From an uncultured Eubacteriales bacterium (lineage in GTDB: Bacteria > Bacillota > Clostridia > Oscillospirales > Acutalibacteraceae), in contig CASGAS010000009.1 of assembly GCA_949299505.1 (NCBI GenBank), positions 1 to 38,304 on the forward strand: 38,304 bases of DNA. Reading direction: 5' to 3'. The position numbers and the translations under genes were made by a program. Position 1 is the first letter of the stretch. Every line of letters starts with the position of its first letter. The notes beneath the pieces are model-generated. The model worked only from the letters and a program-made list of their open reading frames with translations. It made no database searches and had not been told where the DNA came from. This document shows positions 1 to 38,304 of this stretch, piece by piece.

Positions 1-2668
1 CGTTCCCGGCGGCGAGGACCATTTTGCCTATTTCAAGCGGCAGTGCGAGGCGGGGCTCAAACGCATCTGCGGCGCCAAACCGCCCGCGGAGTACAAAGAG
101 CGCCTGCAATACGAGCTGTCGGTTATCCGGGAAATGGGATATGTGGACTATTTCCTCATCGTCGCGGACGTTATTGCATACGCCAAGTCGCAGGGAATTC
201 CCGTCGGCCCCGGCCGCGGCTCGGGGGCGGGCAGTCTTGCGGCGTACTGCATGGGCATTACGGGGGTCGACCCCATCGAGTACAGCCTGATTTTTGAGCG
301 GTTCTTGAACCCGGAGCGCGTCAGCATGCCGGATATCGACGTGGATTTCTGCTATGAGCGCCGGGAAGAGGTCATTGATTATGTAATCCGGAAATACGGC
401 GCGGACCATGTCGCCCAGATTGTGACGTTCGGGACGATGGCGGCGCGCGCGGCGGTGCGCGACGTCGGGCGGGCGCTCGGCATCCCGTATGCAACCGTAG
501 ACGGCGTATCCAAGCAGATTCCGCATGAGCTGGGCATTACGATTGACAAGGCGCTGCAAAAAAATCCGGAGCTGCGCGGGATGTACGACCGCGACGAAAA
601 GATTCGCGAGCTTCTCGATACCGCAAAGCGTGTCGAGGGCATGCCGCGCCACGCCTCCACGCATGCGGCCGGCGTCGTTATTACGGACCGGCCGGTCAGC
701 GAATACGTCCCGCTTGCGCGCAACGATGAGGCGGTCGTTACACAGTTTACCATGACGGCGATTGAGGAGCTCGGTCTGCTGAAAATGGATTTCCTGGGGC
801 TTCGCACCCTGACGGTCATCCATGACGCCGAGCAGATGATTCGTGCGCGTGAGCCGGAGTTCGACATCGAAAAAATAGCGCTTACGGACGAAGCGACCTA
901 CCGCATGTTTTCCAAAGGCCAGACGCTCGGCGTGTTCCAGTGCGAATCCGCGGGGCTTCGCAGCGTTTTGACCCGCCTTCGCCCGCAGAGCTTAGAGGAC
1001 ATTATCGCGGTCATTTCTCTGTACCGCCCCGGCCCGATGGACTCCATCGACGACTATATCGCGAACCGCCACGACCCGAAGCGCATCCGCTACAAAACGC
1101 CGCTGCTCAAGCCGATTTTGGACGTGACATACGGGTGCCTGATTTACCAGGAACAGGTCATGGAGGTGTTCCGCAGACTTGCCGGCTATTCCTTCGGCCG
1201 CGCGGATATTGTCCGCCGCGCCATGTCCAAAAAGAAGCATAAGGTCATGGAGGAGGAGCGGCACAACTTTATTTACGGCCTGCAAAACGAAGACGGCTCC
1301 ACCGCCTGCTGCGGCTGTATTGCCAACGGTATTGACGCGCAGACGGCAAACAGCATATTCGACGATATGTCGTCCTTTGCCTCTTATGCGTTTAACAAAT
1401 CCCATTCCACCGCGTATGCCATCGTCGCCTACCGCACAGCCTATTTGAAGTGCCATTACCCGGGCGAATTTATGGCGGCGCTTTTGACAAGCGTTATCGA
1501 CGACGCGGACAAAATCGCGCTGTATATCGGCGACTGCCTGCGCTTGGGGCTTCGGACGCTTCCGCCGGACGTCAATCGAAGCGGACTTTCCTTTACACCG
1601 GAGGGACGCGGCATCCGGTTCGGGCTGCTGGCTATTAAAAACCTCGGAAAAGGCTTTATCGCGTCCATTTTGGAGGAACGCAGGCAGAACGGGCCGTACA
1701 CGGGCCTTTACGATTTCTGCAAGCGGCTGTACGGCAAGGATTTCAACAAGCGCGCGGTCGAAGGGCTTATAAAAAGCGGCGCGCTCGACGGGCTGGACTT
1801 GAACCGGCGGGAGATGCTGCAAAATCTGCCGACCGTCTGCGCGGCGGTCGAAGCGGAAAGCCGCCGCAATCTGGACGGCCAGCTGGACCTGTTTTCCATC
1901 GGCCAGGCGCAGCCGGTCACCCAAGCGCCCGAATATGCCCGCTGCACGGAGTTCCCACAGCAGGAGCTTCTGCAAATGGAAAAGGAAACGACCGGGCTTT
2001 ACCTTTCCGGGCATCCGATGACGGCGTATGCTTCTGTGTCCAAGCAGCTTGGAACAGCGAGCGTGGCGGACCTTTTGGAGGCGGGGGAGGAGGCCGGCGC
2101 AAAATATCGCGACGGCAGCACCGTGTCGCTGCTTGCGATTGTGACGGCGGTCAAGCGCAAAACGACCCGAAACGACGACACCATGGCGTTTGTCACGGTC
2201 GAAGACCTGTACGGCAGCATGGAGCTTTTGGTGTTCCCGAAGATTTACGCCCAGTTTTCGCATCTGCTCACGCCGGGCAGCGTCATTTATGTGCGCGGGC
2301 GGCTGTCCTTGCGGGAGGACGAGAGTCCGAAGGTGTTGCCGGACCGGATTTCCCTGCCGCCGGAAAACGCCGGTGCGCTTTCCGAAAACGATAAGCTGCA
2401 GGCAAAGGACAGCGCGGAAAAATCGCAGGCGAACAGGGTTCCGGAGCAGATTCGCGAGGGGCTGTACCTGCTGGTCGACTCTCAGGGCAGCGCAAAAGAC
2501 GGAAAGGTCAAAAATCTGCTGTCGATTTTTGACGGGCAGATTCCGGTCTATCTTTGCTATAACGATACGCGCAAAAAGTTTATCGCCTCCCGCGGCGTGC
2601 AGCTTAACGAGCCCTTGCTTGCGGAGCTGCGCAGGCTGCTTGGGGACAAGCATGTGCTTTTGCGGTAA
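1..2668 (+). CDS. dnaE: DNA polymerase III alpha subunit, DnaE type (5' truncated)
   Basis: Replicative DNA polymerase of the C family, cut off at its 5' end by the window. The open frame runs from base 2 with no start, giving about 888 residues, so roughly the N-terminal PHP domain and start of the palm (some 250-300 residues) are missing. Visible in order: a glycine-rich GPGRGSGAGS palm motif, the catalytic PDIDVDF motif (two metal-binding Asp at about residues 111 and 113), the third catalytic Asp in KMDFLGL, the helix-hairpin-helix/beta-binding region, and an OB-fold near residues 680-770 (TVSLLAIVTAVKRK through VYVRGRL-like strands). No PolC-type exonuclease insertion is seen, so this is DnaE rather than PolC. 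In Firmicutes such DnaE usually works beside PolC, as the polymerase that extends primers. No good terminator follows before pfkA. Confidence 0.97.
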   Translation, partial: VPGGEDHFAYFKRQCEAGLKRICGAKPPAEYKERLQYELSVIREMGYVDYFLIVADVIAYAKSQGIPVGPGRGSGAGSLAAYCMGITGVDPIEYSLIFERFLNPERVSMPDIDVDFCYERREEVIDYVIRKYGADHVAQIVTFGTMAARAAVRDVGRALGIPYATVDGVSKQIPHELGITIDKALQKNPELRGMYDRDEKIRELLDTAKRVEGMPRHASTHAAGVVITDRPVSEYVPLARNDEAVVTQFTMTAIEELGLLKMDFLGLRTLTVIHDAEQMIRAREPEFDIEKIALTDEATYRMFSKGQTLGVFQCESAGLRSVLTRLRPQSLEDIIAVISLYRPGPMDSIDDYIANRHDPKRIRYKTPLLKPILDVTYGCLIYQEQVMEVFRRLAGYSFGRADIVRRAMSKKKHKVMEEERHNFIYGLQNEDGSTACCGCIANGIDAQTANSIFDDMSSFASYAFNKSHSTAYAIVAYRTAYLKCHYPGEFMAALLTSVIDDADKIALYIGDCLRLGLRTLPPDVNRSGLSFTPEGRGIRFGLLAIKNLGKGFIASILEERRQNGPYTGLYDFCKRLYGKDFNKRAVEGLIKSGALDGLDLNRREMLQNLPTVCAAVEAESRRNLDGQLDLFSIGQAQPVTQAPEYARCTEFPQQELLQMEKETTGLYLSGHPMTAYASVSKQLGTASVADLLEAGEEAGAKYRDGSTVSLLAIVTAVKRKTTRNDDTMAFVTVEDLYGSMELLVFPKIYAQFSHLLTPGSVIYVRGRLSLREDESPKVLPDRISLPPENAGALSENDKLQAKDSAEKSQANRVPEQIREGLYLLVDSQGSAKDGKVKNLLSIFDGQIPVYLCYNDTRKKFIASRGVQLNEPLLAELRRLLGDKHVLLR

Positions 2669-2696
2669 GAACATTGTCGAAATTTTAACGGAATAC

Positions 2697-2727
2697 TTGA
2701 CAACGGCGCGGAAACGTGTATTATAGA
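2697..2727 (+). promoter_or_regulatory. Sigma-A-type promoter upstream of pfkA
   Basis: A perfect -35 TTGACA at 2697-2702 is followed after 16 bases by TATTAT (2719-2724), with overlapping TATAGA as an alternative -10. It sits in the 163-base gap between dnaE and pfkA and would give pfkA-aroK a leader of about 100 bases. Called from sequence match only. Confidence 0.6.
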
Positions 2728-2831
2728 ATAACCTCTCGTTTCAAACGCGCAGTTTTTACGAGGATTTTGCTGTTTGGCGGGGCTTACCGTTTTCGATTTT
2801 GGTAATTAGAGAAATTTTGAGGTGACGAAAG

Positions 2832-3794
2832 ATGAAGACGATTGGTGTTTTGACAAGCGGCGGCGACGCGCCGGGCATGAACGCGGCCATTCGTGCCGTT
2901 GTACGCGCCGGCTGTGAAAGCGGTTTTCGCGTTATGGGTATTCGCCGCGGCTATAACGGGCTGATGTATGGGGATATGTATGAAATGAACCTGCGCAGCG
3001 TTTCCAACATCATCAACCGCGGCGGCACCATTCTGTATTCCGCACGCAGCCCGGAATTCAAAACGGAAGAGGGCATGCAAAAGGCAATCGACGTCTGCAA
3101 AGAGGTCGACATGGTCGGTATGGTTGTGATTGGCGGCGACGGTTCGTTCCGCGGCGCGCGCGACCTTTCACTTCGCGGGGTTCCGTGCGTCGGCGTGCCC
3201 GGCACGATTGACAACGACATCGCCTGCTGCGATTATACCATCGGCTACGACACCGCTATGAATACGGTCATGGAAATGGTCGACCGGCTGCGCGATACGT
3301 CCGAATCGCACGACCGCTGCTCGGTTGTGGAGGTCATGGGACGCCGCGCCGGCTATATTGCGCTGAATTCCGGCATCGCCTGCGGGGCGACGACCATTTT
3401 AATTCCCGAGGTGCCGTTCGACTTTGAACGCGACGTGATTGAGCGCATGCGCCGCACGCAGAAGACCGGCAAGCGTCATTTCATCATCATTGTAGCTGAA
3501 GGCGTCGGCGGCGTACAGGAAATGTCCGACCGCATCCAGCGCGAAACGGGCGTGGAGTCCCGCGCGACGGTGCTCGGCCATGTGCAGCGCGGCGGTTCGC
3601 CGACCGTGCGCGACCGCGTGGCGGGCAGCCAGATGGGCTACCGCGCCGTGGAGCTTTTGAAGGCCGGCATCGGCAACCGCGTTGTCGCTATGCAAAAGGA
3701 TGCGATTGTGGATTTCGATATTTTTGAAGCGCTGAATATGGAAAAGTCCATCGACCTGGATTTGTACCGTCTCGCGCACGAGATTTCCATCTGA
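2832..3794 (+). CDS. pfkA: ATP-dependent 6-phosphofructokinase
   Basis: Catalyses phosphorylation of fructose 6-phosphate to fructose 1,6-bisphosphate, the committed step of glycolysis, in the cytoplasm. At 320 residues it is the normal size of bacterial PfkA. Seen in order: the N-terminal ATP-site motif GGDAPGMNAAIRAVVR, the GGDGS phosphate loop, the active-site segment VPGTIDNDI carrying the catalytic Asp, GYDTAMN, the EVMGRRAGYIAL segment, and HVQRGGSPTVRDRV near the allosteric and subunit interface. GGDG at the second loop fits ATP rather than pyrophosphate as phosphate donor. The start has a good ribosome site, GAGGTGA, about 8 bases upstream. The stop codon overlaps the start of the shikimate kinase gene (TGATG), so the two are co-transcribed. 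Confidence 0.97.
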   Translation: MKTIGVLTSGGDAPGMNAAIRAVVRAGCESGFRVMGIRRGYNGLMYGDMYEMNLRSVSNIINRGGTILYSARSPEFKTEEGMQKAIDVCKEVDMVGMVVIGGDGSFRGARDLSLRGVPCVGVPGTIDNDIACCDYTIGYDTAMNTVMEMVDRLRDTSESHDRCSVVEVMGRRAGYIALNSGIACGATTILIPEVPFDFERDVIERMRRTQKTGKRHFIIIVAEGVGGVQEMSDRIQRETGVESRATVLGHVQRGGSPTVRDRVAGSQMGYRAVELLKAGIGNRVVAMQKDAIVDFDIFEALNMEKSIDLDLYRLAHEISI

Positions 3795-4318
3795 TGCGCA
3801 ACATCGTTTTGATCGGTATGCCTGCCAGCGGGAAAAGCACCGTGGGCGTTTTGCTGGCGAAAACGCTCGGCATAGGGTTTTGCGACACGGACCTTTGCAT
3901 CCAGCAGCGCGAGGGCCGTCTTTTGCAGGACATCATTGACAAAGACGGCATAGAAGCGTTTTTGGACGCGGAACGCGATGCGGTTCTGGCGCTTTCCTGC
4001 ACCGATACGGTGATTGCAACGGGCGGCAGCGTGGTCTTTCGCGACGCCGCCATGCAAAAGCTGAAAGCAAACGGGACGGTCGTATTTCTGGATGTTCCGC
4101 TTTCGAGGGTGAAAAAACGCCTGCAAAACATCAAAACGCGCGGCGTAGCGGCCAAAAAAGGCGAAAGCGTCGAAGAAATTTTCGCAGAACGCCGGCCGCT
4201 TTATGAAAAATACGCGGACATAACCGTGCGCGCGGCGTGCGCAACGCCCGAGCAAACGGTGCAGCTGCTCATGGAAGCGCTGCAAAGCGCGGGAGTATTT
4301 GCCGGCAAAAAGGCATAA
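3794..4318 (+). CDS. aroK: Shikimate kinase
   Basis: Phosphorylates shikimate at the 3-hydroxyl with ATP, step five of the chorismate pathway. The 174-residue protein opens with a P-loop (GMPASGKST, residues 8-16), followed by FCDTD with the shikimate/Mg-binding Asp residues, and the IATGGSVV segment with the conserved GG pair that contacts shikimate. The Arg-rich lid and C-terminal nucleotide-binding helix are present. The length is typical. Its ATG overlaps the pfkA stop, and a strong terminator follows 22 bases after the stop, so pfkA-aroK forms a two-gene unit. Coupling a glycolytic gene with aromatic biosynthesis is not the usual aroK setting (no aroB or aroE here). The symbol could equally be aroL; the fold assignment is secure. 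Confidence 0.93.
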   Translation: MRNIVLIGMPASGKSTVGVLLAKTLGIGFCDTDLCIQQREGRLLQDIIDKDGIEAFLDAERDAVLALSCTDTVIATGGSVVFRDAAMQKLKANGTVVFLDVPLSRVKKRLQNIKTRGVAAKKGESVEEIFAERRPLYEKYADITVRAACATPEQTVQLLMEALQSAGVFAGKKA

Positions 4319-4340
4319 AATTGAAAATTTTGTAAAGCAT

Positions 4341-4385
4341 AGACTTTACGGCGAACGTTTCCGGTTTGCCGTAAAGTCTTTTTTT
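4341..4385 (+). terminator. Intrinsic terminator after shikimate kinase
   Basis: A perfect 12-bp stem (AGACTTTACGGC at 4341-4352 pairing with 4368-4379), a 15-base loop and a run of seven T ending at 4385. It closes the pfkA-aroK unit and isolates spoIVB. Confidence 0.92.
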
Positions 4386-4392
4386 ACCGGCA

Positions 4393-4418
4393 ATAAACTA
4401 CGGCGTACGACATATAGT
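4393..4418 (+). promoter_or_regulatory. Candidate sporulation-sigma promoter of spoIVB
   Basis: CATATAGT at 4411-4418 differs at one position from the SigE -10 consensus CATACAnT, and an ATA lies 15 bases upstream at 4393-4395. In B. subtilis spoIVB is read by forespore SigF/SigG, whose -10 (CATnnTA) is only partly matched here, so which sporulation sigma would use it is open. No sigma-A promoter is evident between the terminator and spoIVB. Confidence 0.35.
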
Positions 4419-4424
4419 AAGACA

Positions 4425-4440
4425 GCGACCGAAAGGTCGC
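4425..4440 (+). other. Small GNRA hairpin in spoIVB leader
   Basis: GCGACC (4425-4430), loop GAAA, GGTCGC (4435-4440) forms a compact stem with a GNRA tetraloop, directly before the Shine-Dalgarno GGAGGTG (4445-4451). It has no T run, so it is not a terminator. It may stabilise the mRNA 5' end or shape ribosome access. Confidence 0.45.
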
Positions 4441-4455
4441 GCACGGAGGTGAAAA

Positions 4456-5694
4456 ATGAAAAAGCTTTTTCGTTTTTTCAGCGCCTTTAGCCTGTGCATC
4501 GCCTCTGTGATTTTTGCGGTCGTGCTTTTTGGCGAATGGACGATACCGGACAGCATTCGGCTGATGGAAAACGAGGGGATCCATGTCAACGACATTTTTT
4601 CGTACAAGAGTACGCAGGAAGCCGGAAGCGCTTCCGCGGCCTCGGTCGCTTCGGTCTCCCCGGAAGAAGCCGAAAGCTATACGGTTGAGTTTTCCGTTCT
4701 CCATGCGATTCCGGTCAAATCCGCGACAGTTACCGTCAGCAAGCGGCAGTACGTTGTGCCGAGCGGCGAAATTTTCGGGGTAAAAATCTTTACGGACGGC
4801 GTCTTGGTGGTAGGAATGGACGATGTGTTCACGTCTGCCGGCGCCAAAAACCCCGCAAAGGAAGCCGGCCTGGAAATTGGGGACACGATTCAGTCCGTGA
4901 ACGGTACGAAGGTGGATACGGTCGAAGAATTGACTGCGGCCCTGCACGGCGGCGGTGAGACGCTCGAATTGGAAATCAACCGGGATGAAAAAACAGAAAC
5001 AGTTCGCCTTACGCTTGCGCAGTCGCAAAACGACGGCGCGTACAAGGCGGGTCTTTGGGTGCGAGACAGTACGGCGGGCGTTGGCACGCTGACCTACTAC
5101 GACCCGCAGACCGGCCGGTTCGGCGGCCTGGGACATGCCATCTGCGACCTGGACACCGGCACAATCATGCCGCTGAAAAGCGGCGTGGCCGTGGAAACAG
5201 TCATCAGCGGCTGTTACAAGGGCAGCGCCGGCGTGACCGGCGAGCTGTGCGGCGTGTTTCAGGAGAAGACGCTTGGAGCGCTGGAGCAAAACTGCAGCGC
5301 AGGCGTGTTCGGCCAACTGGAAGCGTATGATACAAACGCGCGTGCCCTGCCCGTTGCGACTAAGCAAGAGGTGCAGACGGGCGCGGCGCAGATTGTTTCT
5401 TCGGTTGACGCGCAGGGTCCGAAACTGTATGACGTACAGATCGTAAAGGTTTACCCGAATTCTGATGAGAACGGTAAAAGCATGATTCTGGAGGTCACGG
5501 ACCCGGAGCTGATTGAAAAAACCGGCGGCATCATACAGGGGATGAGCGGAAGTCCCATCCTGCAAAACGGTATGCTGGTCGGCGCGGTTACGCATGTTTT
5601 CGTGAACGACCCGCTGCAGGGCTACGGTATTTTCGCCGAAACCATGCTGGAGGCGTCGGGGCACACACAGACTGCACAAGAGCAGGCGTCTTAA
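4456..5694 (+). CDS. spoIVB: SpoIVB serine peptidase (S55 family), sporulation signalling
   Basis: Forespore-secreted serine peptidase that in Bacillus cleaves SpoIVFA and so triggers pro-SigK processing in the mother cell. Of 412 residues, 7-25 form an N-terminal membrane/signal segment, residues about 105-188 form a PDZ domain, and the C-terminal half is the S55 peptidase. The catalytic triad fits family spacing: His227 (GGLGHAIC), Asp349 (EVTDPEL) and Ser364 (GMSGSPI). The Asp-Ser distance of 15 is the same as in the B. subtilis protein (Asp363/Ser378). GGAGGTG lies 4-5 bases before the ATG. It is directly followed by spo0A, the same order as in B. subtilis, with a terminator between them. 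The Ala/Ser-rich stretch at residues 58-68 is likely a flexible linker after the membrane anchor. Confidence 0.96.
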
Positions 5695-5710
5695 CACAGG
5701 CAATACAAGG

Positions 5711-5748
5711 CGGGTGCGTACGAATTTCGTACGCACCCGTCGGCTTTT
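5711..5748 (+). terminator. Terminator between spoIVB and spo0A
   Basis: A nearly loopless palindrome with arms CGGGTGCGTACGAA (5711-5724) and its exact complement (5726-5739). It is followed by only a short T stretch (5745-5748), so termination may be less complete than at the other sites. Confidence 0.75.
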
Positions 5749-5832
5749 GTCAGGCTTTGCCGCAGAAAAATACGAAACCATCCTGCTTCTTCTGTTTGCC
5801 GCAGAAAATTTGCTGGAACTGCAATTTTCTAC

Positions 5833-5861
5833 TTGCCAAATAATTACAGATATGGTAAAAT
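5833..5861 (+). promoter_or_regulatory. Sigma-A promoter with extended -10 for spo0A
   Basis: TTGCCA (5833-5838), a 17-base spacer and TAAAAT (5856-5861) preceded by TGG, which makes an extended -10. This corresponds in role to the vegetative promoter of B. subtilis spo0A. I found no convincing SigH promoter or 0A box in this gap, so the autoregulated sporulation promoter known from Bacillus is not evident. Confidence 0.7.
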
Positions 5862-5893
5862 ATGGCAGAATTCAAAACAGGAGGTTGTTTTCA

Positions 5894-6670
5894 TTGGAAA
5901 AGACGCGAAAGGTATTATTCACACAGGAGCAGGACGCTTTCGGCCAAAGCTGCATGCAGGCGCTGCAAAGCGTAGGGTTAACCGTTAAATCCGTTCCGAA
6001 AAACGGCGCGGAGGTTTTGCGCATGCTGCAAACCGAACAGCCGGATGCGCTTGTGCTTGACGCTATTTTGGCGTCCGTGGACGCGCTGGGAATTTTGACG
6101 CAGCTGAAAAAGGAGCCGCCGAAAAAACGCCCGGTCGTCGTTGTAATTTCCGGCGTGGATAACCAGAGGTTTGAAAACGAGGTCATGCTCTCCGGCGCGG
6201 ATTACTATTTTTTGAAGCCGTTTGACGTGCGTCTGCTTGCGCAGCGCGTCGCCATGCTTTTGAATTGGCGCGAGGCGGCCCCGGCGGCCGACGTGGCGGC
6301 GGGCGCGATTACGGATTCGCAGCTGGAGGTGCTGATAAGCGACATTATGCGCCAAATCGGCGTTCCGGCCCATATAAAGGGGTATCAATACCTGCGGGAG
6401 GCTATTATGCTTTCCGTGCGGGACGCCGAAATGATGAATTCCGTTACGAAGGTGCTGTACCCAACGGTCGCAAAACGATTTTCCACAACCTCTTCGCGTG
6501 TAGAACGCGCCATCCGCCACGCTATCGAGGTGGCGTGGGACCGCGGCGACGTGGACGTTCTCAGCTCCTATTTCGGCTATACGATTCAGAATTCACGCGG
6601 CAAACCGACCAACTCGGAATTCATTGCGATGATCAGCGACAAAATGCGGCTGCAGCTGAAAATCGCATAA
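5894..6670 (+). CDS. spo0A: Stage 0 sporulation protein A (master regulator), divergent receiver
   Basis: Response regulator that commits the cell to sporulation by binding 0A boxes. The start is TTG at 5894: AGGAGG ends 9 bases upstream, and the protein then begins MEKTRKVLF like other Spo0A, giving 258 residues against about 267 in B. subtilis. Residues 1-125 are the receiver. The phosphate-accepting Asp56 and Lys108 (FLKPFD) are kept, but the Asp-Asp metal pair is replaced by Gln11-Glu12, and the usual MPxxDG after the Asp reads LASVDA. Residues about 140-258 are the Spo0A DNA-binding domain and are strongly conserved ([51 protein letters not shown]). It has its own promoter after spoIVB and a bidirectional terminator downstream. 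How phosphorelay control works with this receiver cannot be read from the sequence. Confidence 0.96.
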
Positions 6671-6675
6671 TATGA

Positions 6676-6711
6676 AAAACGACCTGTACCACGTCCGGTA
6701 CAGGCCGTTTT
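6676..6711. terminator. Bidirectional terminator between spo0A and dusB
   Basis: Stem arms 6676-6690 and 6697-6711 (one A-C mismatch) with a six-base loop. The A run on the left arm and T run on the right give a T tract on either strand, so it can stop the converging spo0A (+) and dusB (-) transcripts. Its right end touches the dusB stop codon. Confidence 0.9.
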
Positions 6712-7679
6712 CATGTGTTTTCCTGCAGAATGGCGGCTGCGATTTCCTCCAGCTGCTCCACGCTTTCCAGCGTCGCCAGGTCGCGCCGCCACGCCGCTGC
6801 GCCGCGAATCCCCTTGACGTACCAAGCGGCGTGCTTGCGCGCCTCCCGAATTCCGACGCGCTCTCCCTTGTACGCGCAAATTTTGCGGACGTGCGCGCAC
6901 ATAACGCGCATGCGTGTCTCGACCGACGGCTCCGGGGACAGCTCTCCGTTTTTCAGGTAGTCTTCAATCTGCCGAAAGACCCACGGGCGGCCGAGCGCGC
7001 CGCGGCCGACCATAAGAAAATCACAGCCGGTCGCTTCCAGCATGTGCTTTGCAGATGGTCCGTCTACAATGTCGCCGTTGCCGATTACGGGGATTTGCAC
7101 GGCGCGCTTGACGGCGGCGATGCTGTCCAAAAGCACCGGCGGCGCATACATCTGCGCGCGCGTGCGCCCGTGTACGGTGACGGCGGCTGCGCCGGCGGCT
7201 TGGGCACGCTTCGCCATTTCGACTGCGTTGAGATGGTCCGCGTCCCAGCCCGCGCGGATTTTAACGGTCACCGGCACGTCTTCACAGGCGCGCACCACGG
7301 CGCGGATGATTTTTTCCGCTTGCGCCGGATTGCGCATCAGGGCGGCGCCGCCGCCGTTCCCGGCGATTTTCGGTGCGGGGCAGCCCATATTGATATCGAC
7401 AAACTGCGGCTTGCTTTGCAAAACGGTCTCGACGCTTTTCGCCATGATTTCCGCGTCAGAGCCGAAAATCTGCACGCCTGCCGGGCGTTCGGCGGCGGAA
7501 AGCCGCATTAGGGATTTGGACTTTCTGTCACCCATGGAGATTCCCTTGGAGCTAACCATTTCCGAAACGGTATACGAAGCGCCGAAAGAGACGCACAGCT
7601 CCCGAAAGGCACGGTCCGCAACGCCGGCCATCGGGGCCAGCGCGGCAAACCCTTTTGTTTCCCAATTCCCAATCCGCAT
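6711..7679 (-). CDS. dusB: tRNA-dihydrouridine synthase, DusB type
   Basis: FMN enzyme that reduces specific uridines in tRNA to dihydrouridine using NAD(P)H. About 322 residues. The family motif LAPMAGVADRAFR opens the TIM barrel. VDINMGCPAPKI holds the conserved Asn and the catalytic Cys region, VTVKIRAGWD carries the FMN-binding Lys, and VTVHGRTRAQMY, IPVIGNGDI and FLMVGRGALGRPW complete the FMN/phosphate sites. The start chosen is the ATG at 7679, because the reverse strand has GGAGAAG 5-8 bases before it; the frame stays open a further 16 codons upstream without support. It is the only confidently real minus-strand gene in the window. It is divergent from polA and ends in a shared terminator with spo0A. 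Confidence 0.95.
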   Translation of the reverse strand: MRIGNWETKGFAALAPMAGVADRAFRELCVSFGASYTVSEMVSSKGISMGDRKSKSLMRLSAAERPAGVQIFGSDAEIMAKSVETVLQSKPQFVDINMGCPAPKIAGNGGGAALMRNPAQAEKIIRAVVRACEDVPVTVKIRAGWDADHLNAVEMAKRAQAAGAAAVTVHGRTRAQMYAPPVLLDSIAAVKRAVQIPVIGNGDIVDGPSAKHMLEATGCDFLMVGRGALGRPWVFRQIEDYLKNGELSPEPSVETRMRVMCAHVRKICAYKGERVGIREARKHAAWYVKGIRGAAAWRRDLATLESVEQLEEIAAAILQENT

Positions 7680-7717
7680 GGTTCTTCTCCATTCCCGCCT
7701 GTGATGTAAGCAACAGC

Positions 7718-7746
7718 AGTATACCACACTTTATTTTGGCTTACAA
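7718..7746 (-). promoter_or_regulatory. Sigma-A promoter of dusB
   Basis: On the minus strand: TTGTAA (7746-7741), a 17-base spacer, then TATACT (7723-7718) preceded by TGG (extended -10). It is divergent from the polA promoter, and the two -35 boxes are only about 11 bases apart. Confidence 0.7.
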
Positions 7747-7757
7747 CCAAAAATCCC

Positions 7758-7786
7758 GTGCAAAACGGCCTGCGTTATGGTATAGT
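7758..7786 (+). promoter_or_regulatory. Probable promoter of polA
   Basis: TATAGT at 7781-7786 is preceded by TGG, making an extended -10. The -35 position 17 bases upstream (GTGCAA, 7758-7763) is poor, which is common with extended -10 promoters. The gap holds no other candidate. Confidence 0.5.
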
Positions 7787-7816
7787 ATAAATAGTAAAAG
7801 ATTTGGAGGCGTTCCC

Positions 7817-10378
7817 ATGAAGCTGCTGGTATTGGACGGCAACAGCATTCTGAATCGGGCGTTCTACGGCATCAAATTGCTGACGACCAAAGACGGTCGT
7901 TTCACGAACGGAATCTACGGCTTTCTCAATATCCTCTTAAAGCTGGAAGAGGACGTCAAGCCGGACGCGGTCGCCGTCACCTTTGATTTGAAAGCCCCGA
8001 CGTTCCGGCACCGACTCTATGACGGGTACAAGGCCACGCGCAAGGGAATGCCGGCGGAGCTTGCCGAGCAGCTTCCCGTTTTGAAAACGCTGCTGACGGC
8101 GCTCGGGTATAAGCTTGTGACGAAGGAAGGGTACGAGGCGGACGACCTTATCGGCACGCTTAGCGCGCACGTCGGCGAACAGAACCAATGCTATATCGCG
8201 ACGGGGGACCGCGACAGCCTGCAGCTGGTGCGACCGAACGTACAGGTCCTTTTAACGGCGACGCGGATGGGCCGCACGGAAACCGCCGTTTATGACGAGG
8301 CCCGCGTTCAGGACGAGTACGGCGTAACGCCGAAGCAGATGATTGACATCAAAGCGCTCATGGGGGACAGCTCCGACAACATCCCCGGCGTTGGCGGCGT
8401 CGGCAAAAAGACCGCCGAAATGCTGATACAGACCTTCGGCTCGCTGGACGGCCTGTATGCCGACCTCGACTCCGAGCGCATCAAGCCCGGGGTGCGGCAA
8501 AAACTGGAGCAGGACCGGGATATGGCGTATTTGAGCTATAAGCTCGGTACGATTGACTGCGACGTGCCCATGGAAACCGACCCGCAGGCGTATCGGAAAA
8601 GCCCTGCGGACGCGCAGGAGGCCGTTTCGCTTCTCACGTCTCTTGAAATGTTCAAAATCCTGGAAAAGCTGCATTTCGACGAGGCTCCCGACGCCGCAAA
8701 ACAGCCGGCAGCCCCCGCGGAAATCCTGGCGCTTGCCCAGGGTATGCCGGCGCGCAGCGCGCTGCTTTCCGGCGCGTATTTCGCCCTCTATGGCGAAAAG
8801 GCGTATTTCCGCACGGACCGGGCGGTGGAGGTCGCCGATTTAACGGACGCCAAGCAAAAGGTTGACTTTCTCTCCTTGCTGGCGGACGAAACGGTGCCGA
8901 AGTATGTGTATTCCGCAAAAGAAGTGTACGCATTCGCGTTTCACTGCGGTACGCAGGTGCAGAATGTTTGCATGGACGTAACGCTTGCGGCCTATCTTCT
9001 CAACCCGAACGCAAAGGACTATGCGCTGGAGCGCCTGGTGCAGGAATATTGCCCGCATACAACGCAGGTGGAGGCGGGGGAGGACGCGCTTGCAAACGCC
9101 TGCGCCGGACTTCCCGTGCTCTGCGACAAGCTGCTGACCCGTTTGGAAACCAACGAACAGACGGCGCTTTTGCGGGAAATCGAGATTCCGCTTGCCGAGG
9201 TGCTCGCCTCCATGGAGCAGGTCGGCGTGCTGGTGGACCGGCCCGGAATCGAACGGTATTCGGAAATGCTCGACGGCCGCATTGAAACGGTCCAGTCCCG
9301 TATATACGCGCTCGCCGGCGAATCGTTCAATATTCATTCGCCCAAGCAGCTTGGCGAGGTGCTGTTTGAAAAACTGCACCTTCCGGCGCGCAAAAAAACA
9401 AAGACCGGGTACTCGACCAACGCCGAGGTGCTCGAGGGACTGGCGGACGACTACGAGATTGTACGCAAGATTTTAGAGTACCGAACGCTGACGAAGCTCA
9501 AGTCCACCTATTGCGACGGCCTTTTGAAGGTGATCGGCCCGGACGGGCGCATCCATTCGAGCTTCAACCAGACCGAAACGCGCACGGGGCGCATTTCTTC
9601 AACGGAGCCGAATTTGCAGAATATTCCGGTTCGCTCGGAGCTCGGACGCGAGATGCGGCGCTTTTTCACGGCGGCAGAGGGCAGCGTGCTGGTGGACGCG
9701 GACTATTCGCAAATCGAGCTTCGCGTGCTCGCGGACGTGGCGGACGACCCGGCGATGATTGCGGCGTTCAATACGGATACGGATATACACGCCGTTACGG
9801 CCTCTCAGGTGTTCCACATGCCGCTTTCCATGGTTACGCCGCTTATGCGCAGCCGCGCCAAGGCGGTCAATTTCGGGATTGTATACGGCATCGGGGCGTT
9901 TTCCCTAAGCAAGGACATCGGCGTAACGCGCGCGCAGGCGGACCAGTATATCAAGGATTATCTGCACCACTATGCGGGCGTGGAACGCTACATGGAGCAG
10001 GTTGTTGCACAGGCGAAAAAAGACGGATATGTGACGACGCGATTCCACCGCAGACGGTATTTGCCGGAGCTTTCCTCCTCCAACGCCATGCTGCGTGCGT
10101 TCGGCGAACGCGTGGCGCGCAATATGCCCATACAGGGCACGGCGGCGGACATTATTAAAATTGCTATGATTCGGGTGTACCGGCGCTTGCAGGAGGAGCA
10201 CTGCAAAGCGCGGCTGATTTTGCAGGTGCACGACGAGCTGATTGTGGAAGCCCCACAGGAGGAGGCGCAGAAGGTCGCGCAAATTGTTTCGCGCGAGATG
10301 GAAAACGCCTGCGAAATGAAAGTGCGGCTGAAAAGCGAGGCCAATATCGGAAAAACCTGGTACGACGCAAAGGGGTGA
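7817..10378 (+). CDS. polA: DNA polymerase I
   Basis: Repair and Okazaki-fragment polymerase, 853 residues. The start is ATG 7817, with GGAGG 7-8 bases upstream and the protein beginning MKLLVLDGNSILNRAFYG, a standard PolA N-terminus. Residues 1 to about 290 are the 5'-3' flap nuclease (the Asp-rich ATGDRDSLQL and DIKALMGDSSDNIPGV segments). Residues about 305-465 correspond to the 3'-5' exonuclease fold, but the Asp-x-Glu of the first exonuclease motif is absent (the strand reads YFALYGEKAYF), so proofreading is probably lost, as known for Bacillus-type and Taq Pol I. The polymerase domain keeps motif A (DYSQIELR, about residue 629), motif B (RSRAKAVNFGIVYG, about 678) and motif C (QVHDELIVE, about 803). 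The fusion gene starts 4 bases after the stop, so they share a transcript. Confidence 0.97.
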   Translation: MKLLVLDGNSILNRAFYGIKLLTTKDGRFTNGIYGFLNILLKLEEDVKPDAVAVTFDLKAPTFRHRLYDGYKATRKGMPAELAEQLPVLKTLLTALGYKLVTKEGYEADDLIGTLSAHVGEQNQCYIATGDRDSLQLVRPNVQVLLTATRMGRTETAVYDEARVQDEYGVTPKQMIDIKALMGDSSDNIPGVGGVGKKTAEMLIQTFGSLDGLYADLDSERIKPGVRQKLEQDRDMAYLSYKLGTIDCDVPMETDPQAYRKSPADAQEAVSLLTSLEMFKILEKLHFDEAPDAAKQPAAPAEILALAQGMPARSALLSGAYFALYGEKAYFRTDRAVEVADLTDAKQKVDFLSLLADETVPKYVYSAKEVYAFAFHCGTQVQNVCMDVTLAAYLLNPNAKDYALERLVQEYCPHTTQVEAGEDALANACAGLPVLCDKLLTRLETNEQTALLREIEIPLAEVLASMEQVGVLVDRPGIERYSEMLDGRIETVQSRIYALAGESFNIHSPKQLGEVLFEKLHLPARKKTKTGYSTNAEVLEGLADDYEIVRKILEYRTLTKLKSTYCDGLLKVIGPDGRIHSSFNQTETRTGRISSTEPNLQNIPVRSELGREMRRFFTAAEGSVLVDADYSQIELRVLADVADDPAMIAAFNTDTDIHAVTASQVFHMPLSMVTPLMRSRAKAVNFGIVYGIGAFSLSKDIGVTRAQADQYIKDYLHHYAGVERYMEQVVAQAKKDGYVTTRFHRRRYLPELSSSNAMLRAFGERVARNMPIQGTAADIIKIAMIRVYRRLQEEHCKARLILQVHDELIVEAPQEEAQKVAQIVSREMENACEMKVRLKSEANIGKTWYDAKG

Positions 10379-10382
10379 CGGG

Positions 10383-11249
10383 ATGCGCCGTGTGATTTTT
10401 GTTTGTACGGGGAATACCTGCCGCAGTCCCATGGCGGCGGGGCTGTTTGGCGCTTATGCTGCGGAAAAAGGCGTGGCTTCCCTTGTAACGGTGTGCAGCG
10501 CCGGGCTTGCGGCTCTGGAAAACGCGCCCGTTTCCGAAAACGCGGTACGTGCCGCGGCTTCTCTTGGCGCGGACATTGCGCAGCACCGCGCGCACAATCT
10601 AACCGCCGATATGGTGACGGCGCAAACGCGGTTTGTCTGCATGACCGCACAGCACGCGCTGGCGCTGCAAAACGCGGGCATTCCGAAAACGCAGCTGCTG
10701 GCGCTGGATGTTTCGGACCCGTACGGGGGAGACGAAGCGGTGTACCGCGCCTGCGCGCAGCAGCTTAGCGCGGCCATGCCGCTTGTATTCCGCTTTGTGT
10801 TCGGCTGCGATGATATTCGCCCCATGCAGCGTCAGGACGCCGAAGCGGCGGCCGAAATAGAGCGCGCCTGCTTTGCGCATCCGTGGAGCGAAGCGGCGCT
10901 TCTTGCGTCTTTGGAGCAGGAAGGCGCCCGATTTTTCCTGTTGACGGCAGAGGGTCGGCCCGCCGGGTACATCGGCGCCAATCTCGTCTGCGGAGAAGGC
11001 TATATGAACAACCTGGCCGTGCTTTCGGCGTTTCGCCGGCGCGGCTTCGGCCGTATGCTGCTCGCGGCGCTAACCGCTCGGCTGCAGGCGGAAAGCGCGG
11101 AATTTTTGACGCTGGAGGTCCGGCAGAGCAATGCTGCGGCGATTGCTTTGTACCGGGAGGCGGGGTTCAAGCAGGCCGGCATACGGAAAAATTTCTACCG
11201 CGACCCGCAGGAGGACGCCGTTTTGATGACTTTGGAACTTTTGACGTAA
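10383..11249 (+). CDS. Fusion: low-molecular-weight (arginine-type) protein phosphatase + RimI-like N-acetyltransferase
   Basis: One uninterrupted 288-residue ORF with two enzymes. Residues 1 to about 138 form a low-molecular-weight phosphatase. The P-loop VCTGNTCRSPMA has the nucleophile Cys8 and the Thr that in B. subtilis YwlE favours phospho-arginine, and DPYGGDEAVY near residue 117 carries the general-acid Asp. Residues about 141-288 form a GNAT acetyltransferase of RimI type: DIRPMQRQDAEAAAEIE and FAHPWSEAAL at the start, the acetyl-CoA loop RRRGFGRML, then LEVRQSNAAAIALYREAGF and RKNFYRDPQEDAVLM. RimI acetylates the N-terminus of ribosomal protein S18 in E. coli. The two activities are normally separate genes. 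The linker is only a few residues, and the phosphatase part is slightly shorter than free-standing YwlE (about 150). GGGGTGACGGG supplies the ribosome site. No internal start with a good ribosome site is obvious at the junction. Confidence 0.9.
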   Translation: MRRVIFVCTGNTCRSPMAAGLFGAYAAEKGVASLVTVCSAGLAALENAPVSENAVRAAASLGADIAQHRAHNLTADMVTAQTRFVCMTAQHALALQNAGIPKTQLLALDVSDPYGGDEAVYRACAQQLSAAMPLVFRFVFGCDDIRPMQRQDAEAAAEIERACFAHPWSEAALLASLEQEGARFFLLTAEGRPAGYIGANLVCGEGYMNNLAVLSAFRRRGFGRMLLAALTARLQAESAEFLTLEVRQSNAAAIALYREAGFKQAGIRKNFYRDPQEDAVLMTLELLT

Positions 11250-11289
11250 AATTTTAATGTTTATCGATATTTCTTTAACGATTTGTAAC

Positions 11290-11319
11290 TTGCTTTTTTC
11301 GACAAAAGCTATATATAAT
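11290..11319 (+). promoter_or_regulatory. Promoter of the polysaccharide deacetylase gene
   Basis: A consensus -10 TATAAT at 11314-11319 with TTGCTT 18 bases upstream (11290-11295). A 0A box lies between the two hexamers and a second lies downstream of the expected start point. Confidence 0.6.
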
Positions 11320-11348
11320 AAGGGTGAAATTGAATTTTGTCGAAAAAA
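11294..11348. promoter_or_regulatory. Inverted pair of Spo0A boxes flanking the promoter -10
   Basis: TTTTTTCGACAAAA (11294-11307) and TTTTGTCGAAAAAA (11335-11348) are exact reverse complements over 14 bases, 27 bases apart. Each contains the 0A-box core TGTCGAA (11304-11298 on the minus strand and 11338-11344 on the plus strand). The TATAAT box lies between them. The geometry suggests Spo0A binding on both sides of the promoter, more likely repressing than activating; this is inference. Confidence 0.65.
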
Positions 11349-11359
11349 TGAGGGTAAAA

Positions 11360-12415
11360 ATGGAGTACAGGGATCCGAATCGTCCTGCGCGCCCGAGTCC
11401 GCGCGCACGCCAAAATCAGCGTATCCAGCAAATCCGACAGCTTAGAACGGTGCTTCTTATTTGCGCGATTATCATCGCCGTTCTTGCCGTGGCCCTTACG
11501 GTGTTCGCCGTGCGCAGCCACCGTATGACCGAGGCGGACGTCGTACAGGAAAAGGCTTATGCGAGCCTGTCGGCGGCGTTTGCGTCCGAGCAGGAGGAGC
11601 GTTCACAGGAGGGCTCCTCCTACCAGGCGCAGCTTGACGAGCAGAGCAAGGCGCACGCCAGCGAAAAGGATGCGCTGGAAGCAACCATTTCCGATTTGAA
11701 TCGGCAGCTTTCCCTAAAGCAGGCGGCGGCGACCAGTTCGCCGTCGTCCGGGTCTTCCGGTTCTTCCGGTTCTTCCTCAGACCTATCTCAAAAAACAATT
11801 TATTTAACCTTTGACGACGGCCCGTCGCCCCGTACGCCCGAGATCTTGAAGATTCTCGATCAATACGGCGTGAAGGCGACTTTTTTTGTGATTAACGGCG
11901 GCAAGTATAACCACTATATGAAGGATATTGTCAACGCCGGGCACGCCATAGCGCTGCACTCGTACACACATTCCTATTCCACAATCTACGCTTCGGAGTC
12001 CGCTTATTTTTCCGACCTGCAAAAGATTTCCGACGTCGTTTACGAACAGACCGGCGTGCGCACGAAGCTGATTCGCTTCCCGGGCGGCAGCAGCAACACC
12101 GTCAGCCGGAAGTATTCCTCCGGCATTATGTCGCGCCTTACAAAGCAGGTGGAAAGCAAGGGCTACGTCTATTTTGACTGGAACCTTTCCTCCGGCGACG
12201 CGGACGGCAACCGCGTCCCGGCGCAGACGCTGATTAACAACTGCCGCAAGGTGCCGCGCTCGAATTCCGTGATTGTGCTCATGCACGACGCGTCCGTCAA
12301 AAAAACGACGGTCGAAGCGCTGCCGGCGATTATTGAGTATTACAAAAAAGCCGGCTGCAAATTCGCAAAGCTTACGGAATCTTCGCCGACCGCGCACCAG
12401 CGGGTGCTCAACTGA
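11360..12415 (+). CDS. Membrane-anchored polysaccharide (peptidoglycan) deacetylase, NodB domain
   Basis: Probably removes N-acetyl groups from peptidoglycan or another cell-wall polymer outside the membrane. From ATG 11360 (AGGG 6 bases upstream) it has 351 residues: a basic cytoplasmic tail (1-29, Arg/Pro rich), one transmembrane helix (30-51), a charged coiled-coil-like stalk (about 62-120), a Ser/Gly linker (128-140) and a NodB domain from about 145. The motifs are complete: TFDDGP with catalytic Asp152 and metal Asp153, metal His200 and His204 in HSYTHSY, RFPGG and the C-terminal LMHD. An alternative ATG at 11348 overlaps the downstream 0A box. The gene stands alone between its own promoter and terminator. 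The flanking 0A boxes tie it to Spo0A. Whether it acts in vegetative wall (PgdA-like) or spore cortex (PdaA-like) is undecided. Confidence 0.9.
   Translation: MEYRDPNRPARPSPRARQNQRIQQIRQLRTVLLICAIIIAVLAVALTVFAVRSHRMTEADVVQEKAYASLSAAFASEQEERSQEGSSYQAQLDEQSKAHASEKDALEATISDLNRQLSLKQAAATSSPSSGSSGSSGSSSDLSQKTIYLTFDDGPSPRTPEILKILDQYGVKATFFVINGGKYNHYMKDIVNAGHAIALHSYTHSYSTIYASESAYFSDLQKISDVVYEQTGVRTKLIRFPGGSSNTVSRKYSSGIMSRLTKQVESKGYVYFDWNLSSGDADGNRVPAQTLINNCRKVPRSNSVIVLMHDASVKKTTVEALPAIIEYYKKAGCKFAKLTESSPTAHQRVLN
11752..11776 (+). repeat. 9-bp tandem repeat coding for Gly-Ser-Ser linker
   Basis: Nearly identical 9-base units (TTCTTCCGG type) repeat 2.8 times and encode the GSSGSSGSS linker between the stalk and the NodB domain. 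Such in-frame units can change linker length by slippage. Confidence 0.7.
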
Positions 12416-12426
12416 ATCGGATTTTC

Positions 12427-12466
12427 GCCGGACGCGCGTTCGTTAATGCGCGTCCGGCGCTTTGTT
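12427..12466 (+). terminator. Terminator after the deacetylase gene
   Basis: A perfect 11-bp GC-rich stem (GCCGGACGCGC at 12427-12437 with 12448-12458), a 10-base loop and an interrupted T stretch (CTTTGTTT). Confidence 0.8.
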
Positions 12467-12606
12467 TCCGGCTTTTTTTGGTGATTTTCCATATATGCGG
12501 AACGGCCATGTTGTGATTTTGCACAAAGAATCTTGACGCACAATCCAACGTCTTTGGTGCACCCACTGAAATCTCACAAAATCCCCCATATATCGTGTTT
12601 TAACCG

Positions 12607-12634
12607 TTGACGCGGACAAGTTTTGTGGTATAAT
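12607..12634 (+). promoter_or_regulatory. Strong sigma-A promoter of HPr gene
   Basis: TTGACG (12607-12612), 16 bases, TATAAT (12629-12634) with TGG before it (extended -10). It lies in the 276-base gap between the deacetylase and HPr genes. The rest of that gap holds the upstream terminator and AT-rich sequence with no further element I can name. I saw no cre site. Confidence 0.8.
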
Positions 12635-12691
12635 ATGTTAACGAAAAGCGGTAAAACAGCCGACACTTCTGTATATGGGGAGACTAGGTTT

Positions 12692-12955
12692 ATGTTTGTG
12701 AAAGAAGTTCTTGTTCAAAACCAGGTTGGTCTGCACGCGCGTCCGGCTACGTTCTTCATCCAGAAGGCCAATGAGTTCAAATCCTCTATCTGGGTCGAAA
12801 AAGATGAGCGCCGCGTCAATGCGAAGAGCCTGCTTGGCGTCCTTTCCCTCGGCATTATGGGCAACACCACGATTCGCATCATCGCCGGCGGCCCCGATGA
12901 GGTTCAGGCTGTGGAAGCCCTTGTGAAGCTGGTCGAATCCGGCTTTGCCGAATAA
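12692..12955 (+). CDS. ptsH: Phosphocarrier protein HPr
   Basis: Small phosphocarrier of the sugar phosphotransferase system, which passes phosphate from enzyme I to the sugar-specific IIA proteins. It has 87 residues, the usual size. His15 in GLHARPA is the catalytic site. Ser46 in NAKSLLGVLSLGI is the regulatory site for HPr kinase, so in Firmicutes this protein also serves catabolite repression with CcpA. His15 rules out Crh, which has Gln there. ATG 12692 gives the standard N-terminus MFVKEVLV. The ribosome site is weak and spaced oddly (GGGGAG about 8-13 bases upstream, TAGG nearer). It is monocistronic between a strong promoter and a terminator. Enzyme I is not next to it, a common arrangement in Clostridia. 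Confidence 0.95.
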   Translation: MFVKEVLVQNQVGLHARPATFFIQKANEFKSSIWVEKDERRVNAKSLLGVLSLGIMGNTTIRIIAGGPDEVQAVEALVKLVESGFAE

Positions 12956-12972
12956 TTTTTCAGAGCTTTATT

Positions 12973-13007
12973 CAGACACGCCGGCTTTTCGGTGTGTCTG
13001 ATTTTGT
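12973..13007 (+). terminator. Terminator after ptsH
   Basis: An 11-bp stem (CAGACACGCCG at 12973-12983 with 12990-13000, one G-U pair), a six-base loop and then ATTTTGTT. Confidence 0.85.
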
Positions 13008-13042
13008 TATAGGCACTTTTTATGAAAAGGTGGTGGCGAAAC

Positions 13043-14884
13043 ATGGAAAACAGGCGTGCGCAGCTTCGGAAAAAATCCATGCGGCTGCCGCTTTTGCCCG
13101 GCGTATATATTATGAAAAACAAGGCGGGCGAAATCATATATATCGGGAAAGCCAAAGCGCTCAAAAACCGGGTCAGCCAGTACTTTGGTTCCCCGAACGG
13201 CCATGCGGTCAAGGTGCGCAAAATGGTCGAAAATGTTGCGGACTTCGATTATATTGTGACCGACAGCGAATTTGAGGCGCTGGTGCTGGAATGCAGCCTG
13301 ATTAAGCAGCACGCGCCGAAATACAACATCCTCTTAAAGGACGACAAGGGCTACAGCTATATCCGCATTGCAGGCAAGACCTATAAAACCATTTCCGCCG
13401 TGCTGCAAAAGCAGGACGACGGCGCGCAGTACATCGGGCCGTACACAAGCTCCTTTGCCGTCAAGCAAAGCGTGGACGCCGCCAACAAGATTTTTCTGCT
13501 GCCCCAGTGCGGGCGGGACTTTGACCGGGAACCGAACGCCTCCCGCCCGTGCTTGAATTATTATATTTCGCGCTGCTGCGGCGTGTGTACGGGCAAGGTG
13601 GACAAGCAGGAATACGCAGAAGCTGCGGAACAGGCCATCCGGTTTTTGAAGGGCGATACCCGCGCGGTGCTGGACATGCTCAGAAAGCAGATGGAAGAGG
13701 CGTCCGAGCGGCTGGACTTTGAACGTGCGGCGAAGCTGCGCGACCGCATTGCGTCGATTCAAAAAATGCAGGAAAAGCAAAAGGTCGTTTTCAAGTCCGT
13801 AGAAGAGCAGGACGTTTTTTCCTTAGCGGAAAGCGAAAACAACGTGTGCCTTGCGGTGCTGCGCTTTTCAGACGGCCGATTGTTTGACAGCGAGCATTTC
13901 TTTTTTGAAAAAGAGGGCAGCGCCGCCGAGATGCTGGCCGCGGCCATTACGTCTTACTATACGATGCAGCGCCAGATTCCCCGGCGCGTAACGGTGGACG
14001 GCGCGGTGGAGGACCAGGCGGAGGTTGAACGCTGGCTTTGCGAAAAGCGCGGAAAAAAGACGGAGATTTTCTGCCCGCAGCGCGGTGAGCAGGTCGAAGT
14101 GGTCAAAATGTGCCGCGAAAACGCGCAGGAAAAGCTGGCGTTAAAGCTCGGCATGCGCGGCCGCGACGTCGCGGTTTTGGAAGAGCTTCGCGACCTTTTG
14201 GGCTTGAAAAGCGCACCGGCCTATATTGAAGCGTACGACATTTCGCATACGGCCGGGCAGGACAGCGTCGGCGGCATGGTTGTGTTTCAAGACGGCAAAC
14301 CCCTCAAATCCGCGTATCGCCGATTCCGGATTCGCTCGTTCGCGGGCAACGACGATTACCGTTCGATGCACGAGGTGCTGACCCGCCGGTTTGAGGAGTA
14401 TGAAAAGCAAAAGGACACGAAAGCGGGCTTCGGCCGGCTGCCGGACCTGATTCTGCTCGACGGCGGCATTGGGCAGGTCAACGCCGTAAAGCCCGTGCTG
14501 GACGCGTTCGGCCTTTCGGTTCCGCTGTTCGGCATGGTCAAGGACAACCGCCACCGCACGCGCGCCATTGCGCAGGACGGCGGGGAAATCGAAATCCGCT
14601 CGAACCGGCGCGTATTCACGTTAGTTTCCGAGATTCAGGAAGAGGTGCACCGGTACTCGGTTGCGTACCACCATGTGCGCCATGCCAAGCACACTCTTTC
14701 CATGACGCTTTGCGCGATTGACGGCGTCGGAGAAAAAAAGGCGCGCGCGCTGCTCAAGCAGTTCAAAACCCTAACCGCCATTCGCGAAGCGGACGTCGAC
14801 ACGCTCTGCTCGGCGCCGGGTATTTCAAAAAAGACCGCGCAAAGCATTTACGCGTATTTCCACGCAGAGGAGGGTTCGCTTTGA
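13043..14884 (+). CDS. uvrC: Excinuclease ABC subunit C
   Basis: Makes both incisions around DNA lesions in nucleotide excision repair, with UvrB. The start chosen is ATG 13043, preceded by AAAGGTGGTGG with 6-base spacing; an in-frame ATG at 13022 lacks a site. 613 residues. Domains in order: GIY-YIG nuclease (residues about 18-95, LPGVYIMKN and IIYIGKAKAL), Cys-rich segment (about 150-180), UVR motif that binds UvrB (about 204-240, RLDFERAAKLRDRI), the RNase H-like C-terminal nuclease (YDISHTAGQDSVGGMV and LILLDGGIGQ with metal Asp residues, HHVRHAKHT with the His), and tandem helix-hairpin-helix (IDGVGEKKARALL, ISKKTAQSIY). Its stop overlaps the TTG start of the HAD phosphatase gene. I find no convincing promoter directly upstream; readthrough from ptsH may contribute. 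Confidence 0.97.
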   Translation: MENRRAQLRKKSMRLPLLPGVYIMKNKAGEIIYIGKAKALKNRVSQYFGSPNGHAVKVRKMVENVADFDYIVTDSEFEALVLECSLIKQHAPKYNILLKDDKGYSYIRIAGKTYKTISAVLQKQDDGAQYIGPYTSSFAVKQSVDAANKIFLLPQCGRDFDREPNASRPCLNYYISRCCGVCTGKVDKQEYAEAAEQAIRFLKGDTRAVLDMLRKQMEEASERLDFERAAKLRDRIASIQKMQEKQKVVFKSVEEQDVFSLAESENNVCLAVLRFSDGRLFDSEHFFFEKEGSAAEMLAAAITSYYTMQRQIPRRVTVDGAVEDQAEVERWLCEKRGKKTEIFCPQRGEQVEVVKMCRENAQEKLALKLGMRGRDVAVLEELRDLLGLKSAPAYIEAYDISHTAGQDSVGGMVVFQDGKPLKSAYRRFRIRSFAGNDDYRSMHEVLTRRFEEYEKQKDTKAGFGRLPDLILLDGGIGQVNAVKPVLDAFGLSVPLFGMVKDNRHRTRAIAQDGGEIEIRSNRRVFTLVSEIQEEVHRYSVAYHHVRHAKHTLSMTLCAIDGVGEKKARALLKQFKTLTAIREADVDTLCSAPGISKKTAQSIYAYFHAEEGSL

Positions 14885-15546
14885 AACAGGCGATTGTATT
14901 TGATTTGGACGGCACGCTCTTAAACACGCTCGACGACCTTTGCGACAGCACGAACTATGCGCTCGAAGCCGTCGGCTTTCCGGCGCGTTCCATCGACGAG
15001 GTCCGGCGGTTTGTCGGCAACGGTATCCGAAAGCTTATCGAACGCGCGGTGCCAGCGGACGCCGATGCGGAAAAAACGGAGGCATGTTACGCCGCGTTTT
15101 GCGAACACTATAAGCGGAATATGGCCAACAAAACGGCGCCATACCCGGGCGTGCCGGACATGCTTGCCGCTTTGTATGCGAAAGGGTACAAGCTGGCCAT
15201 TGTAACGAACAAAGCGGATTTTGCGGCGCAGAAATTGTGCGGCGATATGTTTGGCCGCTATGTCAAAACCGTCGTTGGCAGCGTGGACGGGCGGCCGAAC
15301 AAGCCCGCGCCGGACGGCGTGTTTTTTGCGCTGAAGACCATGGACGTGCGGCCGGAGGACGCGGTGTTCGTCGGCGACAGCGAGGTGGATATTGAGACAG
15401 CGCTCAACGCGCAGGTGGATGCAATCGGCGTGCTTTGGGGCTTTCGGGACGAGGAACAGCTGCGCGCCGCCGGTGTAAAAACGCTTGCGCATACGCCGGA
15501 GGAGCTGAAAAATATGCTGCTCGCCTTAAAAAATTGCGGAATGTAG
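14881..15546 (+). CDS. gph: HAD-family phosphatase, phosphoglycolate phosphatase-like
   Basis: Haloacid dehalogenase hydrolase with 221 residues. Motif I FDLDGTLLNT has the nucleophile and general-acid Asp, motif II is VTNK, the motif III Lys is in RPNKPAPDG, and motif IV is VGDSEVDIETA. The helical cap between residues about 18 and 80 and the overall look match the Gph/PpaX group (2-phosphoglycolate or pyrophosphate phosphatase). Exact substrate cannot be told from sequence. The start is TTG 14881, supported by GGAGG with 7-base spacing and by the 4-base overlap with uvrC; Gph in E. coli clears phosphoglycolate formed during repair of oxidised DNA, which fits the uvrC neighbour. Confidence 0.88.
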   Translation: MKQAIVFDLDGTLLNTLDDLCDSTNYALEAVGFPARSIDEVRRFVGNGIRKLIERAVPADADAEKTEACYAAFCEHYKRNMANKTAPYPGVPDMLAALYAKGYKLAIVTNKADFAAQKLCGDMFGRYVKTVVGSVDGRPNKPAPDGVFFALKTMDVRPEDAVFVGDSEVDIETALNAQVDAIGVLWGFRDEEQLRAAGVKTLAHTPEELKNMLLALKNCGM

Positions 15547-15599
15547 TTGACATTTGCATAAAAATAGTGAAAAATAGAGAAAGAGAAAAGGAGGTCGCT

Positions 15600-16151
15600 A
15601 TGCGAGTCATTACAGGTACGGCGCGCGGGCGAAAGCTGAAAACGCTTGCCGGCGATGACGTAGTGCGGCCGACTGCCGAACGGGTCAAGGAAGCGCTGTT
15701 CAGCATCATTCAGTTTGAGCTGGAGGACGCGGCGGTTCTCGACGCATTTGCCGGTTCCGGGCAGCTCGGGATTGAAGCGCTCAGCCGCGGAGCCGCGCAT
15801 GCGGTTTTTACGGATGAGAACCGGGAGGCCGTGGAGACCGTCCGAGACAATTTGCAGCATACGCGTCTTGCGGACCGTGCCGTCGTCTTGCAGACGGACG
15901 TGTTTTCGCTGGTGCGCGCCGGACGCGAACGCTTTGATATTATTTTTCTGGACCCGCCTTACCGCAAGGGCATTGTCGACAGGCTTCTTCCGCTTTTGCC
16001 GGCGTGCTGCAAGTCGAACGCGATTGTCGTGTGTGAAACGGAGGCCCAGGCGGAGCTGCCGGAGCAGGCGGGGGCGCTTGTTCAGCTGCGTGTGTATAAA
16101 TACGGCAAAACGAAGCTGACGACATACAGGATGCAGGAGGAAGCGCAATGA
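15600..16151 (+). CDS. rsmD: 16S rRNA (guanine966-N2)-methyltransferase RsmD
   Basis: SAM-dependent methyltransferase for G966 of 16S rRNA. 183 residues. It opens MRVITGTARGRKLKT with the RPTAERVKEALF segment typical of RsmD, then the SAM loop LDAFAGSGQLGIEALSRGA, the acidic TDEN strand and the catalytic DPPY motif (IIFLDPPYRKG). AAAGGAGG lies 5-6 bases before ATG 15600, a strong site. It overlaps coaD by 4 bases (ATGA). The rsmD-coaD pairing is widely conserved in Firmicutes and proteobacteria. Confidence 0.95.
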   Translation: MRVITGTARGRKLKTLAGDDVVRPTAERVKEALFSIIQFELEDAAVLDAFAGSGQLGIEALSRGAAHAVFTDENREAVETVRDNLQHTRLADRAVVLQTDVFSLVRAGRERFDIIFLDPPYRKGIVDRLLPLLPACCKSNAIVVCETEAQAELPEQAGALVQLRVYKYGKTKLTTYRMQEEAQ

Positions 16152-16648
16152 AAACCGTGATTTGTCCGGGCAGCTTCGACCCGGTTACTGTCGGACACAT
16201 GGACATCATCCGGCGCAGCGCGCTGATGTTCGACCGTGTGATTGTGGTTGTCATGCGCAACTATCAAAAACGGAACAGCCACGCGTTTACCGCGGAGGAA
16301 CGCGTCGAACTGCTGCGGCGCTGCACAAAGGAGCTTCCGAACGTCGAGGTCGAGGCCTATGAGGGGCTTTTGGCGGAGTACGCGCAAAAAAAGGGCGCGG
16401 TGGCGATTGTGAAGGGCCTGCGCGCCGTGTCGGATTTTGAATATGAGTTTCAGCAGGCGCTGACCAACAAAAAGCTCAACAGCGAGCTGGACACGGTCTT
16501 TGTGACCACGACGGCGGAAAACATGTTTTTAAGCTCCAGCGTTGTCAAGCAAGTCTGCGAATTGGGCGGGGACATAAGCGGTTTTGTTCCCGACGAGATT
16601 CGTGACGATATAATCCAAAGATTAAGAGGTAGAGGTGACGCAAAATGA
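16148..16648 (+). CDS. coaD: Pantetheine-phosphate adenylyltransferase (PPAT)
   Basis: Transfers AMP from ATP to 4'-phosphopantetheine, the penultimate step of coenzyme A synthesis. 166 residues, usual length. CPGSFDPVTVGHMDII contains the nucleotidyltransferase signature TxGH. RNYQKRNSHAFTAEER, VKGLRAVSDFEYEFQ and LSSSVVKQVCELGGDI are the conserved substrate and ATP segments. It is translationally coupled on both sides (ATGA overlaps with rsmD and with the coiled-coil gene). Confidence 0.97.
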   Translation: MKTVICPGSFDPVTVGHMDIIRRSALMFDRVIVVVMRNYQKRNSHAFTAEERVELLRRCTKELPNVEVEAYEGLLAEYAQKKGAVAIVKGLRAVSDFEYEFQQALTNKKLNSELDTVFVTTTAENMFLSSSVVKQVCELGGDISGFVPDEIRDDIIQRLRGRGDAK

Positions 16649-17181
16649 ACATAGAAAGCCTTCTGGACGAACTCGAAGACATCCTGGACGAAGGGAAGAG
16701 CATGCCGTTTACGTCCAACACGCTTATCGACGTCAACGAGGTTCGCCGCGTTCTGGAGGACATTCGGCTGAATATGCCGGATGAACTGATGCAGGCGCGC
16801 AAGATCGCCTCTGAGCGCAAGGAGATTTTGACGGCGGCGCAGAACACGGCCGACGAGATCATTGCGGCGGCGCACCGGCGGGCGAAAGAGCTTGTTACCG
16901 AGCACGAGATTACCAAGGGCGCGGAAATCAACGCCGCGGACATTATGGCACAGGCGCGCACGCAGGCGGGTGAAATTGTCGAGGGTGCGCGAGCGACGGC
17001 TTCTCAGCTTACGGACCAGGCGCAGAAGTGGGCGAACGATATGCGTACGAGCGCAGGCGAATATGTGGAAAACATTGTCGCGCTCGCCGACGAAAGTCTG
17101 ACCAACTCCGTCAACGAAATTCGCCGTGCCCGGCAGTCCCTGCGGGCTGCGGCGCAGCAGCATAAGAAAACGAACGCTTAA
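16645..17181 (+). CDS. Coiled-coil protein of unknown function downstream of coaD
   Basis: 178 residues, soluble, no membrane segment. After an N-terminal LLDELEDILDEGKSMPF stretch, residues about 30-175 are almost entirely heptad-rich, alanine- and charge-rich helix (for example QARTQAGEIVEGARATASQL), reminiscent of ATPase stalk subunits or DivIVA-like scaffolds. Similar coiled-coil proteins are often found next to coaD in Clostridia and are annotated as ATPase or hypothetical. It overlaps coaD by 4 bases, so it is made with CoaD. The composition offers no catalytic motif. A scaffold or cell-division role is possible but not shown. Confidence 0.75.
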   Translation: MNIESLLDELEDILDEGKSMPFTSNTLIDVNEVRRVLEDIRLNMPDELMQARKIASERKEILTAAQNTADEIIAAAHRRAKELVTEHEITKGAEINAADIMAQARTQAGEIVEGARATASQLTDQAQKWANDMRTSAGEYVENIVALADESLTNSVNEIRRARQSLRAAAQQHKKTNA

Positions 17182-17244
17182 GCGGCTGAAATTTTGACTA
17201 AACCTTCGCCTGTGCGCATATACATGTGTACGAGGTGAAGGTTT

Positions 17245-17751
17245 ATGTTTGTTCTGTCCGTGCACAAAAGGCAGATTCGGCTTGTTTTGCTTCTGCTCGC
17301 CCTTGCGGCCATAGCGGTCGCCTGCGCCGTGGCGTCCCGCAACGGGACGGCGGTTTCCCAGGGGGCGGGGGTCAACCTGCGCGCGGATACTGCCGACGAG
17401 CGGATTGCCTATCTGTCGCAATTCGGATGGGAAGTCGACGAAGACCCGATAGAGGTGTCGGAGGTCGTGATTCCGGAGACGTTTGACGAAACCTACACGC
17501 AATACAACGAGCTGCAAAAGGCGCAGGGGTTTGACCTTACGCCGTATGCGTCCTGCCGCGTAAAGCGCTGGATTTACCGCGTTCGCAACTATCCGGGCTA
17601 CGAGCAGCTCGACTGCATACAGGCGACGCTGCTGATTTACGAGGGACAGGTGATCGGCGGGGACGTCTGTTCGACGCAGCTCGACGGCTTTATGCACGGC
17701 TTTGTAAAAGAAGCGGCCGAGACGCAGCCGGCGCAAACGCAGGCAGCATAA
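17245..17751 (+). CDS. DUF4830 domain protein, membrane-anchored or secreted
   Basis: 168 residues. An N-terminal hydrophobic segment (residues about 12-30, LVLLLLALAAIAVACAVA) anchors or exports the protein, so the rest faces outside. The region from RIAYLSQFGWEVDEDPIE through IPETFDETYTQYNELQ to VIGGDVCSTQLDGFMHGF matches my memory of the DUF4830 family found in Clostridia; function unknown. GAGGTGAAGG precedes the ATG by about 5 bases. The 63-base gap upstream contains TTGACT (17194-17199) and TATACA (17219-17224), spacing 19, a weak promoter candidate. It may otherwise be co-transcribed with coaD and rsuA. Confidence 0.75.
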   Translation: MFVLSVHKRQIRLVLLLLALAAIAVACAVASRNGTAVSQGAGVNLRADTADERIAYLSQFGWEVDEDPIEVSEVVIPETFDETYTQYNELQKAQGFDLTPYASCRVKRWIYRVRNYPGYEQLDCIQATLLIYEGQVIGGDVCSTQLDGFMHGFVKEAAETQPAQTQAA

Positions 17752-17762
17752 GGGGAGTTTAT

Positions 17763-18473
17763 ATGGTGCGCCTTGACAAATGGATAGCCACCACCTGCGG
17801 CTTGACGCGCAAGGCGGTCAGGGAACAAATCCGCAGCGGGCAAGTCCTCCTAAACGGCGCGGCCGTTTTTGACCCCGGGCAATACGTCGACCCGGAAACG
17901 GACGTCCTGACGGTGGACGGCAAGCGGTACGATGCGCAGGCGCATGCGTATTTGATGCTTCATAAGCCGCTCGGCGTCGTCTCCGCTACGAACGACCGCA
18001 CGCAAAAGACGGTGCTTGACCTTGTGCCGCCGCAGCTGTACCGCAAGGGGCTGTTCCCGGCGGGAAGGCTGGATAAGGACACGTCGGGCTTTGTGCTGCT
18101 GACGGACGACGGCGCTTTTGCACACCGCATCCTCTCTCCAAAACAGCATGTGCAAAAGACCTATGTCGCGTCGCTGTCCGCGCCGCTTTCGCCGGCGGGC
18201 GCCGAAGCGCTGCGCGCCGGTTTGACGCTGCGGGACGGTACGGCGCTTTTGCCGGCGCGCGTACGCATTCTGGACGACGAACAAAAATCAGTGGAAATCG
18301 GCATTTGGGAAGGCAAATACCATCAAATCCGACGGATGCTTGCCGCAGTCGGCAGCCCTGTGGAAACGCTTATGCGCACGCAAATCGGGTCGCTTTCGCT
18401 GGACGCGTCGCTTGCGCCGGGCGAGTGCCGGGCGCTGACGCCGGAGGAAGTCCGGGAAATCGAAAAAAGATAA
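17763..18473 (+). CDS. rsuA: 16S rRNA pseudouridine synthase, RsuA family
   Basis: Converts a uridine of 16S rRNA (U516 in E. coli) to pseudouridine. 236 residues: an N-terminal S4 RNA-binding domain (RLDKWIATTCGLTRKAVREQIRSGQVLLNG), then the catalytic core with the family signature GRLDKDTSGFVLLTDDG that holds the catalytic Asp, and WEGKYHQIRRMLAAVG near the end, typical of RsuA/RluB/RluE/RluF. It is shorter than RluB (compare 32148-32900) and has the RsuA-like end. GGGGAG lies 6-7 bases before the ATG. A terminator begins at its stop codon. Confidence 0.9.
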   Translation: MVRLDKWIATTCGLTRKAVREQIRSGQVLLNGAAVFDPGQYVDPETDVLTVDGKRYDAQAHAYLMLHKPLGVVSATNDRTQKTVLDLVPPQLYRKGLFPAGRLDKDTSGFVLLTDDGAFAHRILSPKQHVQKTYVASLSAPLSPAGAEALRAGLTLRDGTALLPARVRILDDEQKSVEIGIWEGKYHQIRRMLAAVGSPVETLMRTQIGSLSLDASLAPGECRALTPEEVREIEKR

Positions 18474-18502
18474 CGGACCGAAGTACGCTTCGGTCCGTTT
18501 TT
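18473..18502 (+). terminator. Terminator after rsuA
   Basis: An 11-bp perfect stem (ACGGACCGAAG at 18473-18483 with 18488-18498), a TACG tetraloop and five T. The left arm overlaps the last base of the rsuA stop. It ends the uvrC-to-rsuA unit. Confidence 0.92.
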
Positions 18503-18555
18503 GCACCGCCAGTCTTGCCGGCACATAGAATGGAGCAGGAAAGCGGTGATACGAT

Positions 18556-18780
18556 ATGCGTAAAATGTTCCAGCTCCAAATCGGGTCGGTGACCTATGCC
18601 GTAAAAGCCAAGGAGCTGCTTCTTCAAAACGGGATTCGCGCGCGTCTAATCAAAACGCCGAATCCCGCAAAAGAGGAGGGGTGCGGCTACAGCCTGGTTG
18701 TGCCCGCGCCGCCGCAGCCGGCCGTTTCGCTTTTGCAGCGCGCCGGCATCCCTGTACGCGGAACGAAGTGGGTCCCGTGA
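18556..18780 (+). CDS. DUF3343 protein, putative sulfur/selenium carrier
   Basis: 74 residues. The family pattern is visible: an aromatic start, then a helix AVKAKELLLQNGIRARLIKTP and a CGYSLVV segment whose Cys-Gly is the proposed carrier Cys, then a second helix. DUF3343 proteins are described as YedF-like putative Se/S carriers. The stop overlaps the start of a cysteine-desulfurase-like gene, a pairing that fits transfer of sulfur or selenium from the enzyme to this protein. Upstream, CATAGAAT (18524-18531) and TTGCAC (18501-18506) are weak promoter candidates, and GGTGAT forms a weak ribosome site. Confidence 0.75.
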   Translation: MRKMFQLQIGSVTYAVKAKELLLQNGIRARLIKTPNPAKEEGCGYSLVVPAPPQPAVSLLQRAGIPVRGTKWVP

Positions 18781-19931
18781 TATACCTGGACAATGCGGCA
18801 ACAACCTGCCCGAAGCCGCGTTCTGTTATAGCGGAAATGCACCGCGCGATGGTGCGGTGCTGCGCAAATCCGGGCCGCGCTGGTCATCCTCTGGCGCTAC
18901 GCGCCGCGCAAACGGTTTATAAAACGCGAGAAGCCCTGTCCGACCTGTTTGGCCTCGGCGCGCCCGAACGTGTCATTTTTACACAGAACTGCACCATGGC
19001 GCTGAATATGGTGATTAAAGGCCTTTCGAAACCGGGCGGACATTTCGTTTGCTCCGACTTAGAGCACAATGCGGTTTCCCGGCCTTTGGAGGCGCTGCGC
19101 CTGCAGGGCGTCTGCAGCTGGTCGGCGGCGGAAAGCGGCAGTACCGACGCGCAGACGATAAGGGGCTTTGAGAAGGCCTTTCGCCCGGAAACCGTCGCGG
19201 TTGTGTGTACGGGCGCGTCCAATGTGTTCGGCCGCGTGCTGCCGCTCGAGAAGCTTGCCGCTCTTGCGCATGCGCACGGCGTTCCGCTGATCGCGGACCT
19301 TGCGCAGACGGCCGGGCTTTTGCCTGTCTCCTTGCAAAAAAGCGGCATTGATTTCGCCTGTGTGCCTGGGCACAAGGGGCTATATGGGCCCATGGGCACG
19401 GGGGCGCTGCTTTGCAATTCCGAGCACCAGCTCCAAACGATTTTAGAGGGCGGAACCGGCAATTTGTCCGCGCAGCTTGCACAGCCGGATGCGTATCCGG
19501 AGCGGCTGGAAAGCGGGACGCTCAACGTCCCGGGCATCGCCGCGCTCGGCGCGGGCGTCTCGTTTATTCGTTCGTTTGGCATCGAAGCCGCCTTCACACA
19601 TGAAATGGGCCTGATTCGGGAGGTGTACCACGCGCTTCGGGAAATGCCGCATGTACGCTTGTATACGGATGTAACAGATTCGGCGCAGCGCTTTGTACCG
19701 CTGCTCTCCTTTGGAATAGAGGGTATGCACAGCGAGGCTGTCGGCGCGGCTCTGGCTGCGCGCGGTATCGCCGTGCGCGCCGGCCTGCACTGCGCCGCGC
19801 TGGCGCATCGGACCTATCAAACGCTTGAAACGGGTACGGTCCGCATTTGCCCGTCCGTATTCACGACGGAAAAAGATGTAAAAAGTTTATTAAATTGTGT
19901 ATTTCAAATTGCAAAACATCCAGGTGTATGA
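18777..19931 (+). CDS. Class V aminotransferase, cysteine desulfurase-like
   Basis: PLP enzyme of the NifS/SufS fold, probably a cysteine desulfurase or selenocysteine lyase-type enzyme. The start is GTG 18777, giving VIYLDNAATTCPKPRSV, the expected N-terminus; the frame is open upstream but those codons lie inside the DUF3343 gene. 384 residues. The PLP-binding Lys is in CVPGHKGLYGPMGTG, the PLP-pyridine Asp in LIADLAQTAG, and the loop Cys in AGLHCAALAHRTY, the SufS-like short form of the active-site loop. It is followed by no IscU or SufU scaffold. Overlap with DUF3343 suggests a dedicated two-protein relay. The exact acceptor is unknown. Confidence 0.88.
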   Translation: MIYLDNAATTCPKPRSVIAEMHRAMVRCCANPGRAGHPLALRAAQTVYKTREALSDLFGLGAPERVIFTQNCTMALNMVIKGLSKPGGHFVCSDLEHNAVSRPLEALRLQGVCSWSAAESGSTDAQTIRGFEKAFRPETVAVVCTGASNVFGRVLPLEKLAALAHAHGVPLIADLAQTAGLLPVSLQKSGIDFACVPGHKGLYGPMGTGALLCNSEHQLQTILEGGTGNLSAQLAQPDAYPERLESGTLNVPGIAALGAGVSFIRSFGIEAAFTHEMGLIREVYHALREMPHVRLYTDVTDSAQRFVPLLSFGIEGMHSEAVGAALAARGIAVRAGLHCAALAHRTYQTLETGTVRICPSVFTTEKDVKSLLNCVFQIAKHPGV

Positions 19932-19937
19932 TACAAT
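19909..19937 (+). promoter_or_regulatory. Promoter of cdaA inside the 3' end of the desulfurase gene
   Basis: TTGCAA (19909-19914), a 17-base spacer and TACAAT (19932-19937) with TGA before it (extended -10). The -10 box lies within the left arm of the hairpin at 19931-19995. Confidence 0.6.
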
Positions 19938-19995
19938 ATATCGTGATTAGGTAGGCGCAGTTACTTTCTTTTCGCGATATATTGTATTTTTTTGG
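19931..19995 (+). terminator. Terminator upstream of cdaA, overlapping its promoter
   Basis: Arms ATACAATATATCG (19931-19943) and CGATATATTGTAT (19975-19987) are perfect complements over 13 bases with a 31-base loop, followed by seven T. It would stop readthrough from the desulfurase gene. Transcripts begun at the overlapping promoter would start near the end of the left arm and so could not form it. Confidence 0.65.
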
Positions 19996-20010
19996 AGATC
20001 GGGTGGTAAT

Positions 20011-20919
20011 ATGTACCATACGCTGTCGGTAACCGACACCTTCCGGGATATCGGAAACGCGATTTTAAGCTTCAGAAGCCTTGCGGACGTTTTGGACGTG
20101 CTTTTGGTCGCCTTTGTGATTTACAGCGTGATAAAGCTGATTCGGGAAACGCGTGCCATTCAGCTTGCAAAGGGCGTCATTTTGCTTTTAATCGTCTATG
20201 CGGCCGTCTATTTGCTGAATATGGAAGTCAGCTCCTACATGTTTTCTTTGCTGTTTTCCAACATTCTTTTGGTGCTTGTCGTCATTTTCTCTCCGGAAAT
20301 CCGGCACGCGCTTGAGAGCGTCGGGCGCAGCAGTGTTTCCAATTTCAGCATCCTGAATTTCAAGCACGGCGACGAGATTCAGCGCCAGGAAATGTACGCC
20401 GACATGATTAATGCGGTCACAAAAGCCTGCGCGGATATGAGCGACAAAAAAATCGGCGCGCTGCTGGTGTTTGAGCGGGAGAGCATTTTAGGCGAGATTA
20501 TTGACACCGGAACGCTTATTGACGCTGCGATTTCCCCGGAAATGATCGGCAATATTTTTTACCCGAAGGCGCCTCTGCACGACGGCGCGGCGATTGTCCG
20601 AAATGCGCGGCTGTGCGCGGCGGGCTGTATTCTGCCGCTTACAAAAAATACGGAGATCAGCAGCGAGCTTGGAACGCGCCACCGCGCCGCGCTCGGCTTG
20701 AGCGAACAGAGCGACGCGCTGGTGATTGTGGTTTCGGAAGAAACCGGCGCGATTTCCGCCGCGGAAAAGGGCAGGCTTCGCCGCTCGCTTTCGAGCGGGG
20801 ATTTGCGCGAACTGTTGACGCAGACCTTTATGAAGCCGGAAACCGACGAGGACAACCGCCTGAAAAAATGGCTGAAGGGGCACAAGCATGAAAAAAATGC
20901 ACCTGAAAAGAAAGACTGA
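20011..20919 (+). CDS. cdaA: Diadenylate cyclase CdaA
   Basis: Makes the second messenger c-di-AMP from two ATP at the membrane. In Firmicutes c-di-AMP controls potassium, osmolyte and wall balance. 302 residues. There are three hydrophobic helices (about 26-43, 52-70 and 75-93), then the DAC domain with the catalytic DGA (Asp191-Gly-Ala, PLHDGAAIV) and RHR (Arg223-His-Arg, GTRHRAALG) motifs. The start has GGAGATCGGGTGG before ATG 20011. The coding region overlaps cdaR by 32 bases, so translation is coupled. The usual third gene, glmM, does not follow here. Confidence 0.96.
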   Translation: MYHTLSVTDTFRDIGNAILSFRSLADVLDVLLVAFVIYSVIKLIRETRAIQLAKGVILLLIVYAAVYLLNMEVSSYMFSLLFSNILLVLVVIFSPEIRHALESVGRSSVSNFSILNFKHGDEIQRQEMYADMINAVTKACADMSDKKIGALLVFERESILGEIIDTGTLIDAAISPEMIGNIFYPKAPLHDGAAIVRNARLCAAGCILPLTKNTEISSELGTRHRAALGLSEQSDALVIVVSEETGAISAAEKGRLRRSLSSGDLRELLTQTFMKPETDEDNRLKKWLKGHKHEKNAPEKKD

Positions 20920-22240
20920 ACCCGACGCGGGACAAGCCCGGGCGAAAAAAACGCGCGGCCGGCTTATTGACAACAACAAATTCATGATGCTGTTTTCCCT
21001 GCTTGCGGCATTTGGCATCTGGATTTGGGTTGCCATTGAAAAAAGCCCGGTCGTCGACGTGACCATTACGTCCGTCCCGGTGCAGATTGATATGGAAAAC
21101 AGCGTCCCGGCGCAGCTGAATCTGCAAATGTTCGGGCAAACGGAATATTATGTGGACGTTACGGTTTCCGCCAAGCGGTTTGTGGCGTCCTCTTTGACGC
21201 CCGCCGACATTTCGGTCACGGCGCAGACCAACTTTGTGGATTCCGCCGGCACCAAATCTCTCCAGCTGCGCGCCGCTGCCGCCAACTCCAAGGACTTTGA
21301 GATTACTGGGCTTTCGCAAAATTACATTGATGTGTATTTTGACACATACAAGGAAGCGGAATTTGCAATCGAGCCCAAAATCAATGCGCCGCAGGAGGGC
21401 GCTGTGATTGCGGACTGCATGCTTGGCGACCCGGTCTTCTCCCGCAGCAGCGTAATTGTCAGCGGTCCTGCGACGGAGGTAAATTCCGTGACCGGGGTGC
21501 TGGCCGTCGTAACCCTGGACGCGCCGCTTTCCGCTACGACGACGCTGCAGCCCCAGCTGCAGCTGCAAACGGATTCCAGCGAAACGCTTTCCAACGTGAC
21601 GATAGATTCCGGGGACAGCGACGTCACCATGACGGTACCGGTGCTGAAAAGCGTTGTGCTGCCGACGACGGTCACGTTCCGCAATATGCCCGCCGGGTAT
21701 TTGAACGCATCGGTGCCGTTTACGGTTTCGCCGAGCAGTGTGGAGGCTGCCATTCCGGTCGAGCAGGTGGATTCCGTCACGGCAATCAGCGTAGGGACGC
21801 TGGATTTTTCGGAATTGGACAGCGGCTACAACCGTTTCGTTTTTGAAGCCTCGGATATTACGGATTATATCGTGACCGACAAAACGACTCGTTTCCGTGT
21901 GACGGTCGATATGAGCGGCACGACGTCGGCCACCTTTACCGTTCCGGAGGGGAATATTTCGATTACCGCCCAGCAGGACGGCTTTGCTTCAACGGTCATA
22001 CCCGCCGCCATCCGAAACGTGCGGGTAATTGGTACGGCGGAGGAAATCGCCGCTTTGACGAACGATATGCTGTATGTGGAGCTTGACCTTACGCAGGAGC
22101 AGCTGCAGGCGGGCGAGCAGACTGTGCAGGCGCATGTCATTGTTCGCGGCAGCACGAAAGCGTGGGCGAACGGGACCTATGCGGTCCGAATCCAGTCCAC
22201 CGCCGCGCAGCAGCCGCCGGCAAGCGAACCGGCTGGCTAA
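20888..22240 (+). CDS. cdaR: CdaR, YbbR-repeat regulator of CdaA
   Basis: Extracytoplasmic partner that modulates CdaA. 450 residues: a basic N-terminus, one transmembrane helix (about residues 34-55, FMMLFSLLAAFGIWIWVAI) and a long beta-rich exterior made of YbbR-type repeats (about four, each with a strand-rich unit such as FAIEPKINAPQEGAVIADC or FTVPEGNISITAQQDGF). It ends in a Gln/Pro-rich tail. The 32-base overlap with cdaA and the repeat content identify it. The next gene starts 11 bases after the stop with a GGAGG site, so the operon continues into the lipoprotein and two-component genes. Confidence 0.93.
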   Translation: MKKMHLKRKTEPDAGQARAKKTRGRLIDNNKFMMLFSLLAAFGIWIWVAIEKSPVVDVTITSVPVQIDMENSVPAQLNLQMFGQTEYYVDVTVSAKRFVASSLTPADISVTAQTNFVDSAGTKSLQLRAAAANSKDFEITGLSQNYIDVYFDTYKEAEFAIEPKINAPQEGAVIADCMLGDPVFSRSSVIVSGPATEVNSVTGVLAVVTLDAPLSATTTLQPQLQLQTDSSETLSNVTIDSGDSDVTMTVPVLKSVVLPTTVTFRNMPAGYLNASVPFTVSPSSVEAAIPVEQVDSVTAISVGTLDFSELDSGYNRFVFEASDITDYIVTDKTTRFRVTVDMSGTTSATFTVPEGNISITAQQDGFASTVIPAAIRNVRVIGTAEEIAALTNDMLYVELDLTQEQLQAGEQTVQAHVIVRGSTKAWANGTYAVRIQSTAAQQPPASEPAG

Positions 22241-22251
22241 GGAGGTCGGCT

Positions 22252-23616
22252 GTGAAACGAAAAACAGCGCTGGCTTTCCTGTTGTTCCTTTTGGTGCTGT
22301 GCACCGGGTGCTCTGCGGGCCTTTCGGCGGTCGATGAATTGATGCGCCCGCCGCGGCTTTCCGGCGAAAACAGCGGAATCCAGGAGGCGTTTGAACGCGC
22401 AACGCAGAATAAGAACGTGCAAATCCAGACGCCGATGGCGGGGCAGTACCGTTCCGCATACGTTCTGTTTGACCTCGACGCTGACGGCGTGCAGGAAGCG
22501 GTCACGTTTTATCACGACACGCGGGACGACACGACGACCTATATGCACATTTTGGACTTTGACGGCGCGCAGTGGCAGTCCGCCGCGGACATTCGCGGAG
22601 AGGGCAGCGAGGTATACGAGATTGCGTTTTGCGATATGAACGCGGACGGCATGCAGGAGCTGGTGGTCTGCTGGTCGCTGTATGAAAGCGACGGCGGCCG
22701 CGTCATGACGGTCTATTCGCCTTTTGTATCAGAGGAAAGTGCGCTTTCCGTGCGCCGGATTGCGCAGGAACCGGTGACGCAGGTCCTGACGGTCGATTTG
22801 AATTCGGACGGCCGCGACGAGCTTTTTACGGTCCGGATTACGACGGAGTATGCCTCCAACCGTACGCTGTGCCGGCTGCTGGCGCTGGACGATGAATTCG
22901 GCGTCTATACGCTGGACAGCATAGAGCTTGTACCGGCGCTGAGCGTGTTTTCGCTTTGTGTTTCCGCCTCGAACGAGGGCGCGCCGTCCGTGTTTGCGGA
23001 TTGCGTGCGCAATGAAAATATGGCGGTCACGGAGGTCGTGTACTGGGATGCGGCCGCGCATTGCCTACGCGCGCCGTTGACGGACGACAATCGCACCGCG
23101 CAGCCGAAAACGGCGCGGGTTTCCGACTTGCCGTGTCTGGACGTTGACGCGGATGGCGTCCCCGAAATCCCGACGCAGCAGTATTATTCCAACGCGGTCA
23201 TAGCCTCCGGTGAGGACAGGCAGCCGCTGCCGCTGACCATCTGGTCGGATTTGGAAGGGAATGTCTTGCAGGAAAACATGAGCGCGCTGTTCTTTCCCAA
23301 CGCTTCCTGCGCGCTTCGGATTTCCGCGCAGGAGCTTCAGGAGATGACCGTCATCTATGATGTAACGGCGCACAGCTGTGCGTTTTATCAACAAAACAAG
23401 GACGGGACGCGTGGTGAGCTATTGTTTACGCTTTCGGTTCTGCCTGCTGCGGACTGGAACGGCAGCGAGTCCTCCGGCGCCCTTTTGCTTGCCGAAGACG
23501 GAACGCGCACCTACATTTGTGAACTTACGCCGAAAGGGGAAGCCGCCGGGTTTACGTCGGACGCGCTTTCGGAACGGTTCGCGCTGATTCGCGAAAAGGA
23601 GAGGGTACAGGCATGA
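22252..23616 (+). CDS. Lipoprotein with repeated DxDxDG motifs (beta-propeller-like), between cdaAR and a two-component system
   Basis: 454 residues from GTG 22252, with GGAGG 6 bases upstream. Residues 1-20 look like a lipoprotein signal (LLFLLVLCTGC, Cys20 the likely lipidated residue), so it sits on the outer face of the membrane. Four motifs of the form D-x-[DN]-x-D-G-x-x-E occur at residues 74-82, 128-136, 182-190 and 297-305. The first three are exactly 54 residues apart, and a degenerate copy (SASNEGAPS) falls near 238, so the protein repeats with a unit of about 54-59 residues, as in FG-GAP/VCBS-like beta-propeller blades with calcium-binding loops. No enzyme motif is seen. The stop overlaps the start of the response regulator gene by 4 bases. 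A sensor or accessory role for the kinase is an inference from context. Confidence 0.75.
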   Translation: MKRKTALAFLLFLLVLCTGCSAGLSAVDELMRPPRLSGENSGIQEAFERATQNKNVQIQTPMAGQYRSAYVLFDLDADGVQEAVTFYHDTRDDTTTYMHILDFDGAQWQSAADIRGEGSEVYEIAFCDMNADGMQELVVCWSLYESDGGRVMTVYSPFVSEESALSVRRIAQEPVTQVLTVDLNSDGRDELFTVRITTEYASNRTLCRLLALDDEFGVYTLDSIELVPALSVFSLCVSASNEGAPSVFADCVRNENMAVTEVVYWDAAAHCLRAPLTDDNRTAQPKTARVSDLPCLDVDADGVPEIPTQQYYSNAVIASGEDRQPLPLTIWSDLEGNVLQENMSALFFPNASCALRISAQELQEMTVIYDVTAHSCAFYQQNKDGTRGELLFTLSVLPAADWNGSESSGALLLAEDGTRTYICELTPKGEAAGFTSDALSERFALIREKERVQA

Positions 23617-24317
23617 AGCGGGTTTTGATTGCCGAGGATGAAGCGGCGATTCGTGAATTTATTGTGATCAATCTGCGCCGCAGCGGATATGAGGTCCTGG
23701 AAGCGGAGAACGGGGCGGAGGCGATACGCCTGTTTGATTCGTGCGGCGGCGAGATTGACGTTGCGGTGCTGGACATTATGATGCCGGAAAAGGACGGCAT
23801 GGAGGTATGCGGCTATTTTCGCGAAAAAAGCGCCGCCTTGGGTATCATTCTTCTGTCTGCAAAATCACAGGAGCTTGACAAGGTCTCCGGCCTGATGCGC
23901 GGCGCGGACGACTACATTACGAAGCCGTTTTCCCCGTCGGAGCTTGTGGCGCGCGTGGACGCGGTGTACCGGCGCGTGGTGCTTCTGCGGCAAAACGACG
24001 AGGCGCAAAAGGATGACCGCTGCATTCGCCTGGGGGATTTTACCTTGCGGTTGGACGAGCGGGTGCTTTATAAAAAAGAGAAAGCCATTGAGCTTACGCA
24101 GATAGAATACCAGATTCTCGAGCTGCTGTTTCGCAACCCCAACACCGTGCTGACGCGCGCGGAAATTCTGCGCGAGGTTTGGGGCGAAAACTGTTATGTA
24201 GACGACAAGGTAATCGACGTGAATATCCACCGCCTGCGCAGCAAGATAGAAGATGTTCCGGCGCAGCCGCGGCGGCTAGTCACGATTTGGGGCATGGGAT
24301 ATAAATGGATCGCATGA
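23613..24317 (+). CDS. OmpR/PhoB-family response regulator
   Basis: 234 residues. The receiver has acidic residues Glu8-Asp9, phospho-acceptor Asp54 (VLDIMMPEKDG), a conserved Ser in LLSAKS and Lys in YITKPFSPSEL. The C-terminal winged helix (about 135-232) includes TQIEYQILELLFRNPNTVLTR and VNIHRLRSKIED. It overlaps the lipoprotein gene by 4 bases and the histidine kinase gene by up to 13, so it forms a pair with that kinase. Its DNA target cannot be predicted. It resembles PhoP/WalR-type regulators in Firmicutes. Confidence 0.93.
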   Translation: MKRVLIAEDEAAIREFIVINLRRSGYEVLEAENGAEAIRLFDSCGGEIDVAVLDIMMPEKDGMEVCGYFREKSAALGIILLSAKSQELDKVSGLMRGADDYITKPFSPSELVARVDAVYRRVVLLRQNDEAQKDDRCIRLGDFTLRLDERVLYKKEKAIELTQIEYQILELLFRNPNTVLTRAEILREVWGENCYVDDKVIDVNIHRLRSKIEDVPAQPRRLVTIWGMGYKWIA

Positions 24318-25756
24318 AAACGTCTTCGCACCGCAAAAAAAGCGGGATTACAAGACGCTGGGTGCTCAATACGCTGTGCGTAATCGTAGTTATCCTGCTT
24401 GGCGCTACCGTGATTACAATGCTGCTGTTCCGCGAGCAGTATTACGGCGCGGTCCGTGCGACGCTGGATTCGCGCGCAACCGGGTTTGTCCGTTCTTATT
24501 TTCTCAACGCTTCCAACGGCGAAAGCTTCGACCTGCGCGCCAACGCGTATGTAGAGAGCTTTACGGATAAGACGCTTATGGAGGTCTGGGTGCTTGACGA
24601 AAGCGGCAATATCGTGGTCTCTTCCAGCGGGTTTTCCGTTGCGGGCGAGCCGTTTCCGGATTATGCGCAGGCGCTGGCCTCTGACAACGGGAAAGCGTTT
24701 TGGACCGGCCGGACCTCCTCCGGCGAGCACGTTATGTCGCTTTGCTATCTTTTGGAGCCGCAAAGCATGCAGAGCGGCGCGGTTCGGTATGTGATTTCTC
24801 TGGAGGACCTCGACAGCCAGCTTCTAACCATCGCGGCGCTTCTCTTTCTGCTGTGCGCGGTGATTCTGATTTTAATGACGGCGTCCGGCCTGTATTTTGT
24901 GCGTTCTATTGTGCAGCCGGTCAAACGGATTACGGAGACGGCGCAGCGCATTGCCGACGGCGATTTGAGCGCGCGCATCGACGGCGAAGAGCACGACGAC
25001 GAGCTTGGCCGACTGAGCGCGACCATCAACGATATGGCGCGTGAGCTCAACGAGACCGACCGCATCAAAAATGAGTTTATTTCCACGGTTTCCCACGAGC
25101 TGCGCACGCCGCTGACGGCGATTCGCGGCTGGGGGGGAACGCTGCTCGATCTCCCGCCGGGAGACACAGAGCTGACCAAAAAGGGCCTGCGCGTCATGAT
25201 TGGAGAAACCGAACGCCTGTCACAGCTTGTGGAAGAGCTGCTGGATTTTTCCCGGATGGAAGCCGGACAGCCGACGATGCGCATGGAGCGGTTCGACGTA
25301 TTCGCGGCGCTTCGCGAGGCGCTGCTGCTGTTTAACGAACGCGCCCGCCGGGAGGCGGTCACGCTTTCCTATACGGTCCCGCAGGAGGAGGCGCCGCTGT
25401 TTGGCGACCGAAACCGTATCAAGCAGGTGTTTGTCAATGTGCTGGACAACGCATTCAAATATAACCGCCCGGGCGGCGAGGTCTCCGTTGAGGCGGAGCG
25501 TACGCCGTCAGCCGTTTGTATTCGAGTTTGGGATACGGGCTGCGGCATTTCCGAAGAGGACCTGCCGCATGTAACGGAAAAATTCTATAAGGCAAATACC
25601 GCCGTGCGCGGCTCCGGGATTGGGCTTGCCGTTGTGCGCGAGGTTGTGGAAGCGCATAACGGCCGCCTTTCCATTGAAAGCGCGCCGGATAAGGGAACTG
25701 CGGTTTCCCTTTGGCTTCCCATTTTGGAAAGCGGCGCTTTGCCGGAAGGAGAATGA
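24305..25756 (+). CDS. Sensor histidine kinase with HAMP domain
   Basis: Up to 483 residues. Transmembrane helix 1 covers about residues 20-42, followed by an exterior sensor domain of some 130 residues (43-172), transmembrane helix 2 (173-199), HAMP (about 200-252), the dimerisation domain with phospho-His264 (FISTVSHELRTPLTAIRGW) and the ATPase with N box (NVLDNAFKYN), G1 (DTGCGISEEDL) and G2 (GSGIGLAVVREV). The start may be ATG 24305 or ATG 24314; the second gives the common ATGA overlap with the regulator stop. The exterior domain has no clear family mark beyond PAS/Cache-like hydrophobic pattern. Partner of the preceding regulator; the upstream lipoprotein is a candidate input or accessory factor. 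Confidence 0.92.
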   Translation: MDRMKTSSHRKKSGITRRWVLNTLCVIVVILLGATVITMLLFREQYYGAVRATLDSRATGFVRSYFLNASNGESFDLRANAYVESFTDKTLMEVWVLDESGNIVVSSSGFSVAGEPFPDYAQALASDNGKAFWTGRTSSGEHVMSLCYLLEPQSMQSGAVRYVISLEDLDSQLLTIAALLFLLCAVILILMTASGLYFVRSIVQPVKRITETAQRIADGDLSARIDGEEHDDELGRLSATINDMARELNETDRIKNEFISTVSHELRTPLTAIRGWGGTLLDLPPGDTELTKKGLRVMIGETERLSQLVEELLDFSRMEAGQPTMRMERFDVFAALREALLLFNERARREAVTLSYTVPQEEAPLFGDRNRIKQVFVNVLDNAFKYNRPGGEVSVEAERTPSAVCIRVWDTGCGISEEDLPHVTEKFYKANTAVRGSGIGLAVVREVVEAHNGRLSIESAPDKGTAVSLWLPILESGALPEGE

Positions 25757-25758
25757 TT

Positions 25759-26817
25759 TTGTCAAAAAAGCAGAAAAAGGCCTGTCCGTACAGCTCCGTC
25801 GGGGGACAGGCGCTTATCGAGGGGATCATGATGCGCGGACCGAAAGGAACCGCCATGTCGGTGCGCCTGCCGAGCGGGGAAATTGAAACGGAGTATAAGG
25901 AAACAAAGCCCTGGCGCGACAAATGCCGTTTGTTTCGCCTGCCGCTTGTGCGCGGGATTGTCGGGTTTGCGGAATCCCTGGTGACGGGGTACGGCTATCT
26001 GATGGAATCTGCGGAAAAATCCACCCAGGGGTTAACGGACGAAACGGAGGAGCTTTCCAAGTTCGACCGCTGGCTTAATGACCACTTCGGCGAAAAGATG
26101 ATGCACGCCATTGGCATTATCGCCGCCGTTCTCGGGTTCGGCTTGGCCTTTTTCCTGTTTATGTGGCTGCCTACGTTCTTAGTCGACGTGGCGACCCGGG
26201 GCGCGCTTTTGAAGTTCCACGCGCTGCTTGAGGGGATTATTCGCGTCATCATTTTTGTCCTTTATATGGTCCTTGTGTCCCGTATGAAAGACATTCACCG
26301 TGTGTTCATGTATCATGGCGCCGAGCATAAATCCATTTTCTGCTACGAGCACGGTCTGCCGCTTACCGTGGACAATGTCCGGCAGCAAAAACGCTTTCAC
26401 CCGCGCTGCGGAACGAGCTTTATGTTCGTCATGATTATTTTAAGCATCCTGCTTTCTTCGGCGCTGGTCCTTATTTTTCCGGGTCTTGCCGAAATCAACC
26501 GGGTTCTGTGGATTTGTGTTAAGCTCTTAATCCTGCCGGTCGTGATGGGGATTGGCTATGAGTTCATCCGGTACGCCGGAAAACACGACAACCTGTTTGT
26601 CAAGCTGCTTGCCGCGCCGGGGCTGTGGATGCAGCGCATCACGACCAAAGAGCCGACGGACGATATTATTGAGGTCGGCATTGCCTCCCTGACAGCTGTG
26701 CTGGACGCCGACAATCCGGCAAAAGCGGACGCGGGCGCGTCTTCGGCGGCATTGCCGCAGGAGCCGGAAAGCGCACAGGAGGATTCGTCTGTCGGGGAGG
26801 GCGGTCAAACGCCATGA
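25759..26817 (+). CDS. DUF1385 multi-pass membrane protein
   Basis: About 352 residues. The start chosen is TTG 25759, because AAGGAG ends 7 bases upstream; ATG 25753, two codons earlier, overlaps the kinase stop but sits only 1 base from the site. The family hallmark YSSVGGQALIEGIMMRGPKG is at the N-terminus, then FRLPLVRGIVGFAESLV, hydrophobic helices (about residues 115-150, 165-185, 230-255 and 260-285), and the conserved MYHGAEHKSIFCYE and HPRCGTSFMF segments rich in His and Cys, which could bind a metal. The C-terminal 40 residues are Ala/Glu/Asp rich. Function unknown. DUF1385 genes commonly lie before prmC in Firmicutes, as here (4-base overlap). Confidence 0.88.
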   Translation: MSKKQKKACPYSSVGGQALIEGIMMRGPKGTAMSVRLPSGEIETEYKETKPWRDKCRLFRLPLVRGIVGFAESLVTGYGYLMESAEKSTQGLTDETEELSKFDRWLNDHFGEKMMHAIGIIAAVLGFGLAFFLFMWLPTFLVDVATRGALLKFHALLEGIIRVIIFVLYMVLVSRMKDIHRVFMYHGAEHKSIFCYEHGLPLTVDNVRQQKRFHPRCGTSFMFVMIILSILLSSALVLIFPGLAEINRVLWICVKLLILPVVMGIGYEFIRYAGKHDNLFVKLLAAPGLWMQRITTKEPTDDIIEVGIASLTAVLDADNPAKADAGASSAALPQEPESAQEDSSVGEGGQTP

Positions 26818-27650
26818 CGGTTGCGGAAAGTTACCGGCAGGGCCTGCAGGCGTTAACGGCGGCCGGAATCGAGGATGCGGCGTTTGACTGCGGGTGCCTG
26901 TTTGCCTTTTTTTGCGGCTATTCCCACGCGCTGCGCCTGGCGCACGCAAACGACTGCCTTTCTTCGGAGAAGTCCGACGCGTTTCTTGCGGCGGTTCAGC
27001 GCAGGGCAAGCGGAGAACCGCTGCAGTATATTCTCGGCAGCTGGTCGTTTTACGGACGGACTTTTCTTGTCGGCCCCGGCATCTTGATTCCAAGGCCGGA
27101 AACGGAGCTTTTGGTGCACGAGGCGCTGCGCGCCGTTGCAAATAAAGCGCATCCGGTGATTTGGGACCTTTGCGCGGGAACGGGCTGCATTGGGCTTACG
27201 CTTGCGCTGGAACGGCCGGACGCGCAGGTGTTCCTGCTTGAGAAGTTTTCGGATGCGTTTTCCTACTTGGAAAAAAATCGACGCGCGCTCGGCGCTGGGA
27301 ACGCGTCGCTTTTGCAGGCGGATGTTCTGTCTGAGCCGCCTGAACTGCCGCGTCCCGATTTGATTGTATCCAACCCGCCGTATGTCCCGACGCCGGAGCT
27401 GCCGCTTTTGCAGGCGGAGGTGCAGGCCGAGCCTGCGACCGCGTTGGACGGCGGTGCGGACGGGCTCTGCTTTTTCCGGGCGATTCGCCGGTTTTGGTTG
27501 CCGCGCCTTTGCGGGGGCGGGGTGCTGCTGCTGGAATGCGGCGACGGCCAGGGCGAGACGGTTGCCGACCTGCTGCGCACGCCAAAAGCGCGGGCGCGCG
27601 TGCTTTATGACGGAAATCGTATTGACAGATTTGTAGAAATTACAGTATAA
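26814..27650 (+). CDS. prmC: Peptide chain release factor N5-glutamine methyltransferase
   Basis: Methylates the Gln of the GGQ motif in release factors RF1 and RF2. 278 residues: an N-terminal helical domain (to about 75, with RRASGEPLQYILG near its end), then FLVGPGILIPRPETE, the SAM-binding WDLCAGTGCIGLTLAL and the catalytic NPPY (IVSNPPYVPT). The length is typical. prfA, the frequent partner, is not adjacent. The 3' end carries a strong promoter for the next operon. The frame overlaps DUF1385 by 4 bases. Confidence 0.95.
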   Translation: MTVAESYRQGLQALTAAGIEDAAFDCGCLFAFFCGYSHALRLAHANDCLSSEKSDAFLAAVQRRASGEPLQYILGSWSFYGRTFLVGPGILIPRPETELLVHEALRAVANKAHPVIWDLCAGTGCIGLTLALERPDAQVFLLEKFSDAFSYLEKNRRALGAGNASLLQADVLSEPPELPRPDLIVSNPPYVPTPELPLLQAEVQAEPATALDGGADGLCFFRAIRRFWLPRLCGGGVLLLECGDGQGETVADLLRTPKARARVLYDGNRIDRFVEITV

Positions 27651-27651
27651 T
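27622..27651 (+). promoter_or_regulatory. Full-consensus sigma-A promoter before the site-2 protease/scp genes
   Basis: TTGACA (27622-27627), 18-base spacer and TATAAT (27646-27651), both hexamers perfect. It lies in the last codons of prmC and serves the protease-scpA-scpB genes. Confidence 0.85.
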
Positions 27652-27680
27652 AAACATTCAAGATTGTGTTGGAGTAAGCT

Positions 27681-28349
27681 ATGCTTTTTAACATTTTGCG
27701 CAACGGTCTGGACGATCCGCTTCAGCTTATTGTGGGGCTGTTCGCCTCTTTATTCGTCGTATTTTGCACCATGCCGGTACATGAATGCGCACACGCGTTT
27801 GTGGCCAACCGGCTCGGCGACTCAACGGCGCGTTTGTCCGGCCGTCTGACCTTGAATCCGATGCGGCACATCGACCCAATAGGCGCGGTTATGATTGCCT
27901 TGATCGGCTTCGGGTATGCAAAGCCGGTTCCGGTTAATCCGCGCAATTTCAAAAATCCCAAGACGGGCATGGCCCTTACGGCGCTTGCCGGTCCCGTCGC
28001 CAACCTTCTGATGGCGGCGCTGTTTATTCTTTTGCAGCATTTGATTGGGCTTTGGCCGACCTACAGCGTGCTGGTTTCCGCGCTGCTTAGCTTTTTCCTG
28101 TTTGCGGCCGTCATCAACCTGCAGCTTGCCGTGTTCAATCTGATTCCGATTCCGCCGCTGGACGGCTCCCGCATTTTGCAGCTGCTGATTCCGTCAAAAT
28201 ATTATTATAAATTCATGCGGTACGAGCGGTATATTGTTCTGGTCGTGTTTTTCCTGCTCTTCCTGGGCGTTCTCAGCGGCCCGATTTCCAAGGCAGTCGT
28301 CTGGCTGTATGAAAAAATGGACCTTTTGATCGGCTATCCGTTTCGATAA
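27681..28349 (+). CDS. Site-2 protease family (M50) membrane metalloprotease
   Basis: 222 residues, multi-pass membrane protein. The zinc site HECAH (residues about 34-38, in MPVHECAHAFVANRLGD) and the second metal motif NLIPIPPLDGSRI (about residue 155, Asp ligand) are both intact. LTLNPMRHIDPIG and the GFGYAKPVPVNP loop are typical of the short YwhC-type M50 group. GGAG lies 7-8 bases before the ATG. It may process membrane-bound anti-sigma factors or other membrane substrates; none can be named here. Genes of this group often precede scpA in Clostridia. Confidence 0.93.
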   Translation: MLFNILRNGLDDPLQLIVGLFASLFVVFCTMPVHECAHAFVANRLGDSTARLSGRLTLNPMRHIDPIGAVMIALIGFGYAKPVPVNPRNFKNPKTGMALTALAGPVANLLMAALFILLQHLIGLWPTYSVLVSALLSFFLFAAVINLQLAVFNLIPIPPLDGSRILQLLIPSKYYYKFMRYERYIVLVVFFLLFLGVLSGPISKAVVWLYEKMDLLIGYPFR

Positions 28350-28359
28350 GGGGCTGCAC

Positions 28360-29100
28360 ATGGAACAGATTTCCTACAAATTAGAGGTGTTTGAGGGACC
28401 GATGGACCTTCTTTTGCACCTTATTTCCAAGCACAAGCTGAATATCTACGACATCCCGATTCTCACGCTTGTCGAGCAATATACGGACTATGTCAAGTGG
28501 ATGCAGGAAGAGGATATGTATGTGGCGAGCGCCTTTCTGGAAATGGCGGCGCGGCTTGTCTACATCAAAACGGTTTCGCTTCTGCCGGTTTACGAAGAGG
28601 CGCAGCAGCTTAAACAGGAATTGACCGGCGAGCTTCTGGAGTATCGCGACTGTAAGCTGATGGCCCAAAAGCTGGCGCAGCAAACGGAAGGCTTTGACCG
28701 TTTTGTACGAATGCCTGCGGAGGTGGAGGCGGACCCGACCTATACGCGGCTGCACGAGCCCTCCGAGCTTTTGCGCGCGTATCTGCGTGCGGCCGGCCGG
28801 CGTCTGCGCAAGCTCCCGCCGCCCGTGGAGGCTTTCCGCGGCATTGTCGCGACGAAAATCGTTTCCGTCGAATCCAGGATTCGTTCGATTTACAAGACCC
28901 TGCGTTCGGGCGGCCGCAAGCAGCGGTTTTACAAGCTGTTTTCCGACGCGCAGTCCCGGTCGGACCTTGTGGCGACCTTTCTTGCGGTTTTGGAGCTTGC
29001 CAAAAGCAAAAAGCTGCGCATTGACGGCGACGGCCAAACAGCGGATGTTGAGCTGTTAACGGATGATTTTGGGGACTTTGATTCCAAGGAATGGGGGTAA
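28360..29100 (+). CDS. scpA: Segregation and condensation protein A (kleisin)
   Basis: Kleisin subunit of the SMC condensin that folds and separates chromosomes. 246 residues. The N-terminal SMC-binding region begins YKLEVFEGPMDLLLHLISKHKLNIYDIPI, which is diagnostic. A charged middle links to the C-terminal winged-helix end (FLAVLELAKSKKLRID). AAGGGG lies about 8 bases before the ATG. scpB follows after 6 bases. Confidence 0.96.
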   Translation: MEQISYKLEVFEGPMDLLLHLISKHKLNIYDIPILTLVEQYTDYVKWMQEEDMYVASAFLEMAARLVYIKTVSLLPVYEEAQQLKQELTGELLEYRDCKLMAQKLAQQTEGFDRFVRMPAEVEADPTYTRLHEPSELLRAYLRAAGRRLRKLPPPVEAFRGIVATKIVSVESRIRSIYKTLRSGGRKQRFYKLFSDAQSRSDLVATFLAVLELAKSKKLRIDGDGQTADVELLTDDFGDFDSKEWG

Positions 29101-29106
29101 ACGCCG

Positions 29107-29694
29107 TTGGCGCGTGCAAAAACATTACAGGCTGCCGCGGAAGCCATCCTGTTTTCCGTAGGGGAACCGCTTGAGCTCTCCAAAATCGCCCAGGCGCTGG
29201 AAATTGACGAGGAGCAGGCGCGGCAGGTGCTTTTGAATCTGGCCGCCGAGCTCGACGAGCGCGGCAGCGGGATATCGCTTTTACAGCTTGGCAAGCAGTA
29301 CCAGCTTGCCTCCCGGCCGGAATTTTCCGAGCAGGTGCGCACGATTTTAGAGGTGCGCCGCAACGCGCCGCTTTCGCAGGCCGCGTTTGAGGTTTTGGCG
29401 GTGATTGCGTATAACCAGCCCGTCACCAAGGCCTTTGTTGAGCAGGTCCGCGGCGTCGACTGCTCCGGCGTTATCACGACGCTGTGTCAGAAAAAGCTGA
29501 TTGAAGAAAAGGGGCGTCTGGAGCTTCCGGGCCGTCCGCTTGTTTACGGCACCACACCGGACTTTCTGCGCTGCTTTTCGGTTTCTTCGCTTGAGGAATT
29601 GCCGAGTCTCCCGGAAAAGGAGACCCCGCAGGCGCCGGAGGACGCGGAGGGAACCGAAGCGGCCGAAGCCGATGACTTGCCGGAAAACGCCTAA
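29107..29694 (+). CDS. scpB: Segregation and condensation protein B
   Basis: Dimeric winged-helix partner of ScpA in SMC condensin. 195 residues from TTG 29107 (GGGGGT about 10 bases upstream). AAEAILFSVGEPLELSKIAQAL and AFEVLAVIAYNQPVTKAFVEQVRGVD with LVYGTT downstream are the family segments. The last about 25 residues are acidic and Ala rich and likely flexible. TTG is the only sensible start: the next in-frame candidates would cut the first helix. Confidence 0.95.
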   Translation: MARAKTLQAAAEAILFSVGEPLELSKIAQALEIDEEQARQVLLNLAAELDERGSGISLLQLGKQYQLASRPEFSEQVRTILEVRRNAPLSQAAFEVLAVIAYNQPVTKAFVEQVRGVDCSGVITTLCQKKLIEEKGRLELPGRPLVYGTTPDFLRCFSVSSLEELPSLPEKETPQAPEDAEGTEAAEADDLPENA

Positions 29695-29729
29695 CACACA
29701 AACATTCGATTCAAAAGGAGGTGCAGCGT

Positions 29730-30422
29730 GTGCTTGCTTTGTATATCCTGCTCGGCCTTGTTTTGCTGCTCGTTTTGCTTTTGAGCGTCAAGGTTCGTGT
29801 GCACGCGGAATATTTTGACGCGTTCACCGCGAAGCTTCGCTGGGCTTTCCTGTCGTTTGATTTGTACCCGACAAAGCCTAAGCCTGAAAAGCCGAAAAAA
29901 GAAAAACCGCAAAAGGAAGAGCCTGCGCAGGAAAAGCCGCCGAAGCCCAAAAAGCCGAACCCGTTGAAAACCTTTTATGAAAACCAAGGGTTTGACGGCG
30001 TAAAACAGCTGGCGCTGGATTCCGCGGATGCGCTGGGTTCGTTGATGAAAAGCGTGAAAAAGCATCTGATTTTAGATGAGCTTTATCTGTTTTTGACGGT
30101 CTCCCATAACCACGACGCTGCCCGAACGGCCATTGAATACGGCGAAACCTGCCGCCAGGTCTTTCCGGCCATGGGGTTCATCTGCTCCAATTTGCAGGTG
30201 CGCAAATACGATGTGGAAATCGAGCCCGACTTTCTCGGGGCTTTCAGCCAAGCGGAGTTTTCCTTTACCGTGTCCATAAGGCCGCTTTTCCTGATTCAGG
30301 CCGTTTTGGCGCTGGCGATACGGATGCTCTTTAAGGTAGTCTTGAAAGTGCTGCGCGCAAAACCCGCGCAGCCTTCGGAAAATACAAACACGAAAAATAT
30401 TCAAGGTGGTGCAACTGTATGA
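29730..30422 (+). CDS. DUF2953 protein (YtfI-like), membrane-anchored
   Basis: 230 residues from GTG 29730; AAAGGAGG ends 8 bases before it, which is better than GTG 29721, which overlaps the site. An N-terminal helix (residues about 3-22) is followed by a short strand and then by a Lys/Pro/Glu-rich stretch of about 30 residues (PKPEKPKKEKPQKEEP and on). The C-terminal half has the DUF2953 pattern (LFLTVSHNHDAARTAIEYG, ICSNLQVRKYDVEIEPDF). In B. subtilis the DUF2953 gene ytfI adjoins ytfJ, and the same pair is found here with a 4-base overlap, so a role in sporulation is likely; function unknown. Confidence 0.85.
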   Translation: MLALYILLGLVLLLVLLLSVKVRVHAEYFDAFTAKLRWAFLSFDLYPTKPKPEKPKKEKPQKEEPAQEKPPKPKKPNPLKTFYENQGFDGVKQLALDSADALGSLMKSVKKHLILDELYLFLTVSHNHDAARTAIEYGETCRQVFPAMGFICSNLQVRKYDVEIEPDFLGAFSQAEFSFTVSIRPLFLIQAVLALAIRMLFKVVLKVLRAKPAQPSENTNTKNIQGGATV

Positions 30423-30868
30423 AAGAACAATCAGCAGCAGGGATCCTCGAGACGACAATCGAGAAGGTCAAAAACCTGGTCAGCGTCAGCACGATTATCG
30501 GCGACCCCATGCAGATTGACGGGATGACGATTATCCCGGTCTCCAAGGTAACATACGGCTTTGCTTCCGGCGGTTCGGATTTTCCGTCGAAAAGCAACAA
30601 GGAAATTTTCGGCGGCGGCGGCGGCGCAGGCGTTACCATCACGCCCGTGGCTTTCCTCGTGGTTGCGGACGGCGAAGTGACGATTAAGCACATTACGGCG
30701 TTCGACAATGCGGCGGAGCGCGTCGTCAATCTGGTGCCGGAAATGTTTGATAAGGTAACCTCCGTCGTCAACAAGGCCAAGAAAGAAAAGGCAAAGGCGG
30801 CGCAGGACGCGGCGGACGACGCGCTTGTGAGCGCCACGATGGAGGAGCTGGCGAAGCCCGAGGCGTAA
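30419..30868 (+). CDS. ytfJ: GerW/YtfJ family sporulation protein
   Basis: 149 residues. The family core is clear: TTIEKVKNLVSVSTIIGDPM, TIIPVSKVTYGFASGGSDF, a Gly-rich run GGGGGAGVTITPVAFLVV and a hydrophilic helical tail (Lys/Ala rich). In B. subtilis YtfJ (GerW) is made late in sporulation and affects germination response. It has no membrane segment. The start overlaps the DUF2953 stop (ATGA). No strong terminator was found directly after it. Confidence 0.93.
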   Translation: MKEQSAAGILETTIEKVKNLVSVSTIIGDPMQIDGMTIIPVSKVTYGFASGGSDFPSKSNKEIFGGGGGAGVTITPVAFLVVADGEVTIKHITAFDNAAERVVNLVPEMFDKVTSVVNKAKKEKAKAAQDAADDALVSATMEELAKPEA

Positions 30869-30879
30869 GCGTTTCGGAA

Positions 30880-30906
30880 ATAGATTGCACGCCATCTGCA
30901 TATACT
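30880..30906 (+). promoter_or_regulatory. Candidate SigE-type promoter of the carboxypeptidase gene
   Basis: CATATACT (30899-30906) differs from the SigE -10 consensus CATACAnT at one position, and ATA (30880-30882) lies 16 bases upstream. No good sigma-A promoter is present in this 135-base gap. B. subtilis dacB, the likely counterpart, is SigE-driven. Confidence 0.4.
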
Positions 30907-30910
30907 GTGT

Positions 30911-30973
30911 GTGTCCGGCTGCGGCCGGCTGCGCACACTACAGGTTTCCGCCCGGCAACTGGTTTGCCGGGCG
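30911..30973 (+). other. Two stacked hairpins in the carboxypeptidase leader
   Basis: CCGGC (30915-30919) pairs with GCCGG (30924-30928), flanked by GTGTG (30909-30913) and CACAC (about 30934-30938). A second stem has arms CGCCCGGCAA (30949-30958) and 30964-30973 (exact complement). The second lacks a + strand T run, so it is not a terminator for ytfJ; it could shape leader RNA or protect the 5' end. Confidence 0.4.
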
Positions 30974-31003
30974 AAAACGGATTATGGCGGGTGGTTCGGC
31001 TTG

Positions 31004-32146
31004 TTGAAAAAAAGCGTTTCCGTATTGCTTTCCCTTGTGCTGACGGGGCTTGTCTTTTCGCTGCACGCGCAGGGCGCTTCACCGGGGTCGCTTTCCGCAA
31101 AAGCCAGCATCCTGATGGTTGCCGGTACGCGGGAAGTGCTGTATGCAGAAGAAGAACATACGCGCCTTTCCATGGCAAGCACAACCAAGATTATGACGGC
31201 TTTGCTGGCTCTGGAGGCGGGCGATTTGGGGCGCGAAATCACGGTAACCGAGGAAATGGTCCGCGTAGAGGGCACCTCCATCGGCCTGCTGCCGGGAGAC
31301 ACCATTACGCTGCGTACGCTGGTTTACGGTATGCTGCTGGCTTCCGGAAACGATGCCGCCAACGTGACCGCCTATGCGGTTTGCGGCGGGATTGCGCCTT
31401 TTGTAGAGCGCATGAACGAAAAGGCGCAGGCGTTGGGGCTGCAGGACACGCATTTTGCAACGGTATCTGGGCTTGACGCGGACGATCACTATTCGACAGC
31501 CTACGATATGGCGCTGCTTACGGCGTATGCGCTGGAGAACCCGGCATTTCGCGCCATTTGTTCTCAGACAAGCGCGCGCGTCGAATACGGAAATCCGCCG
31601 TATGCGCGTACACTGCGCAACCATAACCGATTGCTGGAAAGCTATTCGGGGGCGTTCGGCGTCAAAACCGGCTATACGAAAAAAAGCGGCCGCTGCCTGG
31701 TTTCTGCGGCCGAGCGCGACGGCGTAACGCTGATTGCCGTAACGCTGCACGCGCCGGACGACTGGCAGGACCACGAAAAGCTGCTGGATTACGGCTTCTC
31801 TCTTGTACGCGCGCTTGACGGCGCGTCGCTTTGTACGCTGCCGACCATTCCGGTCGTTGGCGGTGAGCAGCCGCATGTCGCGGCGGCGTTTGCAAATCCG
31901 GCCGTCTTGAATGTGACGCAGGCTTCTCCGGAAATTACGGTGGAGCTTTTTGCGCAGCCGTTTCTCTATGCGCCCGTAAAGCGCGGCGACTGCGTCGGAA
32001 CGGCGCGGTTTTATGCGGACGGGAAGCTGCTGCTGGAGGCGGCGCTTGTCGCTTCCCAGGATGCGGCGGCAAAACCGAAACAGGAAAAAGAACCGGAAAG
32101 TCCATCGTTTTGGACGCGGGTCCGGCAATTCTTTGGACGGGAGTAA
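31004..32146 (+). CDS. D-alanyl-D-alanine carboxypeptidase (DacB/DacF-like PBP5 family)
   Basis: Trims the terminal D-Ala from peptidoglycan stem peptides outside the membrane. About 380 residues from TTG 31004, chosen because GCGGGTGG lies about 9 bases upstream and a clean signal peptide then follows (residues 1-26, LKKSVSVLLSLVLTGLVFS and on). The serine peptidase motifs are all present: SxxK (SMASTTKIMT), SxN (ASGNDAAN) and KTG (VKTGYTKKSG). The C-terminal beta domain and a short amphipathic end (FWTRVRQFFGRE) fit membrane attachment. Context resembles B. subtilis scpAB...dacB-spmAB-rluB, with spmA and spmB missing, so a role in spore cortex is likely but not proven. It sits 1 base before the RluB gene (stop TAA 32144-32146). 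Confidence 0.92.
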   Translation: MKKSVSVLLSLVLTGLVFSLHAQGASPGSLSAKASILMVAGTREVLYAEEEHTRLSMASTTKIMTALLALEAGDLGREITVTEEMVRVEGTSIGLLPGDTITLRTLVYGMLLASGNDAANVTAYAVCGGIAPFVERMNEKAQALGLQDTHFATVSGLDADDHYSTAYDMALLTAYALENPAFRAICSQTSARVEYGNPPYARTLRNHNRLLESYSGAFGVKTGYTKKSGRCLVSAAERDGVTLIAVTLHAPDDWQDHEKLLDYGFSLVRALDGASLCTLPTIPVVGGEQPHVAAAFANPAVLNVTQASPEITVELFAQPFLYAPVKRGDCVGTARFYADGKLLLEAALVASQDAAAKPKQEKEPESPSFWTRVRQFFGRE

Positions 32147-32147
32147 T

Positions 32148-32900
32148 ATGGCGGGCGAAACCATCAAATTGCAGAAATATTTAGCGGATCACGGCATCGC
32201 TTCGCGGCGCAAGTGCGAGGATTTGATTGCCGCGGGCGCGGTGCGCATCAATGGGCGCACGGCAAAGGTTGGCGACCGCGTTGCGCCCGGCGCGGACCGG
32301 GTCACGGTGCGCGGCCGTCCGGTGGCGGCGCAGGAACCGCCGGTCTATTACATGCTGCATAAGCCGCGCGGCTACATCACGACGATGCAGGACGAAAAAG
32401 GGCGAAAATGCGTAGCGGAGCTGATTGCGGGCATCCCGCAGCGCGTTTTCCCAATCGGCCGGCTGGACCGGGAGTCCGAGGGGCTTTTGCTTTTGACGAA
32501 TGACGGCGCGTTCGCCAACCTTTTGGCGCATCCGTCGTCGCACGTTTCAAAAACCTACCGTGTTACGGTGCGCGGCGGCGTAACGCAGGCGCAGGCAGCG
32601 GCGCTGTCGGACGGCGTTGTCATCGACGGCCGCGCGACCTTGCCCGCGGAGGTTCGGGTCCTGACTGCAGACACGACAAGAACGGTTTTGGAAATTGTCC
32701 TGCGCGAGGGACGCAACCGGCAAATCCGGAAAATGTGCGAGGCGGTCGGGCTTGACGTGGCGCGCCTTAAGCGCACCAAAATCGGCGCGGTTAAGCTGGG
32801 CATGCTCAAAGCCGGCGCCTGGCGGCCTTTAACGCAGGCGGAGGTACACGCGCTGCGGACTTCTGCCGAGAAAGGGGGGCGCCGCCATGCTGTTTTGTAA
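32148..32900 (+). CDS. rluB: 23S rRNA pseudouridine synthase, RluB family
   Basis: Makes pseudouridine near U2605 of 23S rRNA. 250 residues from ATG 32148, with GGGAG 4-8 bases upstream. The S4 domain (LQKYLADHGIASRRKCEDLIAAGAVRING) is followed by the core with GRLDRESEGLLLLTNDG (catalytic Asp) and REGRNRQIRKMCEAVG. The longer linker and C-terminal strands distinguish it from the RsuA-type enzyme at 17763. Its end overlaps the next gene by 14 bases. In B. subtilis the counterpart (ypuL) also lies downstream of dacB. Confidence 0.93.
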   Translation: MAGETIKLQKYLADHGIASRRKCEDLIAAGAVRINGRTAKVGDRVAPGADRVTVRGRPVAAQEPPVYYMLHKPRGYITTMQDEKGRKCVAELIAGIPQRVFPIGRLDRESEGLLLLTNDGAFANLLAHPSSHVSKTYRVTVRGGVTQAQAAALSDGVVIDGRATLPAEVRVLTADTTRTVLEIVLREGRNRQIRKMCEAVGLDVARLKRTKIGAVKLGMLKAGAWRPLTQAEVHALRTSAEKGGRRHAVL

Positions 32901-33276
32901 GCCGTTTGGCAACAACGAAGCCATTTCCGAGCTGTTCCCGGACGAGCCGTTGGATTCCCAAAACGTCTACGGCGCCTACGAGCTTTTTGACCGGGAAAAG
33001 CCGGCCGGAAAAGCGCTTGTCTTAGTCTGCGGCACGCGGTGCGCGATTGCGCGGCTGTCCTTTTCGGGCGGCGATTTACAGGGACTCGAGCTTTTGGTGC
33101 GCGCCTGCCTGCATTTTGCGGCGAACCGCGGCGCATATACGGCGTGCTGCGCTTTGCCGGAATTTAGAAAGACGCTTCTTTCGCTCGGATTTCGCGAAAC
33201 GGACGGCGTATTTTCCGGCGATATACCGACGCTTTTGCAGGGAAGCTGCGGGCAGTGCGGCGCGCCAAACGGTTGA
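32887..33276 (+). CDS. Small conserved-looking protein of unknown function, GNAT-like half
   Basis: 129 residues; I do not recognise the family firmly. The segment from LVLVCGTRCAIARLSFSGGD to LLVRACLHFAANRGAYTACCALPEFRKTLLSLGFRETD has the order of a GNAT acetyltransferase C-terminal half (strand, helix, strand, then LGF-type turn), but the acetyl-CoA loop RxxGxG/A is not evident. It ends with a CGQC pair (CxxC) in GSCGQCGAPNG, which could bind metal or form a disulfide. Seven or more Cys in 129 residues is unusual. It overlaps rluB by 14 bases with a GGGGGG ribosome site; codon use matches neighbours, so it is likely a real gene. Confidence 0.65.
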   Translation: MLFCKPFGNNEAISELFPDEPLDSQNVYGAYELFDREKPAGKALVLVCGTRCAIARLSFSGGDLQGLELLVRACLHFAANRGAYTACCALPEFRKTLLSLGFRETDGVFSGDIPTLLQGSCGQCGAPNG

Positions 33277-33301
33277 CAGCCGGGGAAAAGCGTTGTACAA
33301 T
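33273..33301 (+). promoter_or_regulatory. Strong sigma-A promoter of the yicC-remA-gmk operon
   Basis: TTGACA (33273-33278), 17 bases, TACAAT (33296-33301): eleven of twelve consensus bases at ideal spacing. It overlaps the stop of the preceding gene. Confidence 0.85.
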
Positions 33302-33332
33302 AAGCCGATATGCTTTTTAGGGGATTTTTGCT

Positions 33333-34211
33333 ATGATCAACAGCATGACCGGTTTTGGCCGGTCGCAGCAGACGGTTTCGGGCATGACGGTTACCGTCGA
33401 GCTCAAAAGCGTCAATCATCGCTATTTTGAGTTTGCGGCTCGCGTGCCGCGCAATTATGCCTTTTTAGAGGAAAAGCTGAAAAGCTTTTTTGCTTCCGCG
33501 GTTGCCCGCGGCAAGGCGGAATGCTTTGTCGGGATTGAGGACCCGGAAAGCGACGCGGTCGAGGTTACGGTCAATACGGCGCTGGCGCGCGGCTATATGG
33601 AGGCGTTCCAGACGCTTTCCGAGCTTGCCGGGACGAACGAGCAGGCGTCCGCCTCCACGCTGTCGCGCTTTCCGGACGTGCTGTCCGTACATAAGGCGCA
33701 GCCGGACGAGGCGCGCGTGTGGGAGGCGGTCCGGCAGACCGCCGCGCTTGCGCTCGAGCAGTTCCTTTCCATGCGCAAAACCGAGGGCGAAAAGCTGCGG
33801 GCGGATATTCTGTCCCGCGCCGAGCGCATTGAAACGCTGGTCGGCTTTGTGGAATCCCGCTCGCCGCAAACGGTGCGTGAATATAACGAAAAATTGCGCC
33901 GCCGTATGGAAGAACTGCTGCACGACGCCAATGTGGACGAGCAGCGCCTTTTGACGGAAGCCGCTATATTTGCGGATAAGGTTGCGGTTGACGAGGAAAC
34001 GGTCCGGCTGCGCAGCCACCTTTCCCAGCTTCGTCAGTTTTTGGACGCCGACGAACCCATCGGCCGAAAAATGGATTTTCTGGTGCAGGAAATCAACCGC
34101 GAGGCGAACACCATCGGCTCGAAAGCGCAGGACGTGGAAATCGCGAAGACCGTGATTGAAATCAAGGCGGAAGTGGAAAAGATTCGCGAACAGGTGCAGA
34201 ACATCGAATAA
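33333..34211 (+). CDS. yicC: YicC/YloC family endoribonuclease
   Basis: 292 residues, typical length. The N-terminus MINSMTGFGRSQQTV and SVNHRYFEFAARVPRNYAFLE and the C-terminal GRKMDFLVQEINREANTIGSKAQDVEIA are the family's signatures. Members have been reported as endoribonucleases acting on small RNAs or mRNA in E. coli and Bacillus. The first gene of the conserved string yloC-remA-gmk-rpoZ, read from the strong promoter just upstream. A GGGG stretch lies about 10 bases before the ATG and is a weak ribosome site. Confidence 0.94.
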   Translation: MINSMTGFGRSQQTVSGMTVTVELKSVNHRYFEFAARVPRNYAFLEEKLKSFFASAVARGKAECFVGIEDPESDAVEVTVNTALARGYMEAFQTLSELAGTNEQASASTLSRFPDVLSVHKAQPDEARVWEAVRQTAALALEQFLSMRKTEGEKLRADILSRAERIETLVGFVESRSPQTVREYNEKLRRRMEELLHDANVDEQRLLTEAAIFADKVAVDEETVRLRSHLSQLRQFLDADEPIGRKMDFLVQEINREANTIGSKAQDVEIAKTVIEIKAEVEKIREQVQNIE

Positions 34212-34232
34212 CACGGCGGAGGAGTTCTTCAC

Positions 34233-34493
34233 ATGAAATTGATAAACATCGGTTTTGGCAACGCCGTGAACGCCGACCGCGTGCTGGCGGTTGTTTCACC
34301 GGACTCCGCGCCGGTTAAGCGCATGGTCCAGGAGGCGCGGGAAAGGAAGCTGCTGATTGATGCGACCCAGGGCCGCCGGACGCGCGCCGTGCTGGTTTTG
34401 GACAGCGATCATGTGGTCCTGACCTACTTGCAGACAGAGACGATTTTGGCGCGCTTCAATTCGGACGGCGCAGAGACGGGAGGCGGCGAATGA
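34233..34493 (+). CDS. remA: Extracellular-matrix regulator RemA (DUF370)
   Basis: 86 residues. In B. subtilis RemA is a small DNA-binding regulator that activates matrix and osmoprotection genes. Family pattern: [56 protein letters not shown] and the QTETILARF end. GGAGG precedes the ATG by 7-10 bases. It overlaps gmk by 4 bases. Its targets in this organism are unknown; in Clostridia the gene is often kept only as part of this operon. Confidence 0.94.
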
Positions 34494-35065
34494 GCAGCGG
34501 AAAGCTTGTTTTATTTTCCGGGCCCTCCGGCGTCGGGAAGGATACGTTATTGGATTTGCTTGTGCGCCTGCGGCCGCAGCTGCAGCGCTCCGTATCTTTG
34601 ACGACCCGCGCGCCGCGCGCCGGCGAAGTGGACGGCGTGGATTACTTTTTTGTAACGCCGCAGCAGTTTGCAAAAATGCAGGCGGACGGAGATGTTCTGG
34701 AGTTTGCGCAGTACGGCGACAACCTGTACGGCACGCCCAAGCCGCCGGTGGACGCCTGGCTTGCCGCTGGCAAAACGGTGATTTTGAAAATCGAAGTCCA
34801 GGGCGCGGAAAAAATCAAACGTCTGTATCCGCAGGCGCTTTCCGTTTTTATTCTTCCGCCCTCGCAGCAGGTGCTTGAAAAACGGCTGCGCGACCGCGGC
34901 ACGGAAAACGAGCAGGAGCTTGCAAAGCGTCTTGCGATTGCGAAAGAGGAGCTGCGCAAAAGCGCGTCGTATGATTATCGCATTGTAAACGATGATCTTG
35001 AGCGCGCCGCTCAGGAATTTTTATCCATATTAGATTCAGCTGATCATGCAGAAGTGAGGGAATGA
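34490..35065 (+). CDS. gmk: Guanylate kinase
   Basis: Phosphorylates GMP to GDP with ATP, the nucleotide salvage and (p)ppGpp-precursor step. 191 residues. P-loop [11 protein letters not shown], the GMP-binding [31 protein letters not shown] and the Asp/Arg lid segment [17 protein letters not shown] are as expected. The start overlaps remA and the stop overlaps a possible rpoZ start, so three genes are coupled. Confidence 0.97.
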
Positions 35066-35067
35066 TT

Positions 35068-35286
35068 ATGTTCAATCCGGATTTGAAAAACGTACTCAAA
35101 GGAAATGTGAGCCGGTATTCTCTTGTTACGGCGACGGCCAAGCTGGCGCGGGAGATTTCGGACCAGGCGCTGGAGGACGGCGAGATTATGACGGAAAAAC
35201 CCGTCAGCGTCGCGCTGGATGAGCTGATTGAAGGCAAGTATAGAATCGTGGAGCCCACAGAAGAGGCGAAAGACGACGAAGATTGA
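35068..35286 (+). CDS. rpoZ: RNA polymerase omega subunit
   Basis: Small RNA polymerase subunit that aids assembly. 72 residues from ATG 35068: GAGGG ends 7 bases before it, whereas ATG 35062 is 1 base from the site. Recognised by NPDLKNVLKGNVSRYSLVTATAKLAREI and the KPVSVALDELIEGKYRI region. The tail is acidic. The next gene, priA, begins 16 bases after the stop. In B. subtilis coaBC lies between rpoZ and priA but is absent here. Confidence 0.93.
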   Translation: MFNPDLKNVLKGNVSRYSLVTATAKLAREISDQALEDGEIMTEKPVSVALDELIEGKYRIVEPTEEAKDDED

Positions 35287-35302
35287 CGGACGGGGTGATC
35301 GA

Positions 35303-37765
35303 ATGCCGGAGCAAATTGCGAAAGTGGCTGTTGAAAACGCTGCTTTCAGCTTTGACGACGCGTTCGATTACGCTATCCCGGCGCCGCTGATGAACCGGGT
35401 TCGGCCGGGCGTCCGCGTGCTTGTCCCGTTCGGAAAGGGCAGCCGCCGCAGGCAGGGCCTTGTTTTCGCGCTGCGGGACAAGAAAGAGGCTTCCAAACCG
35501 CTTAAGTCGATTTCGGAAGTGCTCGACGAAGCCCCGCTGCTGAATGCAGAGCTTTTACGTTTAGCCGTATTTCTGAAGACACACACCTTTTGCACGCTGT
35601 TTGAAGCTGCAAAGGCGATGCTGCCTTCGGGAATAGGGCTTCATTTTGTTTTATCGTATCTTGCCAACCCGGAGCTTATTGCAGAGGCGGCGGAGCCGGA
35701 TATGACGGATAAGCAGCGGCAGGTTTACCGCCATTTGAAAGAGCAGGGCGTCTATGTGCGGCGCGACCGCGTTTTGCAGGCGTTGGGCCTGCGCACGGAC
35801 GACGATGTTCTGGAGCAGATGACAAAAAAAGGCTGGCTGCTTTGCAACACGGATTTGCAGCGCCGCGTCGGCGACGCAACCGTAAAAATGGCATGTTTGT
35901 CGGAGGCGTACTGCAACGGGGAGCTTGCGTGCAAGCTGACCAAAAAGCAGAAAGAGGTCGTTTCCCTTTTGGAAACGGCCGGGAGCGCATCCGTTAAGGA
36001 AATCTGCTATTTTTCCGGCGTTACAGCGGCGGTCATCACTTCTCTGACGGCGAAAGGGGTCGTGCTGCAATACCAAACCGAGACGTTTCGCAGACCGCAG
36101 ACCGCGTCTGCGCAGCAGGACCTTGCGCGCGCGCAAATCCGTTTAACGGACGAGCAGCGCCGCGCCTATGACGGCCTGCTTTCGCAAATGCGGCAGGAGA
36201 ACCCCGGCACGGCGCTTTTGTACGGGGTCACCGGGTCCGGAAAAACGCAGATTTACATGCGGCTGCTGGACGCATGCCTTGAAGCGGGCAGGACCGCGAT
36301 TATCATGGTTCCGGAGATTTCCCTGACGCCGCAGATGCTCTCGCTGTTTTACGCCCGATACGGAGAGACGGTCGCCGTGTTTCACAGCGCGCTCTCCATG
36401 GGCGAGCGCCTGGACGAGTGGAAGCGGGTAAAGCGCGGCGAAGCCAAAATAGCCCTGGGCACGCGTTCCGCCGTCTTTGCGCCTTTGGAAAACATCGGGC
36501 TCGTTGTGCTCGACGAAGAACAGGAGCATACCTACAAATCGGAAATGACGCCCCGGTATCACGCGCGTGACGTTGCGCAGTTCCGTGCGGCGGAGCACCG
36601 CGCGCTTGTCTTGCTCGCTTCGGCTACGCCGTCTTTGGAAAGCTATTCGCGCGCCAAAAGCGGGCGTTACGCGTTGTACACGCTGGACAATCGTTTCGGA
36701 AAGGCTGTTTTGCCCAAGGTGGAAACGATTCCCATGTCCCTTGGGAACGACGATTTGCTCAGCGAGGCGCTGCGCGGGGAAATTCAGGCGACATTGGATG
36801 CAGGGGAACAGGCGATTCTTTTGCTCAATCGACGCGGCTACAATACGTTTGCGGCGTGCTCCGCCTGCGGCAAGGTCATGACCTGCCCGCATTGCAGCAT
36901 TTCCCTGACGTACCATGCGCGCAATCATAGGCTGATGTGCCATTATTGCGGGTACTCTGAGCCGTTTACCGACCTTTGCCGCCACTGCGGCGAAAAACAG
37001 GTCCGCTTTTCCGGAAGCGGCACGCAGCGGCTCGAGGACGCGCTCTCCGCCGCCTTTCCGCAGGCGCGGCTTTTGCGGCTGGACACCGATGCGGCGGCTT
37101 CCAGAGTTTCTTTTGAAAACGCACTAAAAAAATTCACAAATTTCGAGTATGATATTATGGTCGGTACGCAAATGGTCGCAAAAGGGCTGGATTTCCCGAA
37201 TGTGACGCTTGTCGGCGTTGTTTCGATTGATCAGATGCTGTATAACGACGACTATAAAAGCGCCGAGCGGACGTTTGACTTGCTGACGCAGGTCGTCGGC
37301 CGCGCCGGACGCGGGGAAAAGCCCGGCCGCGCGCTGATTCAGACAGCTTTTCCGGACAATGAGATTATCCGTCTTGCAAGCCGGCAGGATTTTCCGGCGT
37401 TCTACGAACTGGAAATTCGGATTCGGCAGACCATGGTCTATCCGCCGTACTGCGATATTTGCGTCTTCGGCTTTACCGGGAGCGACGAAATGCGCACGCG
37501 TGCCGGCGCCCAGGCGTTTTTGGAGCGGCTAAAGACGCTGCACGGCGAACAGTTTTCCGATTTGCAGATTATCGTGCTCGGACCCATTGCCCCCAGACTT
37601 GCGCGCGTCGCGGGGAAGTATCGGTTCCGCGTATTGCTCAAAGGCCGAAACGGCCGGCGTTTTCGTGCGTTTGTCAGCACGCTTTTGAAAGATTTTGCCA
37701 AGCAAACGGCGTTCTCCCGCTCTGTCACGGTTACGGCGGATCTGAACCCGGAAAGTATCTATTGA
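35303..37765 (+). CDS. priA: Primosomal protein PriA, replication restart helicase
   Basis: Superfamily 2 DNA helicase that reloads the replisome at stalled forks. 820 residues from ATG 35303 (GGGGTGATC upstream; frame open further but unsupported). The N-terminal 3' DNA-binding domain starts AKVAVENAAFSFDDAFDYAIP. A winged-helix region follows (about 170-260). The helicase core has Walker A (GVTGSGKTQIYMRLL), VPEISLTPQM and the DEEQ box (DEEQEHTYKSE). Eight Cys in four pairs (CSACG, CPHC, CHYCG, CRHCG) bind two zinc ions. VGTQMVAKGLDFPNVTLVGV and GRAGRGEKPGRALIQT are helicase motifs V and VI. Directly precedes def. Confidence 0.97.
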   Translation: MPEQIAKVAVENAAFSFDDAFDYAIPAPLMNRVRPGVRVLVPFGKGSRRRQGLVFALRDKKEASKPLKSISEVLDEAPLLNAELLRLAVFLKTHTFCTLFEAAKAMLPSGIGLHFVLSYLANPELIAEAAEPDMTDKQRQVYRHLKEQGVYVRRDRVLQALGLRTDDDVLEQMTKKGWLLCNTDLQRRVGDATVKMACLSEAYCNGELACKLTKKQKEVVSLLETAGSASVKEICYFSGVTAAVITSLTAKGVVLQYQTETFRRPQTASAQQDLARAQIRLTDEQRRAYDGLLSQMRQENPGTALLYGVTGSGKTQIYMRLLDACLEAGRTAIIMVPEISLTPQMLSLFYARYGETVAVFHSALSMGERLDEWKRVKRGEAKIALGTRSAVFAPLENIGLVVLDEEQEHTYKSEMTPRYHARDVAQFRAAEHRALVLLASATPSLESYSRAKSGRYALYTLDNRFGKAVLPKVETIPMSLGNDDLLSEALRGEIQATLDAGEQAILLLNRRGYNTFAACSACGKVMTCPHCSISLTYHARNHRLMCHYCGYSEPFTDLCRHCGEKQVRFSGSGTQRLEDALSAAFPQARLLRLDTDAAASRVSFENALKKFTNFEYDIMVGTQMVAKGLDFPNVTLVGVVSIDQMLYNDDYKSAERTFDLLTQVVGRAGRGEKPGRALIQTAFPDNEIIRLASRQDFPAFYELEIRIRQTMVYPPYCDICVFGFTGSDEMRTRAGAQAFLERLKTLHGEQFSDLQIIVLGPIAPRLARVAGKYRFRVLLKGRNGRRFRAFVSTLLKDFAKQTAFSRSVTVTADLNPESIY

Positions 37766-37775
37766 GGTGAGAACA

Positions 37776-38264
37776 ATGGCGATTCGTAATATTCGCAAAA
37801 AAGGCGACCCGATTTTGAAGCTGAAAAGCCGCCCGGTCGAACGGTTTGACGAGCGGTTTTTGACGCTTTTGGACGATATGCGGGAGACCATGTACCACGC
37901 AGACGGCTGCGGCCTTGCGGCGGTACAGGTCGGGGTGCTCAAACGCGCGGTCGTCATAGACGTCGGCGACGGGCTGATTGAATTGATCAACCCGGAAATC
38001 GTCGAAAAACGCGGCGAGCAGCTCGAGGCGGAGGGCTGCCTGTCGCTGCCCGGCGAGCAGGGCATAACGCTTCGTCCGCAGTATGTAAAAGTCCGCGCCC
38101 AGGACCGGACCGGGACCGTTCGCGAATGGGAGGGCGAAAATTTGCTGGCGCGCGCCATGTGCCATGAAATCGACCATCTGGACGGAATTCTGTATACGCA
38201 GCGGCTGGCGCCGAAGGAAGCGTTGGAACGCTTTCAAAAAGAACATCCGGAAATGGAGAGATAA
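37776..38264 (+). CDS. def: Peptide deformylase
   Basis: Removes the formyl group from the N-terminal methionine of new proteins. 162 residues from ATG 37776 (GAGGTGAG 5-8 bases upstream). All three metal-site motifs are present: GCGLAAVQVG (motif I), EGCLSLP with the Cys ligand (motif II) and CHEIDHLDG with the HExxH pair (motif III). Directly followed by fmt, which adds the formyl group, the standard def-fmt pairing. Confidence 0.97.
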   Translation: MAIRNIRKKGDPILKLKSRPVERFDERFLTLLDDMRETMYHADGCGLAAVQVGVLKRAVVIDVGDGLIELINPEIVEKRGEQLEAEGCLSLPGEQGITLRPQYVKVRAQDRTGTVREWEGENLLARAMCHEIDHLDGILYTQRLAPKEALERFQKEHPEMER

Positions 38265-38266
38265 AC

Positions 38267-38304
38267 ATGCGCGTTGTTTTTATGGGCACGCCGGACTTTG
38301 CCGT
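38267..38304 (+). CDS. fmt: Methionyl-tRNA formyltransferase (5' end only)
   Basis: Only the first 12 or so codons lie in the window: MRVVFMGTPDFAV, the diagnostic start of Fmt, which formylates initiator Met-tRNA. GGAGAG lies 6 bases upstream. It starts 2 bases after def; the rest is beyond the window. Confidence 0.88.
   Translation, partial: MRVVFMGTPDFA

Follow-up and report, generated by a model that had tools for sequence, protein, structure and literature searches.

Gene organization and domain content

The window, i.e. the whole stretch of 38,304 nucleotides analysed here, comes from an uncultured Eubacteriales bacterium of the Acutalibacteraceae and contains, directly downstream of polA, a gene encoding a low-molecular-weight (LMW) phosphatase domain and a RimI-type N-acetyltransferase domain in one chain (Table 1). 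A sequence-only reading of this DNA had described such a continuous ORF, with the phosphatase preceding a GNAT domain, and this description is borne out by the Pfam and NCBIfam matches and by uninterrupted homologs in related genomes. Pfam LMWPc covers residues 4-131 (75.3 bits, cut-off 23.2) and Acetyltransf_1 residues 155-262 (65.3 bits, cut-off 20.7), and the NCBIfam RimI equivalog TIGR01575 matches residues 152-282 with 120.2 bits for a cut-off of 86.4; a second RimI model, PRK09491, stays under its own cut-off (92 versus 173). The phosphatase half displays the LMW-PTP fold, the CX4CR(S/T) P-loop and an Asp general acid, D112, which in alignments to PDB entries coincides with the Asp of DPY(G). 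The RimI domain is complete, as the same reading had proposed, since it passes the TIGR01575 cut-off and has E245 and Y257 aligned with Glu103 and Tyr115 of E. coli RimI, the catalytic residues of this enzyme.

Table 1. Features of the fused locus and its surroundings in the window
Feature	Position	Strand	Residues and remarks
polA	7655..10378	+	listed ORF, which probably starts later in reality; ends 4 nt ahead of the fused gene
Fused gene, YwlE-type LMW phosphatase and RimI-type N-acetyltransferase (predicted)	10383..11249	+	single ATG ORF, 288 aa
Phosphatase domain	10392..10802	+	aa 4-140 (final helix aa 132-140); Pfam LMWPc, model helices H118-130 and H132-140
P-loop CTGNTCRS	10404..10427	+	aa 8-15 (C8, T12, R14, S15); Thr at loop position 5, putative arginine type
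DPYGG, general acid D112	10716..10730	+	aa 112-116; alignment to 4egs, profile alignment to YwlE
RimI (GNAT) domain	10812..11237	+	aa 144-285, about 3 residues past the last phosphatase helix; Pfam, NCBIfam, model
E245, counterpart of RimI Glu103	11115..11117	+	alignment to E. coli RimI
Y257, counterpart of RimI Tyr115	11151..11153	+	alignment to E. coli RimI
Polysaccharide deacetylase, downstream neighbour	11324..12415	+	context
Diadenylate cyclase CdaA	20011-20919		TIGR00159, above cut-off; ordinary neighbourhood gene
PrmC	26814-27650		TIGR03534, above cut-off; ordinary neighbourhood gene

Purifying selection is seen on both domains, with dN/dS in 10 close pairs lying at 0.03-0.13 over the phosphatase part and at 0.06-0.30 over the RimI part; these values are rough because dS exceeds 1 in several of the pairs. 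An AlphaFold2 model of the fused chain, computed from the window protein and 45 proteins of related loci, reached a pLDDT of 98 and a pTM of 0.92; in it, the helix that ends the phosphatase (aa 132-140) leads into the first RimI strand (aa 144-147). According to this confident and rigid model, the two domains could communicate with each other. In Foldseek comparisons the RimI half resembled 5isv and 2cnm (TM 0.85-0.87 by target length) and the phosphatase half the LMW phosphatases 1u2p and 4egs and the YwlE entry 4kk3; among the best 50 rows, no chain aligned across more than 175 columns.

The position behind polA recurs in related loci. Of 115 fused or adjacent loci, 60 have a polA ORF ending at most 120 nt ahead of the phosphatase (56 of 109 once six loci repeating a genome are removed), and 13 have one at a greater distance upstream, on the same strand; none was seen in the other 42, several of which have short flanks.

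Distribution of the fused gene

Searches in the genomes of 59 relatives included 36 of the same genus, that of the window counted, among which 26 presented a full two-domain match without stop, eight the RimI part alone and two neither. The full chain was also retrieved from two genomes belonging to other families of the order (G051 and G057). Over the 394 genomes of the order, at least 17 uninterrupted two-domain matches, from genera of three families, were found among those listed, and the 391 genomes of the class yielded eight matches at E 1e-60 or better, five of them uninterrupted, including three that belong to a single genus of another order (G698, G714 and G765). In a scan over named records, 13 of the best 80 loci were fused, all 13 from uncultured or metagenome-assembled Clostridia-type records.

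Relatives thus also carry the chain as one ORF, the point that the sequence-only reading had proposed to confirm, and the fused ORF is genuine. That reading had also specified what would speak against it, namely relatives with two separate genes together with an error in the present sequence: two-gene relatives do exist, but the second part does not hold, the fusion being conserved in the genus and present in other genera and families.

The same reading knew of no described fusion of this kind and we did not find one either: in the literature searched, domain-architecture databases and subscription papers lying outside its scope, no description was found, judging from the entries listed, of a fusion of an arginine phosphatase (YwlE) or LMWPc domain with a RimI or GNAT domain. 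The fusion therefore appears undescribed within that literature, and an unremarked database entry may exist.

Identity of the phosphatase half

A profile built from 14 phosphatase domains had 59 matches in the PDB, headed by 4egs (140 bits) and the YwlE entries (114-128 bits) and followed by 2cwd (90 bits), the rest scoring 81 bits or less. Other comparisons were less discriminating, single-sequence phmmer separating YwlE and PtpA weakly and the Foldseek E-value placing M. tuberculosis PtpA (1u2p) slightly above YwlE. The catalytic Cys, Arg and Asp are kept in all 46 fused proteins, with Thr at loop position 5 in 44 and Ser in two (G001 and G002); in the 71 adjacent phosphatases, this position is Thr in 70 and Leu in one, and Glu replaces the Asp in two. 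One study reports that YwlE and PtpB owe their preference for phospho-arginine to Thr at this position, Ile giving a preference for phospho-tyrosine (PMC8001253). The fused protein has Thr where PtpA-type enzymes have Ile, and the one other LMW phosphatase of the genome is of the Ile type (HGNICRS).

Sequence comparison thus gives good support to the prediction of a YwlE-clade protein-arginine phosphatase in the N-terminal half. The earlier proposal that the Thr P-loop and DPYGG point to a YwlE-type enzyme is in agreement with both the sequence and the genome context described below. YwlE from B. subtilis (1zgg/4kk3) and G. stearothermophilus (4pic) and PtpB from S. aureus share with the fused protein the Thr at position 5 and the DP(F/Y)GG acid motif, and the presence of YwlE is tied to McsB, as is that of the phosphatase half here. 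YwlE and PtpB differ in being free-standing proteins of about 150 aa, whereas the phosphatase described here is fused to RimI, often behind polA, and is about 7 residues shorter before DPYGG than YwlE. For a protein-arginine phosphatase, as it is predicted to be, this gene setting is unusual. The best profile match, 4egs, is an LMW phosphatase from T. tengcongensis deposited under the molecule name Ribose 5-phosphate isomerase RpiB, which presumably reflects a phosphatase-RpiB fusion.

Co-occurrence with McsB and parallel decay

On contig 62, the genome of the window encodes McsB, which scores 293 bits against the Geobacillus protein, and behind it a Clp ATPase taken to be clpC. Phosphatases of this type were traced in the 394 genomes of the order by a DNA pattern that encodes C-x-G-N-T-C-R and ends in a Ser/Thr-like codon; the backward control pattern matched 13 genomes. 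McsB was found in 169 genomes and the Thr motif in 149, with both in 137, McsB only in 32, the motif only in 12 and neither in 213, a strong association when kinship is ignored (Fisher 7e-59); of the 168 genera, 81 have McsB and 75 the motif. The motif lies at most 1.5 kb upstream of the RimI end in 79 of the 83 genomes with both coordinates at hand, some RimI positions being taken from the full-chain search of relatives and one motif position (G040) being approximated; the four non-adjacent cases are G072, G073, G045 and G115.

Among the 32 McsB-only genomes, six do carry a phosphatase, fused to RimI or next to it, that escaped the pattern, with the P-loops CTANTCR (G210, L236), CSANTCR (G050 and G240; L241 and L240), CTGNLCR (G043, L135) and CSGNSCR (G001 and G002; L018 and L017). 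McsB is intact in G001, G002, G043 and G210 and damaged in G050 and G240. Some of the 12 motif-only genomes are incomplete and one match (G115) is spurious, with an in-frame TGA; five genomes that are 93-97% complete (G116, G123, G228, G251 and G329) have the motif without McsB and count as exceptions.

The McsB protein was then read in 142 of the genomes with a match, made up of 59 taken from McsB searches, 60 further phosphatase carriers with coordinates listed and 23 low-scoring genomes, added because the order-wide list stops short of its weak end. The columns of its catalytic trio, presumably E121, C167 and E212, were set by motif, using the leading Glu in NEEDH, Cys in CPTN and Glu in GEG. 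Phosphatase presence was taken from the motif list and from hand additions, i.e. 21 fused genomes of the same genus, the variant loops of G210, G043, G050 and G240, and G056 and G041. The trio is intact in 107 of 111 genomes with the phosphatase versus 8 of 31 without. Within the window's genus, McsB is intact in all 21 of the fused genomes read, the other five of the 26 being unread or without McsB match, and is damaged in seven of the eight genomes with RimI only.

The four phosphatase-bearing genomes without an intact trio are G050 and G240, where the CSANTCR pair stands alongside a damaged McsB, G097, and G103, whose contig stops short of the first residue, the sole reason for this score. 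G097 (L239, L109) shows the reverse of the rule, an intact Thr-type phosphatase-rimI pair beside a clearly damaged McsB. Conversely, of the eight genomes with an intact trio and no phosphatase, two lack a RimI match (G039, 55% complete, and G015, 77%) and four match the fused profile weakly (G042, G119, G258 and G269), so the locus may be missing from these assemblies. G006 and G386 are real exceptions, in which the trio is kept without the phosphatase, G006 having other changes nearby. G043 has Leu in place of Thr, and an intact McsB.

These patterns fit with a phosphatase that is retained in genomes where McsB is able to act and lost from most of those where it is not. A study on B. subtilis describes YwlE as keeping in check a McsB system that would otherwise be dangerous and as limiting McsB damage, and deletion of ywlE almost abolished heat-shock survival (PMC8370763). 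The larger result of this analysis is a natural experiment: where the phosphatase is absent, McsB has usually decayed and RimI is retained. It supports, from evolution, the published danger of an active McsB lacking its phosphatase. Phosphatase presence could also offer a simple genomic predictor of working arginine phosphorylation in bacteria.

A control search with PF00217 matched none of the 14 named genomes, B. subtilis included. It gives no support because B. subtilis has McsB (PMC8370763) and was nevertheless unmatched; this control seems unsuitable for the McsB family.

Repeated origin of the fusion and loss of the phosphatase domain

The set used for the trees, from which one short row (L192) and six duplicates had been dropped, comprised 134 rows: 71 with separate neighbouring genes on one strand, 46 fused, 15 with RimI only and two with the genes apart. 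The adjacent phosphatase and rimI pairs, from the same order and class, have domains, order and strand identical to those of the fused gene, but encode two proteins instead of one chain, a stop or small gaps separating the reading frames.

On the RimI tree the fused state required 12 changes, two of them forced by well-supported branches. As this tree has few columns and many open forks, a tree of PolA and RimI was also built, which keeps 81 of the 134 rows, no usable polA part having been found beside the others; it required six changes, three of them forced. Placing all its fused rows in one loss-free clade was rejected (AU p 1.4e-6), which rules out a single fusion event without losses. The fusion formed more than once, probably by the joining of two adjacent genes on the same strand. 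A recent case is provided by G224, which is fused, and G370 of the same genus, which is not. The fused chain of the genus outside the order (G698, G714 and G765; L354-L356) stands apart from the window's genus on the RimI tree and probably represents a separate fusion. Independent-pairs tests had only one or two usable pairs and hence no power.

The phosphatase domain has also been lost. The RimI-only genomes of the window's genus fall among the fused ones, and holding the fused rows of this genus apart from the RimI-only rows was rejected (AU p 0.001, for a group chosen after the tree was seen), so the phosphatase domain was most likely lost from the fused gene in at least two lineages. In the eight RimI-only genomes of this genus, rimI begins within about 22 nt after the polA stop. 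One genome that lost the fused domain, G028, contains on a contig other than that of rimI a fragment of 37 LMWPc positions with an in-frame TGA (L265, G028:C61:25438-25548).

Persistence of RimI without the phosphatase

The counterparts of Glu103 and Tyr115 are kept in all 132 rows considered (46 of 46 fused, 71 of 71 adjacent and 15 of 15 RimI-only), and a match to the RimI half was found in seven of the nine McsB-less genomes outside the genus among the relatives searched. RimI is thus retained without the phosphatase domain and alongside a damaged McsB, which argues for a function independent of the phosphatase. The sequence-only reading had imagined that the two activities might be targeted together to ribosomal substrates; this idea is not upheld, RimI persisting without the phosphatase and the phosphatase following McsB instead. 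The RimI half shares TIGR01575, both catalytic residues and the fold with RimI, the bS18-alanine N-acetyltransferase (5isv, 2cnm), which elsewhere is free-standing; bS18 is a putative substrate of the fused form.

Proposed function and alternative explanations

We consider it probable that the fused gene encodes two complete, separately acting enzymes in one chain, a YwlE-clade arginine phosphatase opposing McsB and a RimI-type N-alpha-acetyltransferase, and that it results from the repeated joining of adjacent genes. In the N-terminal half, Cys8 would be the nucleophile and Asp112 the acid, with Thr12 favouring phospho-arginine, and the phosphatase would counteract the McsB kinase, taking off the marks by which proteins are directed to ClpCP. 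An N-alpha-acetyltransferase of the RimI type would make up the C-terminal half, presumably without catalytic crosstalk between the two sites. Joining of the two same-strand neighbours would provide equal amounts of both enzymes, the likely benefit of the fusion, and RimI at least does not need it. As the phosphatase tracks McsB and RimI goes separately, the fused enzymes most likely share a neighbourhood rather than a substrate.

A coordinated enzyme, whose domains would share protein targets or regulate each other, for example by acetylating the N-termini of new or ribosomal proteins and clearing them of phospho-arginine, would agree with the repeated origin of the fusion, its retention by most genomes of one genus, the purifying selection on both domains and the predicted rigid arrangement with hardly any linker (pTM 0.92). 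We nevertheless regard it as unlikely, given the survival of RimI alone in genomes of the same genus, its match in most McsB-less genomes outside it and the prevalence of separate over fused genes in the tree set (71 versus 46). Its most elaborate form, a repeatedly evolved enzyme uniting through rigid domains the active sites for acetylating new, perhaps ribosomal, proteins and for removing McsB phospho-arginine from the same clients, is distinctly doubtful; if true, such a chain would couple protein quality control to protein maturation. A connection of RimI with arginine phosphorylation can also be sought in its gene neighbourhood. In many Firmicutes, B. subtilis included, rimI adjoins tsaD. 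TsaD of B. subtilis is reported to be a McsB/YwlE target (PMC7546277), and a link between RimI and McsB/YwlE via TsaD is conceivable. This target and the conserved phosphatase neighbourhood of rimI are what could be expected if the RimI half served the McsB pathway, e.g. through acetylation of McsB, of ClpC or of their substrates, and would account for the location of its gene next to the phosphatase; but both catalytic residues are preserved in the 15 RimI-only rows, most of which come from genomes with a damaged McsB, and RimI also occurs in genomes without McsB, making this explanation highly improbable.

Tyrosine phosphatases belong to the same superfamily, and phmmer and Foldseek, which separate the types poorly, would allow an ordinary tyrosine phosphatase with an incidental Thr; this is very unlikely, since the profile scores split YwlE and 4egs clearly from tyrosine phosphatases (114-140 versus at most 90 bits), Thr is kept in nearly all the fused proteins beside a separate Ile-type enzyme in the same genome, and phosphatase presence tracks an intact McsB. 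Separate adjacent genes being the commoner state in the tree set, a merge of two genes by assembly or sequencing error might have been suspected. The uninterrupted ORF in 26 of 36 genomes of the genus leads us to reject this error, which independent assemblies already contradict and which further genera and families with the same ORF and the low dN/dS on both sides of the junction render next to impossible.

McsB-family proteins in which catalytic residues have been lost are frequent in the order, with open frames of about 320-400 aa, for example in G059, G127, G139, G180, G203, G234, G325, G331, G393 and G113, and others among L094-L121. They may be pseudokinases that have kept a structural role.
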